This document shows positions 1 to 64,000 of a DNA stretch of 64,000 nt, piece after piece; position 1 is the first letter of the stretch; each line of letters starts with the position of its first letter. This DNA comes from Stenotrophomonas indicatrix. Its GTDB lineage: Bacteria > Pseudomonadota > Gammaproteobacteria > Xanthomonadales > Xanthomonadaceae. The notes below the pieces were generated by a model. The model was not told where the DNA came from. It saw only the letters and a list, made by a program, of their open reading frames with translations, and did no database searches. The stretch is taken from NCBI RefSeq assembly GCF_002750975.1, contig NZ_PEJS01000001.1, positions 1,054,001-1,118,000 of the forward strand. Direction: 5' to 3'. The translations under genes and the position numbers were made by a program.

Positions 1-160
1 CGTCGGACAGGCCGGCCGAGCTGGAATCATCGTCATCCATGTGCGGCATCAGGTCGTCGGTCTCTTCGACGTGTTCGATGCCTTCCAGGCCGAGCAGCAG
101 GTCGCTGATCGCGCGGGCATCATCTTCGGTTCCGGTAATTCTCAGTCGCAGCAGGGCCAT
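1..160 (-). CDS. small hypothetical protein, N-terminal part only
   Basis: The gene runs off the left edge. From ATG at 160, 53 codons are visible. The protein starts MALLRLRITGTEDD and continues with a predicted beta-alpha unit (residues 3-30), then an acidic stretch with four consecutive Asp residues near 42-45. The beginning looks like a small ACT-like or ferredoxin-like fold, but I do not recognise the family and give no function. It reads toward the window edge, and 69 bases separate its start from the stop of the downstream-facing LysR gene, so both lie on the minus strand. The reading frame has high GC at third positions like its neighbours, which supports it being real. Confidence 0.6.
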   Translation of the reverse strand, partial: MALLRLRITGTEDDARAISDLLLGLEGIEHVEETDDLMPHMDDDDSSSAGLSD

Positions 161-229
161 GGCGGAAGCACGTTGTGGGGTTCGCCTGCAGCCTAGCCAG
201 CGCTGGGCAAAGATCGGGTGAGGGCGCAG

Positions 230-1174
230 TCAGCCGGGTGTGCTCGGGCGGCCCAGCAGACTGTCCGGCAACGCCGGTACCGGCGTGCGCTCATCCGCTG
301 CCTGGCCCAGCAGCCAGTCGATGAACAGCCGTGCGGCGGGGCTGGGCGGTCGCCCTTCGGCATGCACCACGTAATAGGCATAGCGTGCCTTCAGTGCAGG
401 GCCAGGCAGGCGTACCAGCTCATAGCGCTGCAGGTACGGCTGGGCGACGTGGGTGCGCGCCAGCACCGCGCCCATGCCGTACACCGCCGCGCGCATCGCA
501 TCGGTACTGTCGGCAAAGGTGTGCATTGCCGGCAGCGGTGACGGCGGACGCACGCCGGCATGGCGGAACCAATCGCGCCAGCCTTGTGGTGACAGATCGC
601 TCAGCAGCGGCAGCTCGGCGATGCGTGCCGGGTCCTGCAGTGCTTCGACTCCCGGCAGCGCGGGGGACGCGACGGGAAACAGGTTGTCGTCCATCAGGTG
701 CTGCGCGTGCAGTCCGGGCCATTGGCCCAGTCCGTAGCGGATGCCGACCTCCGGGCCGTTCTCGTCGTAACGGTCCAGGCCACTGCCGGTGTGCAGCTCG
801 ATGCGGATGTGTGGATGGGCCTGGGTGAAACGCGGTAGCCGTGGCAGCAGCCAGCAGTACGACAGCGAGCGCAGCGTCGCGATCCGCAGCGGCACGCTGT
901 CCGCGTCCGGCTGCAGATGGTGGGCGACGGCAGCGACATCGGTGAACGCCGCGCTGGCGGCGTCGGCCAACTGCCGGCCTTCGGCGGTCAGGCGTACCCC
1001 GCGTGCATGGCGCAGGAACAGGCGCGTGGCCAGCACCTCTTCCAGGCGCCGCACATGGTGGCTGACCGCGCTGGCGGTCAGATGCAGTTCCTGCGCGGCC
1101 TGGGCGAAGTTCTGATGGCGCGCAGCGACCGCGAAAACGGCCAGGGCGGGAAGCAGGGAAGGGCGTAGCAGCAT
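230..1174 (-). CDS. LysR-family transcriptional regulator, GcvA-like subgroup
   Basis: This is a predicted 314-aa cytoplasmic DNA-binding regulator. Residues 4-62 form the LysR winged helix-turn-helix, with NFAQAAQELHLTASAVSHH as the recognition region and RLFLRH.RGVRLTAEG as the wing. Residues ~90-300 are the periplasmic-binding-like effector domain. The start at 1174 (MLLRPSLLPAL) gives the usual LysR length; the open frame continues upstream to 1333 but without family homology. It is divergent from a DMT-family exporter that starts at 1291, and the 116-bp gap is typical of a LysR regulator controlling the neighbouring gene. That regulatory link is inference. The effector is unknown. Confidence 0.9.
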   Translation of the reverse strand: MLLRPSLLPALAVFAVAARHQNFAQAAQELHLTASAVSHHVRRLEEVLATRLFLRHARGVRLTAEGRQLADAASAAFTDVAAVAHHLQPDADSVPLRIATLRSLSYCWLLPRLPRFTQAHPHIRIELHTGSGLDRYDENGPEVGIRYGLGQWPGLHAQHLMDDNLFPVASPALPGVEALQDPARIAELPLLSDLSPQGWRDWFRHAGVRPPSPLPAMHTFADSTDAMRAAVYGMGAVLARTHVAQPYLQRYELVRLPGPALKARYAYYVVHAEGRPPSPAARLFIDWLLGQAADERTPVPALPDSLLGRPSTPG

Positions 1175-1290
1175 GTCCAGCCTCAAACCATATTTGTGGC
1201 TGGCAGCGATACTACGCGCTTGTGCAGCGGGCGTCTGCGGCTGATCCTGTGTGGCCGGAACAGCGCCACGATGACGAACGGACAGAGCAC

Positions 1291-2163
1291 ATGAATGCGA
1301 TACCCCAAGCGACCGAGCGTGATTGGCGCACACCGCTGGAATTGACCCTGCTCGGCGCGATCTGGGGCTGCTCGTTCCTGTTCATGCGGGTGGCGGTGCC
1401 TTCATTCGGGCCGTTCGCCCTGGTCGAGGTACGGCTGGTGCTGGGCGCACTGGTGTTGCTGCCGTTCCTGTGGCGCGCACGCGCGCAGTTCCCACCGCGC
1501 CGCTGGTTGTGGTTGGCGCCGATCGGCCTGGTCAATTCGGCGTTGCCGTTCGTGCTGTTCGCTTACGCCGCAGAGCGTGCGCCGGCTGCGATCGGTGCGA
1601 TCTGCAATGCGATGACGGTGCTGTTTGCCGCACTGATCGCCTTCCTGTTCTTCGGCGAGAAGATCGGTGTACGCCGTGCCGGCGCGCTGCTGGTGGGTTT
1701 TGCCGGCGTGGTGGTGCTGGCCACGGCCAAGATCTCGGGGCTGAGCATCGGCACGGCCGTACTTGCCGGTGCCGCCGCCTCGCTGCTGTACGGCTTGGGC
1801 GTGAACCTGGTGAAGCGGCACATGACCGGTCTGCCCTCGGCTGCTGCAGCCGCTGCCACGTTGTCGTGCGCCTCATTGTGGTTGTTGCCGATGGCGCTCA
1901 CTCATCTGCCGCAGGGTCCGATCCCAGGCAAGGCATGGGGCGCGGCGATCGCGCTGGGCGTGGTCTGCACCGGATTCGCCTTCCTGATGTTCTATCGCCT
2001 GATCGGCCGCATCGGCCCGTCGCGCGCGTCAACGGTGACCTATCTGGTTCCGCTGTTCGGCGCTGCGTTCGCCTGGTTGTTCCTGGGCGAGCCGGTGACG
2101 CTGCAGATGCTGATTGCGGGTGCGTTGATTCTGGGTAGCGTGGCGGTGAGTCAGAAGGGCTGA
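1291..2163 (+). CDS. EamA/DMT-family membrane transporter
   Basis: This is a 290-aa inner-membrane protein of the drug/metabolite transporter superfamily, whose members usually export amino acids, nucleobases or small drugs. About ten hydrophobic segments fall into two EamA repeats (~residues 15-140 and ~150-288). The repeat hallmarks LLGAIWGCSFLFMRVA and FGEKIGVRRAGALLVG occur in the first half and FLGEPVTLQMLIAGALI in the second. I chose ATG 1291, which begins the first hydrophilic lead-in, over the further-upstream ATG at 1222. The gene is divergent from the LysR regulator at 230-1174 and is its likely target. The substrate cannot be read from the sequence. Confidence 0.88.
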   Translation: MNAIPQATERDWRTPLELTLLGAIWGCSFLFMRVAVPSFGPFALVEVRLVLGALVLLPFLWRARAQFPPRRWLWLAPIGLVNSALPFVLFAYAAERAPAAIGAICNAMTVLFAALIAFLFFGEKIGVRRAGALLVGFAGVVVLATAKISGLSIGTAVLAGAAASLLYGLGVNLVKRHMTGLPSAAAAAATLSCASLWLLPMALTHLPQGPIPGKAWGAAIALGVVCTGFAFLMFYRLIGRIGPSRASTVTYLVPLFGAAFAWLFLGEPVTLQMLIAGALILGSVAVSQKG

Positions 2164-2363
2164 CGGCGCCGACGCAGCGTCGTCCGACACACTGGTAGTG
2201 CCGGGCGCTGCCCGGCAGCCTTTTCCCGCGCCTGCGGGGAGGCGTCACTTTCTTTGCTCGTGCAAAGAAAGTAACCAAAGAAGCACGCCGCCAGGTCGCG
2301 AGCCGGTGCTGCGCACCGGTGCCCTGCGCTCCTCGGTCCGTCGAGGGACGGCGCGCAGAAGTC

Positions 2364-2386
2364 AGCCGACCAACAGTCGGCTCTAC
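2364..2386 (-). repeat. SMAG-type GTAG palindrome
   Basis: On the minus strand this reads GTAG followed by an AGCCGACTG-TTGGTCGGCT hairpin. It lies inside the left half of nested repeat copy A. Confidence 0.75.
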
Positions 2387-2474
2387 AGGACATCGGCGCC
2401 TCTTCGCCCTCGCCGGACCTGCGGTGCTCGGCTCGCTCAAGGCGGACTGGAAGGTCAAGACCAACAGCAAGAGC

Positions 2475-2497
2475 ATCCACGCATGGCGTGGATCTAC
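2475..2497 (-). repeat. SMAG-type GTAG palindrome at the centre of repeat A
   Basis: On the minus strand this reads GTAG followed by an ATCCACGC/GCGTGGAT hairpin. It sits at the centre of nested repeat copy A, between the 23-bp inner arms. Copy B carries the equivalent unit at 9640-9663 in the opposite orientation. Confidence 0.75.
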
Positions 2498-2693
2498 TGG
2501 GTGCAGCTGCGGCCTTTGATCTGGGTCCGCCTTGAGCGAGCCGAGCATCGCAGGGGACCGACGTGCGCAGCACGGCGGCTCGCGACCGGCGGCGCGTTTC
2601 TTTGGGTTACTTTTCTTTTCGCGCGAAAAGAAAAGTGACGTCCATGAACGATGAAGCGCCTTCAGCACGCGCCACGCGCAGGAAGCCAGCCTC

Positions 2694-3596
2694 CTACCGC
2701 ACCGGCACCGGAATATTGCACAGGTCGATATGCCCCGCCGGGCGCTTGTAGAAATCATCCACGCGGTTGCGCCGCGCTTCCACCGTATCGGCGAAGGTCT
2801 TTGAATCCGTGCGCAGCACCTGGATCGGCGTGCGCTCGGCCGCAGGCACGTCACTGGCGCGGCGGATCGACACGATCGGTGTGCGCAGCTTCGGGTCGGT
2901 GTAGAAACCCATCGGTGCCGGTCCACGCTGGATCGCACTGAGCAGTTCCATGCCCTTCAGCACGCGGCCGACCAGGGTGATGTTGCGGTCCAGCTGGCGC
3001 GGCGATTGGCCAGTCACCACGTAGAGTTCTGCACCGATGCTGCTGTCTTCCTCGTTGCTGCGGCCCGCACCCAGCATGCCGTAGCAGTGCGCCAGCCAGG
3101 CCTTGCCGGCCTGCGGGTCCTGACCGACCGGGAAGCCGTCGACGAAGCCGGTCTGCGCTGCCCAGCCATCGCGATCCGGCAGCACGCTCACCTTCAGGCC
3201 GGCGCTGGCGCGCTCGAACTCGGCCGGCAGCTTGCGCTGCGCGCTGCCGAACGGCTTGGCCTTGGCGGCATCGTCGGCGTCGGCATCGCCGAACTGCACC
3301 ACGAAGTTGTCCTGCGAACGGTAGATGCTGGTGCCGTCCCAGAAGTGTTCGTGGGCGAAGGTCTGGATGTTGGCGACATGGCGCGGGGCGAACTGCGGCG
3401 CCAGCTCGATGATCACCCGCCCGGCCGGCAGGTCCATGTACAGCAGGTTGGCCGGGTCCGGCGTGCGCCAGTCGCTGGCCGCCGAGGCATCAAGGATCTG
3501 CTGCGGGCTGCGGTAGGGTGTGGCTGCGCTGGCCATTGCGGGCAGCAGGCAGGCCAGGGCGAGGGCGGTCAGGGCAAGACGGCGACGGTGCGGCAT
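2694..3596 (-). CDS. periplasmic cyclophilin-type peptidyl-prolyl isomerase
   Basis: The predicted product (300 aa) catalyses cis-trans isomerisation of prolyl bonds during periplasmic folding. A Sec signal peptide is clear at residues 1-24 ([20 protein letters not shown] then ASA-A). The cyclophilin domain spans about 48-230: [21 protein letters not shown] matches the family block that carries the catalytic Arg and the Q-x-GD, and [18 protein letters not shown] matches the conserved C-terminal strand. The domain is larger than a minimal cyclophilin and has insertions (for example the [11 protein letters not shown] loop). The start at 3596 gives an immediate signal peptide; the frame extends further without one. 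It is convergent with the repeat element and divergent from the gene at 3721. Confidence 0.88.
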
Positions 3597-3720
3597 GGGA
3601 TCCCCGGAACATGAACGAGGCGTCGATTCTGCGCGAGTCGCTGCTGTTGCGCCAATCCTGCAGACTGGCTGTCGCGCCGCCCCTGCGGCACGATGTGCTT
3701 CCTTTGCATGGACGCACGAA

Positions 3721-5196
3721 ATGCCAATGCTGGATCCAGGGGCCAAACTGCAGGCGATGGTCGATGGCTATCTGAAAGGCAATATCGATGACGGCGAAGA
3801 CGGTGTCGGCTGGCTGCATGCACAGTCGCCACGGATGCTGGTCGATATCGATGGCCGCCGGCGCAGTTGGTGGGCGCCGCGGAGCAGTGAGCTGCTCGAA
3901 TGCCTTCGGGTCAGTCCGCAGGCACCCGCCGCAGTGAAGGCGGCTGCGTTGTTTCTCGCCGGCGCGGACGGCAATGGTCGCACGCGTCAGGCGGCGCTGC
4001 AGCGGATGGACGCCCTTGCAGGGCGTCTGACGCTTTCCAGTGCGTTGCTGCGCTGCAATGACTGGGTCCCTGAGGTGCGGGTTGTAGCCCAGCAGGTGGT
4101 GGAAGTTCTGCTGTCCCGCTGCAGCATCGACGACGTGCTGGCAGCGTGGCCGCTGGCGGTTCGCTTGCAGGATGCGCAACGGGTGGATGCCGATTGGCGC
4201 AGGGATACGCTGGAGGGCTGGCTATCGGCGCCCTCGCAGCGGGCAGTGCTGGGTGGACTGCTCGTCCATCGTGACTCACTCACGCGGCTGAGCGCCCATG
4301 CGATCGCCTTCGATGTCCACCCGGAGCGTGTGGCGATCCGTGCGCGTGCGCTGCGGGACAGCGATCCGCGCATTGCGCGCATGGCCTTCCAGGACCTTCT
4401 CGATGAGGGCGACCCATCGCAGGTGGTGGAGCAGTGCAGCATCGCGCTGACGGCTCCCTCCAGCCAAGTGCGCGCGTCGGCCCTGCGTACGTTGGTGGCG
4501 CATGAGGTGGAAGGGATCGACGTGTTTGTCGAGGATGCACTGTTCGACCGTGCACGGGCCGTCCGCAGTCTGGCGGCATTCCTGGTGCGGCAGCGCCACG
4601 CAACGCCGGCCATCGAGTTGTGGCGCAGCGCATTGGCGCAGCAGACAGCGGGGCGCTGGCGCGTGGCGCTGGAAGCGCTGGCCGACCATGCCGTCGCTGA
4701 GGACGTTGCACTGTTGCGGTCGCTTTATCCACGGGTGACGGCGCGCCATCGGCGGAATTGCGTACGAGGCTGGATACGGGCCGAGGGCGGCGCAGGGCTG
4801 GCGTTGCTGCGCGTTGCGCTGGAGGAGCCGGGGCGAAGCATCCACGAACTGTTGACCCACGCGCAGGCGGACTGGGTAGCCGAACTGGACGCCCCCCGGC
4901 TGCTGGCGTTCTGCCACGACGGTCCTTCCCCGGTGGCTCAGACCGGGCTGCTTCGGCTGCTGCCCCACGTGCCGTTGTGGCAGCATCTGGAACTTCTGCT
5001 GGATGCGGTCCCGCAGAGGCAGGACGAACGTGCATGGCATCTGCGCCTGGTGGAGAACTGGCTTCGAGTGAGCGAGGGTTACTCACCGCTGTCGGCAGCG
5101 CGCAGACAGGCCCTGCTGACCCGCCTTGAACACGGTGGGCACGACCTCTCCAATGCAATGGCACAGCGGCTGGCTGAGGCGGTCCGCCAAGCCTGA
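3721..5196 (+). CDS. hypothetical helical-repeat (HEAT-like) protein
   Basis: This is a 491-aa protein I do not recognise. It lacks a signal peptide and transmembrane segments, so it is probably cytoplasmic. Most of it is amphipathic helix pairs rich in Leu, Ala and Arg (for example around residues 60-110, 185-240 and 245-300), in the manner of HEAT or ARM repeats. A Trp-rich N-terminal stretch (RRRSWWAPR, near residue 50) precedes them. ATG 3721 is followed two codons later by another ATG (3727); either could be used. It is a single gene: the cyclophilin is divergent and the next plus-strand gene starts 94 bp downstream. Helical-repeat proteins are often scaffolds or adaptors, but nothing here fixes a role. 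Confidence 0.7.
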   Translation: MPMLDPGAKLQAMVDGYLKGNIDDGEDGVGWLHAQSPRMLVDIDGRRRSWWAPRSSELLECLRVSPQAPAAVKAAALFLAGADGNGRTRQAALQRMDALAGRLTLSSALLRCNDWVPEVRVVAQQVVEVLLSRCSIDDVLAAWPLAVRLQDAQRVDADWRRDTLEGWLSAPSQRAVLGGLLVHRDSLTRLSAHAIAFDVHPERVAIRARALRDSDPRIARMAFQDLLDEGDPSQVVEQCSIALTAPSSQVRASALRTLVAHEVEGIDVFVEDALFDRARAVRSLAAFLVRQRHATPAIELWRSALAQQTAGRWRVALEALADHAVAEDVALLRSLYPRVTARHRRNCVRGWIRAEGGAGLALLRVALEEPGRSIHELLTHAQADWVAELDAPRLLAFCHDGPSPVAQTGLLRLLPHVPLWQHLELLLDAVPQRQDERAWHLRLVENWLRVSEGYSPLSAARRQALLTRLEHGGHDLSNAMAQRLAEAVRQA

Positions 5197-5290
5197 TGTG
5201 GCCGGTACCCAACCGGCAGAGTGACTAACGACACATTCGCTATACCGAACTTCGCACTACTGTGGACTTCAACGTAGTGGAGGGCCGGTC

Positions 5291-5656
5291 ATGTCCGAGG
5301 ACGATGTCCACCTGAAGAAGTTCCAGAAGGAGCTCAGCGCCGGCACCGTGTCGCTGGCCCTGCTCGCAGTGCTGGCCCGCGCCGGTGAGCCGCTGTACGG
5401 CTACCTGATCGCCAAGGAGCTGGAACGGGTGGGCGAGGGCGTGCTCAGTGGCAAGCAGAGCGCGCTGTACCCGGTGCTGCGCAACCTGGAGGGCGCCGGC
5501 CTGCTGGAGAGCCATGTGGAGCCGTCCAGCAGCGGGCCGCCGCGCCGCTACTACCGCATCAATGCGCGTGGCCGGGAGGTGCTGCAGCAATGGCGCCAGG
5601 CCTGGCGCGACACCCGTGATTCCGTCGATTCCGTGTTGGAGGGGGTACCGCAATGA
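5291..5656 (+). CDS. PadR-family transcriptional regulator
   Basis: This 121-aa PadR repressor has the winged HTH at about residues 14-85 (GTVSLALLAVLARAGEPLYG followed by LSGKQSALYPVLRNLEGAGLL) and a short C-terminal helix for dimerisation. GGAGGG seven bases upstream of ATG 5291 is a good ribosome-binding site. Its last four bases are shared with the start of the next gene (ATGA, 5653-5656), so the two are translationally coupled. PadR genes are commonly paired with a HAAS-domain membrane protein, as here. A CACTAC-N13-GTAGTG inverted repeat just upstream (5255-5279) might be an operator, although it also resembles GTAG repeats. Confidence 0.92.
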   Translation: MSEDDVHLKKFQKELSAGTVSLALLAVLARAGEPLYGYLIAKELERVGEGVLSGKQSALYPVLRNLEGAGLLESHVEPSSSGPPRRYYRINARGREVLQQWRQAWRDTRDSVDSVLEGVPQ

Positions 5657-6642
5657 ACGACCTGGACCTGGCAGGCAACCGTCTGCCCAGCACCATCCCG
5701 CAGTACCTGGCGCAGCTGCGTGCCGCGCTGGCCGGTGCCGATCCGGCGATGGTGCAGGATGCCCTGTACGACGCCGAGGAATACCTGCGCTCTGAACTGG
5801 CGGCGCAACCCGGCCGCAGCGAAGCCGAGGTCATCGCCGACGTCGCCGGCAGCTACGGCGCACCGGACGAGGTGGCGGAGATCTACCGCGAAACCGAGCT
5901 CACGGTGAACCGCGCGCTGCGCACGCCGCGGGCCGACACCGGCCCGGTGCTGCGTGCAGCGGCCGAGGCCAGCGGTGCTGCACCGGCGGCACAACCAGCA
6001 GCGCCCGTGCAACGCTCGCTGCTGGCGCGTTTCTTCGGCGTAGTGACGGACCCGCACACCTACGGCGCGCTGTTCTACATGCTGTTGTCGCTGGCCACCG
6101 GCATCTTCTTCTTCACCTGGGTGGTCACCGGTCTGTCGCTGTCGCTGGGCCTGCTGATCCTGATCATCGGCGTCCCGCTGACGGTGCTGTTCTTCGGCTC
6201 GGTGCGTGGACTGGCGTTGCTGGAAGGGCGGCTGGTGGAAGCGCTGCTGGGCGAGCGCATGCCGCGCCGGCCGCAGTACACCGACCGCAGCCGCAGCTGG
6301 CTGCAGCGTATCGGCGACATGTTCACCGATGGCCGCACTTGGCTGACCCTGCTGTACTTCGTGCTGATGCTGCCGCTGGGCATCATCTACTTCACCATCG
6401 CGGTGACCCTGCTGTCGCTGTCGCTGGGCTTGATCTGGGCACCGGTGGCGGCGATCTTCAGCGGCGACATCCCCGGCATCTACATCAACGACGTGAACGT
6501 GCTGCCGATGGCAGCCTCGCCGCTGGTGGCGATCGTGGTAGCAGCGGTGGGTGTGTTGCTGCTGCTGCTGACGATGCACCTGGCACGCGGCATCGGCAAG
6601 CTGCACGGCATGCTGGCCAAGAACCTGCTGGTGCGCTTGTAA
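5653..6642 (+). CDS. HAAS-domain plus membrane 'putative sensor' protein
   Basis: This 329-aa protein is coupled to the PadR gene by a 4-bp overlap. Residues ~10-85 form the helical HAAS-type domain (PQYLAQLRAALAGADPAMVQ, then a block ending YGAPDEVAEIYRE) typical of DUF1700-like partners of PadR regulators. An Ala/Pro-rich linker (~100-120) leads to two copies of a two-to-three-helix membrane module. TWVVTGLSLSLGLLILIIGV (~150-180) and FTIAVTLLSLSLGLIWAPVA (~245-275) are clearly related, and a final transmembrane helix lies at ~290-315. The repeated SLSLGL motif suggests internal duplication of the 'putative sensor' domain. It is probably an envelope-stress or membrane-state sensor that works with PadR; the signal is unknown. 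Confidence 0.8.
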   Translation: MNDLDLAGNRLPSTIPQYLAQLRAALAGADPAMVQDALYDAEEYLRSELAAQPGRSEAEVIADVAGSYGAPDEVAEIYRETELTVNRALRTPRADTGPVLRAAAEASGAAPAAQPAAPVQRSLLARFFGVVTDPHTYGALFYMLLSLATGIFFFTWVVTGLSLSLGLLILIIGVPLTVLFFGSVRGLALLEGRLVEALLGERMPRRPQYTDRSRSWLQRIGDMFTDGRTWLTLLYFVLMLPLGIIYFTIAVTLLSLSLGLIWAPVAAIFSGDIPGIYINDVNVLPMAASPLVAIVVAAVGVLLLLLTMHLARGIGKLHGMLAKNLLVRL

Positions 6643-6661
6643 GGCAGCGATCTGTTCTCTG

Positions 6662-6801
6662 GTGAGTGCCGACCTCGGTCGGCACTTCGCCATGGTAGGT
6701 GCCAACCTTGGTTGGCACGAACCATCAGGTGTCAGTACGCTTGAAAGAGCGCCAACCAAGGTTGGCATCTACCGAAAGCGCCAACCAAGGTTGGCATCCA
6801 C
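6662..6801. repeat. cluster of four SMAG-type palindromes
   Basis: Four GTAG/GTGAG hairpins lie between the convergent sensor and PHB depolymerase genes: 6662-6685 (variant, stem GTGCCGACC/GGTCGGCAC), 6695-6718 (plus, GTAG then GTGCCAACC/GGTTGGCAC), 6751-6772 (minus) and 6780-6801 (minus, terminal box changed to GTGG). The last three share the CCAACCnnGGTTGG core. The cluster could act as a two-way terminator or an mRNA 3'-end protector for both convergent genes; this is inference. Confidence 0.8.
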
Positions 6802-6811
6802 CAGGGACGTG

Positions 6812-8119
6812 CTACCCCGCCTTGCGGCGCAGCGGGGTGACGTTGCTCTTCTTCTTCGTGGCCTTCGATGCCGGGGCTTCGGCATGCGCGGCGAAGAAGT
6901 CACGCACCTTCGGGTACACCACTTCGCGCCAGCGGCGGCCGCTGAAGATGCCGTAATGGCCGGCACCATCCACGATGAAGTGTTCACGGCGTTCGGCCGG
7001 TATACCGCTGCACAGTGCCTGCGCCGCTTCGGTCTGGCCGAGGCCGGCGATATCGTCCAGCTCGCCTTCGATGCTCAGCAGCGCGGTATCGCGGATTGCC
7101 GACGGGTCGACCTTTTCGCCATTGACCACCCACTCGCCACGCGGCAGCAGGAAGTCCTGGAACACCACGGAGATGGTGTCCAGGTAGTACTTGGCCGGCA
7201 TGTCCAGCACCGCGTTGTACTCGTCGTAGAAGCGACGGTGCGCGTCGGCATCCTCCAGGTCGCCCTTCACCAGGTCGGTGTAGAAATCCCAGTGCGAGCT
7301 GAAGTGGCGGCTGGGATTCATCGACAGGAAGCCGGCGTGCTGCAGGAAACCGGGATACACGCGGCGGCCGGCACCGGGATAGCTGGCCGGCACGGTGTGG
7401 ATGACATTGTTCTCGAACCACGACAACGGGTTCTGCGTCGCCAGGTTGTTGACCGCGGTCGGGCTGCAGCGCGCATCGATCGGGCCACCCATCATCACCA
7501 GCGTGCGCGGCGTCGGTTCGCCGCGGCTGGCCATCAATGAAACCGCGGCCAGCACCGGTACGGTCGGCTGGCAGACACTCACCACGTGCAGGCGCTCCAC
7601 GCCAAGGTGGCGGATGAACTCCTGGATGTAGGCGATGTAGTCGTCCAGCCCGAACTCGCCCTCGCTGCCGGGCACCATGCGCGCGTCGACCCAGTCGGTC
7701 ACATAGACGCGATGGTCGCGCAGCAACGTGCGCACGGTGTCGCGCAGCAGCGTGGCGTGATGACCCGACAACGGCGCCACCACCAGCACGAACGGCTGGT
7801 TGAGCATGGTGTGCAGCTGGTCGGCTTCATTGCTGTGGCGCTTGAAGCGCAGCAGCTTGCAGAACGGCTTGCTGAGTTCCTCGTGCACCACGATCGGCAC
7901 GCGCTCGCCCTCGACCTCGATTTCGTTGATGCCCCATTCGGGCTTCTCGTAATCCTTGCCGATGCGATGGAACAGCTCATTGACCGCCGCCAGGCGATCA
8001 GCGCCGGGCATCTGCGACCACCAGTGTCCCTGGTTGGCGAAGAACTTGGCGTTGGCCTGGGCCTGGTGCACCCAGGGGGCGAGCAGGTTGCGGGTCAGTT
8101 CGTGCAGTTGATAGAGCAT
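6812..8119 (-). CDS. phaZ: intracellular polyhydroxybutyrate depolymerase
   Basis: This 435-aa protein belongs to the intracellular PHB depolymerase family (Ralstonia PhaZ1 type), which hydrolyses stored polyhydroxyalkanoate granules in the cytoplasm. The alpha/beta-hydrolase core carries the nucleophile motif SVCQP with Cys183, the same residue number as the Cys nucleophile reported for Ralstonia PhaZ1. The family C-terminal block with the catalytic His (DGAGHYGIFSGRRW) is near 395. There is no signal peptide, as expected for the intracellular class. The C-terminus ends in a Lys-rich tail (KATKKK). No PHA synthase or phasin gene is visible nearby, so the polymer substrate is inferred from the family only. 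Confidence 0.88.
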   Translation of the reverse strand: MLYQLHELTRNLLAPWVHQAQANAKFFANQGHWWSQMPGADRLAAVNELFHRIGKDYEKPEWGINEIEVEGERVPIVVHEELSKPFCKLLRFKRHSNEADQLHTMLNQPFVLVVAPLSGHHATLLRDTVRTLLRDHRVYVTDWVDARMVPGSEGEFGLDDYIAYIQEFIRHLGVERLHVVSVCQPTVPVLAAVSLMASRGEPTPRTLVMMGGPIDARCSPTAVNNLATQNPLSWFENNVIHTVPASYPGAGRRVYPGFLQHAGFLSMNPSRHFSSHWDFYTDLVKGDLEDADAHRRFYDEYNAVLDMPAKYYLDTISVVFQDFLLPRGEWVVNGEKVDPSAIRDTALLSIEGELDDIAGLGQTEAAQALCSGIPAERREHFIVDGAGHYGIFSGRRWREVVYPKVRDFFAAHAEAPASKATKKKSNVTPLRRKAG

Positions 8120-8205
8120 GCCGACCGAATATGTATGGTCTTATGTTGCCGCGCAGCATAGCGCATCCGACTGTCCCGGACGTTAAGCAGACGCACTGGC
8201 CGTAT

Positions 8206-8802
8206 TCAGCGGGCCGCCTGTTCCAGCGCAGTGGCTTCGGTGGCCAGTGCTGGCCCCAGCCAGAGGTGGGACCCGACTGCCTGCAGGCCTTGGCGCGTCA
8301 GCTCGCGCCGGTACCAGCGGGCCGGGCGCGACTGGAAGCCGTCATGGTCGCCCTCGAATTCATCTTCGGCGGCAAAGGTCTCCAGGAAGGCCACCCCTGC
8401 GGTCAGTTCGGCCAGCCCGGCCAGGCCCGCGCGCAGTTCGCGGTTGGGCACGTAATGCATCACGTCCGAACAGATCAGCAGGTCGACCGGGGCGCAGGGG
8501 CGCAGCCAGGCGAAATCGCCGAAGCTGGCCAGGTGCAGGTTGCGGGTGCGGCCGTAGCGGCGCACAGCGTACTCGCTGCTGTCGAAACCGAGGTATTCGA
8601 CCTTCGGACGCAGTTTCAGCAGCGGTGCGCGCCACGCACCTTCGCCGCAGCCGATATCCAGCACGCTGCGGATCGGTCGTTCCAGGTAGTACTCGGCCGT
8701 CGCCACGGCGAGGGCGACCTTGCGCGCCAGGCGCGCGCTGCCGCCGATGTCGGCGTGCCGGTACCAGCGCTGGAAGTAGGCGGCGTCGTAGGTCTTGTCC
8801 AT
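8206..8802 (-). CDS. class I SAM-dependent methyltransferase
   Basis: This 198-aa cytoplasmic Rossmann-fold methyltransferase shows motif I at ~45-53 (VLDIGCGEG, the SAM glycine loop), the acidic residue after strand 2 (YLGFDSSEYA, ~73) and motif IV (DLLICSDVMHYV, ~107-118). The fold ends at about residue 190, so it is a minimal single-domain enzyme. A substrate cannot be assigned. It is adjacent to, and on the same strand as, phaZ (86-bp gap) and divergent from the HemJ-like gene at 8951. Confidence 0.85.
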   Translation of the reverse strand: MDKTYDAAYFQRWYRHADIGGSARLARKVALAVATAEYYLERPIRSVLDIGCGEGAWRAPLLKLRPKVEYLGFDSSEYAVRRYGRTRNLHLASFGDFAWLRPCAPVDLLICSDVMHYVPNRELRAGLAGLAELTAGVAFLETFAAEDEFEGDHDGFQSRPARWYRRELTRQGLQAVGSHLWLGPALATEATALEQAAR

Positions 8803-8950
8803 GGCGTTCGGGTGCAGTCGTGAAATCGGCGCCTATCGTACGGCGTTGCAGCACGTCATGCGTCGATGTGTCGCGGCGGTTGCACGTGAGGTGGCCTCGT
8901 CAGCGCATGCGAGAATGGCGGACATCCACGCCAGCCGCCGGAGCGAGCGC

Positions 8951-9406
8951 ATGCAGAGCTATTACTGGGTCAAGACCTTCCACATCGTGTTCGTGGTGGC
9001 ATGGATGGCCACGGTGTTCTACCTGCCGCGCATCCTGGTGAACCTGTCCGAGACGGCGGGGCAGCCGGCGGTGGTCGAGCGCCTGCAGCTGATGGGCATG
9101 CGCCTGTATCGCTTCGGCCATTCGATGTTCGGCCTGGCGTTCGTGCTCGGCCTGGTGCTGTGGCTGGGCTACAAGGTGATTCCGGATTTCCCGACCATGG
9201 TCGCCCCGGGTGGCGCGGGATGGCTGCACGCCAAGCTGGGCCTGGTGGTGGTGCTGCTGGCGTACTTCATCTGGATCGGGCGGCTGCTCAAGGGCGTGGC
9301 CAGGGGCAGGGCGCTGCCGTCGTCGCGCGCGCTGCGCTGGATCAACGAGATCCCGCTGCTGGCCTTCATCCCGATCGTCTGGCTGGTGCTGGCCAAGCCG
9401 TTCTGA
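8951..9406 (+). CDS. hemJ: HemJ/CopD-like integral membrane protein (probable protoporphyrinogen oxidase)
   Basis: This 151-aa protein has four predicted transmembrane helices (residues ~5-27, 55-78, 88-105, 125-148) and matches the HemJ (UPF0093) layout. It has an early conserved His and Arg in helix 1 (KTFHIVFVVAWMATVFYLPR) and a Lys in the third helix entry (HAKLGLVVVL). HemJ proteins oxidise protoporphyrinogen IX to protoporphyrin IX in heme synthesis. The same fold is often labelled CopD family, and the two cannot be separated with certainty here. ATG 8951 places the start directly before the conserved helix. It is followed at once by the nested palindromic repeat copy B. Confidence 0.75.
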   Translation: MQSYYWVKTFHIVFVVAWMATVFYLPRILVNLSETAGQPAVVERLQLMGMRLYRFGHSMFGLAFVLGLVLWLGYKVIPDFPTMVAPGGAGWLHAKLGLVVVLLAYFIWIGRLLKGVARGRALPSSRALRWINEIPLLAFIPIVWLVLAKPF

Positions 9407-9426
9407 GATATGGAGCTCTCGAACAT

Positions 9427-9875
9427 GTCACTTTCTTGCTCGTGCAAGAAAGTAACCAAAGAACACGCCGCCAGGTCGCGAGCCGGTGCTACGCACCGGT
9501 GCCCTGTGCTTCTCGGTGAATCAGGGGACGGCGCCGAACTCGCTGCGCTCAGACATCGGCGCCTCTACGCCCCTGATTCCCCTGCGATGCTCGGCTCGCT
9601 AAAAGGCGGACCCAACGTCAAACGCCGCACCTGCACCCAGTAGATCCACGCCATGCGTGGATGCTTTTCGCTCCGCTTTCCCAATCCGCCTTCAAGCGAG
9701 CCGAGCACCGGAGGTCCGGCAAGGGCGTAGAGGCGCGGATGTTTGAGCGTAGCGAGTTCCGCGCCGTCCCTTGGCGGACTGAGGAGCGCAGGGAACCGGT
9801 GTGCAGAGCACACCGGCTCGCGGCTGGCGGAGCGTTTCTTTTGGTTACTTTTCTTTTCGCGAAAAGAAAAGTAAC
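9427..9875. repeat. 449-bp nested palindromic repeat element, copy B
   Basis: This fills most of the 484-bp gap between hemJ and accA. The outer arms match copy A: the left arm begins GTCACTTTCTTGC and runs into AAGTAACCAAAGAACACGCC, and the right arm ends GAAAAGAAAAGTAAC. A GGTCGCGAGCCGGTGCT-type stretch on the left is mirrored by CACCGGCTCGCGGCTGG on the right. The inner arms 9588-9610 and 9685-9707 are an imperfect version of copy A's 23-bp inner repeat, and a SMAG palindrome (9640-9663) is at the centre. The arms are conserved while the filler differs, so a family of elements rather than one recent duplication is likely. No gene is visible in it. Confidence 0.85.
9640..9663 (+). repeat. 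SMAG-type GTAG palindrome at the centre of repeat B
   Basis: This is GTAG followed by the hairpin ATCCACGCC-ATGCGTGGAT. It occupies the same central position in copy B that 2475-2497 has in copy A, but in the opposite orientation. Confidence 0.8.
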
Positions 9876-9890
9876 GCCTCGAGCACAGGC

Positions 9891-10850
9891 TCAGGCCGCT
9901 TCGTAAGTACCGTAGCTGCGCAGGCGCTTGTAGCGCTGGTCCAGCAGCTCTTCGGTGGACAGCGCATCCAGCGCGTCCAGCTCGTTCAGCAGCACGGCCT
10001 TCAGTCGCTTGGCCATCTGCGTCGGGTTGCGGTGGGCGCCGCCGGTCGGCTCGCGCACGACCTTGTCGACCAGGCCCAGGCCCTTCAGGCGCGGCGCGGT
10101 CAGGCCCAGCTGCTCGGCAGCATCCTTGGCCTTGCCGGCATCCTTCCACAGGATCGAAGCACAGCCTTCCGGGGTGATGGTCGAGTACACCGCGTATTCC
10201 AGCATCACGGTACGGTCGCCCACGCCCAGCGCCAGTGCGCCACCGGAGCCGCCTTCACCGATCACGGTGCAGATGATCGGCACCTTCAGTTCGGCCATTT
10301 CGATCAGGTTGCGCGCGATCGCTTCGGACTGGCCGCGTGACTCGGCATCGATGCCCGGCCAGGCGCCGGCGGTGTCGATCAGGGTCAGCACCGGCAGGCC
10401 GAAACGCTCGGCCATCTTCATCAGGCGCAGCGCCTTGCGGTAGCCCTCGGGCTTGGGCATGCCGAAGTTGCGCTTGATCTTTTCCTTGGTGTCGCGGCCC
10501 TTCTGGTGGCCGATGACCATCACCGACCGGCCATTGATGCGGGCCAGGCCGCCCATGATCGCCTTGTCGTCGGCGAAGGCACGGTCGCCGGCCAGTTCCT
10601 GGAACTCATCGCAGATGATGCGGATGTAGTCGGCGGTGTACGGGCGCGACGGATGGCGGGCCAGCTGCAGCACCTGCCACGAGGTCAGGTTGCGGAAGAT
10701 CTGTGCGGTGCGCACGCGCAGCTTGTCCTGCAGCGCATGCACTTCGGCCTCGACATTGACCGCCGGCCCGGCACTGGCGTTGCGCAGTTCCTGGATCTTG
10801 GCTTCCAGGTCGGCGATGGGTTGCTCGAAGTCGAGGTAGTTCGGATTCAT
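9891..10850 (-). CDS. accA: acetyl-CoA carboxylase carboxyltransferase subunit alpha
   Basis: AccA (319 aa, the same length as E. coli AccA) pairs with AccD to transfer the carboxyl group from biotin-BCCP to acetyl-CoA, the committed step of fatty-acid synthesis. The N-terminal coiled segment ([19 protein letters not shown]) and the carboxyltransferase core ([20 protein letters not shown] and [12 protein letters not shown], residues ~160-215) are unmistakable. It is the last member of the minus-strand envelope/lipid run and lies downstream of dnaE, as in other proteobacteria, with a lipoprotein gene in between. Repeat copy B follows its stop codon. Confidence 0.97.
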
Positions 10851-10979
10851 CGGAAGCCGTCGTGTAAAGAAGAGGGGAATTCTAGCCGAATGCGCAGGAA
10901 CGGCCCGTACGCCTTCGTCTGGAAGCCGACGGTAGCGCAGTGGGGGCCGGCGGCGCCAGTCGGTCCGCCGGCCGCCGGT

Positions 10980-11843
10980 TCAGGGCAGGACCAGCGCGCT
11001 GCGGGCCATTTCGGTACTGCGGATCGTCACGAAGTCGTTGTAGGCCTGGTTGGCCGCCACCGGCAGCTTCGCGCCCAGCGTCATGGTGGCCTGGGTGAAG
11101 GCCATCTGCGCCTGGAAGTCTTCCTTGCGCAGGGCCTTCTGCTCGCTGGCCGTGGTGGCCTTCAGCCAGCGGGCATAGATGTCGCGCACCGGACCGGCAT
11201 GGGCCTCGAAGGCCGGGTCCAGCGCGGGCAGCGCCGGCGCCGGTTCCAGCGTGTAGGCCGGGGCCACGTAGCCGGCGGGCTGCTCGCGCTTGTAGGCACC
11301 GGGTTCGCCCATGCTGGCCTCGATGTAGGTGATGAACTCCGGCGCGGTGAAGATCTTGGTGCTGATCCGGCCGCCGGTCGAGTCCACGTGCGCAACCACC
11401 TGCTCCTCGGGGAACGGCTCGCGCACGCCGAAGTTCCAGGTCTTGTCGATGAACAGGCCGTGGTGCTTTTCGAACGGTCCCTTGAACTCGACGCCGCCCA
11501 GCTCGATGCCCAGGCCGCTGACACCGAAGTTCTTCAGCTTGTCCTCGCCGGTTACATAGATCTCGCGCGCCGTCACGTACTCGCTGAGGCTGGGATTGAT
11601 CAGGCCGCCGCGGCCGTCGGCGTAGACGATGAAGCGCACATCGCCCAGGCGGTCGGTATGCAGGTGATGCTCACCGGCAGCCAGGCTGATCGGTCGCGAC
11701 GCGTGCGCGGCCACCGGCAGGTCCTTGCCATCGATGCTGATCGCCAGCGGCGCATCGGTCGGGTTGTCGATCTCGAAATCGACCTTGGAGGAACAGCCGG
11801 CCAGCGCGAGCGCGGCCATCATCGGCAACAGCAGGTTCTTCAT
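10980..11843 (-). CDS. hypothetical lipoprotein between dnaE and accA
   Basis: This 287-aa predicted lipoprotein has a short signal (MKNLLLPMMAALALAGC) that places the lipobox LALAGC with the acylated Cys at 17. After an immunoglobulin-like beta segment (residues ~20-95, VDFEIDNPTDAPLAISIDGK) it has a mixed domain and a helical C-terminal part (~200-287). I do not recognise the family. An ATG three codons upstream (11852) is also possible, but 11843 gives the compact signal. It sits 58 bp after dnaE and 129 bp before accA on the same strand, so it has been inserted into a conserved gene pair. Envelope localisation is well supported; function is unknown. Confidence 0.75.
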   Translation of the reverse strand: MKNLLLPMMAALALAGCSSKVDFEIDNPTDAPLAISIDGKDLPVAAHASRPISLAAGEHHLHTDRLGDVRFIVYADGRGGLINPSLSEYVTAREIYVTGEDKLKNFGVSGLGIELGGVEFKGPFEKHHGLFIDKTWNFGVREPFPEEQVVAHVDSTGGRISTKIFTAPEFITYIEASMGEPGAYKREQPAGYVAPAYTLEPAPALPALDPAFEAHAGPVRDIYARWLKATTASEQKALRKEDFQAQMAFTQATMTLGAKLPVAANQAYNDFVTIRSTEMARSALVLP

Positions 11844-11901
11844 TACGGGCAATCGTCCTTGACGTATGCAGCGGGAAAGCGGAAACGGGGTGGGGCCAGC
11901 C

Positions 11902-14900
11902 TCAGCTGGCCCATGGCGGGCTGTAGCGCACCTTCAGCGTGCGCACGGCCGGTTCGGCGCGCAGCGCCTCCATCAGCTTGGAATCGACGCGCACCGCGCT
12001 CTGCCCGGAAACATCGAGCATGCCGGCGATGCCGCCATCGGGGCCCTTCAGCAGCAGGTCCAGGCGCAGGGGCGTGCGGCCGGGGCGATGGCGGTCGAGC
12101 AGGGCGTCGATGCGCTCCCACACCGGCCGCTGATGGCGCAGGTCCAGCCGCAGCGACAGGCGCGTGGCGTAGTTCGCACAGACCTCGTCGAAGTCCCAGC
12201 ACTGGCGGATGCGCAGTGCGAAGCCGCCATTGAATTCGTCTTCGCGCAGGCCGCCCTTGACCACCAGGATACGATCCTTGGTCATCAGGTGGCCGAACTC
12301 GGCCATGGCATCGGAGAACGCGCTGCATTCGACGCGGCCACGGCCATCTTCCAGCTGGATGAAGATCTGGCTCTCGCCCTTGCGGCGCACGCCGACCACC
12401 TGGCCGGCAAGCACGGTCTGCACTTCCGGACGCCAGCGCTTCTCGCCGCCACCGCTGTTGCTGTTGGCACTCCAGATCTTTTCCACCGAGCCGAGGTCGG
12501 TACCGACCAGGTCGCGCACGTCATCGCGCCACGGGTCGAACGGGTGGCCGCTGAGGTAGAAGCCCAGCGTGTCGCGCTCACCGTTGAGGCGTTGCAGCAA
12601 CGGCCATTCGTCGGTTTCCTGCAGCTCCAGGTGGATGGCCTGCACGCCCGGCTCGGGGCCGCCGAACAGCGAGTTCTGGCCGGACGCACGCTCGCGCGCC
12701 ATCTGTTCGGTGGCCTTGATCACTTCCGGCAGCTGCAGCATCAGCGAGGCACGGTTGTGGCCCAGCTCATCCAGCGCACCGCAGTTGATCATTGCTTCCA
12801 GCGTGCGCCGGTTGAGCTTGGCCGAACCGATGCGGGTGCAGAAGTCGAGCAGGTCGGTGTAGTCGCCGCCGCGAAGGCGTTCCTCCACCACCGCTTCGCA
12901 GGCACCCTGGCCGACGCCCTTGATCGCCCCCAGGCCGTACTGGATCGTGTCCGGCGTGGACGCTTCAAACATGAAGGCGGACTGGTTCACCTTCGGCGGC
13001 AGCACGGTCAGGCCGAGGTTGCGTACCTCGTCCAGGAAGCCGACCACCTTTTCGGTGTTGTCCATGTCCGAAGACAGCGTCGCGGCCATGAACTCGGCCG
13101 GGTAATGGCGCTTGAGCCAGGCCGTCTGGTAACTCACCAGCGCGTAGGCGGCGGCGTGCGACTTGTTGAAGCCGTAGCCGGCGAACTTCTCCATCAGGTC
13201 GAAGATCGCATCGGCCTTCGCTTCGCCGACGCCGTCCTTGGCCGCACCTTCGCGGAAGATCTCGCGGTGCTTGGCCATTTCCGCCGGCACCTTCTTGCCC
13301 ATCGCACGGCGCAGCAGGTCGGCGCCGCCCAGCGAGTAGCCGCCGACGATCTGCGCCATCTGCATCACCTGCTCCTGGTACACCATGATGCCGTAGGTGT
13401 CGCGCAGGATGCGCTCGGTGCGCGGATCGGGATACTCCACGTCTTCGCGCCCGTGCTTGCGGTCGACGAAGGAGGGAATCAGGTCCATCGGGCCGGGTCG
13501 GTACAGCGACACCAGCGCGATCAGGTCTTCGAAACGGTCGGGCTTGGCGTCCTTCAGCAGGCGGCGCATGCCCGAGGATTCGAACTGGAACACCGCGCCG
13601 GTATTGCCCGAGGCGAAGATGTCCTTGTAGGTGGGCGCATCGTCCAGCGGCAGCTGGGTGATGTCCACCGGCGGAATGCCGGCGCGCTCGTGGCGCTTGT
13701 TGATCGCCTTCACCGCCCAGTCGATGATCGTCAGCGTGCGCAGGCCGAGGAAGTCGAACTTCACCAGGCCGACTTCTTCAACGTCGTTCTTGTCGAACTG
13801 GGTGACCGGATTCTTGCCGCGGCCGTCTTCATCGTGTTCGGCGAACAGCGGGCAGAACTCGCTCAACGGCTCGGGCGCGATCACCACGCCACCGGCGTGC
13901 TTGCCGGCGTTGCGGGTCAGGTCCTCCAGCTGCCGTGCCAGGTCGATCAGGTCGCGGACGTCGTCCTCGCTCTGGTAGCGCTGGATCAGCTCGGGCGAAG
14001 CCATCTCGCTGTCCTTGCCCTCACCCATCGCATCCTTCAGCGAGATGCCGAGGATGTTCGGGATCAGCTTGGCGACGCCGTCGACCAGGCCGTAGGGGAA
14101 GCCGAGCACGCGGCCGGAGTCGCGCACCACCGCCTTGGCCGCCATCGTGCCGTAGGTGATGATCTGGCTGACCCGCTCGCGGCCATATTTGCGCGCAACG
14201 TAGTCGATCACTTCGTCGCGGCGGTCCATGCAGAAGTCGATGTCGAAGTCGGGCATCGACACGCGTTCGGGGTTGAGGAAGCGCTCGAACAGCAGGTTGT
14301 ACGGCAGCGGGTCCAGATCGGTGATCTGCAGTGCCCACGCCACCAGCGAGCCCGCACCCGAACCACGGCCCGGGCCGATCGGAATGCCCTGCGCCTTGCC
14401 CCACTGGATGAAGTCGGCCACGATCAGGAAGTAGCCGGGGAAGCCCATCTTGATGATGGTGTCCAGCTCGAACTCGAGGCGGTCGCTGTAATCCTGCGCG
14501 GTCATGCCGGGCGCGATGGGATTCTTTTCCAGGCGTGCGGCCAGGCCCTTGCGCGACTCGCTGCGGATCCAGCTGTCCAGCGTCTCCTCGTCGGGCACCG
14601 GATAGTCGGGCAGGAAGTAGGTGCCCAAGCGCATCTCGATGTTGCAGCGCTCGGCCAGCGCCAGCGTGTTGTCGATCGCATCGGGGATGTCGGCGAACAG
14701 CGCGCACATCTCTTCGGCCGACTTCAGGTACTGCTGGTCGCTGTACTCGCGCGGGCGCTTGGGGTCATCCAGTACGCGGCCGGTGGAGATGCACACGCGG
14801 GCTTCGTGCGCGCTGAAATCGGACGGCGACAGGAAGCGTACGTCGTTGCTGGCGATCACCGGCAGGCCACGCTGGCCGGCGGCCATCAGCGCGAACTGGT

Positions 14901-15480
14901 TGAAGCTCTCTTCGCCATCGCGGCCGGTGCGGGTCAGCTCCAGGTGCAGGCCGTCGCCGAACACGCGCTGCCAGTCGGCCAGCTGCTGCTCGGCCAGATC
15001 GTGCTTGCCATCCAGGGCCAGGCGCCCGGCCAGACTCTCACGGCCGGCCAGGGCGAACAGGTTGGCGTTGCCGGCCTTCAGCCAGTCCGGATGCACCGCC
15101 ACGCCGCCCTCGGGGCGATGGCCTTCCATCCATGCCCGGGTCAGCAGACGCGACAGGCTCAGGTAGCCCTCGCGGTCGCGGCACAGCAGGGTCATCCGCC
15201 ACGGGTCCTGGCCTTCTTCGGCGATCATCACGTCGGCGCCGGCGATGGGCTTGATGCCCACGCCTTCGGCGGCCTTGTAGAACTTGACCAGGGCGAACAG
15301 GTTGTTGAGGTCGGTCACCGCCAGCGCAGGCAGGCCGAGTTCGACCGAGCGCGACAGCAGGTTGGCCTGCTTGGCCTTCTTCGGGTCAGCCTGGTCCGGC
15401 TTGGCCGGCACGCGGATGGTGGAGTCCGCCAGCGAGAACTCGGTGTGGACGTGGAGATGTACGAAGCGGGAGTTGGACAT
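11902..15480 (-). CDS. dnaE: DNA polymerase III subunit alpha
   Basis: DnaE (1192 aa; E. coli 1160) is the replicative polymerase catalytic subunit. An N-terminal PHP domain begins HLHVHTEFSLADS (residues ~8-20). The palm carries the catalytic aspartates in SMPDFDIDFCMDRRDEV, followed by the fingers. A helix-hairpin-helix segment (IKGVGQGACEAVVE) and an OB-fold (VLAGQVVGVRRKGESQIF, ~1010) follow. It is the member of the envelope operon after rnhB, with a 215-bp gap that holds a SMAG pair. A long antisense open frame covers it, but that frame has no recognisable domains. Confidence 0.98.
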   Translation of the reverse strand: MSNSRFVHLHVHTEFSLADSTIRVPAKPDQADPKKAKQANLLSRSVELGLPALAVTDLNNLFALVKFYKAAEGVGIKPIAGADVMIAEEGQDPWRMTLLCRDREGYLSLSRLLTRAWMEGHRPEGGVAVHPDWLKAGNANLFALAGRESLAGRLALDGKHDLAEQQLADWQRVFGDGLHLELTRTGRDGEESFNQFALMAAGQRGLPVIASNDVRFLSPSDFSAHEARVCISTGRVLDDPKRPREYSDQQYLKSAEEMCALFADIPDAIDNTLALAERCNIEMRLGTYFLPDYPVPDEETLDSWIRSESRKGLAARLEKNPIAPGMTAQDYSDRLEFELDTIIKMGFPGYFLIVADFIQWGKAQGIPIGPGRGSGAGSLVAWALQITDLDPLPYNLLFERFLNPERVSMPDFDIDFCMDRRDEVIDYVARKYGRERVSQIITYGTMAAKAVVRDSGRVLGFPYGLVDGVAKLIPNILGISLKDAMGEGKDSEMASPELIQRYQSEDDVRDLIDLARQLEDLTRNAGKHAGGVVIAPEPLSEFCPLFAEHDEDGRGKNPVTQFDKNDVEEVGLVKFDFLGLRTLTIIDWAVKAINKRHERAGIPPVDITQLPLDDAPTYKDIFASGNTGAVFQFESSGMRRLLKDAKPDRFEDLIALVSLYRPGPMDLIPSFVDRKHGREDVEYPDPRTERILRDTYGIMVYQEQVMQMAQIVGGYSLGGADLLRRAMGKKVPAEMAKHREIFREGAAKDGVGEAKADAIFDLMEKFAGYGFNKSHAAAYALVSYQTAWLKRHYPAEFMAATLSSDMDNTEKVVGFLDEVRNLGLTVLPPKVNQSAFMFEASTPDTIQYGLGAIKGVGQGACEAVVEERLRGGDYTDLLDFCTRIGSAKLNRRTLEAMINCGALDELGHNRASLMLQLPEVIKATEQMARERASGQNSLFGGPEPGVQAIHLELQETDEWPLLQRLNGERDTLGFYLSGHPFDPWRDDVRDLVGTDLGSVEKIWSANSNSGGGEKRWRPEVQTVLAGQVVGVRRKGESQIFIQLEDGRGRVECSAFSDAMAEFGHLMTKDRILVVKGGLREDEFNGGFALRIRQCWDFDEVCANYATRLSLRLDLRHQRPVWERIDALLDRHRPGRTPLRLDLLLKGPDGGIAGMLDVSGQSAVRVDSKLMEALRAEPAVRTLKVRYSPPWAS

Positions 15481-15623
15481 GCCGGACCAGGTTGGAGCGC
15501 GCAGGCCCCGGGTGCAGACGCGGGAATCGTCGCCGGGGTCGGGAAGCGCTGGAGTGCCCGGTCAGGGTAGCGAGGGCAGGGGGTTGCGACAAGGACTTGA
15601 CGGTGCGCGATATCGCCAATGCC

Positions 15624-15690
15624 GCCGGGCATGGCACGGCGCTACCGGGGGCGTTCATGTTGCCGTGGTAGCGCAGGGCCATGCCCGGCG
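15624..15690. repeat. facing pair of SMAG palindromes
   Basis: The minus-orientation unit 15624-15645 and plus-orientation unit 15668-15690 place their GTAG ends toward each other, 22 bp apart, in the rnhB-dnaE gap. The stems are the GCCGGGC/GCCCGGC type. Confidence 0.85.
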
Positions 15691-15695
15691 AACGT

Positions 15696-16367
15696 TCAGG
15701 CGATCGCGATGGCGGCCGCCCCAGCCGGCGGCGCCTCCAGGCACTCGCGCACCGGGGCGAAGCTGCGCCGGTGCTCCGCGCATGGGCCGTGTTCACGCAG
15801 GGCGGCCAGATGCGCCGGGGTGCCGTAGCCCTTGTGCTGGTCGAAGCCGTACTGCGGGTGGCGTGCGTGCAGGTCCAGCATGTAGCGGTCGCGCGAGACC
15901 TTGGCCAGGATCGAGGCCGCCATGATCGCGCGGTCGATGCCATCGCCGCCGACCAGCGCCTGCGCCGGCAGCACCAGCCCCTTGGGTACCACGTTGCCGT
16001 CGATGCGGGCGAAGCCGGCCACGTGGGCCACCGCCGCGACCACATCGCGCATGCCCTGCAGGGTGGCCTGATAGATGTTCAGGCGATCGATGGCTTCCAC
16101 GTCCACCAGCACCACGTGCCAGGCCAGGGCGCGGTCGAGGATGCGGTCATGCAGCTGCTCGCGGCGGGCCGCGGTCAGCTGCTTGGAATCATCCAGGCCG
16201 TTCAGTCGTGGCCGCTGCGGGTCGAACACCACCGCTGCCACCGCGACGGGGCCGGCCAGCGGTCCGCGTCCGGCTTCGTCGACACCGGCGATGCGGTGGC
16301 CGGGGTCGATCACCGCGGCACCATCGAACAAGGCCAGGCTGGCGGCTGCGGCGTGGCGGCGGCTCAT
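15696..16367 (-). CDS. rnhB: ribonuclease HII
   Basis: RnhB (223 aa) removes ribonucleotides from DNA and RNA from RNA-DNA hybrids. The catalytic block [13 protein letters not shown] places the metal ligands at Asp30 and Glu31; the later acidic residues lie in [10 protein letters not shown] (~105) and [13 protein letters not shown] (~155). A conserved HKGYGTPAH segment follows near 180. Its ATG overlaps the lpxB stop by 4 bp (16364-16367), so translation is coupled. The order lpxB-rnhB-dnaE is the standard gammaproteobacterial arrangement. Confidence 0.97.
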
Positions 16368-17623
16368 GCCTTTTCCTGGCCGCGCACCAGCAGCTCGCCA
16401 ACGGCATCGGCTGCGCGCGCCGATGCATTGCGGCGCAGCCGTTCATGCAGGCGCGCGTAGGTGCCCTGCAGATCGGCGATCCGCTGCGGATGGTCGAACC
16501 ATTGCTGGATGGCGGCGGCCAGTTTTTCCGGCGTGCAGTCGTGCTGCATCAGCTCTGGCGCCAGGTCCTGGCCGGCCAGGATGTTGGGCAGGGCGAAGCG
16601 GTCGACCTTGATCAACCCCAGCGCCTTCACCAGGCGGTACGTCAGTTCGTTGACCCGGTAGCCGACCACCATCGGGCGCTTCACCAGCATCGCCTCCAGG
16701 GTGGCGGTACCGGAGGCCAGCACCACCACGTCGGCGGCGATCATCGCATTGCGTGCCTGGCCGTCCAGTACATGCGAATAGGCCACCGGCAGCGCCGAGC
16801 GTGACAGCTGCTCTTCGATCAGGCGCCGGCAGGCCGCATTGGCCGCCGGCACCACCACGTGCAGGCCGGGAATGCGCTCGGATACCTGCCAGGCGGCCTC
16901 GAAGAAGGCTTCGCCGAGCTTGGATATCTCGCCCAGGCGGCTGCCGGGAAGCACGGCCAGCACCTTGGCCGAGGCGGGCAGGCCGAGCTCGATCCGGGCC
17001 GCTTCCCGGTCGACGTGCAGCGGGATGTCATCGGCCATCGGATGGCCGACGAAGCGCGCGTCGATGCCGTGTTTGGCGTAGATCGGCGGTTCCATCGGGA
17101 ACAGGCACAGCACCAGGTCGGCGCTGCTGCCGATCTTCTCGGCACGCTTCTCGCGCCATGCCCACACCGAAGGGCTGACGTAGTGCACGGTGCGCACGCC
17201 ACGCTGTTTCAGCCAGCGTTCGATGCCCAGATTGAAGTCCGGAGCGTCGATGCCGATGAACACATCCGGTTGCCACTCCAGCGCACGCTGGCGGAAGGCC
17301 GAACGCAGCTTGAGCAGCCGCGGCAGATGGCGCAGGACTTCGGTCAGGCCCATCACCGCCAGTTCGCTGGCATCGTGCCAGGTCTGGCAGCCGGCGCTGC
17401 GCATGGCATCGCCGCCGATGCCGGCGAATTCGGCATGCGGGAAGCGGGCCTTCAGTTCGCGCACCAGGCCTGCGCCGAGCAGGTCGCCGGAGGCTTCACC
17501 GGCGACCAGGGCGATCCGCAACGGGCGCTCGCTGAGCACCCGGTGTGCAGGCACGCTGCCGGCCATCGAGGCCAGCGAAATCACCTCGGCGCCGGCCGGC
17601 GCCTGGCCGGTCGCGCTGCTCAT
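16364..17623 (-). CDS. lpxB: lipid-A-disaccharide synthase
   Basis: LpxB (419 aa, against ~382 in E. coli) joins UDP-2,3-diacylglucosamine and lipid X to make the lipid A disaccharide at the inner membrane. The glycosyltransferase core begins at about residue 36 ([19 protein letters not shown]). [12 protein letters not shown] (~150) and [20 protein letters not shown] (~315) are diagnostic. An extra ~35 residues precede the core; they are kept because ATG 17623 overlaps the lpxA stop by 4 bp (ATGA), the pattern seen throughout this operon. Confidence 0.96.
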
Positions 17624-18411
17624 CGCAGCAGGTGCCTCTCGGTGTGCTCGATGAAGTCCAGCATCGACTTGACGTCGTCACTGTCGCGCGCCTGTTCGGC
17701 CAGCTGTGCCTTGGCTTCGGCCAGCGGCAGGCCCGCCACGTACAGCGTGCGGTAGGCACGCTTGATGGCGGTGATGCGTTCGGGATCGAAGCCGCGACGC
17801 TTCAGGCCCTCGCTGTTGATGCCGCGCGGGCGGCCCAGCGAGTCGGTGCCGACCATGGTGAACGGCGGGACGTCGCCATTGGTCAGCGCGCCCATGCCGA
17901 GGAAGGCATGTGCACCGATGCGGCAGAACTGGTGCGCACCAGCGAAGCCGCTGATGATCACGTAGTCACCCACGGTCACGTGCCCGGCCAGGGTGGTGTT
18001 GTTGGAGAACACGCAGAAGTTGCCGACGTGGCAATCGTGGGCCACGTGCGTGTAGGCCAGCATCCAGTTGTCATCGCCGATGGTGGTGATGCCACCGCCG
18101 CCGCCAGTGCCACGGTTGAGGGTGACGAACTCGCGGAACACGTTGCGGTCGCCGATCACCAGTTCGGTGCGTTCACCGCCGTACTTCTTGTCCTGCGGTT
18201 CGCCGCCGACCGCGACATGGCCGATGAAACGGTTGTCGCGGCCGATCCGGGTCGGGCCATGGATGCTGCAGTGCGGACCGACCTCGGTGCCGGCACCGAT
18301 CTCGACGTCCGGCCCGATGATCGTGAACGCGCCCACGCGGACATCGTCGGCCAGGCGCGCCGACGGATCGATCACGGCAGTGGGGTGGATCAGGGGGGAG
18401 TTGTCGCTCAT
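17620..18411 (-). CDS. lpxA: acyl-ACP--UDP-N-acetylglucosamine O-acyltransferase
   Basis: LpxA (263 aa; E. coli 262) carries out the first step of lipid A synthesis, the 3-O-acylation of UDP-GlcNAc, as a left-handed beta-helix trimer. Hexapeptide repeats run from about residue 7 to 190 ([20 protein letters not shown]). The catalytic His lies in [12 protein letters not shown], and the C-terminal helical domain is at ~195-263. The start MSDNSP at 18411 was chosen by length and alignment to the family; the frame extends upstream. A 19-bp gap separates it from fabZ. Confidence 0.97.
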
Positions 18412-18430
18412 CTCGGACCTCCAGCCAGGG

Positions 18431-18886
18431 TCATTCGCGGGTGCCGGCGCACAGCACCTCGGCGCAGGCGACGACTTCGCCGTCGACCTTGGCCACACAG
18501 TCGTACACGGCCATGTTGCGGATCACGCGCTTGATCTCCACGTGCATCTCCAGCACGTCACCGGGCACCACCTGCTTGGTGAAGCGGGCCTTGTCGACCT
18601 TGACCATGTAGAACAGCTTGGACTGCGCATCGCGGCCCAGCGTCAACTGGGTCAGCACGCCGCCGGCCTGGGCCATGGCTTCGATGATCAGCACGCCGGG
18701 CATGATCGGCTGGCCCGGGAAGTGGCCCTGGAAGAACGGCTCGTTGATGCTGACGTTCTTGGTCGCGACGATCGTGCGCTTCTCGTAGTCGATCGACACC
18801 ACCTTGTCCACCAGCAGGAACGGGTAGCGGTGCGGAAGCAGCGTCTGGATCTGCGCCATGTCCGGCAGGGTCTGGGTGTGGCTCAT
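18431..18886 (-). CDS. fabZ: 3-hydroxyacyl-ACP dehydratase FabZ
   Basis: FabZ (151 aa) dehydrates 3-hydroxyacyl-ACP in fatty-acid elongation and competes with LpxA/LpxD for the same hydroxyacyl-ACP pool. The hot-dog fold shows the catalytic His in [12 protein letters not shown] (~20) and the catalytic Glu in [15 protein letters not shown] (~65). ATG 18886 overlaps the end of lpxD by 4 bp. Its placement between lpxD and lpxA is conserved and helps keep fatty-acid and lipid A synthesis in balance. Confidence 0.97.
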
Positions 18887-19905
18887 TCTTTCTCCTTGCT
18901 CACAGACAGGATGCGACGGGCCAGTGCATCGAGCTGCTTGAAGCGCGCGGCATTCTTGCGCCACGTGCGGTTGTCGGTCAGGGGCGTGCCGGAGGAATAC
19001 TCGCCCGGCTCGGTGATGGAGTTGCGGACCACCGATTTGCCGGTGATCACGACCTTGTCGCAGATTTCAAGATGACCGACGACGCCAACGGCGCCGCCGA
19101 GCAGGCAGTAACGGCCGATCTTGGCGCTGCCGGCAATGCCGGTGCAGCCTGCGATGGCCGAGTGGGCGCCGATCTGCACGTTGTGTGCGATCTGCACCAG
19201 GTTGTCCAGGCGGACGTCCTCGGCCAGCACGGTGTCTTCCAGCGCGCCACGGTCGACACAGGTGTTGGCGCCGATCTCGCAGTCGTCGCCGATGCGCACG
19301 CCGCCAAGCTGCGGCACCTTGATCCATTTGCCAGCGTCCATGGCCAAGCCGAAGCCATCGGCGCCCAGCACGGCGCCGGGATGGATGCGCACGCGCTTGC
19401 CCAGCTTGACGCGGGTGACCAGGGTGACGCGGGCGATCAGTTCACAGCCGCTGTCGAGGGTGCAGTCTTCGCCGATGATGCTGCCGGCGCCGATGATGCA
19501 GTTCTCGCCGATGACGCTGCGTGCGCCGATGGTGACGAACGGACCGACGTGGGCGCTGGCGGCGACCTGCGCCTGCGGATCGATCACTGCGCTGGGATGG
19601 ATGCCCGACGGGCGGGTCGGGGCGATGTCGAACAGCGCGCCGATCTTGGCAAAGGTGGTGTAAGGGTCCTTGGCAACCAGCGCGGTGCCGGGAGCCGCGT
19701 CGGCATCCTCGGCGCGCAGCACTACGATGCCGGCCTGGCTGTCGGCCAGCTGGGCGCGGTAGCGCGGATTGGCAAGGAAGGTCAGCTGGCCGGCACCGGC
19801 ATGGGCGAGGGTGGCCACGCCATGGATGGCGGTGCCTGGGTCGCCATGGACCTGCAGGCCGAACTGATCGGCGAGTTGCTGGGCGGTGTAGGTAGGAGTA
19901 TTCAC
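18883..19905 (-). CDS. lpxD: UDP-3-O-(3-hydroxyacyl)glucosamine N-acyltransferase
   Basis: LpxD (340 aa; E. coli 341) adds the second, N-linked acyl chain in lipid A assembly. An N-terminal uridine-binding domain (residues ~1-100) precedes the left-handed beta-helix hexapeptides (HPSAVIDPQAQVAASAHVGP onward). The catalytic His is in QIAHNVQIG (~240) and the ACP-binding helix lies at the C-terminus. In enterics skp lies between bamA and lpxD; here there is none, as I recall for Xanthomonadaceae. A terminator downstream of bamA and a 523-bp gap suggest that lpxD starts its own transcript. Confidence 0.97.
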   Translation of the reverse strand: MNTPTYTAQQLADQFGLQVHGDPGTAIHGVATLAHAGAGQLTFLANPRYRAQLADSQAGIVVLRAEDADAAPGTALVAKDPYTTFAKIGALFDIAPTRPSGIHPSAVIDPQAQVAASAHVGPFVTIGARSVIGENCIIGAGSIIGEDCTLDSGCELIARVTLVTRVKLGKRVRIHPGAVLGADGFGLAMDAGKWIKVPQLGGVRIGDDCEIGANTCVDRGALEDTVLAEDVRLDNLVQIAHNVQIGAHSAIAGCTGIAGSAKIGRYCLLGGAVGVVGHLEICDKVVITGKSVVRNSITEPGEYSSGTPLTDNRTWRKNAARFKQLDALARRILSVSKEKE

Positions 19906-20020
19906 GGCGGGAGTTTAACGTGTGACGCCATTGCGGTCATGCGGGAGCGGTTCTGCGGCCAACGGCGGGGCCCCTCGTGGCTGGCAGAGTGAGGCCCGAG
20001 GCCCGAGGGCCGGGTCGGAC

Positions 20021-20108
20021 GGGTGGGGCCCGCGAGGGACGGCGCAAGTACGTCCCTGTAGCCTTGGTCGCCGCATCCATGCGGCTCACACCCTCGCGGG
20101 CCCCACCC
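20021..20108. repeat. 18-bp perfect inverted repeat with 52-bp loop
   Basis: The arms GGGTGGGGCCCGCGAGGG (20021-20038) and its exact complement (20091-20108) enclose two smaller hairpins (GGGACG...CGTCCC and CCGCATCCATGCGG). It lies in the lpxD upstream region, between the bamA terminator and the lpxD start. It is not SMAG-type and probably belongs to another intergenic repeat family. Apart from this and the bamA 3'-end hairpins I see no gene in 19906-20428. Confidence 0.8.
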
Positions 20109-20200
20109 ATCCGCCCTTCGACGGTCTGGCGCGAGTGCCAGCCACGGAAAAACAGAAAAAATCAAAAGCAGTTCGGCTGCCGCGCCCGCGCGGGCGCCCG

Positions 20201-20229
20201 AAAACAAAAACGCCGGGCAGAGCCCGGCG
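20201..20229 (-). terminator. intrinsic terminator after bamA
   Basis: Read on the minus strand, CGCCGGGC-TCT-GCCCGGCG is followed by TTTTTGTTTT. It lies about 200 bp downstream of the bamA stop and would separate bamA from lpxD transcription. Confidence 0.8.
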
Positions 20230-20282
20230 ATTCGTACCCCGTCTGGTGGAGAGCCGCCCTTTGTTAAGGGGGGCGCGCCGCT

Positions 20283-20449
20283 GGGAATCGCAGGAGCGAT
20301 TCCCAACGTTGCTATGCAACGGCCCGAAGGGCGCATGCCATGGATGGCATGCGTAGCGGCGCGGGGCATAGGGAGCAGGATAGGCCCCGCGGTTTGCATC
20401 GCAAACCGTGGGAACGTTTGGGGGCCAGTTAGAACTGGCCACCAAACGT
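20283..20449 (-). repeat. run of hairpins around and after the bamA stop codon
   Basis: Successive inverted repeats are 20414-20449 (16 of 17 paired, with the bamA stop TAA at the tip), 20390-20408 (CGGTTTGC/GCAAACCG), 20361-20390 (GCGGGGC/GCCCCGC), 20333-20352 (GCATGCCA/TGGCATGC), 20307-20321 (CGTTGC/GCAACG) and 20283-20304 (GGGAATCG/CGATTCCC). They lead into the terminator at 20201-20229. Confidence 0.75.
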
Positions 20450-22792
20450 AAATTGCAGACGTTCGATCTCGTCGCCGTCCTTCTTCTTCAGCGGGAACGC
20501 ATAGCTGATCGAGATCGGGCCGACCGGGGCGCGCCACAGCAGGGCTACACCAGTGGAGACGCGCAGCTCGTTGGCCTTGAAGTTGTCGGTGCCGTTGTAG
20601 ACGTTGCCGAAGTCGACGAAGGCCGACACACGGGCCGACGGGCTGTCGAACAGGCGCGGGAAGTAGGCTTCGACCGAACCGACGGTCTTCAGCGAACCAC
20701 CCAGCGGCTGGCCGTTCGGGTAGCCGTTGGTGACTTCGCGCGGGCCGAGGGTGTTGTCCTCGAAGCCACGAACCGAGTTGGTACCACCGGCGTAGAAGTT
20801 CTCGTAGAACGGCAGGCCCGACGCGGTGACGGTGCGGGTGGTGCCGTCGCCGTTGTCGATCACGCGGGTCTTGTCGTTGCCGTAGGCATCGCCGTAGCCG
20901 ATTTCGGCGCGGGTGTTGATCACCAGCGAGGGGATGATCGGCCAGTACTTGCTGATCTGGTAGTTCAGCTTGTAGTACTCGATGGTCGAACCCGGCAGGG
21001 TGGTTTCCAGGCCCACGCGCTGGTAGGTACCGCGGGTCGGCATGAAGTAGTCGTTGCGCGAGTCGCGGGCCCAACCCAGCTCGGTGCGCCACGCATGGAA
21101 GGTGCGGCTGCCGACGGCATCGATGTAATCGATGATCGACTTCGGGGTCGAGCCCGCGTACGTGGTGATCTGGTTGCTGTCGATGCCGAACATCAGCGAG
21201 ACGGTGTCGGTCTCGGTAATCGGCACGCCGAATACCACCTGCGCCGAACCGTTGGTGCTGTTGTACTGCGCGGTGTTGAAGTCGGAGTAGTCCAGTTCGC
21301 GCCAGGACAGGTTGTAACCCAGCGAGACGCCGTCATCGGTGAAGTACGGGTTGGTGTAGCTGAAGCCGTAGCGCTGCAGGTAGCTGCTACGCGAAGCTTC
21401 GACCGACACGCGGTTGCCGCCGCCCAGGAAGTTGTTCTGCGACAGCTGCACCGAGGTGGTCATGCCGTAGGACTGCGAATAGCCCAGGCCGAACACGAAG
21501 CTGCCCGAGGTGGTTTCCTTGACGTTGTAGACGACGTCGACCTGGTCGTTGCTGCCGCTGACGGGCGGGGTTTCCACTTCCACCGCCTCGAAGTAACCCA
21601 GGCGCTGCAGGCGGATCTTGGAACGGTCGATCGCGGCCTGCGAGTACCAGCTGTTCTCGAACTGGCGCATTTCGCGGCGCATCACCTCGTCGGAGGTGCG
21701 GGTATTGCCCTTGAAGATGATGCGGCGGACGGTCACGCGCGGGCCCGGCACGACCTGCATGTTGACCGCCACGGTCTGCTCGGCGCGGTTGGTGGTCGGA
21801 ATCGGGTTCACCTTGGCGAAGGCATAACCGATGTTGGACAGCGAGTTGGTGATCGAGTCGGAGCTGAATTCCAGCAGCGCACGCGAGAACGTGTCGCCGG
21901 ATTTCTGCACGACCATGCGCTCGACGTCTTCCTGCGGCAGGATCGTATCGCCGCTGACCTTGATCTCGGAGATCTTGTACTGGTCACCTTCGGTCACGCC
22001 GGCGGTGATGAACATGTCGCGCTTGTCGGGGCTGATCGACACCTGCGTCGAGTCGATGCTGAAGTCGACATAGCCGCGGTCCAGGTACCAGGAGTTGAGC
22101 TTCTCCAGGTCGCCGGACAGCTTTTCCTTGGAGTACTGGTCGTCACGGCGGTACCACGACGCCCAGTTGTGCTCCTTGGACTCCCAGTATTCCAGGATGT
22201 CCTTGCTGTCGTACTTCTCGGTGCCGACGATGTTGACGTGGCGGATCTTGGCCGCCTTGCCTTCCTTGATCGCGATGGCGATGTCGACGCGATTACGGTC
22301 CAGCGGGCTCACGGTCGGGGTGATGTCGACGGTGTATTTGCCACGATCGTTGTACTGGCGGCGAAGTTCCTGGGTCACGCGATCCAGGCTCAGGCGATCG
22401 AAGGTGCCGCCTTCGGTCAGGCCGATGTCGGACAGACCCTTGAGCAGCTGGTCGGACTTGATGTCCTTGTTGCCGGTGACGGTCAGCTTGTTGATCGCCG
22501 GACGTTCCTTGACGGTCACCACCAGGATGCTGCCCTGGCGATCCAGCTGCACGTCTTCGAAGAAGCCGGTCTTGTACAGGGCGCGGATGGTCTCGCCGAC
22601 CTTGCTGTCGGTGACCGTCTCGCCACGCTCGACCGGCAGGTAGGTGAACACCGTACCGGAGCTGATGCGCTGCAGGCCGTCGACGCGGATGTCGCTGACA
22701 GTGAAGGGCTCGGCTGCCTGGGCCAGGGCGGGAGCGCCGGTGACGGCGGCGAGGGCGAGGGCCAGCAGGCGGCGATTGGGGAGTCGCGTCAT
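20429..22792 (-). CDS. bamA: outer-membrane protein assembly factor BamA
   Basis: BamA (787 aa) inserts beta-barrel proteins into the outer membrane. A signal peptide (MTRLPNRRLLALALAAVTGA...LAQA) is followed by five POTRA domains (residues ~25-425, beginning FTVSDIRVDGLQRI). The 16-strand Omp85 barrel comes next, with the VRGF motif (GTNSVRGFEDNTLGPR, ~650), and the final residue is Phe, as expected of outer-membrane barrels. Start 22792 gives the signal peptide; the frame extends upstream over rseP only as a shadow. rseP is 74 bp upstream. The 3' end lies inside a strong hairpin. Confidence 0.98.
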   Translation of the reverse strand: MTRLPNRRLLALALAAVTGAPALAQAAEPFTVSDIRVDGLQRISSGTVFTYLPVERGETVTDSKVGETIRALYKTGFFEDVQLDRQGSILVVTVKERPAINKLTVTGNKDIKSDQLLKGLSDIGLTEGGTFDRLSLDRVTQELRRQYNDRGKYTVDITPTVSPLDRNRVDIAIAIKEGKAAKIRHVNIVGTEKYDSKDILEYWESKEHNWASWYRRDDQYSKEKLSGDLEKLNSWYLDRGYVDFSIDSTQVSISPDKRDMFITAGVTEGDQYKISEIKVSGDTILPQEDVERMVVQKSGDTFSRALLEFSSDSITNSLSNIGYAFAKVNPIPTTNRAEQTVAVNMQVVPGPRVTVRRIIFKGNTRTSDEVMRREMRQFENSWYSQAAIDRSKIRLQRLGYFEAVEVETPPVSGSNDQVDVVYNVKETTSGSFVFGLGYSQSYGMTTSVQLSQNNFLGGGNRVSVEASRSSYLQRYGFSYTNPYFTDDGVSLGYNLSWRELDYSDFNTAQYNSTNGSAQVVFGVPITETDTVSLMFGIDSNQITTYAGSTPKSIIDYIDAVGSRTFHAWRTELGWARDSRNDYFMPTRGTYQRVGLETTLPGSTIEYYKLNYQISKYWPIIPSLVINTRAEIGYGDAYGNDKTRVIDNGDGTTRTVTASGLPFYENFYAGGTNSVRGFEDNTLGPREVTNGYPNGQPLGGSLKTVGSVEAYFPRLFDSPSARVSAFVDFGNVYNGTDNFKANELRVSTGVALLWRAPVGPISISYAFPLKKKDGDEIERLQFTFGGQF

Positions 22793-22866
22793 GTCACGTC
22801 CGGTAGGAAGGTCGATTTCATTGGTAAGGGATGCCGACGCTGTAGACGGCAAAAACATGGAAAAGT

Positions 22867-24225
22867 TCATCGCGGGACCAGGCCGAGGATGTCGTTGTAG
22901 AACGCCAATCCCATCAGCCCGGCCAGCAACGCCAGGCCGATGTATTGGCCGGCGGCGACGGCACGCTCGCTCAGCGGGCTGCCCTTGACCAACTCGATAA
23001 GGTAATACAGCAGGTGGCCGCCGTCCAAGATGGGGATCGGCAGCAGGTTGATGATGCACAGGCTCAGCGACAGCAGGGCGAGGAACTGGATGAACCAATC
23101 CACGCCACGTTTGGCCGAAATATTGGCGACCCGGGCAATGGTGACCGGGCCGGAAACGTTCTGCAGCGAGGCTTTGCCGGTCACGATCCGGCCCATCATG
23201 GCCAATGAATCGGCGGCCATCCTGCCGGTTTCGCGCACCGCGACCGTGACCGACTGCAGCGGGCCGAACTTGAGCAGGGTGTCGTAGGCGGGGCTGTAGC
23301 TCTGGGCAAAGCCGGCGCCGATCTGCCAGATGGGCTGGCCCTTGCCGTCCTTGCCCTGACGCGGGGTGATCTCCAGCGCCAGGCGCTCGCCACCACGCAG
23401 CACCTCGATCATCGCCGGGCCACCCCGGCGGCCGAGGCTGCCCACTTCGCTGATGGCCTGCTCGACGCTGTCGATGCGCTGGCCGTCGATCGCCACGATC
23501 AGATCGCCGGCCTGCAGGTGACCCTCTGCAGCCGAACCCTTCACGATGTTGTCCACCAGCGGTGGCTGCAGCCACGCACGCCAGTACACCCCGGCCAGGA
23601 TCGGAACCCGGCGTTCATCGAAACCAGCCGGCAGCTGCGACAGCGGCAGGGTGCGCGAGCGCAGCTGGTCTGCTGGGTCGAGCACCTCCAGGGTCACATC
23701 GCGACGGTCCATCGCCGCGGCGGTCAGGGCCATGCTGGCCTCACCCAGGGTGATCACATCGCGGCCGTCCACGCGCAGCAGGCGGTCACCACTGCCGAGC
23801 CCGGCCGTGGCGGCCATGCCGGTAGCGCGGCCGACGGTTGCCGAATAGTCCTGCTTGCCGATCACGAACATCGCCCACAGCAGCAGGATGCACAGCAGCA
23901 GGTTGGCGATCGGGCCGGCCGCGACGATGGCGATGCGCTGCCACACGGTCTTGTGGTTGAAGGCCTGGCCGCGCTCGTGCGGATGGACCTCGACTTCGCG
24001 TTCGTCGAGGAATTTCACATAGCCGCCCAGCGGGATGGCGGCAATGGCGAACTCGGTGCCATGGCGGTCGCGGCGCGACCACAGCGGACGGCCGAAGCCC
24101 ACCGAGAAGCGCAGCACCTTGACCCCGCACAGGCGCCCGACCCAGTAATGCCCGAATTCGTGGAAGGTGACCAGCAGCCCAAGGCTGACGATCATCCACC
24201 AGACCGATCCGATGAAGTCAGTCAT
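22867..24225 (-). CDS. rseP: site-2 zinc protease RseP
   Basis: RseP (452 aa) performs intramembrane cleavage of anti-sigma factors in the sigmaE envelope-stress pathway. The zinc motif HEFGH is at residues 22-26 in the first transmembrane helix. The third metal ligand is in PIPILDGGHLLYY (~395). Two periplasmic PDZ-like domains lie between (~115-310, for example GSGDRLLRVDGRDV and LQAGDLIVAIDGQRI). It is in the classical order dxr-rseP-bamA, so the barrel assembly machine and its stress sensor are co-transcribed. Confidence 0.97.
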   Translation of the reverse strand: MTDFIGSVWWMIVSLGLLVTFHEFGHYWVGRLCGVKVLRFSVGFGRPLWSRRDRHGTEFAIAAIPLGGYVKFLDEREVEVHPHERGQAFNHKTVWQRIAIVAAGPIANLLLCILLLWAMFVIGKQDYSATVGRATGMAATAGLGSGDRLLRVDGRDVITLGEASMALTAAAMDRRDVTLEVLDPADQLRSRTLPLSQLPAGFDERRVPILAGVYWRAWLQPPLVDNIVKGSAAEGHLQAGDLIVAIDGQRIDSVEQAISEVGSLGRRGGPAMIEVLRGGERLALEITPRQGKDGKGQPIWQIGAGFAQSYSPAYDTLLKFGPLQSVTVAVRETGRMAADSLAMMGRIVTGKASLQNVSGPVTIARVANISAKRGVDWFIQFLALLSLSLCIINLLPIPILDGGHLLYYLIELVKGSPLSERAVAAGQYIGLALLAGLMGLAFYNDILGLVPR

Positions 24226-24280
24226 GCAGGTTCACATTGGCGGACACGGGCGGCGGCGTCATACGGGATGGGTGCGCTGT

Positions 24281-25471
24281 TCAGGTGGCGGCGATGGCGT
24301 TCAGGGTCAGCTGGCGGGCCCGCTGGTCGGCGGACAACAGAACCTCAAGTGTATCGGCTGGTTCGGTCGGCAGTGTTGAAAGAGCGTTAGCAACCAGCGT
24401 CGGAATGGTCAGGAAGCCTATGCGGCCCTGAAGAAACGCTGAAACAGCCTCTTCGTTGGCGGCGTTCAGCACCGCCGGAGCGGTGCCACCGGCGCGCATC
24501 GCTTGCCACGCCAAGGCCAGGCAGGGGAAGGCGTCGGTATCGGGAGCCTCGAAATCCAGCCGGCCCTGGGCGAGCAGGTCCAGCCCGGACACGCCCGATT
24601 CGATCCGTTGCGGCCAGCCCAGGCCTACGGCCAGGGTGGTGCGCATGTCCGGCAGGCCCATCTGCGCCAGCGTGGAGCCGTCAACGAACTCCACCAGCGA
24701 ATGCACCAGGCTCTGCGGATGCACCAGCACCTCGATGCGTTCGCCGGGGACGCCGAACAGGTGGTGGGCCTCGATGACCTCCAGGCCTTTGTTCATCAAC
24801 GTCGCCGAATCGACCGAGATCTTCGGCCCCATCGACCACTTCGGATGCGCCACGGCCTGGGCCGGGGTGACCTGCTGCAGTTCGGCGCGGCTGCGCCCGC
24901 GGAATGGGCCACCCGAGGCGGTCAGCAGGATGCGGCGCACGCCGGCACCGTCGAGGCTGGCATCACGTGAGCGCAGGCACTGGAAGATCGCGCTGTGCTC
25001 GCTGTCGATCGGGATGATCTCGGCGCCGGCACGTTCGGCGGTACGGGTCAGCAGTTCGCCGGCCAGTACCAGCGATTCCTTGTTGGCCAGCAGGATGCGC
25101 TTGCCGGCCGCAGCGGCGGCCAGGGTCGAGGACAGGCCGGCGGCGCCGACGATCGCGGCAACCACGGTGTCGCAGGCGTCGCTGGCCGCCAGCTGGTCCA
25201 GCGCGGCATGGCCGGCGTGGGCCTGGGTGGCCAGGCCGGCTTCGCGCAGGCCGTCGCGCAGTTCGGCATACAGGGTTTCATCGGCGATCACCGCATGCGC
25301 GGGCCGGTGCTGCCGGCACAGGGCCAGCAGCGCCTGTACCTGGCGGCCGGCGGCAAGCACGGTGGCCTGGTACCGCAGCGGATGGCGGGCGATCACGTCA
25401 AGCGTGGAGGCACCAATCGAGCCGGTGGCGCCGAATACGGCGACCCGGCGCAGGTCTGCAGCAGCTTCCAT
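24281..25471 (-). CDS. dxr: 1-deoxy-D-xylulose 5-phosphate reductoisomerase
   Basis: Dxr (396 aa; E. coli 398) makes 2-C-methyl-D-erythritol 4-phosphate, the first committed step of the MEP isoprenoid pathway. The NADPH-binding motif is [19 protein letters not shown] at residues ~10-28. The metal-binding and substrate region includes [14 protein letters not shown] (~150) and the flexible loop around [20 protein letters not shown] (~205-224). Only two bases separate it from the cdsA stop, so the genes are tightly coupled. Confidence 0.97.
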
Positions 25472-25473
25472 GG

Positions 25474-26310
25474 TCAGAACCCGAAGATTTCCTTGCCCAG
25501 TGCGAACACCGGGATGGCCGCCAGCACGCCGTCGACGCGGTCGAGCACGCCGCCGTGGCCGGGGATCAGGTGGCCTGAATCCTTGGCGCCGGCATGGCGC
25601 TTGATCAGGCTTTCGAACAGGTCGCCCAGTACCGAGGCGAATACGGCCACCACCGAGGTAACCAGCAGGCCGGGCAGGTGCGCGGCATCGATGCCGGCCA
25701 GCCAGCCCAGGCCGACGGCCACCGCAACGCCGGCGATCAGCCCGCCGACGAGGCCTTCCCAGGTCTTGTTAGGGCTGATCCGCGGTGCCAGCTTGTGCTT
25801 GCCGAAGTGACGGCCAGCGAAGTAGGCGCCCGAATCAGCGGCCCAGACCAGTGCCAGCGCGGCCAGCAGCCACAGGTGGCCCTGATGGCCGGGCGGGTCG
25901 CCGCCGGCATGGATCAGCACCAGCGCAGCCCACGCCGGCACGATGGCCAGGGTGCCGGCCAGCAGCTTGAGGATGCGCGCCGGACTGCCAGGCTGCGCGC
26001 CGAAGTTGAAGAAGCGCAGCCACACCAGCGCGCCCAGCCACCACGCCACGCCCACCAGGGTCGCGATCTGGAACAGCACAAGGGTGCCGGCATCGGCCCA
26101 CACCAGCAGCACCATCAGCACCAGGTTGAGGACCAGCAGCACGGTGCGGGCGAGGGTGTCTTCGACGTCGGCCAGCTTCAGCCATTCCCACAGGCCGATC
26201 AGCAGCACGGCAGCGGCGGCGGCGGCCAGCCATTGCGTGGGCAGCAACAGGATCGCGGCAATGGCGACCGGCGCCATGATCAGCGCGGCGAGGACTCGGG
26301 TCTTGGTCAT
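25474..26310 (-). CDS. cdsA: phosphatidate cytidylyltransferase
   Basis: CdsA (278 aa) forms CDP-diacylglycerol, the branch point for phospholipids. It is an inner-membrane protein with about eight hydrophobic segments and the family signature near the C-terminus ([17 protein letters not shown], ~250-266), preceded by [16 protein letters not shown]. Its start codon overlaps the uppS stop by 4 bp (26307-26310). Its place between uppS and dxr is standard. Confidence 0.97.
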
Positions 26311-27074
26311 GGGCTGGACGTCTCGGTGGCCAGGGCGGCGATCTGGGCGCTGGTCAGGCCGAAGCGGCGCTCACGGCTGGCGTAGGCATCCAGCGCGAGC
26401 TGCAGCTGCGCGGCATCGAAATCCGGCCACAGCGCTTCGGTGAACCACAGCTCGGTATACGCCAGCTGCCACAGCAGGAAATTGCTGATGCGGGTATCGC
26501 CGCCGGTGCGGATGAACAGGTCCGGTGGCGGCAGGTCGGCCAGGGCCACCTGTCGCCCCAGCAGGGATTCGTCGATCTGCTCGGGAAGCAGGCGGCCGGC
26601 TGCAACTTCAACAGCCAGTGCGCGTGCGGCACGGGCGATGTCCTGACGGCCACCATAGCTGGCGGCGATCGACAGGGTCAGTGTGCTGTTGTCGGCGGTG
26701 CGCTGTTCGGCCAGCTGCATGCGGCTGACCAGGGCAGCACCGAAGCGCTCGCGTTCGCCGATGAAGCGCACGCGCACGCCGCGCCGATGCAGCTCGTCCA
26801 CTTCGCGGTCGAGCGCGCCGAGGAACAGCTTCATCAACGCATCGACTTCTTCCTGCGGCCGGCCCCAGTTCTCGCTGGAGAACGCGAACAGGGTCAGCGC
26901 CGGAATGCCCAGTTCCAGGCAGCGCTCGATGGTGCGGTTTACCGCGCGCGCGCCGGCTCGATGGCCGATCACGCGGGGGCGACGGCGCTGCTGTGCCCAA
27001 CGCCCGTTGCCATCCATGATGATGGCGACGTGGCGCGGGAGGGCGGCCGGCAGGGGAGGCGGGACTGAAGGCAT
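26307..27074 (-). CDS. uppS: undecaprenyl diphosphate synthase
   Basis: UppS (255 aa) builds the C55 carrier lipid for peptidoglycan and O-antigen by cis-condensation of isopentenyl diphosphate. HVAIIMDGNGRWAQ near the N-terminus carries the catalytic Asp21. FAFSSENWGRP (~75) and the C-terminal RTGGDTRISNFLLWQLAYTE (~190-210) are family motifs. The Pro-rich lead (MPSVPPPLPAALP) is short. It follows frr with a 5-bp gap and overlaps cdsA by 4 bp. Confidence 0.97.
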   Translation of the reverse strand: MPSVPPPLPAALPRHVAIIMDGNGRWAQQRRRPRVIGHRAGARAVNRTIERCLELGIPALTLFAFSSENWGRPQEEVDALMKLFLGALDREVDELHRRGVRVRFIGERERFGAALVSRMQLAEQRTADNSTLTLSIAASYGGRQDIARAARALAVEVAAGRLLPEQIDESLLGRQVALADLPPPDLFIRTGGDTRISNFLLWQLAYTELWFTEALWPDFDAAQLQLALDAYASRERRFGLTSAQIAALATETSSP

Positions 27075-27079
27075 CGACT

Positions 27080-27634
27080 TCAGACCGACATCAGTTCCTT
27101 TTCCTTGTCGGCGACGACCTTGTCGATATCCTTGATGTTGGCATCGGTCAACTTCTGGATATCGTCTTCGCCGCGCTTCTTGTCGTCTTCGCTGATCGCC
27201 TTGTCCTTCAGCAGCTTGGCGATTTCCTTGTTCGCATCCTGGCGGATGTTGCGCACGGCGATCTTGGCGCCTTCGCCTTCCTTCTGTACCTGCTTGGCCA
27301 GTTCCTTGCGGCGCTCTTCGGTCGGCGGCGGCAGGTTGACGCGGATCGAGGTGCCGATGGTGTTCGGGGTCAGCTCGATGTTGTACAGGCCCTTCTCGAT
27401 CTCCTTGATCATGCTCTTGTCGAAGGGCGTGACCAGCAGGGAGTGGGCGTCGGCGTTGGAGACGGACGCTACCTGGTTCAGCGGCGTGCTGGCGTTGCCG
27501 TAAGCATTGACCGTGACACGGTCCAGCAGGGCCGGCGTTGCGCGGCCGGTGCGGATCGAAGTGAGGGTGTGCTTAAGAGCGTCGATGCTCTTGGCCATGC
27601 GCGTCTGCGCGTTGTTCTTGATGTCGTTGAGCAT
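27080..27634 (-). CDS. frr: ribosome recycling factor
   Basis: RRF (184-aa three-helix-bundle protein; E. coli 185) splits post-termination ribosomes with EF-G. SIRTGRATPALLDRVTVNAYG (written here as residues ~26-46) and VNLPPPTEERRKEL (~99-112) are the conserved hinge and domain II contacts, and the long C-terminal helix is rich in Lys and Asp. It lies 97 bp downstream of pyrH in the conserved rpsB-tsf-pyrH-frr order. Confidence 0.97.
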   Translation of the reverse strand: MLNDIKNNAQTRMAKSIDALKHTLTSIRTGRATPALLDRVTVNAYGNASTPLNQVASVSNADAHSLLVTPFDKSMIKEIEKGLYNIELTPNTIGTSIRVNLPPPTEERRKELAKQVQKEGEGAKIAVRNIRQDANKEIAKLLKDKAISEDDKKRGEDDIQKLTDANIKDIDKVVADKEKELMSV

Positions 27635-27731
27635 CGCCAGGGTCCTGGATGTAACTGGAATCGGGCGATTATAGGCGAATACGGGACGCCGCCGGGCCTG
27701 AATCGGCCCGGAGATCGCCTTGCGCTCAGCC

Positions 27732-28460
27732 TCAGGCCGGATCGCGGCCCTGGACGAGGGTGCCGATGTTCTCGCCGTGCAGGATCTTCAGCAGCTCGCC
27801 CGGCTGGCCCATGTCGAACACGCGCATCGGCAGGTCGCTGTCGCGGGCCAGGGCGAAGGCGGCGGTATCCATCACTTCCAGGCCACGGCGGATCACTTCG
27901 TCGTAGCTCAGGCTGTCGAAGCGGACAGCGTCGCTGTACTTGTTCGGATCCTTGTCGTACACGCCATCGACCTTGGTTGCCTTCAGCAGCAGGTCGGCGC
28001 CGATCTCGATCGCGCGCAGGGCGGCGCCCGAGTCGGTGGTGAAGAACGGGCTGCCGACGCCTGCGGCGAAGATCACCAGGCGGCCCTTTTCCAGGTGGCG
28101 GATGGCGCGGCGGCGGATGTAGTCCTCGCACACGTCGTTGATCTTGATCGCGCTCATCACGCGGGCCTTTGCGCCCACTTTTTCCAGCGCATCCTGCATG
28201 GCCAGCGCGTTGATGACCGTGGCCAGCATACCCATCTGGTCGCCGGTGACGCGGTCCATGCCGCCAGCGGCCAGGCCTGCACCGCGGAAGATGTTGCCAC
28301 CACCGATGACCAGGGCGACTTCGGCGCCGGCCTGCTGGGCCTCGACGACTTCACGGGCCAGGCGGTTGATGATCTTGGGGTCGATGCCGTAGTCCTCATC
28401 TCCCATCAGCGCCTCCCCGGAAAGTTTCAACAGGATGCGGCGATAGGCGAGCTTGGACAT
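27732..28460 (-). CDS. pyrH: UMP kinase
   Basis: PyrH (242 aa) is the amino-acid-kinase-fold enzyme that phosphorylates UMP for pyrimidine synthesis. Markers are [13 protein letters not shown] at residues ~8-20, [16 protein letters not shown] (~50-65), the acceptor loop [16 protein letters not shown] (~135-150) and [14 protein letters not shown] (~165-178). Start 28460 (MSKLAY) was chosen; the frame extends to 28565 without homology. The neighbouring HDOD-GGDEF gene separates it from tsf, which departs from the usual direct adjacency. Confidence 0.97.
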
Positions 28461-28579
28461 AGGGACCTCGGGTGCGTGGAAATCGCGGGCGATTCTACGC
28501 GCAAGCGGCGCGCGGCCAAAGCGTTTTGTGCACTGCGGCGCAAAATACCGGTGTGCCCCGTGCATCCGGGGCGCACCAT

Positions 28580-30118
28580 TCAGCCCAGCTCGGCGCCAGC
28601 GGTGGCAGACAGTTCATCATGCCCCAGTTCGCCGGGAGAGCGTGCGATGACCCGGTTGCGACCCAGGTTCTTGGAGCGGTAGAGCACGTCATCGGCGGCG
28701 CGCAGCAGGTCCTGCACGCCGGCAAAGCGCTCGTAGCCGCCCTGGGTGGCCACGCCGGCCGAGAAGGTGATGAACAGCGGGCCACCTTCCAGTTCCGCCA
28801 TCGGGGTGGCGACGATGTTCGCCAGTACCCGGCGGATCACGTCCAGGGCCACCGATTCACTGGTATTGGGCAGCAGCGCGACGAACTCCTCGCCGCCGAA
28901 GCGGGCCACGGTGTCGCTGTTGCGCAGCTGTCCCTGCAGCTTGCCGGCAAAGGCGCGCAGCACCTCGTCGCCGGTCAGGTGGCCGTGCGCATCGTTGATC
29001 TTCTTGAAATCGTCCAGGTCGATGAAGGCCACCGACAACGGCCAGCCATGGCGGCCGGCGCGCAGGAATTCCTGTTCCAGCACGGCTTCGAGCTGGCGGC
29101 GGTTGAGGACGCCGGTCAACGCGTCGCGATGGGCCTGGTCGGCCAGGCGCTTGGCGCGGGCCTCGAATTCATCGGCGCGGCGGCGGGCCTGGTCGGCATC
29201 CTGCAGTTCGCGCAGGTTGCGCAGGGTGGCCAGTTCCTGGGCGTGGTCGATCAGTTCACGCACGCGTGCCGGCGAGTTCAGGCCGTTCTCGAACAGGCTG
29301 GCGATGTCCGGCAGCGCTTCGCTGATCCGCGCCAGCACCTGGTCGAAGCGGGCGCTGTCCATCTGCAGGCGGTCGTGGACCTGCTGCAGGGCGCGTTCGC
29401 GTGCGCCATCGGCGTCTTCATCCAGCCAGATGTCGGCGACCGCGCCAGACAGCTGTACGCAGGCCTGGAACGGATTTTCGGCGGTGCCTTCGTCTTCGCT
29501 GTGGCGGATGCTGTCCACCAGGTAGCGCGGCAGGCCCCACTCCTCGGCCACCCATGCACCGACGTCGGCGTGGCTGCAGCCGAGTTCCTGGCGCTCGCGC
29601 GCGATCAGGTCGGGGTTGTCGCGCGCTTCGCACAGCAAGGGCAGGTAGCGTTCGGATTCGGCCTGGGCCAGGCACAGCACGCCCATGTCCTGCAGCAGTC
29701 CGGCCAGCATCAGCTCCTCCAGCCTGCGCAGGCCGCGCGCTTGGCCGAGCTGGCTGGCCGCCAGCGCGCTGAGGATGCTGCGCTTCCAGGCGCGTTGGCG
29801 CAGGTCGTGGTCGGCGCCGCCTTTGCCGGTCAGGCCCTGGGTGACAGTGAAGCCCAGGGCGAGGCTGATCGTAGCGTTGAGCCCGAGCATGGTCAGCGCC
29901 TGGCCGAGGTTCTCGATCCGGCGCCGGCTGGCATACAGCGGTGAATTGGCGATACGCAGCATGCGCGCACTCAGCGCCATGTCGATGGCGATGATGTCCG
30001 CAGCGGTAGCGATGTCCGCCTCCGGGTCCTGGGCCAGTTCGATGATGCGCAGGGCAATACCGGGCGGCGAGGGGAGGTTGCGGCAAAGCGCCAGTGCAGC
30101 TGTCAGCTCGGGAGGCAT
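28580..30118 (-). CDS. HDOD-GGDEF protein (probable diguanylate cyclase)
   Basis: This 512-aa cytoplasmic signalling protein has an N-terminal HDOD domain (residues ~1-210: a [20 protein letters not shown] stretch, then [19 protein letters not shown]). A helical linker includes a probable coiled coil (~295-335, [20 protein letters not shown]). The GGDEF domain (~335-490) has [12 protein letters not shown] at its start, the active-site loop ARFGGEEF and [14 protein letters not shown], so all catalytic residues for c-di-GMP synthesis are present. It stands between tsf and pyrH, breaking a widely conserved pair. It is preceded by a terminator after tsf, so it probably starts a transcript that could read into pyrH. 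The ligand of the HDOD part is unknown. Confidence 0.92.
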
Positions 30119-30326
30119 GTCGGGTCGTTCAATTCCATTAGGACAAGAATACCTAGGAATGCATCACAGTCTGCGAATTTCGTTCCTGTTATGTGACTGC
30201 AGGTTCCCTGTGCCGAGTATCGGCTTGATTCGCGTGCAACGCAAAGGTGTCGGTGTGCGCACCAACGGTGCGCACCCACAGATTCGGCCACCCACAGGTG
30301 AAGGGCACCCACAGGCCCACCGGCAT
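30119..30326. other. HDOD-GGDEF upstream region
   Basis: This 208-bp stretch lies between the tsf terminator and the HDOD-GGDEF start. It contains GTGCGCACC and similar repeats of TGCGCACC near 30258-30290, and should carry the promoter of the GGDEF gene. I could not define convincing boxes. Confidence 0.3.
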
Positions 30327-30355
30327 AAAAAAAGAGCCGCGGTTTCCCGCGGCTC
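30327..30355 (-). terminator. intrinsic terminator after tsf
   Basis: On the minus strand the stem GAGCCGCGG-GAAA-CCGCGGCTC is followed by seven T. It ends the rpsB-tsf transcript 33 bp past the tsf stop and separates it from the HDOD-GGDEF gene. Confidence 0.92.
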
Positions 30356-30387
30356 CTTCTGGTTTCATTACAGCCGTGAGGCTGGAA

Positions 30388-31266
30388 TCAGACCTGCATC
30401 GCCTTGGCAACTTCGGCGGCGTAGTCTTCCACCACCTTCTCGATGCCTTCGCCAACGACCAGCAGCTGGAAGCCAGCCACGTCGGCGCCGGCGGCCTTGA
30501 CCACCTGCTCGACGGTCTTGTCGCCGTCCAGGACGTAGCTCTGGCCGTACAGGGTCACTTCGCTGACGATCTTGTTGATCTTGCCGCTGATGATCTTTTC
30601 CAGGATGTCGGCCGGCTTGGACTTGTCCTTCTCGGACATCTTGGCCAGTTCGATTTCCTTTTCCTTTTCCACGAACTCGGCCGGCACATCGGCAGCCTTG
30701 TTGTGCGGCGGCTTCAGCGCGGCCACGTGCATGGCCAGGCCGCGAGCCAGTTCGGCGTCGCCGCCGATCAGGTCGACCAGCACGCCGACCTTGCCGTTGG
30801 TGTGGACGTAGGAACCGACGTTGCCGGTGGTGTCCAGCTTGACCAGGCGACGGATCTGGATGTTCTCACCCAGGGTCTGCACGGCGGTCGCGCGGGTTTC
30901 TTCGACGGTCTGGCCGGTCGGCAGGGTGGCCGACTTCAGGGCTTCCACGTCGGCGGCGCCCGATGCCAGTGCAGCGGCAGCGACGGAATCGACGAAGTTC
31001 TTGAAGTTGATGTCGTTGGCGACGAAGTCGGTTTCCGAGTTGATCTCGACCAGCACGGCCTTGCCGCCGTCCTGGGCCAGGCCCAGACGACCTTCGGCGG
31101 CCACGCGGTCAGCCTTCTTGTCGGCCTTGGCAGCGCCGGACTTGCGCAGCGCTTCAGCAGCGGCGTCGATGTTGCCGCCGGCCTCGGTGAGCGCCTTCTT
31201 GCATTCCATCATGCCGGCGCCAGTGCGCTCGCGCAGTTCCTTGACCAGGGAAGCAGTGATTTCCAC
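30388..31266 (-). CDS. tsf: elongation factor Ts
   Basis: EF-Ts (292 aa) is the guanine-nucleotide exchange factor for EF-Tu. The N-terminal UBA-like domain ([19 protein letters not shown], residues ~8-26) and the core motif [16 protein letters not shown] (~80-95) are diagnostic. It follows rpsB with a 125-bp gap and ends before a strong terminator. Confidence 0.98.
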
Positions 31267-31391
31267 GGGATTACCTCACGAAAGAAAGGGGTTGGGCCGG
31301 CATGGTGGCCGGCCCGTGTGACAGTTTCCTGTCGTCGCGCCATCGGCAGCGGACAGGAAAGGTGGGCGCGTGGCGCCCACCGGGGCCTGGA

Positions 31392-32195
31392 TCAGGCCTG
31401 GGCTTCGCCCTTGTCGGCAGCAGCCTTCTTGGCCGGAGCGCGGCGAGCCGGCTTGCCTTCTTCGGCCGGAGCGTCGGCGAACTCTTCTTCACGGACGGTG
31501 GCAGCGTGCGGTGCAGCAGCCTTGCCTTCCAGCACGGCGTCAGCAGCGGCGCGTGCGTACAGCTGCACGGCACGGATGGCGTCGTCGTTGCCCGGGATCG
31601 CGTAATCCACCAGCTCCGGGTTGTAGTTGGTATCGACGACGGCGATCACCGGGATGCCGAGCTTCTTGGCTTCCTTGATGGCGATGTCTTCGTGGCCGAT
31701 GTCGATGACGAAGATCGCGTCCGGCAGACGGTTCATGTCCTTGATGCCGCCCAGCGAGGCTTCCAGCTTGTCGCGCTCGCGACGCAGGCCCAGCACTTCG
31801 TGCTTGACCAGCTTCTCGAAGGTGCCGTCGGATTCACCGGCTTCCAGTTCCTTCAGGCGGGCAACCGACTGCTTGACGGTACGGAAGTTGGTCAGGGTGC
31901 CGCCCAGCCAGCGCTGGTTCATGAACGGCATGCCGCAACGCTCGGCTTCTTCGCGGATCGACTCACGCGCGCTGCGCTTGGTGCCCAGGAACAGGATGGT
32001 GCCGCGCTTCTGGGCAACCGACGAGATGAAGTTCATCGCGTCGTTGAACAGCGGGACGGTCTTTTCCAGGTTGATGATGTGGATCTTGCCGCGGGCGCCG
32101 AAGATGTACGGAGCCATTTTCGGGTTCCAGTAGCGGGTCTGGTGGCCGAAGTGGACGCCGGCTTCCAGCATCTGACGCATGGTGACCTGGGGCAT
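31392..32195 (-). CDS. rpsB: 30S ribosomal protein S2
   Basis: S2 (267 aa) is the late-assembling small-subunit protein. [20 protein letters not shown] at the N-terminus and [20 protein letters not shown] (~155-175) are conserved. A C-terminal extension of about 35 residues, rich in Ala, Lys and Glu ([20 protein letters not shown]), goes beyond the enteric length of 241. The start at 32195 has CAGGAG seven bases upstream. A ~210-nt leader and a strong promoter precede it, overlapping the end of the pilus operon. Confidence 0.98.
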
Positions 32196-32413
32196 TGCAG
32201 AACTCCTGATGGGGAACCGGCGATTCCGCCCGCGGGATAGGTATGCGGGACGCGTGGAAGCGCTGAAGGTTCCGGGGTTGGGCTTCCCTGTTGCCTCCGT
32301 GGCCGAACTCCTTGCGGAGCACCCCGGCACGGATGGGGGCAGCAGGTGTGGATTCACCGGTGACGTCCGGTGTGGACGGTGTCCCGCGCACGGGGCGGCA
32401 GGACATCCGGGCA
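32196..32413 (-). promoter_or_regulatory. long rpsB 5' leader, candidate S2 autoregulatory RNA
   Basis: The predicted transcript start near 32407 gives an rpsB leader of about 210 nt. It contains GC-rich inverted repeats, including a CACCGG/CCGGTG pair around 32352-32373, and ends in CAGGAG before the ATG. S2 is known to repress its own mRNA in E. coli, and conserved rpsB leader RNAs exist in gammaproteobacteria. Whether this leader has that fold is inference. Confidence 0.4.
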
Positions 32414-32443
32414 ATTATAGCCCGCTTGGCTGGCTCGCTGCAA
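32414..32443 (-). promoter_or_regulatory. predicted sigma70 promoter of rpsB-tsf
   Basis: On the minus strand TTGCAG (32443-32438), an 18-bp spacer and a perfect TATAAT (32419-32414). The TAA stop codon of the upstream chaperone-like gene (32417-32415) lies inside the -10 box. Confidence 0.7.
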
Positions 32444-33119
32444 TTGCGGGTGCCCGCGCCGCCAGGATCACCTCTGTGCCGTCCTGCAGGCGGGCATGGA
32501 ACCTGCCGCCTGCATAGCCATCGGCGCGCGGCGGCAACTGCCACTGGCGCTGGCGCGCCGCCAGCACGTAGCCGGCAAGGTCGGGCAGCAGCAGGCTGCG
32601 CTGGCCGCCAGCCGTCTCATAGGCAAGGTCGCTCAAGCGCGCGTGCCGGGTGCCATTGTTCAACAGTCTCAGCATGAATTGCGACCCGTTGACCACCAGC
32701 TCTGGCTGCAGGCAGGGGGACGCTGGGCCGACCGGTTCGCTGCGGAACAGGGGCAGTGAATAGCGCGGCATGGCCGGTTCTGCCGGTGCCAGGATGATAC
32801 GGAATGCCTGTTCAGCGGCCACAGGCGCGGACGACGCCGGCAGCAACCACACGCGCTGGCGGGCGCCGGCCGGCAGGTCCAGCAAGGTCGGACTGGCCAG
32901 CACCTGCCCGCTGCGTTGCAGGTGTTCGGCATCCTGTTGCTGGTCCCACGCCCAGATCTGCACCTGGCCGCGCCAATGCCCGGGGCCAGGATTGTGCAGC
33001 CACAGCTCGGTCCGCCCCTGCGCAGCCGGCAGGTGCAGGGTGGTCGGCACCAGTTCCAGCGCCTGCGCCTGCGCGGCAATGGGCAGCACCGCGGCCAGCA
33101 GAAGCAGTAGCCGGCGCAT
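32415..33119 (-). CDS. second pilus chaperone-like protein
   Basis: This 234-aa secreted protein has signal peptide MRRLLLLLAAVLPIAAQAQA and two immunoglobulin-like domains. LELVPTTLHLPAAQGRTELWLHN matches the first strands of periplasmic pilus chaperones (residues ~21-43, quoted in part), and AFRIILAPAEPAMP (~105) corresponds to the F1-G1 region. It resembles the main chaperone at 36825-37580 but is more diverged. Its ATG overlaps the preceding gene's TGA by one base (TGATG), so it is translated as part of the pilus operon. A dedicated chaperone for the tip or mini-subunit is plausible. It is the last gene of the operon, and its stop codon lies inside the rpsB promoter. Confidence 0.75.
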   Translation of the reverse strand: MRRLLLLLAAVLPIAAQAQALELVPTTLHLPAAQGRTELWLHNPGPGHWRGQVQIWAWDQQQDAEHLQRSGQVLASPTLLDLPAGARQRVWLLPASSAPVAAEQAFRIILAPAEPAMPRYSLPLFRSEPVGPASPCLQPELVVNGSQFMLRLLNNGTRHARLSDLAYETAGGQRSLLLPDLAGYVLAARQRQWQLPPRADGYAGGRFHARLQDGTEVILAARAPAIAASQPSGL

Positions 33120-33373
33120 CAGTAGTAAGTGGTGGGCGGTTCGGGCAGCGAATGCCCCTGTTCGTCCTGTGCTGGCGGGGCCAGTTCACGGACCTGGGGC
33201 GGCAGGTGACCGCCGTCGCTGTGCTGCTGTGGCACCGGGCAACGTGGGCCGCCCTCCGTGCCGACGCAGCCTTCAACCACGGTCAGGCGGATCTGCATTG
33301 GGACGGGCGCCGGCTCGGCCCACGCTGTCGTGCTGGCGATGGCCATCACTCCGATCAGTACTGCCCGAACCAC
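33119..33373 (-). CDS. small secreted protein in pilus operon (possible mini-subunit)
   Basis: This 84-aa product has a clear signal peptide (MVRAVLIGVMAIASTTAWA-E). The mature ~65 residues start with a strand-like segment and two Cys (MQIRLTVVEGCVGTEGGPRC), then become Pro-, His- and Gln-rich and end in TTYY. The early strand-plus-Cys resembles the opening of a spore-coat-U (SCPU) pilin domain, and TTYY recalls the TITY end of the two SCPU proteins in the operon, but a full domain does not fit. It is translationally coupled to the second chaperone. It could be a degenerate subunit, a pilus anchor or a cofactor; I cannot decide. Confidence 0.65.
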   Translation of the reverse strand: MVRAVLIGVMAIASTTAWAEPAPVPMQIRLTVVEGCVGTEGGPRCPVPQQHSDGGHLPPQVRELAPPAQDEQGHSLPEPPTTYY

Positions 33374-33446
33374 CTGCGATCCACCGTGTTGTCGACTTGA
33401 TGCGCGGTATCGGCCGACAGGGGGGATTCTGTAGAGCGGGCTCCCC

Positions 33447-34481
33447 TCAGTAGGTGATCGTCACCTGCACCAGGTCGTTGTAGGTGCCCGCCGGAGGCTG
33501 TCCGGCAACGGGAGGCACACGCCCGAATATGTTCAGTGTCTGCGCGCTGCCAGTGCCGACGCCGCTGAAGGTGTCCACGGTGAGCGTATTGCCCCAGCGC
33601 TGGCTGCGCGCAGCGTCCCGGTACAGCTCGTAGGTCAGGTAATAGCTGTTGCCGCCGATGGTGGTGCGCATGCGCCGGGTGGTGGTAAGGGCCGGGTTGT
33701 TCTGACCGTTGTTCAGGCCGACCTGGTAGGCGGTGCGCTTGAGGCAGGTCAGGGTGAGGGTGGCGGTCTGGTCGATGTTGGCGGGAATGCCGCCGGTGAC
33801 GTTGCCGAAATTCATTGTGGTGGTGAGGTAGCTGCCGCATTGCGGCAGCACGGTGGCAGTGGCATTGAAGGTGAAGGCATTGCTGGCGGTGTTGGTGCCG
33901 GTAGCGCCGCCATTGCAGGTGGCCGGTACGGTGGCGGTGCCCAGCAGCACCTCGTTCCAGGCCCAGGTGAGCACCACGTTGGCCCCGGTGAAGGTGCTGC
34001 TGTAGTTGCCGGAGGCCAGCACCTGGTTGGCCGGGATCTGAGCGAACAACTGCGTGCTACGGCTGCCGGAGCCGCCGATCAGCGGCACGTTGTAGGTCAT
34101 CGTCAGCTCCTGTGCGGGAGGTGTGCCGCGCGGTGCCAGGCCGGTGACTTCGCTGTAGTTGGCGACGTTGTAGATCTGGAAATTGAGCGGATCACTGCTG
34201 CCGTTGACCATTGTCCGCCACGGCGAAGTACTGGTGCCGCCGGTGCCATTACCCAGGCCGATGCAGACGCGGATGCCGGTGGTGGCGATCAGGCTGAGTG
34301 CGGCGGTGGAGCAGTTCACGGTGATGTTCAAGGTGCCGGTGGTGGCGCCTGCCGCACCGCTGCTGACGTTGCCGAAGGGCAGCAGCGCGTCGGCGGTGGC
34401 GGTGCAGGTCGCGGCCGCGCGTGTCGGTGCACTGGCGATCAGGCCGGCCAGAAGCAGCAGGCCGAGCAGCATCCTCCTCAT
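33447..34481 (-). CDS. two-domain SCPU protein, probable archaic-pilus tip adhesin (CsuE-like)
   Basis: This 344-aa secreted protein has a signal peptide (MRRMLLGLLLLAGLIASAPT) and two consecutive spore-coat-U domains: residues ~22-195 (ATCTATADALLPFGNVSSG onward) and ~205-344 (ATVLPQCGSYLTTTMNFGNV to the end, VQVTITY). The size and tandem arrangement match two-domain tip adhesins of archaic chaperone-usher pili such as Acinetobacter CsuE. The first two codons overlap the usher stop by 4 bp. A pocket-forming hydrophobic tip cannot be judged from sequence alone. Adhesion to abiotic surfaces is the family role. Confidence 0.85.
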   Translation of the reverse strand: MRRMLLGLLLLAGLIASAPTRAAATCTATADALLPFGNVSSGAAGATTGTLNITVNCSTAALSLIATTGIRVCIGLGNGTGGTSTSPWRTMVNGSSDPLNFQIYNVANYSEVTGLAPRGTPPAQELTMTYNVPLIGGSGSRSTQLFAQIPANQVLASGNYSSTFTGANVVLTWAWNEVLLGTATVPATCNGGATGTNTASNAFTFNATATVLPQCGSYLTTTMNFGNVTGGIPANIDQTATLTLTCLKRTAYQVGLNNGQNNPALTTTRRMRTTIGGNSYYLTYELYRDAARSQRWGNTLTVDTFSGVGTGSAQTLNIFGRVPPVAGQPPAGTYNDLVQVTITY

Positions 34482-36871
34482 GGCGCCACCTCCGGCACGC
34501 ATTGCAGCGGGGCCGGGCGCGCGCTGGCCCCGACGGCGACCACCTGCGGTGCCGGCACGCGGACCCGGCACTGGCCACCGCTGCTGGTGATGTACAGCAC
34601 GCTGCCGGGTGCAACGTCCTCCAGGTACAGCAGGCCGTCGTAGCCGACGGTGGCCTGGCGGCCATCGGGCAGCTGCACTTCGCTGCCCACCTCCAGCGGT
34701 TGCCCCCGCATGTCCTGCAGGATCAGCCGCAATGACACGCGCGAACGCAGGTTGAAGGTCAGGCCGGTGCCGGCGCGCTGGCGGGGTGTCACCCAGTCCT
34801 CGATGCGATCAGCGCGCATGTCCGCCGGCAGGTCCAGGGTGTCGATGGAGACGCGGTTGCGCTGCCAGGACAGCAGCGGGCTGATCAGCAGCAGGCCACG
34901 CTCGTCGGTGGCACCGATCAGGCGGTTCTCAAGCCGCACCGGCACACCGCCAACGCCATTCGTGCTGACCACGGCGAAGGCATCGGCGACTTCGCGGGCG
35001 GCGAAGGTGTGCCCGGCCATCCACACCAGGCTGCCGCTGGCGCTGCCATAGGCGTAGTTGAGGCCCGCCTGGCGGGAGGCACCGAAGGCGTAGCGGCCGA
35101 CATCGTTGAGGATGCCGACTTCGGCCAGGCCGCCGCTGCCGCCGTCGCCGTGGCGGACCTGCGCGCGCCAACCGATACCGCCTGCGCTGCCGTCGCCCGG
35201 GACCGGCTGGGTGACATCGGCGACCCAGCTCTGGCGGTCGCCATTGCGCTGGCTGGACAGGCTGGCCTGGCGGTTGTTGCCCAGGCTTGCGGTCAGCGAC
35301 AGGTAGACGCTGCGGTCATCACTGTCGTCCAGGTTCTGGTTGACCGACAGGTAGGCCGACCAGCGCGGGCTCCAGCTGCGTGACCAGAACAGGCTGGCAT
35401 AACGGTTGTCATCGCCATCGGGGTAGCGCAGGCGAAGGTAACTGGCGCTGAGGGTGCCCAGGCGCAACAGGTCCAGGCCGACCGTGGCCTGCTCGCTGAT
35501 GCTAGGCGGCAGGTTGGCCTGCAGCGCGCCCAGGTCGCGGTAGTCGCCGTGGCTGCGCACGCTGCGCAGGTTGAAATTGAAGCGCCGGTTGTTCCAGCTG
35601 TACCCCAGCGCCCACTGTCCACCCTGCAGGCCCTGGTAGCGGCTGTGGGCATAGGCGGCATTGAGCACGCCGGCGCCGCCCAGCAGCCACCAGCCACCCA
35701 CGCCGGCCTGGGCCAGGCCGCCGCCGCCCTCGGCATGTGCTTCGCCGGTGAATGTGTCGCTGACGCCGCCGCGCCAGCTGGCGCTTGCCACGGTACGGTC
35801 GTCGTAGGCGAAGGAGCGTTCGCCGAACTGCTCGCGCAGCTGGCCGACGCCGAGCGACCAGTCCGACAGGCCCTTGGCCAGCAGCTGCTGGGTGCCGTAG
35901 AAGCTGAAATCCAGGGTCTGCATGCGGCCGAAGGCATCGGTAACCACCACCTGCGCGCTGCCGGTGCCGCTGATGCCCGGTTGCGCCGCCAGCTGGAACG
36001 GCCCGACCGGTACCTGGCCGCTGTACTGGCGCAGGCCATCGACATACAGCTCAACCGTGGATGGCACCACCGCCTGGCCGAGGAAGGCCGGAGTCGGGGT
36101 AAGAACGCGATACGGCTGCAGCCCGTAATTGCGACCGATCTGGATGCCGCCCAGGCGTACCGGCCGGCTCCAGTCGACAAACCCGCTGTAGAAATCGCCC
36201 ACCTCCAAAGTCAGCGCCTTGTCCGGGAAGTCCAGCGTCCAGCGCGTATCGAGGCGTACGCTTTCGCTGCGCCAGTGGCGGTCGCCGGTCTGGTAGCGAC
36301 GGCTGACGGCGGTGTTCTCGAAGGTGCCGGTACCGATGCCGAACACTCGCAGTTCAGAGCTCAGGGTAAGGTTGCCGAGGCTGTCGACACGGCTGCCGTA
36401 CAGGTCGTAATTGAGCAGGACGCCGGGCGAGGCGCTGCCGCGGGAAGCGCGGACCTGCGGGCGGCTGAGCACGGTCGTGGGCAGGGTCAACTGGTCCAGT
36501 GGTACGTCCAGCGCGAGGGTCTGCAGGTGCGCGTCATAGCGCACCACCGCACCGCTGATCTGGTCGAGGTATACCGGGGCAGCGCCGCTGGCGTTGAAGC
36601 CAAGCTGGCGCAGGATCTCGGGGCTGGCCTGCAGGCGGCCACGGTTGTCGGTGAAGGGCAGCAGGCCGCGCGGCGTGCTGTTGAGGGTCACGTCCAGGTA
36701 CAGCGTCTGGTTGGCCGTGAGTGGGGTTGGTGGCGGCAGCAGGGCATCGGCGGAGACCCCGGAGACATCGGCTGCATGAGCCGCCGGGGACAGGGCCGCA
36801 CCGAGCGCTGCGCTCATCAGCGCCTCAGCGAGCCGGTGGTGGCGGCAGCGACGTCTGTTCCGACTCGCCAT
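34478..36871 (-). CDS. outer-membrane pilus usher (CsuD-like)
   Basis: This 797-aa usher assembles and secretes pilus subunits. It has a signal region, an N-terminal chaperone-binding domain, a large beta-barrel with plug (motifs IQIGRNYGLQPYRVLTPTPA around residue 250 and VQVTDAFGRMQ-like VVVTDAFGRMQTLDF ~320) and C-terminal domains ending GGQCRVRVPAPQ. I chose ATG 36871 because it gives a basic-then-hydrophobic signal peptide (MASRNRRRCRHHR... then ALGAALSPAAHA). The alternative ATG at 36817, just after the chaperone stop, leaves a signal without positive charge. The gene overlaps the chaperone by 47 bp and the tip subunit by 4 bp. Confidence 0.9.
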   Translation of the reverse strand: MASRNRRRCRHHRLAEALMSAALGAALSPAAHAADVSGVSADALLPPPTPLTANQTLYLDVTLNSTPRGLLPFTDNRGRLQASPEILRQLGFNASGAAPVYLDQISGAVVRYDAHLQTLALDVPLDQLTLPTTVLSRPQVRASRGSASPGVLLNYDLYGSRVDSLGNLTLSSELRVFGIGTGTFENTAVSRRYQTGDRHWRSESVRLDTRWTLDFPDKALTLEVGDFYSGFVDWSRPVRLGGIQIGRNYGLQPYRVLTPTPAFLGQAVVPSTVELYVDGLRQYSGQVPVGPFQLAAQPGISGTGSAQVVVTDAFGRMQTLDFSFYGTQQLLAKGLSDWSLGVGQLREQFGERSFAYDDRTVASASWRGGVSDTFTGEAHAEGGGGLAQAGVGGWWLLGGAGVLNAAYAHSRYQGLQGGQWALGYSWNNRRFNFNLRSVRSHGDYRDLGALQANLPPSISEQATVGLDLLRLGTLSASYLRLRYPDGDDNRYASLFWSRSWSPRWSAYLSVNQNLDDSDDRSVYLSLTASLGNNRQASLSSQRNGDRQSWVADVTQPVPGDGSAGGIGWRAQVRHGDGGSGGLAEVGILNDVGRYAFGASRQAGLNYAYGSASGSLVWMAGHTFAAREVADAFAVVSTNGVGGVPVRLENRLIGATDERGLLLISPLLSWQRNRVSIDTLDLPADMRADRIEDWVTPRQRAGTGLTFNLRSRVSLRLILQDMRGQPLEVGSEVQLPDGRQATVGYDGLLYLEDVAPGSVLYITSSGGQCRVRVPAPQVVAVGASARPAPLQCVPEVAP

Positions 36872-37580
36872 TGAGCTTGGCCGTGATCTGGTCGTTGTCG
36901 CGGTCGATCGCCGTGCGCTCCAGCGGCCAGCGCATGACCTGGCCGGGCAGTACATAGCCCAACAGGCCGGGATGGACGATGCGCGGCCGCTCCGGGCTGC
37001 CCAGGGCGAGGTCGGCGATCTGCGCATAGCTGTTGCCGGTATTGCCTACTTCCACGCCGTTGCGACCGTCGTCCAGCCGCACCAGGCGGGCGTGCAGCTG
37101 CGGTGCCAGCTGGCTGCCAGCGCCGGGTTGCACGAATACCGGGATGGAATAGCGCAGCACGAACTGCATGCCTTCGGTGCGCGTGGCCAGATCGGGCACC
37201 TCGTCGACGATCAACCGGTAGTACTGCTGCGCAGCCGGTGCGTCGGCCACGGCGCGCATGACCCGTACCAGCTGCTGCTGGCCGGCGGCCAACTCCTGCA
37301 TCGGTGGCGTGGCCAGCAGATCTTCGGTGGGCAGCAGCTGTTCGTTGCCGTCCTGCTGCACCCAACGGAATACCCGGACCTGCAGCTTCACCGGCGAGGT
37401 GCCGCTGTTGGTCAACCACAGTTCGCCGGCGCGCTGGCGTGCCTCCAGCTGCAGGCTGGTGGGCGCGACCTGCAGGCTGGTCGCCGAGGCCGCGGAGACC
37501 CAAAGAAGCAGGCTGAGAACGAGCAGCGCCACGCCGGTGGCGCGCCACGGGCGGGATCCGGCCATGCGGGCGTGCTCCAT
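36825..37580 (-). CDS. periplasmic pilus chaperone (CsuC-like)
   Basis: This 251-aa protein has a signal peptide (~residues 6-33, VALLVLSLLLWVSAASA). The PapD-like fold follows: SLQVAPTSLQLEARQRAGEL for the first strands and the family block QQYYRLIVDEVPD (~130), whose Arg-Leu strand donates to subunits. Donor-strand chaperones hold pilins and deliver them to the usher. ATG 37580 overlaps the pilin stop by one base (TGATG); a second ATG at 37565 is possible. Confidence 0.9.
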   Translation of the reverse strand: MEHARMAGSRPWRATGVALLVLSLLLWVSAASATSLQVAPTSLQLEARQRAGELWLTNSGTSPVKLQVRVFRWVQQDGNEQLLPTEDLLATPPMQELAAGQQQLVRVMRAVADAPAAQQYYRLIVDEVPDLATRTEGMQFVLRYSIPVFVQPGAGSQLAPQLHARLVRLDDGRNGVEVGNTGNSYAQIADLALGSPERPRIVHPGLLGYVLPGQVMRWPLERTAIDRDNDQITAKLNGESEQTSLPPPPAR

Positions 37581-38107
37581 CAATAGGTGATCGTGGCGGT
37601 AACGGTATCCAGGTAGTTGCCGGTCGCAGCGTTGGCCGTGCTCAGGTTGAGGATCTGGCCGTAGACGATGTAGGGCACCGCCAGGCCGGTGCCGATACCG
37701 GCCTGGGTGTTGGTGCCCGTGGTGGCGCCCCACACCAGGGTATGCGCGGCATCCTGGTAGAGCTGGTAGCCCACGTAGTTGTTGGCCGTCACTGCCGCGT
37801 TGGTGTTCTTCATCCGCCGCGTGGTGACGTCATTGGCCGTACCGGCATTGGCACCGGCGTTGAGCGAGATGGTGTACGGGGTCAGCGCCGAACACTGTGC
37901 GGTTACGGTGCCCTGGCCCAGGGTCGGGGTGGCGGTGGTGGAGGCGGCGGTACCGAAATCGACGTTGGTGGCGGCGGCCGCAGTGATGGTGCAGGCCTTG
38001 GTGACCACCAGGGTGACGTTGAACGTAGTGGTGTCGGCGGCGGCGGCCGGGCCAGCCACCAGCAGGGCCAGGGCCCAAGCCCAGGGGGAACGAACGGTGG
38101 ATCGCAT
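37580..38107 (-). CDS. spore-coat-U domain major pilin (CsuA/B-like)
   Basis: This 175-aa secreted pilin is the first gene of the archaic chaperone-usher operon. The signal peptide is MRSTVRSPWAWALALLVAG...AAA-D. The single SCPU domain (residues ~27-175) starts TTTFNVTLVVTKACTITAAA with a conserved Cys near 42, has the TRRMKNT block, and ends DTVTATITY. GGGAGGT ten bases upstream of the ATG is a strong ribosome-binding site, fitting the most abundant subunit. It is divergent from map across 239 bp, which must hold the operon promoter; I could not define boxes there. Confidence 0.9.
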   Translation of the reverse strand: MRSTVRSPWAWALALLVAGPAAAADTTTFNVTLVVTKACTITAAAATNVDFGTAASTTATPTLGQGTVTAQCSALTPYTISLNAGANAGTANDVTTRRMKNTNAAVTANNYVGYQLYQDAAHTLVWGATTGTNTQAGIGTGLAVPYIVYGQILNLSTANAATGNYLDTVTATITY

Positions 38108-38346
38108 GGACAACCTCCCTGACCCGAAGGTCCGTTGAACAGCGCGAAGTCGGCACGTTCGGCGCCGATTTGACGACAGTGGGGCCAGCGTAGGCACCGC
38201 AAGTGTCTGTATTCCGTGAGAAACAGGCGATCGAAAGGGTGTGGCCCATCACGCTTTCACCTTCCTTGCCGGATCCGTGCATGCCCCGGATCGCCAGTTG
38301 GGTGGCGTTCGTTCAGATTGCGGCCGGATCGGCGATAATGGGAGCC

Positions 38347-39123
38347 ATGAGCGTGAATATCAAAACCCCGCAGGAAATCGAGATGATGCGCATCGCCGGC
38401 CGCCTGGCCAGCGAAGTGCTCGACATCGTCACCCCCCACGTCAAGCCCGGTGTCACGACCGAGGAACTGGACCGCATCTGCCACGACCACATCGTGAACG
38501 TGCAGGGCGCCATTCCGGCCAACGTCGGCTACCGCGGCTTCCCCAAGACCGTGTGCACCTCGGTCAACAATGTCATCTGCCACGGCATTCCCAGCGAAGG
38601 GAAGGTCCTCAAGGATGGCGACATCATCAATATCGACGTCACCGTCATCAAGGACGGCTGGCATGGCGACACCAGCCGCATGTACTTCGTCGGCACCCCG
38701 TCGGTGATGGCCAAGCGCTTGGTCGACGCCACCTATGAAGCGATGTGGCGCGGCATCCGCGCGGTGCGCCCGGGCGCAACCCTGGGCGACGTCGGCCATG
38801 CGATCCAGAGCTACGCCGAAGGCGAGCGTTTCAGCGTGGTGCGCGAGTACTGCGGCCACGGCATCGGCAAGGTCTACCACGATGAGCCGCAGGTGGTGCA
38901 TTACGGCCGTCCGGGCCAGGGCCTGGTGCTGCAGCCGGGCATGACCTTCACCATCGAGCCGATGATCAACGAGGGCACCCGCTACAACAAGGTGCTGCCC
39001 GATGGCTGGACCGTGGTGACCAAGGACCGCAAGCTGTCGGCACAGTGGGAGCACATGATCGCGGTCACCGAGACCGGCGTGGACGTGCTGACCCTGTCGC
39101 CGGGCGAATCGCAGGTCTCCTGA
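38347..39123 (+). CDS. map: type I methionine aminopeptidase
   Basis: MetAP (258 aa; E. coli 264) removes N-terminal Met from nascent proteins. The five metal ligands are visible in order: DIINIDVTVIKDGWHGDTSR (the two Asp), GHGIGKVYHDEPQ (His), MTFTIEPMIN (Glu) and SAQWEHMIAVTE (Glu). ATG 38347 (MSVNIKTPQEIE) is preferred over ATG 38338, three codons upstream, because GGGAG lies just upstream of it. glnD begins two bases after its stop. Confidence 0.97.
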   Translation: MSVNIKTPQEIEMMRIAGRLASEVLDIVTPHVKPGVTTEELDRICHDHIVNVQGAIPANVGYRGFPKTVCTSVNNVICHGIPSEGKVLKDGDIINIDVTVIKDGWHGDTSRMYFVGTPSVMAKRLVDATYEAMWRGIRAVRPGATLGDVGHAIQSYAEGERFSVVREYCGHGIGKVYHDEPQVVHYGRPGQGLVLQPGMTFTIEPMINEGTRYNKVLPDGWTVVTKDRKLSAQWEHMIAVTETGVDVLTLSPGESQVS

Positions 39124-39125
39124 CG

Positions 39126-41753
39126 ATGCTGCCGGCGAGTTCGCTGCTGGACACGCCGGCCGCGTCGCTCAACGACCCGGACTGGGCTGCTGCCGCGCGC
39201 GACGCGCTGCAGCAGGCCGATACGCGCCTGTACCGCCGCTTCGACCAGGGCGACAACATCGAGCGCCTGCTGGCCTTGCGCGCGCGCGCGGCCGATCACC
39301 TGATCCGCCATGCGTGGCAGCGCTGCCTGCCGGCCGACAGTGGCCTGTCGCTGTTTGCGGTCGGTGGCTATGGGCGCGGTGAACTGTTCCCGCGCTCGGA
39401 CATCGACCTGCTGGTGTTCGGCGATCCGCAGGCGCAGCTGGCCCATGAGGAAGCGCTCGCGCGCCTGTTCGCGCTGCTGTGGGATTGCGGCCTGGCGGTC
39501 AGCCACGCGGTGCGTTCGGGCGGGCAGTGCAGCGAGGCTGCGGCCGACCAGACCGTGCTGACGGCGTTGATCGAAGCGCGCCCGCTGATGGCCGATGAGG
39601 CGGCGCGGCGTGCGCTGCGTGCGGCAGTGGATGACCGCGAACTGTGGCCGCCGCGTGCGTTCTTCCTGGCCAAGCTGGAGGAACTGCGCAACCGCCACCA
39701 GCGTTTCGGCGACACCGCCGACAACCTGGAGCCGGACCTGAAGGATGGCCCCGGCGGCCTGCGCGATCTCAACACGCTGGGCTGGATGGCGCTGCGTGCG
39801 TTTGGCGTGCGCGATCTGGAAGCGCTGGTCGGCCTGGGCCACTTGGGCGCTGACGAGGCCGCGGCGCTGAAGCGCGAACGTGCGGTGCTGGCGCGACTGC
39901 GCTTCGGCCTGCACCTGGTGGCGCGACGCCCGGAAGAGCGCCTGCGCTTCGATTACCAGAAGACCCTGGCCGCGCGCCTGGGCTTTGAAGACGACGCCGA
40001 GAGCCTGGGCGTCGAGAAGATGATGCAGGGCTTCTACCGCGCCGCTTCGGTGGTGCGGCGGATCAGTGATCGTCTGCTGCAGCGTTTCGAGGAACAGTTC
40101 GATGGCGAGGCACAGCCTGAGCCGCTGACCGTGGGGTTCGCGCTGCGCCGTGGCTACCTGGCGGCCAACGATGCCGACTGGCCGAATGCTGACATCGGCC
40201 AGGTCTTCGCGCTGTTCGCCAGCTGGGCGAACAATCCGCAGATCCGTGGCCTGCATTCGTTGACTGCGCGCGCGCTGGCCGAATCGCTGCCGTTGCTGCC
40301 TGCCTATGACCAGGCAGACCCTGATGCGCGCGAACAGTTCATGGCCCTGCTGCGTGGCCAGCGCCCGGTCGACACGCTTTCGCGCATGGCGCGGCTGGGC
40401 GTGCTCGGGCAGTGGATTCCCGCATTCGCCCAGGTCAGCGGGCGCATGCAGTTCGACCTGTTCCATGTCTACACCGTCGACCAGCACACGCTGATGGTCC
40501 TGCGCAACATGGGGCTCTTTGCCAGCAGTCGCGCCGATGAACGTTTCTCCATCGCCCACGAAGTCTGGCCGCGCCTGCGCAAGCCCGAACTGCTGCTGCT
40601 GGCCGGCCTGTTCCACGACATCGCCAAGGGGCGCGGCGGCGATCATTCCGAACTGGGCGCGGTCGATGCACGGGCGTTCTGCCACGCGCAGGGGCTGAGT
40701 GGTTCGGATACCGAACTGGTGGCCTGGCTGGTCGAACAGCACCTGCGGATGTCGGTGACCGCGCAGAAGCAGGACATCGCCGATGCGGACGTGATCCATC
40801 GCTTCGCGACCCTGGTCGGCAGCCGCGACCGCCTGGATTACCTCTATCTGCTGACCTGCGCCGACATCGCCGGCACCAGCCCGAAGTTGTGGAACGCGTG
40901 GAAGGACCGGCTGCTGGCCGATCTGTATTTCGCTACCCGCCGCGCGCTGCGCGAGGGCCTGGAGCATCCGGTGCCGGCCGCCGAGCGCGTGGCCGAAGCG
41001 CGCGACAGCGTGCGTGCGCTGGTGCGCGAGCAGGGCTACGACGATGCCACCATCGACCGCCAGTTCGCGGTGATGCCTGACGAAGGTTTCATCCGCCTGC
41101 GCCCGGAACAGTTGGCCTGGCAGGCGGCCGCACTGGTGCCGATCAAGCAGGGCCAGACGCTGGTGAAGGTACGCCGGATCAGCGTTGACGACCCGGCGCT
41201 GGAAGTGTTCGTGCACTCGCCGGACCGTGATGGCCTGTTTGCCGCGATCGTGATGACCCTGGACCGCAAGGGTTACGGCATCCACCGCGCACGCGTGCTG
41301 GATGGTCCGTCCGAGACGATTTTCGATAATTTTGAAGTCAGCCCGGCCGATACGTTTGCCGATGGCAGCAGCGCCAACCTGGAAGCTGCACTGCGCGAGG
41401 CGCTCAGTGGCGACCTTGCGCGGCTGCGTCCCTCGCGCCGGGTGGTGCCACGCCAGCTGCGCCACTTCCGTTTCGCCCCACGCATCGAGTTCCGCGATGA
41501 ACCCGGCGCGACCCGCTTTGCCCTGGTCGCGCCCGACCGCCCCGGCCTGCTGGCCGACGTGGCGTTCGTGCTGCGCAACCAGGGACTGCGCGTGCAGGAC
41601 GCGCGCATTGCCACATTCGGCGAACGCGCCGAAGACACCTTCGTGATCAGTGACGAACACGACCTCCCCCTGACTGAATCCGCCCGGCAGCAGCTGCATG
41701 ACGCAATGCTGGCCTGCCTGGACCCTGATCGAAACGCCGGAGACCCCGCCTGA
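39126..41753 (+). CDS. glnD: bifunctional uridylyltransferase/uridylyl-removing enzyme GlnD
   Basis: GlnD (875 aa; E. coli 890) senses glutamine and adds or removes UMP on PII proteins to control nitrogen assimilation. Nucleotidyltransferase motif: [20 protein letters not shown] (~82-101). HD domain for de-uridylylation: [18 protein letters not shown] (~495-512). Two C-terminal ACT domains (~695-870; [18 protein letters not shown] in the second) bind glutamine. ATG 39126 follows the map stop by 2 bp, and its TGA overlaps the dapD ATG by one base. Confidence 0.97.
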
Positions 41754-42844
41754 TGGCCACCAAGCCTGCAAAGAAGACTGCCGCGACTGCCAAGAGCGCT
41801 GCGGCCAGAAAGACTACTGCCGCTGCCCCGGCTGCGAAGAAAGCGGCACAACAGCCGAAGGCGGGCCAGACCGCAGCGGTGAAGAAGGCCGCCGTGCCGA
41901 AACAGGCTGCAGCGAAGAAGGCGCCGGCAAAGAAGGTCCCGGCCAAGACCGCCGAAGCTGCGCGCGCCGAGAACATCGCACGCAAGTCGCTGCGCAAGCC
42001 GGCCGGGCCGGGCGTGGAAGAACTGAAGTTCGGCATCGAAAGCGCCTTCGAGCGCCGCGCCACGCTGACCCTGCACGAACTGGAAGGCTCGACCCGGCCG
42101 CTGGTCAACCGCGTGATCGATGGCCTGGAAAGCGGCGAGTTCCGCGTCGCCGAACCCGATGGCCATGGTGGCTGGAAGGTCAACGAATGGCTGAAGAAGG
42201 CGGTGCTGCTGTATTTCCGCGTCAACGACATGGCCGTGGTCGATGCGCGCCCGGCACCGTTCTGGGACAAGGTCGAATCGCGCTTTGCCGGCTATGACGA
42301 GGCGAAGTTCCGCCGTGGCGGCGTGCGCGTGGTGCCGGGTGCGATCGCCCGTCGCGGCACGTATTTCGGCAAGGACGTGGTGCTGATGCCGAGCTTCACC
42401 AACATCGGTGCCTACGTCGGCGAAGGCACCATGGTCGACACCTGGGCCACCGTCGGTTCCTGCGCGCAGATCGGCCAGCACTGCCACCTGTCCGGTGGTG
42501 CCGGCATCGGTGGCGTGCTCGAGCCGCTGCAGGCCAGCCCGACCATCATCGAAGACCATTGCTTCATCGGCGCGCGTTCGGAAGTGGTGGAAGGCGTGGT
42601 CGTCGGCCATCACAGCGTGATCGGCATGGGCGTGTTCCTCAGCCAGAGCACCCGCATCTACAACCGCGCCACCGGCGAAATCAGCTACGGCTACATTCCG
42701 CCGTACAGCGTGGTGGTGTCCGGCTCGCTGCCGAGCAAGGACGGTACCCACTCGCTGTACTGCGCGGTGATCGTCAAGCAGGTCGATGCCCGCACTCGCA
42801 GCAAGACCAGCGTCAACGACCTGCTGCGCGGCCTGGCCGACTGA
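41753..42844 (+). CDS. dapD: tetrahydrodipicolinate N-succinyltransferase with Lys/Ala-rich N-terminal tail
   Basis: DapD (363 aa) makes N-succinyl-2-amino-6-oxopimelate in the DAP/lysine pathway. Residues ~90-363 align with whole E. coli DapD (274 aa): [35 protein letters not shown], and the left-handed beta-helix ending [13 protein letters not shown]. The first ~88 residues are an extra low-complexity tail built from Lys, Ala, Thr and Pro ([13 protein letters not shown]), like histone H1-type bacterial proteins. The tail is in frame without interruption and its ATG is coupled to the glnD stop (TGATG). A GTG near 42010 (VEELKF) could give a conventional-length protein, so two starts are possible. 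Confidence 0.93.
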
Positions 42845-42857
42845 CGGGGCCGCACGC

Positions 42858-43223
42858 ATGAGCACCACCGTCTACGGTCTGAAGAACTGCGATACCTGCA
42901 AGAAGGCGACCAAGTGGCTGGACCGCTTCGGCGTGCCGTACACCTTCGTTGACTACCGCGACAACAAACCCAGCCCGGAAACGCTGCTGGAATGGGCCGC
43001 CCAGCTGGGTGGCCTGGCGGCGATGGTCAACCGGTCCTCCACCACCTGGCGGCAGCTGCCGGACAACCGCAAGGCCGCCGATTCGGAGGCGGAATGGAAG
43101 CTGCTGCTGCGCGAGTACCCGCAGTTGATCAAGCGGCCGCTGGTGGTGACTGCCGACGGCAAGGTCAGCCAGGGTTTCAGCGACAACGGTTTCAAGGCGC
43201 GCTTCGGCGTGGGCGGCGCGTGA
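42858..43223 (+). CDS. ArsC/Spx-family protein (YffB-like)
   Basis: This 121-aa thioredoxin-fold protein shows [19 protein letters not shown] with a C-x-x-C near residues 11-14, and KRPLVV (~93) near the C-terminus. The family includes arsenate reductases and Spx-like regulators. E. coli yffB, its closest context match, also sits directly upstream of dapE. The last four bases overlap the dapE start. Arsenate reduction is not supported by any ars gene nearby, so I give no reaction. Confidence 0.88.
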
Positions 43224-44347
43224 GCGCCGTCCTCGACCTGGCCTGCGATCTGATTGCACGGCCGTCGGTGACCCCGGACGATGCCGGTTGCCAGGAACTG
43301 ATCGGCCAGCGTCTGCAGGCGGCCGGTTTCACCTGTGAGCACCTGCGGCTGGGCGAGGTCGACAACCTGTGGGCCACGCACGGCAGCGGCGCGCCGGTGC
43401 TGGTCCTGCTGGGCCATACCGACGTGGTGCCGCCGGGCCCGCGCGAGGCGTGGCAGAGCGATCCGTTCGCGCCACAGATCCGCGATGGCGTGCTGTACGG
43501 TCGCGGCACCGCCGACATGAAAGGCAGCGTGGCCGCGTTCGTGATCGCTGCCGAACAGTTCGTTGCGGCCCATCCGCAGCACACCGGTACGCTGGCGGTG
43601 CTGCTGACCAGCGATGAGGAAGGCGATGCGATCGATGGTGTGCGCCATGTCGCGCGGCTGTTCGCCGAGCGTGGCCAGCGCATCGACTGGTGCATCACCG
43701 GCGAGCCGTCCTCCACCGCCACGCTGGGTGACCTGCTGCGCGTGGGACGTCGCGGCAGCCTGTCGGCCAAGCTGCGCGTGCAGGGCGTGCAGGGCCACGT
43801 GGCCTACCCGGACAAGGCGCGCAATCCGATTCATCTTGCCGCGCCCATGCTGGCCGAACTGAGCGCACGGCGCTGGGACGAGGGCTATGAGAGCTTCCCG
43901 TCGACCAGCCTGCAGATCTCCAACATCCATGCCGGCACCGGTGCCAACAACGTGATTCCCGGTGAGCTGGAGGTGGATTTCAACATCCGCTACAACCCGC
44001 ACTGGGATGCAGCGAAGCTGGAAGCGGACATCACCGCGCTGCTGGACCGCCATGGCCTGCAGTACACGCTGAAGTGGCACCGCAGTGGCGAGCCGTTCTA
44101 CACCCCGGAAGGTACGTTGCGTGCAGCGGCGCGCGCGGTGCTGGCCGAGCACACCGGTCGCGCACCGGAAGAGAGCACCGGTGGTGGCACCTCCGATGCG
44201 CGCTTCATCGCACCCCTGGGCGCGCAATGCATCGAAGTCGGCCCGGTCAACGCCAGCATCCACCAGGTGGATGAGAACGTGCGCGTGGACGAGCTGGAAG
44301 CACTGCCGGGGCTGTACCAGCGACTGGTGGAGCGGTTGCTGGTGTGA
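43220..44347 (+). CDS. dapE: succinyl-diaminopimelate desuccinylase
   Basis: DapE (375 aa; E. coli 375) is a di-zinc M20 hydrolase that releases L,L-diaminopimelate and succinate. Ligand motifs: [15 protein letters not shown] (~60-74) with His, [14 protein letters not shown] (~95) with the bridging Asp, and [10 protein letters not shown] (~127) with the catalytic Glu. I chose GTG 43220, which overlaps the ArsC-like stop (GTGA) and gives the exact family length. Together with dapD it supplies peptidoglycan cross-links and lysine. Confidence 0.96.
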
Positions 44348-44354
44348 TCTGCGT

Positions 44355-44426
44355 CGCCGGGCATGGCCCGGCGCCACCGGGGTGAGCGTGCGGATGATCG
44401 TGGGTAGCGCCGGGCCATGCCCGGCG
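44355..44426. repeat. facing pair of SMAG palindromes
   Basis: Minus unit 44355-44377 (terminal box GTGG) and plus unit 44404-44426 (GTAG) lie between the convergent dapE and lipoprotein genes, with GCCGGGC/GCCCGGC stems and their GTAG ends facing. Confidence 0.85.
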
Positions 44427-44442
44427 AGCGCAGCGGCGCGCG

Positions 44443-45339
44443 TTACTCCGAAAAACTGAAGAACGGCGGTTCGACCGCTTTTTTCCAGTAGCTCGGCGCC
44501 GCCATGTAGAACTGCTGTGCTTCCGCCTTGGCAAACCAGGCGGCAGCAGCGTCAGGGTTCTTGTCCACGCCCGGCGCACTGCGGCCCAGCAGCAGCCCGG
44601 CGAAGTACTGGCCGAACACATTGCCCTTCTCGCCGGCGCGCTGGTACAGCTGAAGCGCACGCGCCGGATCGCGCGGCAGTCCCACGCCCTTCTCCAGCAG
44701 CGCGCCCAGGTCCACCTGCGCTTCGGCATCGCCGCGCTCGGCGCGACGCTGGATCTGCGCAACCAGCGGATGCACGCTGTCGCCCTGCGCGGCCACCGCA
44801 TCCGGCAGTCGCGACGATGAACTCGGATAGCGCTGGTAGATCATTCCGCGCAGGTCCCAGCGCAGCGCCTGTTGCGCGTCGCCACGCTGGCGATAGGCCT
44901 TGGCGAGTTCGTAGAACGCATAGGGATTGCCGTGATAGGCCGCCGCCAGATAGGCGCGTTCGCCACGCCGCCAGGACGCGCGCAGCACCGGCGCAGGATT
45001 GATGTGGGGGCTGTCGGCATACCGCAGCGTGCCGGAGATCCAGATCCGGCCCAGTGCTTTTTCCGCCTTGGTGTTGTGGAAGGTCCAGGGGGTGACCGCT
45101 GCGGCACGCTCGTAATAGGCGATGGCGCGCGGATCGTTGAAGCGCTCGAAGGTTTCCGCGGTATCAAAGGCTCCCTCGAAGCTGCCGTCGGTTCCGCGTT
45201 GTTCCAGGCTCTGCTGCTGAGCCGGCGGAAGGAGCGAGGGTGGGGGCAGGGTCTGGCAGGCGGCCAGGCCCAGGCAGATCAGGGCGGCCAGAGCCGCGTT
45301 GCGTCCGTTGCGGTGTTGCATTTCCATTGCACGTTTCAC
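44443..45339 (-). CDS. lipoprotein with Sel1-like/TPR repeats
   Basis: This 298-aa predicted lipoprotein has a basic N-terminus (MKRAMEMQHRNGRN) and then AALAALICLGLAAC with the lipidated Cys at ~28. The mature part has helical repeats, best seen at ~205-270 (GDAEAQVDLGALLEKGVGLP and GNVFGQYFAGLLLG, the Sel1 pattern of A-x-x-x-L-G). Sel1 repeats mediate protein contacts. Starts at residue 5 or 7 are equally possible (ATG 45327 or 45321). It is divergent from the asnB leader region and shares its upstream DNA. Function unknown. Confidence 0.8.
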   Translation of the reverse strand: MKRAMEMQHRNGRNAALAALICLGLAACQTLPPPSLLPPAQQQSLEQRGTDGSFEGAFDTAETFERFNDPRAIAYYERAAAVTPWTFHNTKAEKALGRIWISGTLRYADSPHINPAPVLRASWRRGERAYLAAAYHGNPYAFYELAKAYRQRGDAQQALRWDLRGMIYQRYPSSSSRLPDAVAAQGDSVHPLVAQIQRRAERGDAEAQVDLGALLEKGVGLPRDPARALQLYQRAGEKGNVFGQYFAGLLLGRSAPGVDKNPDAAAAWFAKAEAQQFYMAAPSYWKKAVEPPFFSFSE

Positions 45340-45419
45340 GGCGGGCCATTATGCGCGCTGCGGAGTGGTTGCCAACGCAACGGTTGCGCCGTGCCGGAAA
45401 GCGGGGTAGGGTCGGTGCC

Positions 45420-45521
45420 ATGTCGATCCGCCTGGCCACCGCCGTCAACAACACCAACCGCAATAATCTGCGTGCGAATAATCGTGCGCGGCCGATGCGG
45501 GACTGCGCCCTGGGTAGATAG
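45420..45521 (+). CDS. Asn-rich leader peptide of the asnB attenuator
   Basis: This 33-codon ORF begins 243 bp upstream of asnB. It reads MSIRLATAV then NNTNRNNLRANN (residues 10-21: seven Asn in twelve codons) then RARPMRDCALGR and a TAG stop. GGGGTAGGG, 8-17 bases before the ATG, may serve as ribosome-binding site. It is followed 29 bases later by an intrinsic terminator (45551-45577). Codons 24-28 contain a 13-nt segment (45489-45501) that is the exact complement of the terminator's 5' arm. The peptide itself probably has no function; its translation speed at Asn codons would be the signal. The assignment comes from this layout and the identity of the downstream gene; no homology was needed. 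Confidence 0.85.
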   Translation: MSIRLATAVNNTNRNNLRANNRARPMRDCALGR

Positions 45522-45577
45522 ACAGCAACATACGCCCGGACACCAGAAAACCCGCATCGGCCGATGCGGGTTTTTTT
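45428..45577 (+). promoter_or_regulatory. ribosome-mediated transcription attenuator of asnB
   Basis: Four RNA segments can be read. Segment 1 (45428-45437, CCGC-CU-GGCC) can pair with segment 2 (45490-45500, GGCC-GAU-GCGG). Segment 2 (45489-45501, CGGCCGATGCGGG) pairs perfectly over 13 bp with segment 3 (45551-45563, CCCGCATCGGCCG), forming the antiterminator. Segment 3 pairs with segment 4 (45561-45570) as the terminator. The Asn codons (45447-45482) lie between 1 and 2. A ribosome stalled there would block segment 1 and leave 2 free to pair with 3, allowing read-through. A ribosome that reaches the stop at 45521 covers segment 2 and permits termination. This follows the trp/his leader logic. 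Confidence 0.82.
45551..45577 (+). terminator. attenuator terminator upstream of asnB
   Basis: CCCGCATC-GGCC-GATGCGGG is a perfect 20-bp palindrome (stem of 8 plus a GGCC loop) followed by seven T. It lies before asnB (ATG 45663) and after the leader peptide stop, so it must be read through to express asnB. Confidence 0.95.
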
Positions 45578-45662
45578 GTGCCCGGGCGCAGCCCCACCCG
45601 GGCCTGGATGGCCGGTCGAACACCTTTCCCCCGTGTACTTCCCCACAACAGGAGTTCCACCC

Positions 45663-47354
45663 ATGTGTTCGATCTTCGGTATTTTCGGCCTGCAGGCCGG
45701 TGACGATCTTCCTTCCCTGCGCCGCCATGCGCTGGAGCTGTCGCAGCGCCAGCGTCATCGTGGCCCGGACTGGAGCGGTGTGTACCTGGACGAGGGCGCG
45801 CTGCTGGTGCACGAGCGCCTGGCCATCGTCGATCCGGCAGGCGGCTCGCAGCCGCTGCTGTCCGAAGACGGGCAGCTGGCGCTTGCGGTCAACGGCGAGA
45901 TCTACAACCACCAGCAGCTCAAGGCCGGACTTGCCCAGGCCTATGCCTTCCAGACCGGCTCGGACTGCGAGGTGATCAACGCGCTGTACTGCCAGGGCGG
46001 GTCGCCGGCGCAGTGGCTGGAGCAGCTCAACGGCATCTTTGCTTTCGCTTTGTGGGATCGCAGTGCGGGCCGTGTACTCATCGCGCGCGACCCGGTCGGC
46101 GTGGTGCCGCTGTACTGGGGCCATGATGCGCAGGGGCGGTTGCGCGTCGCCTCTGAAATGAAGGCGTTGGTCGATACCTGCGCCGACGTCGCCCAGTTCC
46201 CACCGGGCCATTACTACGACAGCGCCAGCGGTGAGCTGGTGCGCTACTACCAGCAGCCGTGGCGCGAGTACGACGACGTGCAGGGCCGCTCGGCCGATCT
46301 CGCCGAGCTGCGCCAGGCCTTCGAACATGCGGTCGAACGCCAGTTGATGAGTGACGTGCCGTACGGCGTGCTGCTGTCGGGCGGGCTGGATTCGTCGCTG
46401 GTTGCCGCCGTGGCAGCACGTTATGCGCGTCGTCGCATCGAAGATGGCGGGCAGAGTGAAGCGTGGTGGCCGCGCCTGCATTCGTTCGCCATCGGCCTGA
46501 AGGGCTCGCCGGATCTGGCCGCTGCTGCGGTGGCCGCCGAAGCACTGGGCACGGTCCACCACGGCTTCGAATACACCTTCGAAGAAGGCCTGGACGTGCT
46601 GCCGGAGGTGATCCGCCATATTGAAACCTACGACGTCACCACCATCCGCGCCTCCACGCCGATGTTCCTGCTGGCGCGCCGGATCAAGGCGATGGGGGTG
46701 AAGATGGTGCTGTCCGGCGAAGGCAGCGACGAGATCTTCGGCGGCTATCTGTACTTCCACAAGGCGCCGGACGCGCGCGAATTCCATCAGGAACTGGTGC
46801 GCAAGCTCGATGCCCTGCACAACTACGATTGCCTGCGCGCCAACAAGTCGATGATGGCCTGGGGCGTGGAGCCGCGCGTGCCGTTCCTGGACCGCGAGTT
46901 CCTCGACGTGGCGATGCGATTCGATGCCGCGCACAAGATGGTCGGCGCCGGTTTTGGTGGTCGCCGCATCGAGAAGGCGGTACTGCGCGAAGCCTTCCAG
47001 GGCTACCTGCCGGACAGCATCCTGTGGCGGCAGAAGGAGCAGTTCAGCGATGGCGTCGGCTATGGCTGGATCGATGGCCTGAAGGCGCACGCCGAAGCAC
47101 AGGTCAGCGACCGCGTGTTGGCTGCGGCCGACAAGCGCTTCCCGCACAACCCGCCGCAGACCAAGGAGGCGTACTACTACCGTCACCTGTTCGAGCAGTT
47201 CTTCCCCAGCCATGCGGCGGCTGAAACCGTGCCGGGCGGCAAGTCGATCGCCTGTTCCTCGCCGGCAGCGATCGCCTGGGATGCCAGCTTTGCCGCCGCC
47301 GCCGACCCGTCGGGCCGCGCCATCGCCGGCGTGCACGAGCAGGCCCTGGCCTGA
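45663..47354 (+). CDS. asnB: asparagine synthetase B, glutamine-hydrolysing
   Basis: AsnB (563 aa; E. coli 554) makes Asn from Asp, ATP and glutamine. Cys2 is the glutaminase nucleophile (MCSIFGIFG). Other glutaminase residues are in HRGPDWSG (~32-39) and NGEIYNHQ (~78-85). The PP-loop SGGLDSS (239-245) marks the ATP-pyrophosphatase domain, and SGEGSDEIFGGY (~357-368) the beta-aspartyl-AMP site. AGGAG lies ten bases upstream of ATG 45663. Transcription passes through the Asn-rich leader and terminator at 45420-45577, so asparaginyl-tRNA shortage is the predicted inducer. Confidence 0.97.
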   Translation: MCSIFGIFGLQAGDDLPSLRRHALELSQRQRHRGPDWSGVYLDEGALLVHERLAIVDPAGGSQPLLSEDGQLALAVNGEIYNHQQLKAGLAQAYAFQTGSDCEVINALYCQGGSPAQWLEQLNGIFAFALWDRSAGRVLIARDPVGVVPLYWGHDAQGRLRVASEMKALVDTCADVAQFPPGHYYDSASGELVRYYQQPWREYDDVQGRSADLAELRQAFEHAVERQLMSDVPYGVLLSGGLDSSLVAAVAARYARRRIEDGGQSEAWWPRLHSFAIGLKGSPDLAAAAVAAEALGTVHHGFEYTFEEGLDVLPEVIRHIETYDVTTIRASTPMFLLARRIKAMGVKMVLSGEGSDEIFGGYLYFHKAPDAREFHQELVRKLDALHNYDCLRANKSMMAWGVEPRVPFLDREFLDVAMRFDAAHKMVGAGFGGRRIEKAVLREAFQGYLPDSILWRQKEQFSDGVGYGWIDGLKAHAEAQVSDRVLAAADKRFPHNPPQTKEAYYYRHLFEQFFPSHAAAETVPGGKSIACSSPAAIAWDASFAAAADPSGRAIAGVHEQALA

Positions 47355-47383
47355 TCGGCCGCGCCGAGCGGCAGCCACACGGG

Positions 47384-47406
47384 GAGCGCCGGGCCATGCC
47401 CGGCGA
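47384..47406 (+). repeat. degenerate SMAG palindrome
   Basis: A GCGCCGGGC-CAT-GCCCGGCG-type hairpin sits 30 bp after the asnB stop. The terminal box is GGAG instead of GTAG. Confidence 0.65.
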
Positions 47407-47462
47407 GCCCTGCAGCGCATGGGCGGCGAGGGACGTATCATCAGCCCCCTGCACATTGGGGA

Positions 47463-48851
47463 ATGTTCATGGACGTACAGACCGGAGGCCCCGTGAGGCC
47501 GACGAAGTGGGCTTGGCGCTACCTGGTGTGGGCCGGCGTGCCGCTGCTGGTCGGCCTGCTGCTGGCGCGCTATGCGGGCCCCGGGCTGCCGACGGTGGCC
47601 AGCAAGGCCGAAGCCGTGGTCGGCAGTGACTGGGCACATCACCTGGCCTCGCCGCTCGGCCTGTTCCTGCTGCAGCTGCTGGTGTTGCTGCTGGTCGCCA
47701 AGGGCGCCGGTGCGCTGTTGAAGCGCTTCGGCCAGCCGGCCGTGATCGGCGAAATGGCCGCTGGCCTGATGATGGGGCCGCTGTTGCTGGGCAGCCTGCT
47801 GCCGCAGGTGCACGGTGCACTGTTCCCGGCCGCTTCGCTCGGGCCGCTGGGTATGCTCAGCCAACTGGGTGTGCTGATGTTCCTGCTGGTGGCCGGTGCC
47901 GAGCTTGATCTGGGCGCGCTGCGTGGGCGCCGTAGATTCGCCTTCACCGTCAGCCACGCAGGCATCGCGGTGCCGTTCGTGCTTGGTGTGGTCCTGGCCA
48001 TCTGGCTGTACCCGCAGCATGGCCCGCAGGGCGTGGGTTTCACCGCGTTCGCGCTGTTCGTCGGTATTTCGATGAGCATCACCGCTTTCCCGGTGCTGCT
48101 GCGCATCCTCGCTGATCGCGGCATCACCCACACCCCGCTGGGGCAGACTGCCATCGCCTGCGCGGCGCTGGGCGATGCGACCGCATGGTGCCTGCTGGCG
48201 CTGATCGTGGCGGCAGCGCAGGCCACCGGCTGGTTGCCGGCCAGCCTCAACCTGCTGTGCGTGGTGGCGTTCATCGCGCTGATGCTGGGACTGGTGAAGC
48301 CGTGGTTCGCCCGCCAGACCATCGCGCCGGGTCGCGAAGGGCGCTGGCTGCTGGGCATCCTGCTGCTTTCGCTGGCCAGTGCGCTGGTCACCGAAGTGCT
48401 CGGCATCCATGCGCTGTTCGGCGCCTTCGCTGCAGGCGTGGCGGTGTCGTCCAACGCGCAGCTGCGGCACCTGCTGGTGGCCAGGGTCGAACCGTTCGCG
48501 GTGACGCTGCTGCTGCCGCTGTTCTTCGCCATGACCGGCCTGCGCATGCGCGCCGACGCGTTGCAGACCAGTGACATCGCGTTGTGCGTGGTGGTGATCG
48601 CCGTGGCCACTGTGGGCAAGCTGTTGGGCACCTGGAGCGCGGCGCGCAGTACCGGCATGGCCTCGCGCGAAGCGTGGCGACTGGGTGCACTGATGAATAC
48701 CCGCGGGTTGATGGAGCTGATCGTGCTCAACCTGGGCTACGAGCTGGGCCTGCTGGGCGACCGCTTGTTTGCGGTGCTGGTGATCATGGCACTGGTGACG
48801 ACCGCGATGACCGGGCCGCTGTTGAACCTGATCGAGCGCCGCAAGGCCTGA
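47463..48851 (+). CDS. CPA2-family cation:proton antiporter
   Basis: This 462-aa inner-membrane protein has about 12-13 hydrophobic segments from residue ~18 to 455. Family motifs are the KefB-like gate GQPAVIGEMAAGLMMGPLLLG (~88-108, quoted in two parts: QPAVIGEMAAG and MMGPLLLG), FALFVGISMSITAFPVLLR (~197-215) and MNTRGLMELIVLNLG (~415). No C-terminal TrkA-N or KTN regulatory domain is present, so it is the short form of the family. It should exchange K+ or Na+ for protons; which ion is not determinable. ATG 47463 or 47469 may be used. Confidence 0.88.
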   Translation: MFMDVQTGGPVRPTKWAWRYLVWAGVPLLVGLLLARYAGPGLPTVASKAEAVVGSDWAHHLASPLGLFLLQLLVLLLVAKGAGALLKRFGQPAVIGEMAAGLMMGPLLLGSLLPQVHGALFPAASLGPLGMLSQLGVLMFLLVAGAELDLGALRGRRRFAFTVSHAGIAVPFVLGVVLAIWLYPQHGPQGVGFTAFALFVGISMSITAFPVLLRILADRGITHTPLGQTAIACAALGDATAWCLLALIVAAAQATGWLPASLNLLCVVAFIALMLGLVKPWFARQTIAPGREGRWLLGILLLSLASALVTEVLGIHALFGAFAAGVAVSSNAQLRHLLVARVEPFAVTLLLPLFFAMTGLRMRADALQTSDIALCVVVIAVATVGKLLGTWSAARSTGMASREAWRLGALMNTRGLMELIVLNLGYELGLLGDRLFAVLVIMALVTTAMTGPLLNLIERRKA

Positions 48852-48863
48852 CGCGGTGAATCC

Positions 48864-48950
48864 CGCCGGGCATGGCCCGGCGCTACCATATCGTTCGGAT
48901 CCACTGTGCGCGGGCTCGTTGCTCTGGTAGCGCCGGGCCATGCCCGGCGA
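48864..48950. repeat. facing pair of SMAG palindromes
   Basis: Minus unit 48864-48886 and plus unit 48927-48950 sit between the convergent antiporter and acylase genes, both with GCCGGGC/GCCCGGC stems and GTAG ends facing across 40 bp. Confidence 0.88.
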
Positions 48951-48954
48951 GCAA

Positions 48955-51285
48955 TTACCTGGCCGGTATCAGCGTCAACGTGTGCTGCGCCTTGCCGGGC
49001 AGGAACGGGGTGGGGCGGCCATGCACCCAGTCCTCATGTCCGGCGCCCCAGTACGGCGACAGCGGATGGCCGCTCTGCCCACCCGGCATGTGCACGATGC
49101 CATCGCCCTCGTGTCCGGGCGAGACCACCATGCGCTGCGAGGCGCCGAACGCCGGCGTCTGTACACGCGGCATGTCACGGTCGCCGGGCAGGGGATCGGC
49201 CGGCATGCACAACCAGCGGCTGGCGAAGGCGGGCAGGGCGCGCGCGACCGGATGGCAGATCGCTGCGGTATTGCGCTCGCCCCAGCTGCGGTGCGCCAGC
49301 GGCCCCTGCGCGGACAGCTCCGCTTCGGTACGGCGCGCCGCATCGGCCAGCAGTGCATCCCAGCTCGTGTAGGCGGGTGGCAGCAGGTTGGCCGGGCGTT
49401 GCTGCAGCATCGGCCAGGCCACGCCTTCCAGCTGCGCCAGGCGCGGTGCCAGGAAATCCTCGCCCAGCGGTGCCCGGGCCGGTGCCAGCAGCGCATCGGT
49501 CAACGTGTCGAGTACCTGTGTGCGGAACTCGCGCACCACCCGGTAGCTGACCGAATCGATCGCGGCGCGCCCGTCCCAATGGCTGCTGGCCGTGCCCAAC
49601 CGCTTCAGTGCCGGATCGTCGCTGTGCTCGACCACCTGGTGCAGCAGCACCCACCAGCGCTGCAGGAACACCGCGCGGTCGTCGAGCTGGATCGCCAGCA
49701 GGTCGTGCTCGTCGAAATGCTCCTGCGTGGCCAGCAGGTCGCGGATCTGCCGTCCGCGCGCGCCGAGGTCGTAGCCGCCATTGCCGACCGTGGCCAGCGT
49801 CGCCTCGTCCACCACGCGGCTGTTGGCCGTCCACAGCCGATGCGAGGCGGGGTCGACCAGGCTCGGCGCGGCGTCGCTGCGGATCGGCCACGGTGCGCAG
49901 CCCGGGTTGCGGTGATTGTCATTGAAGCCCAGCGGTGTACAGCCCGGGCCACGGTCAGGCCGCGCGCCGATCAGGCGCCACGCGATACGCCCGCTGCGGT
50001 CGCCGAGCACCAGGTTCTGCGCGGGAATGCCGGCATGGTCGGCAATCTGCAGGGCCTGGTCCAGATCGGCGGCCCGTGCCATGTCGGCGAAGTCCATGCG
50101 CACCGCGCCCGGCAACTGCGCGACCCAGCGCAAGGCGTCGCCGCTGCCATCGGCGTGGGTGTGCAGGATCGGTCCCCACGCGGTTTCGCGCACCGGGAAA
50201 CGCACGTCGGCACCGCCGGCAACGACGATCCGTTCCTCGTGCACGGTCACTGCAGCGTCCGCTGGCTCGGTGCGGAAGTCGGCAGTGTCGATATAGCTGT
50301 TGGTGAAGCCCCAGGCCACGTGGCCGTTGCTGCCGACAATCACCGCCGGCACGCCCGGCAGCGAGAATCCGCTGACGTCGACCTGGCCACCCGCGGCCTG
50401 TGGATCGGGGTAGCGCAGGCGCACACGGAACCACAGGCTGGGAGCGCGCAGGCCCAGGTGCATGTCGTCGGCGACGATCGCACGGCCATCGGCGGTCAGC
50501 GCGCCGGCCACGGCGAAATTGTTGCTGCCGACCGCGTCGGCATCCTCGGCAGTCGCGCCGGTCGCGGCCTTCAGCGTGCGCAGGTCAAGCTGGCTGGCAT
50601 CAGGCAGGGGGGCGTTGCCACGGGCAGCGCCGGCCAGCGGCGCATCCCACTCGCTGCCGTCGTGCGCCAGCAGCGCATACAGTGCTGGCGGCACCACCGC
50701 GCGGATGCGCTCCAGGGCCAGTTCGGACTGGTTGCTGGGGTCCTGCAGGTCGGCGTACATGGCCAGGCCTGCCAGCACGCTGTCGCTGGCCTGCCACGGT
50801 TGGGGCGCCTGCCGCAGCAGCAGGTAGGCCCATGGCCGTACCGCCAGGCTGCCCAGGCCCTGGTTGACCCCGTCCACATAGGCGCGCACGGCCGCAGGGT
50901 CGCTGCCCAGTGCGTCCTGCAGATGGGCCTCGGTGCGCGCGCGCAGGCGGTGTACGCGCATGCGCTTGTCGGCTTCGATCGCCTTCGCCCCGAACAGGGC
51001 GGACAGTTCACCCGCGGCACTGCGCCGCATCAGGTCCATTTCGAAATAACGTTCCTGCGCGTGAACACGGCCGAGCGCCCGCAGGGCATCAGCCTTGTTG
51101 CCGGCGGTGATGGTGACCACCCCCAGCGCATCGCGCTCCACGGTGACCTTGGTGGCCAGCCCGGGCAACGGGCGCTCGCCGTCCAGTTCGGCCAGGCTGC
51201 CGCGCAGCAGCAACCACAGGACCAGCACCGCGAGCAGCACGATTGCCACCAGCACACCCAGAATCCACCGCCACGTACGACGCAT
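48955..51285 (-). CDS. penicillin-acylase-family (Ntn) hydrolase
   Basis: This 776-aa envelope enzyme is of the penicillin amidase family, whose members hydrolyse beta-lactam side chains or acyl-homoserine lactones. An N-terminal hydrophobic segment (residues 6-28, VLVAIVLLAVLVLWLLL) acts as a signal or anchor. Residues ~45-220 form the alpha chain (RDALGVVTITAGNKADALRA). The autoproteolysis site precedes Ser254 in AVGSNNFAVAG, the N-terminal nucleophile of the beta chain. SNGHVAWGFTNSYID (~313) holds the oxyanion region. The anchor lacks an obvious signal-peptidase site, so the protein may stay bound to the membrane. Substrate unknown; an AHL acylase role would be speculative. Confidence 0.9.
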   Translation of the reverse strand: MRRTWRWILGVLVAIVLLAVLVLWLLLRGSLAELDGERPLPGLATKVTVERDALGVVTITAGNKADALRALGRVHAQERYFEMDLMRRSAAGELSALFGAKAIEADKRMRVHRLRARTEAHLQDALGSDPAAVRAYVDGVNQGLGSLAVRPWAYLLLRQAPQPWQASDSVLAGLAMYADLQDPSNQSELALERIRAVVPPALYALLAHDGSEWDAPLAGAARGNAPLPDASQLDLRTLKAATGATAEDADAVGSNNFAVAGALTADGRAIVADDMHLGLRAPSLWFRVRLRYPDPQAAGGQVDVSGFSLPGVPAVIVGSNGHVAWGFTNSYIDTADFRTEPADAAVTVHEERIVVAGGADVRFPVRETAWGPILHTHADGSGDALRWVAQLPGAVRMDFADMARAADLDQALQIADHAGIPAQNLVLGDRSGRIAWRLIGARPDRGPGCTPLGFNDNHRNPGCAPWPIRSDAAPSLVDPASHRLWTANSRVVDEATLATVGNGGYDLGARGRQIRDLLATQEHFDEHDLLAIQLDDRAVFLQRWWVLLHQVVEHSDDPALKRLGTASSHWDGRAAIDSVSYRVVREFRTQVLDTLTDALLAPARAPLGEDFLAPRLAQLEGVAWPMLQQRPANLLPPAYTSWDALLADAARRTEAELSAQGPLAHRSWGERNTAAICHPVARALPAFASRWLCMPADPLPGDRDMPRVQTPAFGASQRMVVSPGHEGDGIVHMPGGQSGHPLSPYWGAGHEDWVHGRPTPFLPGKAQHTLTLIPAR

Positions 51286-51410
51286 TGCAGGTCCTTTCCG
51301 AGCAGGTCGGCCGATTGTAGCCGCAGGCGCAACTGCGACTGATTCCGATTAGATCACCGTATTTCCAGATGGGGCACCATGGGCGCCATCGATTCACAGG
51401 AGCTCCCCCC

Positions 51411-51899
51411 ATGAAAGGCAACCCGGACGTCATCGCCTGCCTGAAGGAACTGCTGCGCGGCGAACTCGCCGCCCGCGACCAGTACTTCATCCACTCCCGC
51501 CGCTACGAGGACCAGGGCCTGTTCGCGCTGTACGAACGCCTGAACCACGAGATGGAGGAAGAGACCCAGCATGCCGACGCGCTGCTGCGCCGGATCCTGT
51601 TCCTGGGCGGCGACCCGGACATGCGCCCGCATGCCACCGAGCCCGGCAAGACCGTGGAGGAGATGCTGCGCAAGGACCTGGACACCGAGTACGCGGTGCG
51701 CAACAACCTCGCCGCCGGCATGAAGCTGTGCGAGGAGAAGGGCGACTACGTGAGCCGCGACATGCTGCTGGCGCAGTTGAAGGACACCGAGGAAGACCAC
51801 GCTTGGTGGCTGGAGCAGCAGCTGGGCCTGATCAAGCGCATCGGCCTGGAGCTGTACCAGCTGAGCAAGATCGACGGCAGCGGCGCCCCGGCGCACTGA
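51411..51899 (+). CDS. bfr: bacterioferritin, heme-ligand Met replaced
   Basis: Bfr (162 aa; E. coli 158) stores iron in a 24-subunit shell. Ferroxidase ligands align one-to-one with E. coli: Glu18, Tyr25, Glu47, Glu51 and His54, then the Glu of DLDTEYAV (~94) and the EEDH near 127-130. The heme-binding Met52 of E. coli Bfr is Thr52 here ([11 protein letters not shown]), although Met48 is nearby. The region upstream of ATG 51411 has CACAGGAG as ribosome-binding site. The gene is divergent from the acylase (125 bp). I saw no certain Fur box. Confidence 0.95.
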
Positions 51900-51910
51900 C
51901 CCCGATTGCC

Positions 51911-51937
51911 GTAGCGCCGGGTCATGCCCGGCTCTAC
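51911..51937. repeat. SMAG palindrome with GTAG at both ends
   Basis: GTAGCGCCGGG-TCAT-GCCCGGCTCTAC, symmetrical so that both strands end in GTAG. It lies 11 bp after the bfr stop. Confidence 0.8.
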
Positions 51938-52029
51938 CAGGAGCGCAAAGCAACGTCGCCCGCCAGCACCGGAGCACCGCCAGCCAGCCTTCGCCCGCCA
52001 GCTGCTCCACCGCCCGCCAGCCGACAAAC

Positions 52030-52059
52030 AAAGAAGCCGGGGAATGCCCCGGCTTCTTT
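52030..52059. terminator. bidirectional terminator between bfr and parC
   Basis: AAAGAAGCCGGGG-AAT-GCCCCGGCTTCTTT is a near-perfect inverted repeat with A-rich and T-rich ends, suited to stop both convergent genes. Confidence 0.75.
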
Positions 52060-52080
52060 GTGTCTGATGCTCCGATCCCG

Positions 52081-52150
52081 GTAGCGCCGGGCCATGCCCG
52101 GCGGGTTCCCGGTTGCCGGGCAAGGCGTGTCAACCAAGGTTGACACCTAC
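52081..52150. repeat. two SMAG palindromes before the parC stop
   Basis: Plus unit 52081-52103 (GCCGGGC stem) and minus unit 52127-52150 (GTGTCAACC/GGTTGACAC stem, GTAG on the minus strand). Here the GTAG ends point outward, unlike the other pairs. Confidence 0.85.
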
Positions 52151-52152
52151 CG

Positions 52153-54396
52153 TCATTCGACCGACAACCCTTCCACCTTCTGCCAGCCACGCGGCAGCAG
52201 ATGGCCACGGGTGGCGCGGGCGCCCAGATAGGCGTCGAGCTCGTTGAACTTCAGGCCCATGGTGCGCTGGCCGCTGCGGACCTGCAGGGTCTGGCCGGGG
52301 CTGATTGCCACGATGGCGACCACGCGTTCGGTGGCGAGCTTGGCCTTGGGGATCTCGATGATCTTGTTGCCCTTGCCCTTGTCCAGTTCCGGCAGGTCGT
52401 TGGCGGCGATCGCCAGCAGGTTGCCCGAACTGGTCACCGCGACGATGCGGTCGGTAGCGACGTTGGCCACCACCGATGGGGTCAGTACCGACGAGCCCGC
52501 CGACAGGTTCAGCATCGCCTTGCCGGCCTTGTTGCGACCGATCAGGTTCTCGAAGCGGGTGACGAAACCATAGCCGTGGGTCGAGGCCAGCACGAAGCGC
52601 GTATCCGGTTCGGCGCTGGCCAGGGTCACGAAGCTGGTGCCCGCAGCTGGCGAGAAGCGGCCGGTCAGCGGCTCACCGTTGCCGCGTGCCGAGGGCAGGG
52701 TATGCACCGGCGTGGAGTAGGCGCGGCCTTCGCTGTCCAGGAACGCGACCTGCTGGGTGCTGCGCGCACGCACTGCACCCTGCAGCGCATCGCCATCGCG
52801 GTAGGACAGGGTCGAGGCATCGATGTCGTGGCCCTTGGCGGCGCGGATCCAGCCCTTCTCGGACATCACCACCGTCATCGGCTCGCTCGGCACCAGCTCG
52901 GTCTCGTCGATGGCCTGCGCGGCCTGGCGCTGCACCAGCGGCGAGCGGCGCTCGTCGCCGAACTTCTTCGCATCGGCCTGCAGCTCGTCGCGGATCAGCT
53001 TCTTCAGTTTGGCCTTGCTGTCGAGGATGCTGAGGATCTTGTCGCGCTCCTTGGCCAGTTCGTCCTGCTCGCCGCGGATCTTCATTTCTTCCAGGCGGGC
53101 CAGCTGCTTCAGCTTGGTTTCCAGGATGTACTCGGCCTGGTCTTCGGACAGGCCGAAGCGTGCGATCAGCGCCGCCTTCGGTTCGTCCTCGGTACGGATG
53201 ATGTGGATCACCTCGTCCAGGTTGAGGAACGCCACCAGCAGGCCTTCCAACAGGTGCAGGCGACGCTCGACCTTCTGCAGGCGGTGCTGCAGGCGGCGGG
53301 TGACGGTGCTGCTGCGGAATGCCAGCCATTCGCTGAGCAGCGTCTTCAGGTTCTTCACCTGCGGACGGCCGTCCAGCCCGATCACGTTGAGGTTGACGCG
53401 GTAGCTGCGCTCCATGTCGGTGGTGGCGAACAGGTGCCCCATCAACTGCTCGGCGTCGACGCGGTTCGAGCGCGGCACCAGTACCACGCGCACCGGGTTG
53501 GCATGGTCGGACTCATCGCGGATGTCTTCCAGCCACGGCAGCTTCTTGGCGCGCATCTGCGCGGCGATCTGCTCGATCACCTTCGACGGCGACACCTGGA
53601 ACGGCAACGCGGTGACCACCACGTTGTGCGCTTCCTTGATGTAGGTGGCACGCGCACGCACGCTGCCGTTGCCGGTCTCGTACATGTTCCGCAGATCGTT
53701 GGCCGGGGTGATGATCTCGGCGTTGGACGGATAATCCGGACCCTTCACGTGCTCGCACAGGTCGCGCACGCTGGCATCCGGATCGTCCAGCAGGTGCAGC
53801 AGCGCGCTGACGATCTCGTTGAGGTTGTGCGGCGGCACATCGGTGGCCATGCCCACGGCGATGCCGGTGGTGCCGTTCAGCAGCAGATGCGGCAGGCGTG
53901 CCGGCATCCAGGTCGGTTCCTGCAGGGTGCCGTCGAAGTTCGGTGCCCAGTCGGTGGTGCCCTGGCCCAGTTCGCCCAGCAGTACTTCGGCGATCGGGGT
54001 CAGCTTAGATTCGGTGTAACGCATCGCCGCGAACGACTTCGGATCGTCGCTGGAACCGAAGTTGCCCTGGCCTTCGATCAGCGGATAACGGTACGAGAAC
54101 GGCTGTGCCATCAGCACCAGCGCTTCGTAGCACGCGCTGTCGCCATGCGGGTGGTATTTACCGATGACGTCACCGACGGTGCGTGCGGACTTCTTCGGCT
54201 TGGACGCGGCATTCAGGCCCAGCTCGCTCATCGAATAGATGATGCGGCGCTGCACGGGCTTCAGGCCGTCGCCGATGAACGGCAGGGCGCGATCCAGGAC
54301 CACGTACATCGAGTAGTCGAGGTAGGCGCGTTCGGCGTACTCGCGCAGCGGCAGTTGTTCGAAACCGTGGAACACGGGGCGGGCAAGATCGGTCAT
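52153..54396 (-). CDS. parC: DNA topoisomerase IV subunit A
   Basis: ParC (747 aa; E. coli 752) cuts and rejoins DNA to unlink daughter chromosomes. The catalytic Tyr is Tyr127 ([10 protein letters not shown]). The quinolone-determining region [19 protein letters not shown] has Ser87 and Glu91, equivalent to E. coli Ser80 and Glu84, both in the susceptible state. The C-terminal beta-pinwheel spans ~500-747. GyrA's extra GyrA-box is absent, which separates it from gyrA. No parE is visible beside it. Confidence 0.95.
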
Positions 54397-54455
54397 GCGG
54401 CGTTGTTACCTATGTCGGGAGGCGGTGACGGCGGTCGCCGCTCTCAATCCAGTGA

Positions 54456-55364
54456 TTATCCGGATGCGGCGGGGGATGCCAAGCCGCGTGCAGGGTCAAG
54501 GCCCGGTTCCAGGCCGTGGCCGGCCCGTGCCAGGTAGCGTCCGGGCGGTAGCCCGAAGTGTCGCCGGAACACGGTGACGAAGGCGCTGGCGCTGCTGAAG
54601 CCCAGTGAGTGGGCGATGTCAGCCACGCTGCGACCCTCGCTGAGCTGCCGCAGCGCCTCGGCCAGCCGCGCCTGCTGGCGCCATTGCGCGAAGCTGAGGG
54701 TGGTCTCGTCGCGGAAATGGCGGGTCAGGCTGCGCGGCGACAGGCCGGCCCAATGCGCCCACTGCGCCAGGCCGCGCTCGTCGGCCGGGTCGGCCAGCAG
54801 CTGCGAGGCGATCTTCAGCAGGCGCCGGTCGCGCGGCATCGGCAGGTGCATGCGCTGGCGCGGCGCGGTGCGTATCTCGTCCAGCAGCACGTTGATGATG
54901 TGCTGCCGTTCGCTGGTGCTTTCGTAGTCCTGCGGCCAGTCACAGATGCGTTCGGCCACTGCCTGCGCCAACCGCGAGATGCCCAGCACGCATGGGTCGG
55001 CGGGCAGTTCGGCGCACAGCGGTGCGGCCAGCACCATGCCCCAGCCGCGCAGGGGGCCATCGATGTGGACCGTATGCGGCTCGGCCGGCGGCATCCAGCC
55101 CGCCGAGCCTGGCGCCAGCGACCAGGTGCCATGCGAGGTGCGGGTGGTCAGCAGGCCGCGTTCGACGCAGATCAGCTGCGCGCGGACGTGGTGATGCCAG
55201 TCCACTTCGCGGGCCAGCCCCTGCGGGCTGTCGAAGCGGAAGGCGATGACCGGCGGGCCGTCATTGCGCTCGAACCAGTCCAGTGCTTCTTCGCGCAGCA
55301 GGGTGGCAGGGCCGGGTTCTCCCGCCTTCACGTGGGCCGGGGGTGGCTTGAATGTGACATTCAT
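54456..55364 (-). CDS. AraC-family transcriptional regulator
   Basis: This 302-aa regulator has an N-terminal cupin-like sensing domain (residues ~35-160; WHHHVRAQLICVERG) and a C-terminal double HTH (~190-285): GLAQWAHWAGLSPRSLTRHF in the first and VADIAHSLGFSSASAFVTVF in the second. The preference for HHHV in the cupin resembles the metal/ligand pocket of AraC relatives. It is divergent from emrR by 145 bp and could regulate either itself or a distant gene. A DPARGLASPAASG tail follows the HTH. Confidence 0.88.
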   Translation of the reverse strand: MNVTFKPPPAHVKAGEPGPATLLREEALDWFERNDGPPVIAFRFDSPQGLAREVDWHHHVRAQLICVERGLLTTRTSHGTWSLAPGSAGWMPPAEPHTVHIDGPLRGWGMVLAAPLCAELPADPCVLGISRLAQAVAERICDWPQDYESTSERQHIINVLLDEIRTAPRQRMHLPMPRDRRLLKIASQLLADPADERGLAQWAHWAGLSPRSLTRHFRDETTLSFAQWRQQARLAEALRQLSEGRSVADIAHSLGFSSASAFVTVFRRHFGLPPGRYLARAGHGLEPGLDPARGLASPAASG

Positions 55365-55463
55365 TGGCTGGATTGTACTACCGGGCCAGTTGGGGGCGCC
55401 ATTAAGGTGGCGCCTTCACCTGATCCAGCCCACTGCTGCAACACAGCATTTGATGCCAGATCG

Positions 55464-55485
55464 AATATTTCCATTGAGAAATATT
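55464..55485. promoter_or_regulatory. candidate EmrR operator (palindrome)
   Basis: AATATTTC-CATTGA-GAAATATT is a perfect 8+8 inverted repeat in the AraC-emrR divergent gap, ending 24 bp before the emrR ATG. It is unusually A/T-rich for this genome. MarR-family repressors normally bind such palindromes over their own promoters. Confidence 0.55.
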
Positions 55486-55509
55486 TTTTTTGGAAGAGAA
55501 TGCTCCCCC

Positions 55510-55953
55510 ATGATCTGTCCTGCAACCACTCCCCCCAGCTTCGGCCTGCTGCTGCGCCAGGTGCGCGACGGCCTGGTCCGCCAGCTCGACGCGTCCATGG
55601 CCGAAGAAGACCTCGGCATCGGCTTCACCCACTACATCGGGCTGAAGGTGCTCTCGAACATGGCGCCATGCACGGCCAACGAGCTGGCCCAGGCCATCGA
55701 CCAGGTGCCCAGCGCGGTCACCCGCCTGCTGGACAAGCTGGAAGCGCTCGGTTGCGTGCGCCGTGAGCCGCATGCGCAGGACCGGCGTGCACTGCAGATC
55801 GTATTGACCGATGAAGGCCGCGCGCTGTGGGCGCGGTTGAAGCTGCGCGGCGACGCGGTGATGGATTACGCCCTGCGCGATCTGTCCGCCGACGAACGCA
55901 CGCAGCTGCTGTCCCTCCTGACCCGAATCCGCGATTCCCTGACAACCCCATGA
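55510..55953 (+). CDS. emrR: MarR-family repressor of the emrCAB efflux operon
   Basis: This 147-aa MarR regulator has the winged HTH at ~45-115 (CTANELAQAIDQVPSAVTRL, then VRREPHAQDRRALQIVLTD for the wing). EmrR of S. maltophilia is described as the local repressor of EmrCAB and is expected to release DNA on binding hydrophobic compounds. GGAAGAGA lies 10-17 bases upstream of ATG 55510. The final ATGA overlaps emrC, so repressor and pump are translated together. Confidence 0.92.
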   Translation: MICPATTPPSFGLLLRQVRDGLVRQLDASMAEEDLGIGFTHYIGLKVLSNMAPCTANELAQAIDQVPSAVTRLLDKLEALGCVRREPHAQDRRALQIVLTDEGRALWARLKLRGDAVMDYALRDLSADERTQLLSLLTRIRDSLTTP

Positions 55954-57443
55954 ACCCGATCCCGCATCCCACTCTCCGCCGCTCCGGGCGCGCGCTGCTG
56001 GTTTCAGCGCTGGCCCTGGCCTTGGCCGCCTGCGCAAGCAGCCGTGGCCTTGACCCGCAGGGCCACGTGCTCGACGTGGACAGCCTGCACAGCGAACGTA
56101 CCCTGGCCGACAGCGACCTGAGCGCCGCCGGCTTTCCTGCCCAGGACTGGTGGAAGGCACTGGGCGATGCGCAACTGGATGCGCTGATCGCCGAAGGCCT
56201 GGCCGGCCATCCGAGCCTGGACGCCGCCGACGCGCGCCTGCGCCAGGCACAGTCGCAGGTCGGCACCGCGCGCGCCGATCGCCTGCCCAGCCTCTCCGTG
56301 TCCGGTGGCTACACCGGCCTGCGCCTGCCCGAATCGATGGCTGGCGATGAAATCGGCGGCCACTACGCCGGCAGCAGCCAGATCGCGTTCGACTTCAGCT
56401 ACGGCATCGACCTGTGGGGCGGCAAGCGCGCCGCCTGGGAGGCTGCCGTGGATGGCGCCCACGCCGCGACTGTCGAAGCCCAGGCCGCGCGCCTGAACCT
56501 GTCCACCGGCATCGCCCAGGCCTATACCGACCTGGCCTACGCCTGGCAGCTCAACGACGTGGCCGAAGAAGAACTGGCGCGCTCGCAGAAGTCGCTGCAG
56601 CTGACCCGGCAGCGTCGTAGTGCCGGCATCGACAGCGATCTGCAGGTGCGCCAGGCCGAAGCCCGCGTGCCGGCCGCACAGCAGCAGTTGCTGGCGGCGC
56701 AGCAGCGCATCGATGCCGGGCGCACGGCGCTGGCCGCGCTGGTCGGCAAGGGCCCGGACCGCGGCCTGTCGATCGAACGCCCGCGGGCGATGAACCCGCT
56801 GGCCCTGCAGCTGCCGGGCGTGGTGCCCAGTGAACTGCTCGGCCGTCGCCCCGACATCGTCGCCGCGCGCTGGCGGGTGGAAGCGGCCGACAAGCAGATC
56901 AAGGTCGCCAAGACCCGGTTCTACCCGAGCCTCAACCTGACCGCGCTGGCCGGCGTGGTCGCACCGAATGTCGGCGACCTGCTGCAGAGCAGTTCCAGTT
57001 TCGCCTACATCGGCCCGGCGCTGAGCCTGCCGATCTTCGAAGGCGGCAAGCTGCGGGCCAACCTGGCCAACACCGATGCGCAGTACGACCTGGCCGTGGC
57101 GAACTACAACCAGGCGGTGCTCGATGCACTGCGCGACGTGGCCGACCAGGTCAACGCGGTGCGCTCACTGGCGCAGCAGGCGCAGTCGCAGCAGCAGGCG
57201 GTGGATACCGCACGCGCTGCGTTCGACCTGGCCCAGCAGCGCTATCGCGCTGGCATCGGCAGCTACCTGGACGTGTTGACCGCGCAGTCCACCCTGCTGC
57301 AGTCGCAGCAGCAGCTGGCCGGCCTGCAGTCGCAGCAGCTGCAGACCTCGGTGCGCCTGAGCAAGGCGCTCGGCGGTGGTTTCCAGCCCAGTGACGCTGA
57401 TGCCGCACCGCTTGCTTCCCATTCCGATTCCTCGCATTCCTGA
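55950..57443 (+). CDS. emrC: outer-membrane efflux lipoprotein EmrC
   Basis: EmrC (497 aa) is a TolC/OprM-type channel. A lipoprotein signal (ALLVSALALALAAC, Cys28) is followed by two outer-membrane-efflux repeats with long coiled hairpins (residues ~75-285 and ~290-480); YPSLNLTALAGV and YRAGIGSYLDVLTAQSTLLQ mark the second. It starts by overlapping emrR and precedes emrA by 11 bp, giving a complete tripartite pump in one operon. The Ser/His tail (SHSDSSHS) is unusual but harmless. Confidence 0.93.
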   Translation: MNPIPHPTLRRSGRALLVSALALALAACASSRGLDPQGHVLDVDSLHSERTLADSDLSAAGFPAQDWWKALGDAQLDALIAEGLAGHPSLDAADARLRQAQSQVGTARADRLPSLSVSGGYTGLRLPESMAGDEIGGHYAGSSQIAFDFSYGIDLWGGKRAAWEAAVDGAHAATVEAQAARLNLSTGIAQAYTDLAYAWQLNDVAEEELARSQKSLQLTRQRRSAGIDSDLQVRQAEARVPAAQQQLLAAQQRIDAGRTALAALVGKGPDRGLSIERPRAMNPLALQLPGVVPSELLGRRPDIVAARWRVEAADKQIKVAKTRFYPSLNLTALAGVVAPNVGDLLQSSSSFAYIGPALSLPIFEGGKLRANLANTDAQYDLAVANYNQAVLDALRDVADQVNAVRSLAQQAQSQQQAVDTARAAFDLAQQRYRAGIGSYLDVLTAQSTLLQSQQQLAGLQSQQLQTSVRLSKALGGGFQPSDADAAPLASHSDSSHS

Positions 57444-57454
57444 AGACGCCTGCC

Positions 57455-58633
57455 ATGAGCCAGACCCAAGACACTGCGGCCCCCGCCGCCCCCAACCGCC
57501 GCGGCAAGCTGTTGCGCGGCCTGTTCGTGATCGTCGTGCTGCTGCTGGCGGCACTGGCGCTGTGGTACTTCATGTTCGGCCGTTGGTTCGAAGAGACCGA
57601 CGATGCCTACGTGCAGGGCAACCAGGTGCAGATCACCCCGCTGGTGGCCGGTACCGTGGTCGCCATCAACGCCGATGACGGCATGCGCGTGGAGCGCGGC
57701 CAGCTGCTGGTGCAGCTGGACCCGGCCGATACCTCGGTGGCCCTGCAGCAGGCCGAAGCCAACCTGGCCAAGACCGTGCGCCAGACCCGCGGCCTGTACC
57801 GCAGCGTCGAAGGTGCGCAGGCAGACTTGAACGCACGCCAGGTGACCCTGAAGCGCGTGCGCGACGACTTTGCACGCCGCAAGGACCTGGCCGCCACCGG
57901 CGCCATCTCCAACGAAGAACTGGCCCACGCCCGCGACGAGCTGGCAGCTGCCGAAGCGGCCGTGGCCGGTTCGCGCGAGACCGTCGAGCGCAACCGCGCA
58001 CTGGTCGATGACACCGTGATCGCCACCCAGCCGGATGTGCAGGCTGCCGCGGCGCAGCTGCGCCAGGCCTTCCTCAACAATGCACGTTCGGGCATCGTCG
58101 CGCCGGTCACCGGCTATGTCGCCCGTCGTTCGGTGCAGGTCGGCCAGCGCGTGCAGCCGGGCAATGCGCTGATGGCGGTGGTGCCGACCGAGCAGATGTG
58201 GGTCGAAGCCAACTTCAAGGAAACCCAGCTGCGGCACATGCGCCTGGGCCAGGAAGTGGAGCTGAAGTCGGACCTGTATGCCGGCGACGTCAAGTACAAG
58301 GGCCGCATCGACAGCCTGGGCCTGGGCACCGGCTCGGCGTTCTCGCTGCTGCCGGCGCAGAACGCCAGCGGCAACTGGATCAAGATCGTGCAGCGCGTGC
58401 CGGTGCGCATCGCCATCGATGCCAAGCAGCTGGCCGAACACCCGCTGCGCATCGGCCTGTCGATGAAGGCCGAGGTGAGCCTGCGCGACCAGAAGGGCGA
58501 AGTGCTGCCGAGCGCAGCCGCCAAGGGCACGGTGTTCGACACCGACGTGTACGCCAAGCAGCTGCACGATGCCGATGAGGTGATCCACACGATCATCCAG
58601 GGCAACCTGCCGCAGCAGTCCAAGGCGAGCTGA
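57455..58633 (+). CDS. emrA: membrane-fusion protein EmrA
   Basis: EmrA (392 aa) links the inner-membrane pump EmrB to the EmrC channel. One N-terminal transmembrane helix (~22-43, LFVIVVLLLAALALWYFMFG) is followed by the biotinyl-lipoyl-like domain (TDDAYVQGNQVQITPLVAGTVV), a long periplasmic helical hairpin (~105-200) and a beta-barrel part (VTGYVARRSVQVGQRVQPG). It is a typical HlyD/EmrA-family protein. Confidence 0.94.
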   Translation: MSQTQDTAAPAAPNRRGKLLRGLFVIVVLLLAALALWYFMFGRWFEETDDAYVQGNQVQITPLVAGTVVAINADDGMRVERGQLLVQLDPADTSVALQQAEANLAKTVRQTRGLYRSVEGAQADLNARQVTLKRVRDDFARRKDLAATGAISNEELAHARDELAAAEAAVAGSRETVERNRALVDDTVIATQPDVQAAAAQLRQAFLNNARSGIVAPVTGYVARRSVQVGQRVQPGNALMAVVPTEQMWVEANFKETQLRHMRLGQEVELKSDLYAGDVKYKGRIDSLGLGTGSAFSLLPAQNASGNWIKIVQRVPVRIAIDAKQLAEHPLRIGLSMKAEVSLRDQKGEVLPSAAAKGTVFDTDVYAKQLHDADEVIHTIIQGNLPQQSKAS

Positions 58634-58641
58634 GGTCGGCC

Positions 58642-60228
58642 ATGTCCGCACAAGCTCCAGCTGCGCCCGGCTCTCCGGGCGCACCGGCGGCGCCGGGTGC
58701 GGCCGCTGGATTCCTGCCACCCAGTGTGGCCCTGTGCACCGTGGGCCTGGCGATGGCCTCGTTCATGCAGGTGCTCGACACCACCATCGCCAACGTCTCG
58801 CTGCCGACCATCGCCGGTAATCTTGGCGCCAGTTCGCAGCAGGCGACGTGGGTCATCACCTCGTTCGCGGTCAGCACCGCGATCGCGCTGCCGCTGACCG
58901 GCTGGCTCAGCCGTCGCTTCGGCGAGCGCAAGCTGTTCGTGTGGGCCACGCTGGCCTTCGTGATCACCTCGCTGCTGTGCGGCCTGGCCCAGAGCATGGG
59001 CATGCTGGTGCTGTCGCGTGCGCTGCAGGGCTTCGTCGCCGGCCCGATGTACCCGATCACCCAGTCGCTGCTGGTCTCGATCTATCCACGGGAGAAACGC
59101 GGGCAGGCGCTGGCGCTGCTGGCGATGATCACCGTGGTGGCGCCGATCTGCGGGCCGATCCTCGGTGGCTGGATCACCGACAACTACAGCTGGGAATGGA
59201 TCTTCCTGATCAACGTGCCGCTGGGCATCTTCGCTGCGCTGGTGGTGGGCAACCAGTTGAAGGGTCGCCCCGAGCACGTCGAGAAGCCGAAGATGGACTA
59301 CGTCGGCCTGGTCACCCTGGTGATCGGCGTGGGCGCATTGCAGCTGGTACTCGACCTGGGCAACGACGAAGACTGGTTCTCGTCGATGAAGATCGTGGTA
59401 CTGGCCTGCGTGGCCGTGGTGGCGCTGACCGTGTTCCTGATCTGGGAGCTGACCGACAAGGACCCGATCGTCGACCTGAAGCTGTTCCGGCACCGCAACT
59501 TCCGTGCCGGTACGCTGGCGATGGTGGTGGCCTACGCGGCGTTCTTCAGCGTGGCCCTGCTGATTCCGCAGTGGCTGCAGCGCGACATGGGCTACACCGC
59601 GATCTGGGCCGGTCTGGCAACAGCCCCGATCGGTGTACTGCCGGTGATCATGACCCCGTTCGTGGGCAAGTACGCATCGCGTTTCGACATGCGCATGCTG
59701 GCCACCATCGCGTTCGTGGTGCTGTCGATGACCAGCTTCCTGCGCTCGGGTTTCAACCTGCAGGTGGACTTCCACCATGTGGCCGGCGTGCAGTTGATCA
59801 TGGGCATCGGCGTTGCACTGTTCTTCATGCCGGTGCTGCAGATCCTGCTGTCGGACCTGGATGGTCGTGAGATCGCGGCCGGTTCGGGCCTGGCCACGTT
59901 CCTGCGTACGCTGGGCGGCAGCTTCGCGGCGTCGCTGACCACCTGGCTGTGGGCACGTCGCACGCAGGTGCATCACGCGGACCTGACCGAGCACATCTCG
60001 GCCTATCAGCCGGGCATGCAGGACCAGGTGGCGGCGATGGGGCAGGGCGACCTGCAACATGGCGCGGCGGTGCTGAACAACATGATCAACCACCAGGCAT
60101 CGCAGATGGGCTTCAACGACATCTTCTTCCTGCTGGGCTGGATCTTCCTGGCGATCATCTCGTTCCTGTGGCTGGCCAAGCCGCCCTTCGGTGCGGGCGC
60201 GGGTGCTGCCGCCGGTGGCGGGCACTGA
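58642..60228 (+). CDS. emrB: MFS drug exporter EmrB, DHA2 family
   Basis: EmrB (528 aa) is a proton-driven transporter with 14 predicted transmembrane helices. Motif A is in LSRRFGERKLFVWATLAF (~90) and motif C in the fifth helix (GPILGGWITDNYSWEWIF). QVLDTTIANVSLPTIAGNLG near residue 45 is the DHA2 family start. Known S. maltophilia EmrCAB exports hydrophobic compounds such as nalidixic acid, CCCP and erythromycin. The Ala/Pro-rich N-terminus (first ~20 residues) and Gly/Ala-rich end are low complexity. A terminator follows. Confidence 0.94.
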   Translation: MSAQAPAAPGSPGAPAAPGAAAGFLPPSVALCTVGLAMASFMQVLDTTIANVSLPTIAGNLGASSQQATWVITSFAVSTAIALPLTGWLSRRFGERKLFVWATLAFVITSLLCGLAQSMGMLVLSRALQGFVAGPMYPITQSLLVSIYPREKRGQALALLAMITVVAPICGPILGGWITDNYSWEWIFLINVPLGIFAALVVGNQLKGRPEHVEKPKMDYVGLVTLVIGVGALQLVLDLGNDEDWFSSMKIVVLACVAVVALTVFLIWELTDKDPIVDLKLFRHRNFRAGTLAMVVAYAAFFSVALLIPQWLQRDMGYTAIWAGLATAPIGVLPVIMTPFVGKYASRFDMRMLATIAFVVLSMTSFLRSGFNLQVDFHHVAGVQLIMGIGVALFFMPVLQILLSDLDGREIAAGSGLATFLRTLGGSFAASLTTWLWARRTQVHHADLTEHISAYQPGMQDQVAAMGQGDLQHGAAVLNNMINHQASQMGFNDIFFLLGWIFLAIISFLWLAKPPFGAGAGAAAGGGH

Positions 60229-60254
60229 TCGATCGCTGTTGCTGAAAAACAAAA

Positions 60255-60281
60255 CCCCGCCGGAAGGCGGGGTTTTTGTTT
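60255..60281 (+). terminator. terminator of the emr operon
   Basis: CCCCGCC-GGAA-GGCGGGG followed by TTTTTGTTT, 27 bp after the emrB stop. Confidence 0.93.
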
Positions 60282-60342
60282 GCAGTGCATCCACGCATGC
60301 ATGCGAATTCCAGTAGATCCACGCCATGCGTGGATGCACTGC
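60282..60342. repeat. 18-bp inverted repeat containing a SMAG palindrome
   Basis: GCAGTGCATCCACGCATG (60282-60299) is the exact complement of 60325-60342. The right arm also forms half of a SMAG unit at 60313-60336 (GTAG plus ATCCACGCC-ATGCGTGGAT), so two hairpins compete for the same sequence. Confidence 0.75.
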
Positions 60343-60376
60343 CGCGCAGGCGATCGCGTTTCGAATGCCGGACATG

Positions 60377-60399
60377 AAAAAACCCGCTTGCGCGGGTTT
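60377..60399 (-). terminator. terminator of the first tRNA-Leu gene
   Basis: On the minus strand AACCCGC-GCAA-GCGGGTTTTTT, about 20 bp after the tRNA 3' end. Confidence 0.85.
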
Positions 60400-60416
60400 G
60401 ATCATTGTCTGAGTCA

Positions 60417-60503
60417 TGGTGCCCAGGAGAGGACTCGAACCTCCACGAAGTTGCCCCCGCTAGCACCTGAAGCTAGTGCGTCTACCAATTCCGCCACCTG
60501 GGC
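60417..60503 (-). tRNA. tRNA-Leu (CAG), first copy
   Basis: An 87-nt gene on the minus strand begins GCCCAGGTGGCGGAATTGG and ends in a genome-encoded CCA after discriminator A. The anticodon stem CTAGC/GCTAG encloses TTCAGGT, giving anticodon CAG for codon CUG, the commonest Leu codon in GC-rich genomes. The long variable arm (GGGGGCAACTTCGT) is class II, as leucine requires. GGTTCGAGTCC forms the T-arm. The sequence is identical to the copy at 62369-62455. Confidence 0.96.
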
Positions 60504-60517
60504 GACTCAGGAGGAGA

Positions 60518-60546
60518 ATTTTGCAGGAAGGCTGGATATGTGTCAA
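60518..60546 (-). promoter_or_regulatory. promoter of the first tRNA-Leu gene
   Basis: TTGACA, 17-bp spacer, CAAAAT on the minus strand, with start about 8 bp before the tRNA. All three tRNA-Leu genes here have the same -35 box and spacing. Confidence 0.85.
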
Positions 60547-60553
60547 CACCATT

Positions 60554-61465
60554 TCACACATTTTTTTCTGCACCGGCTTCCGCGTGCACATCCAGATGCA
60601 GCAGCAGGCTGCGCATCGGTGGCGAGAGCGATTTCCAGTCGGCGAACGCGGCGCACAGCCGGCGTTGTGCCCACGCGTTGCCGAGTGCAACGGCGACGAT
60701 GCCGGTGGCCCGTCGATGCTGCCGCGCGATCGTGCGCGGCGCGATGCCCACGCCGATGCCATGGCCCACCATCGTGCACAGGCCTTCAAAAGTTTTCATG
60801 CGGATGCGCACGTCGAGCGTGCGTCCGGCCTCTGCCGCCAGTTCTTCGATATAGGTCTGCAGCGCATTGCCGTCGGCCAGGGCAACGAAGGTCTCGCCCA
60901 GCACATCGCTGAAGCCGAGCGAGCGCCGCGCGGCGAAGCGGTGGCCGGCCGGCAGCAGCATCATCAGCGGGTCTTCGGCAACGACATGGCGGTGCAGTCC
61001 ATCGGCGGGAACGGCATCACTGATGATGCCGGCCTCTGCCTGGCCGGCACGGATCGCGCGCACGACTTCATTGCTGGTGCGTTCGTGCAGTTCGACGCGC
61101 AGGCGAGGGCGCTCTGCCAGCCATGGGGCCAGCCGCGCGGGCAGGTAGTTGGTCAATGCCGCGGTGTTGGCGTACAGGTGCAGCGTGCCGCGCGCACCGT
61201 GGGCGAACGCCTGCAGTTCGCCGCGCAGCTGCGCCTGCTGCTGCAGGATCAATCGCGCGTGATGGGCCAGTGCGGCACCCGCTTCGGTGAGGCTGATGCC
61301 GCGCGGGTGACGGGTCAGCAGCGCGGTGCCGGCGTCGGTTTCGATGGCGCGCAGGCGTTCGCTGGCCGATCCCAGTGCCAGATTCGCCTCTGCAGCGCCG
61401 GCGGTGATGCTGCCGGCTTCGGCCACCGCCAGGAACAGGCGCAGATCGGCAATGTCCAGACGCAT
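60554..61465 (-). CDS. LysR-family regulator
   Basis: This 303-aa LysR protein has its HTH at residues ~3-60 (RLFLAVAEAGSITAGAAEAN and LGSASERLRAIE). The effector domain is at ~90-295 (GTLHLYANTAALTNYLPARL). The gene is divergent from a TSUP exporter gene (96-bp gap), the usual arrangement of a LysR regulator and its target, so it probably controls that exporter. It lies between two identical tRNA-Leu genes, downstream of the 60518-60546 promoter in the same direction. The ligand is unknown but may be the exported compound. Confidence 0.9.
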   Translation of the reverse strand: MRLDIADLRLFLAVAEAGSITAGAAEANLALGSASERLRAIETDAGTALLTRHPRGISLTEAGAALAHHARLILQQQAQLRGELQAFAHGARGTLHLYANTAALTNYLPARLAPWLAERPRLRVELHERTSNEVVRAIRAGQAEAGIISDAVPADGLHRHVVAEDPLMMLLPAGHRFAARRSLGFSDVLGETFVALADGNALQTYIEELAAEAGRTLDVRIRMKTFEGLCTMVGHGIGVGIAPRTIARQHRRATGIVAVALGNAWAQRRLCAAFADWKSLSPPMRSLLLHLDVHAEAGAEKNV

Positions 61466-61561
61466 GTCGTTTGCTCCGCTCGGCCCTGCCTTCGGCTGGT
61501 CCGAAGGCGCAGGCGGGAAGACCGCATTGTGCGCTGAAGTGCCGCCGGCTCCAATGAAGGC

Positions 61562-62308
61562 ATGAACGAGACGATGTACTTCTATGGGTTGCTGGTGGTG
61601 GTGTTCCTGCTGGCCGGCGTGGTCAAGGGCGTGACCGGCATGGGCCTGCCGACCGTGGCGATGGGGCTGCTGGGCGGCGCGCTGTCGCCGGTGGCGGCGG
61701 CCTCGATGCTGTTCATTCCCACCTTCGTCACCAATGCCTGGCAGTTGCTGTCCGGGCCATCACTGGGCCGCACCCTGCGGCGGCTGTGGCCGATGATGCT
61801 GGCCGTGGTGGTGGTGACGCTGGGCTCGGCCGCGCTGCTGGTACGGGTGGATCGTGATGCCTCGCGCGCCGCGTTGGGCGTGGCGCTGGTCGTGTATGCG
61901 CTGTACGCACTGGTGGCGCCGGTGTTCCGCGTACCGCAGCGGCGCGAGCGCTGGCTGGGGCCGCTGGTCGGGGCGGTGTCCGGCGTGGTCACCGGCGCCA
62001 CCGGCGTGTTCGTCATGCCGGCGGTGCCCTACCTGCAGTCGCTGGGCTTGCAGCGCGAGGAGCTGGTGCAGGCGCTGGGCCTGGCGTTCACCGTATCGAC
62101 GATCTCGCTGACCACCGGCCTAGTGCTCAACGGGGCGTTTGGCGTGCAGCAGCTGGGGTTGAGCGCGCTGGCGGTACTGCCGGCGCTGCTGGGCATGTGG
62201 CTGGGGCAGGTGATCCGCCAGCGCATCAGTGCGCGCGTGTTCCGTGCCTGCTTCCTCGGCTTCCTGCTGTTGCTGGGCCTGGAGCTGATGCTGCGTTCGT
62301 GGTGGTGA
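61562..62308 (+). CDS. TauE/SafE-family (TSUP) membrane exporter
   Basis: This 248-aa protein has about eight transmembrane helices in two halves: VVKGVTGMGLPTVAMGLLGG early (~18-40) and VSGVVTGATGVFVMPAVPYL in the second (~138-160). The Gly-rich G-x-x-G-x-G repeats are the TSUP hallmark. Members export sulfite, sulfoacetate or other organic acids. The substrate here is unknown; the divergent LysR gene probably sets its expression. Confidence 0.88.
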   Translation: MNETMYFYGLLVVVFLLAGVVKGVTGMGLPTVAMGLLGGALSPVAAASMLFIPTFVTNAWQLLSGPSLGRTLRRLWPMMLAVVVVTLGSAALLVRVDRDASRAALGVALVVYALYALVAPVFRVPQRRERWLGPLVGAVSGVVTGATGVFVMPAVPYLQSLGLQREELVQALGLAFTVSTISLTTGLVLNGAFGVQQLGLSALAVLPALLGMWLGQVIRQRISARVFRACFLGFLLLLGLELMLRSWW

Positions 62309-62330
62309 TGCCGACCGGACGCCAGACAAG

Positions 62331-62357
62331 AAAAAACCCGCTTTCGCGGGTGTTTTT
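62331..62357. terminator. bidirectional terminator between TSUP gene and tRNA-Leu
   Basis: AAAAAACCCGC-TTTC-GCGGGTGTTTTT stops the TSUP transcript (plus strand) and, on the minus strand, the second tRNA-Leu transcript. Confidence 0.85.
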
Positions 62358-62368
62358 CATTCTCGACA

Positions 62369-62455
62369 TGGTGCCCAGGAGAGGACTCGAACCTCCACGA
62401 AGTTGCCCCCGCTAGCACCTGAAGCTAGTGCGTCTACCAATTCCGCCACCTGGGC
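62369..62455 (-). tRNA. tRNA-Leu (CAG), second copy
   Basis: An 87-nt minus-strand gene identical in every base to 60417-60503, with CCA encoded. Similarity to the first copy extends into the region just upstream (GAATTCTCCTCC-like on the minus strand) but not far beyond. The LysR and TSUP genes lie between the two copies. Confidence 0.96.
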
Positions 62456-62468
62456 GTCGAGGAGGAGA

Positions 62469-62497
62469 ATTATGGGGTGCCGTGACGGAGGTGTCAA
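62469..62497 (-). promoter_or_regulatory. promoter of the second tRNA-Leu gene
   Basis: TTGACA, 17-bp spacer, CATAAT on the minus strand, close to consensus. Confidence 0.88.
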
Positions 62498-62531
62498 CAC
62501 CCTTCTGAAATTCCTGCGTCCAACGCGCTCA

Positions 62532-62554
62532 GTAGATCCACGCCATGCGTGGAT
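62532..62554 (+). repeat. SMAG-type GTAG palindrome
   Basis: GTAG followed by ATCCACGCC-ATGCGTGGAT, the same subtype as 9640-9663 and 60313-60336. It lies upstream of the second tRNA promoter. Confidence 0.8.
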
Positions 62555-62578
62555 GGATGCGGCAGCCGGATTACAGGC

Positions 62579-62611
62579 AAAAAAAATCCCCGCCGAAGCG
62601 AGGAGTTTTTT
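62579..62611 (-). terminator. terminator of the third tRNA-Leu gene
   Basis: On the minus strand CCTCGC-TTCG-GCGGGG flanked by a run of eight T. Confidence 0.82.
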
Positions 62612-62614
62612 CGT

Positions 62615-62699
<85 letters not shown>

Positions 62700-62713
62700 G
62701 TTCCAGAGGCGCA

Positions 62714-62742
62714 ATTGTGAAGATGAACACGCAGGCTGTCAA
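62714..62742 (-). promoter_or_regulatory. promoter of the third tRNA-Leu gene
   Basis: TTGACA, 17-bp spacer, CACAAT on the minus strand. Confidence 0.85.
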
Positions 62743-62827
62743 CGATTTTGTGAACGTTTTTCACCCGATTGTTCAAAGACGGGTGCTGACCCGTTCTGCA
62801 CGCCCACAGCGGCTACCATGGAGGGCG

Positions 62828-64000
62828 ATGACTACCAAAAAACCAAGTAAGGGCGGGAGCAAGTCCCGCAGTGAAGCCCCCAACAAGGGCACCAAGCAGG
62901 GCACTGCCCGCAACAACAAGCCGGGCAAGCCGTTGCCGGGCTGGCTCCCCGCACTGGCCGAAGGCGGTGCACCGCCTCCGGGGCGTGGCCGCCGCAACGC
63001 CGAGCCGCCGGGCCCGGCAACGGGTCGCAAGCTGCCACCGGCGGGCAAGGTGATCGATGATCCCTACGCCTCCCGAGAAGCGGAAAAGTACGAACAACCC
63101 ATTGCCAGCCGCGAGGCCATCCTGGCCCTGCTGGAACGCTGCGAAGGGCCGCAGACGGCTGAGGAACTCGGCGCGCGCCTGGGCCTGACCGCACCGGACC
63201 GTGCCGAAGCGCTTTCGCGCCGTCTTGGCGCCATGGTCCGCGACGGCCAACTGGTGCAGAACCGCCGCGGCGGCTTCGCGCCCATCCAGACGTTGAACCT
63301 GGTCACCGGCGTGGTGATCGCCAATCCGGAAGGGTTCGGCTTCCTGCGCCCGGTCGAGGGCGGTGACGATCTGTTCCTGCCGCCCTATGAAATGCGCAAG
63401 GTGATGCACGGCGACAAGGTGCTGGCACGTGTCACCGGCATTGACCACCGCGGCCGTCGCGAAGGCAGCATCGCCCGCGTTCTCGAGCGCGGCATGACGC
63501 GCCTGATCGGCCGCTTCAGCGTCGAGATGGGCATCAACTACGTGGTGCCCGATGACAAGCGCATCCAGCGCAACGTGCAGGTACCGCCGGACCAGACCGG
63601 CGGCGCGAACGATGGCCAGCTGGTCGTCTGCGAACTGACCCAGGCACCGGACAGCCGCCGTCCGCCGATCGGTCGCATCATCGCCGTGCTCGGCGACAAG
63701 CTGACTGCCTCGCTGGTGGTGGAAACCGCGATCCACGGCCACGAGCTGCCGTTCGAGTTCCCGCAGGAGGTGCTGGACGAAGCTGCCTCGGTACCGCTGG
63801 TGGTCGAGCCGGCGATGATCGGCGACCGCGTCGACCTGCGCAGCACGCCGCTGGTGACCATCGATGGCGAGGACGCCAAGGACTTCGACGACGCGGTGTA
63901 CTGCGAGCCCAACGCCGATGGCTTCCGCCTGGTGGTGGCCATTGCCGATGTCTCCAACTATGTCCGTCCCGGCACGCCGCTGGACGATGAAGCACAGAAG
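62828..64000 (+). CDS. rnr: ribonuclease R, N-terminal part
   Basis: The gene runs off the right edge; 391 codons are visible. RNase R is the processive 3'-5' exoribonuclease that degrades structured RNA. The first ~80 residues are basic and low in complexity (MTTKKPSKGGSKSRSEAPNKG in part). A winged-helix-like segment (~105-150), two cold-shock domains (~155-300) and the start of the RNB catalytic domain with TIDGEDAKDFDDAVY (~344-358), the metal-binding aspartate cluster, follow. GGAGGG lies 3-8 bases before ATG 62828. It is convergent-free: the nearest upstream gene is the third tRNA-Leu on the other strand. Confidence 0.95.
   Translation, partial: MTTKKPSKGGSKSRSEAPNKGTKQGTARNNKPGKPLPGWLPALAEGGAPPPGRGRRNAEPPGPATGRKLPPAGKVIDDPYASREAEKYEQPIASREAILALLERCEGPQTAEELGARLGLTAPDRAEALSRRLGAMVRDGQLVQNRRGGFAPIQTLNLVTGVVIANPEGFGFLRPVEGGDDLFLPPYEMRKVMHGDKVLARVTGIDHRGRREGSIARVLERGMTRLIGRFSVEMGINYVVPDDKRIQRNVQVPPDQTGGANDGQLVVCELTQAPDSRRPPIGRIIAVLGDKLTASLVVETAIHGHELPFEFPQEVLDEAASVPLVVEPAMIGDRVDLRSTPLVTIDGEDAKDFDDAVYCEPNADGFRLVVAIADVSNYVRPGTPLDDEAQK

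Follow-up and report, generated by a model that had tools for sequence, protein, structure and literature searches.

A putative asparagine-sensing leader-peptide attenuator upstream of asnB in Stenotrophomonas and related bacteria

The forward strand of the window, that is, the whole stretch of 64,000 nucleotides of Stenotrophomonas indicatrix DNA that was analysed, carries a short asparagine-rich open reading frame (ORF), an intrinsic terminator and the gene asnB in close succession. The genome containing the window is 4.56 Mb in size. The product of the downstream gene scores 868 bits against NF006949, the model for asparagine synthase B (cut-off 499), and among named AsnB proteins the one from Stenotrophomonas maltophilia LMG 978 is closest, with 96% identity. 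The upstream neighbour (44443-45339) is divergent relative to the leader and asnB. The first-pass annotation had described a 33-codon ORF (45420-45521) with seven Asn codons between codons 10 and 21, a terminator 29 nt after its stop codon (8-bp stem, GGCC loop, T7) and asparagine synthetase as the next gene. The first two descriptions are exact, and the gene can be specified as asparagine synthase B. The segment 45489-45501 had also been described as an exact complement of 45551-45563, and this is correct to the base; the 5' arm of the terminator is common to the terminator and the antiterminator. The features of the locus are as follows.

45384-45389, forward strand: -35-like element TTGCGC of the putative leader promoter, from the position of TTG in relatives
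45407-45412, forward strand: -10-like element TAGGGT, with 7 nt between it and the leader ATG, from the position of the hexamer in relatives
45420-45521, forward strand: ORF of the asnB leader peptide, 33 codons with 7 Asn, sequence MSIRLATAVNNTNRNNLRANNRARPMRDCALGR
45447-45482, forward strand: Asn control codons (codons 10, 11, 13, 15, 16, 20 and 21), from leader comparison; enriched in AAT relative to asnB
45458-45500, forward strand: candidate protector hairpin, 45458-45462 with 45496-45500 around the hairpin 45468-45491, from a group alignment
45489-45501, forward strand: antiterminator arm, leader codons 24-28, exact complement of 45551-45563, from arm swaps and covariation
45551-45577, forward strand: intrinsic terminator, CCCGCATC-GGCC-GATGCGGG-T7, 8-bp stem, from sequence and covariation
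45650-45654, forward strand: likely ribosome-binding site of asnB, AGGAG, from sequence
45663-47354, forward strand: asnB, glutamine-hydrolysing asparagine synthase B (NF006949; PRK09431; GATase_7 and Asn_synthase domains)

The leader has been found before asnB in a large group of related bacteria. A scan of genome contigs with AsnB yielded 80 loci, of which 14 were set aside, namely one with only 60 nt of upstream sequence (L043) and 13 from records labelled as other taxa (L033, L044, L072, L073, L075, L077-L083 and L085). All 66 usable loci of the Xanthomonadaceae/Rhodanobacteraceae type have an Asn-containing leader ORF and a terminator-like hairpin before asnB, and they include records of Stenotrophomonas, Xanthomonas, Pseudoxanthomonas, Lysobacter, Luteimonas, Thermomonas, Arenimonas, Dyella, Rhodanobacter, Luteibacter, Frateuria and Fulvimonas. 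No such leader precedes asnB in the 13 loci labelled as other taxa; the Bacteroidota record among them (L083) has an ORF with eight Asn before asnB, without a terminator after it, which is taken as chance. In addition, a second sample of 151 genomes of the order was used, of which 91 encode an AsnB of this type, and upstream DNA was examined for 89 of these, excluding the window itself (G000) and a partial hit (G132). Here, the leader is present in 44 of the 46 genomes of families f1 (22/23), f2 (3/3) and f12 (19/20), and the two exceptions (G091 and G067) have a more distant AsnB (64% and 66% identity). In five other families, 42 of the 43 genomes with asnB lack it, and the remaining one (G082, family f7) has a look-alike before asnB, a 22-codon ORF with four Asn and a terminator, which is a single case in a genus represented by one genome in the sample. 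The 66 loci and 44 genomes are partly of the same species, and after removal of identical sequences, 105 distinct upstream regions and 97 distinct arm regions were obtained.

Among 111 leaders, the peptide has 19-44 residues, the shortest being a mis-picked one (G090), and contains 3-10 Asn. The highest number of Asn per 12 codons is 5-8 in 96 leaders, 4 in ten and 3 in five (L018, L025, L027, G110 and G146, the low-Asn leaders with no more than 3 Asn in 12 codons). The N-terminal half of the peptide drifts between relatives while the Asn cluster stays, so that the proposal that the Asn codons are kept as the rest of the peptide changes was borne out in both the 66 loci and the 44 genomes. Summed over the 111 leaders, Asn codons number 711 in frame versus 5 and 6 in the other two frames. 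At least five Asn per 12 codons were observed in none of 525 mechanically called ORFs of 12-70 amino acids in the window, a count that takes the first start codon and from which the leader itself falls out (its frame opens further upstream and spans 93 codons). Of 4587 ORFs of this length in the 80 related loci, 38 reach that density, leaders and others pooled, and 36 of the 38 are on the asnB strand. The leader peptide has no match among the NCBIfam and Pfam models. A search of the whole genome for the Asn-leader pattern gave 15 matches, two of which are the asnB leader, and a backward-pattern control also gave 15. Ten of the remaining 13 matches lie in stop-to-stop frames of at least 134 codons; frame length cannot separate the 13 from the leader because the leader's own frame has 126 codons.

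A strict finder, which asks for a hairpin followed directly by at least four T, recovered the terminator in 54 of the 66 loci, and in the remaining 12 the T-tract after the hairpin is shorter or interrupted. A consensus scan of the window did not list the terminator at 45551-45577, apparently because the stem continues as A-T pairs within the T-run. The hairpin of G090 was missed by the terminator finder and seen by eye, and the arm counts leave this genome out (110 of 111 leaders). When terminator arms were swapped between leaders with the register re-optimised, the pairing run of the antiterminator with its own arm was 7.56 versus 6.41 after permutation, a difference reached in none of 20,000 permutations, and in 2 of 20,000 when the set was collapsed to 19 terminator-arm types. 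The co-changing of the two sides can also be followed in single cases. Six rows (L026, L028, L030, L032, L037 and G136, the last repeating L030) have GCAGGCC or ACAGGCC as their arm, and in these the 5' arm of the terminator contains GGCCTGC, with CCTGC replacing CCCGC; by this change the antiterminator stays paired and the terminator gains a G-U pair.

Covariation was assessed on 75 distinct rows out of the 110 arm sets, identical rows being removed. The antiterminator, in a register picked to maximise pairing, has 51 doubly changed cells versus 23.5 +/- 3.6 in shuffled alignments (0/500), and the terminator has 83 versus 30.1 +/- 6.5 (0/500). The number of pairs with a double change and the number of pair types, both less inflated by relatedness than cell counts, do not exceed the shuffles: five such pairs versus 4.1 for the antiterminator (reached by 84/500) and four versus 3.8 for the terminator (420/500), with further pair types at 203/500 and 284/500, respectively. 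A few inherited changes may therefore carry the covariation signal. The covariation that the first-pass annotation had suggested testing is found for both structures in cell counts and arm swaps but not in doubly changed pairs or pair types. Within a group of 25 Stenotrophomonas-Xanthomonas-type sequences the antiterminator is nearly invariant, with two doubly changed cells (8/500) and a pair count reached by 110/500 shuffles.

Intergenic terminators are common, and about a dozen relatives have a weak T-tract, as would be expected of a terminator that only ends stray transcription or limits read-through, with the Asn-rich ORF being incidental. This explanation is nevertheless very improbable, since the divergent orientation of the upstream gene means that no upstream gene runs into the terminator, the Asn codons are kept in three families, the leader end changes together with the terminator arm, and the room for another promoter can be as small as 29 nt. 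This last figure is the minimum gap between the T-run and asnB; the gap is at most 45 nt in 38 of the 110 leaders, and asnB in those species could hardly have a second promoter in so short a space.

For the protection of the antiterminator arm when the Asn codons are passed, two pairings have been considered. The first-pass annotation proposed that 45428-45437 pairs with 45490-45500. This pairing can form (-16.4 kcal/mol), but it is not kept beyond the nearest relatives and was rejected as a general element because it depends on drifting N-terminal codons. A better candidate, with support in one group, is the protector at 45458-45500, which overlaps the Asn codons and contains most of the antiterminator arm. 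In the 25 Stenotrophomonas-Xanthomonas-type sequences, 93% of its cells are paired, and two pairs have double changes, a number reached by 6 of 500 shuffles. The members of this group were chosen by motifs of the peptide encoded within the antiterminator arm; 29 sequences were picked, and four non-members (L018, L028, L053 and L057) were removed before alignment. A general minimum-free-energy test for a protector over all groups gave no signal, with 4.17 of 5 core bases paired versus 4.21 with shuffled upstream sequence.

The region before the leader has the geometry of a promoter. In the window, TTGCGC is separated by 17 nt from TAGGGT, which is followed after 7 nt by the ATG. TTG is found 35-38 nt upstream of the leader start in 103 of the 105 distinct sequences, a count that is partly selected since starts were ranked by TTGC at a fixed distance, whereas the C at position -1, present in 94% of the 105, is independent of that choice. 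In 80 of the 105 sequences, the best -10-like hexamer (TAGGGT, TACGGT, TAGCGT, CAGGAT, TCTAGT and other variants) ends 6-7 nt upstream of the start. Of the 105 start codons, 102 are ATG and three are GTG (L070, G120 and the mis-picked G090). The TTGCGC/TAGGGT promoter was not listed by a consensus promoter scan of the window. This geometry suggests a leaderless transcript that begins at the leader ATG or a base before it. In some Lysobacter leaders, an AGGA is present that could serve as a Shine-Dalgarno sequence. A leaderless leader ORF has been described for trpL of Sinorhizobium meliloti (extract of PMC7298713).

The combination of a predicted leaderless 5' end with a short terminated RNA is also a feature of S. 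meliloti trpL (extract of PMC7298713), and a main role in trans for the terminated RNA or the Asn/Arg-rich peptide, as for rnTrpL/peTrpL, has to be considered. The C-terminus of the leader is conserved within groups, which would agree with such a role, but it differs among them (RARPMRVCD, LPRAGD, WRARA and GWAGV), as expected if these codons serve the antiterminator arm. A trans function as the main role is highly unlikely, and one alongside attenuation may exist. That translation of the leader governs the translation or mRNA decay of asnB rather than termination is extremely improbable: the ribosome-binding site of asnB lies downstream on the same transcript, but in the window it is 72 nt past the T-run, and the conserved parts are the hairpin, the T-tract and the complement of the hairpin 5' arm.

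The locus combines a codon cluster that matches the product of the gene, a terminator, an antiterminator that excludes it and control codons that are kept as the peptide drifts. From these features, the leader very probably acts on asnB as a ribosome-mediated transcription attenuator, with Asn-tRNA(Asn) as the sensed signal. In the proposed mechanism, transcription would begin at or beside the leader ATG, as the promoter geometry indicates. When Asn-tRNA is plentiful, the ribosome would pass the Asn codons, and the antiterminator arm would be covered by the ribosome or sequestered by 45458-45500; with the arm unavailable, the terminator at 45551-45577 would form and an RNA of about 158 nt would be released. 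When Asn-tRNA is scarce, the ribosome would stall at codons 10-21 and hold the protector open, 45489-45501 would pair with 45551-45563, no terminator would form, and RNA polymerase would continue into asnB. The cell would then probably make AsnB mainly during asparagine shortage.

The distribution of the enzymes of asparagine metabolism is in line with attenuation. Asparaginyl-tRNA synthetase (AsnRS) is present in the window genome and in each of the 24 further genomes sampled from its family; GatB, which occurs in 46 of the 151 genomes of the order, is in none of these 25. Across the 151 genomes, asnB is found in 91, gatB in 46 and both in none, so the two asparagine routes are mutually exclusive in the sampled order; 14 genomes have neither, some of them being incomplete. 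Since five genomes have a match for asnB but none for AsnRS, the order as a whole does not share AsnRS. No AsnA was found in the window genome or in 12 sampled congeners, and a match below the cut-off was observed in one distant genome (G004). The window genome also encodes two AsnB-like paralogues, with 43% and 37% identity in their best segments. AsnB is likely the sole source of asparagine in the window genome. Since AsnRS is present, GatB is absent and asnB and gatB never occur together, charged tRNA-Asn in these bacteria most likely reports free asparagine, the product of AsnB. The first-pass annotation had remarked that asparagine is also made through tRNA-dependent routes; this is contradicted by the presence of AsnRS and the lack of GatB, and a tRNA-dependent supply as background was rejected on the same grounds. 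Its absence strengthens the attenuation mechanism. In genomes that combine asnB with AsnRS, the level of charged tRNA-Asn directly reflects what the enzyme makes.

The choice of Asn codons in the leader differs from that in asnB. In the 66 loci, AAT accounts for 195 of 415 leader Asn codons (47%) versus 73 of 540 (14%) in the first 1650 nt of asnB, with an excess in the leader in 63 loci and the reverse in three. The third-position GC content of all other codons is 0.864 in leaders versus 0.863 in asnB. In small numbers, Ile codons also lean to T in the leaders (15/51 versus 121/1390), as do those of Thr, Pro and His, and Cys codons lean away from it. Elf and Ehrenberg argued that the sensitivity of an attenuator depends on which synonymous control codon is used (extract of PMC1183508). 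The bias could be explained by slow or queuosine-dependent decoding or by the avoidance of base pairing. tRNA-guanine transglycosylase was found in 21 of 21 genomes, and a leader tuned to the decoding of AAU by tRNA-Asn could, with a leaderless start, make asnB output dependent on the queuosine state of tRNA-Asn and on leaderless initiation in addition to asparagine supply. Such tuning is improbable, its odds being lowered because pairing avoidance is the simpler account and because Ile, Thr, Pro and His codons lean to T as well. Testable hypotheses on how sensitivity is set follow from the leaderless geometry and from the AAT bias.

The first-pass annotation knew of no described Asn leader-peptide attenuator, and this holds for the open-paper literature searched: none is described in titles and abstract openings among the matches listed. 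None is mentioned in the extracts of PMC1262725 and PMC3039613, nor in that of PMC2965389, whose supplementary candidate lists could hold the element unnamed. In Xanthomonas, XCV1533 (AsnB2) appears in the extract of PMC3771888 only in the qRT-PCR table. No Rfam family reaches its gathering score in 44500-46500 or in five of the 80 related loci, the matches to Thr_leader with 22.2 bits (cut-off 55) and to Leu_leader with 19.4 bits (cut-off 50) in 44500-46500 being far too low, and no T-box family match was obtained in 44500-46500 or the five related loci. The asnB leader is apparently an attenuator of the trp-type, leader-peptide kind for asparagine, an amino acid for which the literature searched yielded no such description.

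Leader-peptide attenuators of trp, his, leu, thr, ilv and phe genes are known in proteobacteria. The asnB leader resembles these in having control codons for the product of the gene, a terminator and a competing antiterminator, and in the overlap of the leader ORF with the antiterminator arm. It differs from them in that it would sense asparagine, precedes asnB and is probably leaderless. In Firmicutes, Asn genes are controlled by the T-box, which binds uncharged tRNA directly. The asnB leader would likewise read the charging of Asn-tRNA, but through a translated ORF, as proposed here. Asparagine would thereby join the amino acids sensed through leader-peptide attenuation, and the probable control of asnB would be explained for a large group with Stenotrophomonas, Xanthomonas, Lysobacter, Dyella and Rhodanobacter among its members. 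Attenuators named in the extract of PMC1183508 are those of trp, his, ilvGMEDA, ilvBN and pheA. The trpL/rnTrpL of S. meliloti, as presented in the extract of PMC7298713, is similar to the asnB leader in that the transcript begins with the ORF and a short RNA is made by termination, both of which are predicted for asnB; it differs in that Trp rather than Asn is concerned, in that S. meliloti is an alphaproteobacterium and in the trans action reported there.

Across the order-wide sample of 151 genomes, asnB is found in 91 genomes and gatB, the marker of the tRNA-dependent asparagine route, in 46, and the two genes occur together in none. Family f12 contains four gatB genomes (G012, G031, G053 and G150), all without an asnB match.

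AsnB proteins 73-80% identical to that of the window were also observed in records labelled as unrelated taxa, namely a record titled Rhodococcus sp. RD6.2 (L044), a Holophagales MAG (L033) and a Deltaproteobacteria MAG (L072), and may reflect gene transfer, misbinning or contamination. The Asn-codon-rich leader is absent from the upstream DNA of asnB at these three loci. In genome G082, from another family (contig C49, locus L145), asnB is preceded by the ORF MFAIYNTINTTNNRLLRSAGSF and a terminator, GCCCGCTTCAAAAGCGGGC-T8, with a TTGACA located 54 nt 5' of the ORF start. This arrangement may be an older Asn attenuator, an independent one, or a chance occurrence.

Other features were recorded in the window:

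45348-45375 (-), match of the promoter consensus scan resembling a sigma-70 promoter (TTGGCA, 16 nt, CATAAT)
48955-51285 (-), protein of the penicillin-amidase family (419 bits against PF01804)
2195-2216, 44404-44425, 48865-48886, 48927-48948 and 52081-52102, GTAG-type palindrome, found five times in the sequence search

The promoter match precedes the divergent gene for a Sel1-repeat protein (44443-45339), and the penicillin-amidase family protein is weakly similar to PvdQ-type acylases. The palindrome copies consist of GTAGCGCCGGGCCATGCCCGGC and one variant, against a chance expectation of 0.01 when up to two mismatches are allowed, and they are probably the Stenotrophomonas GTAG repeats.
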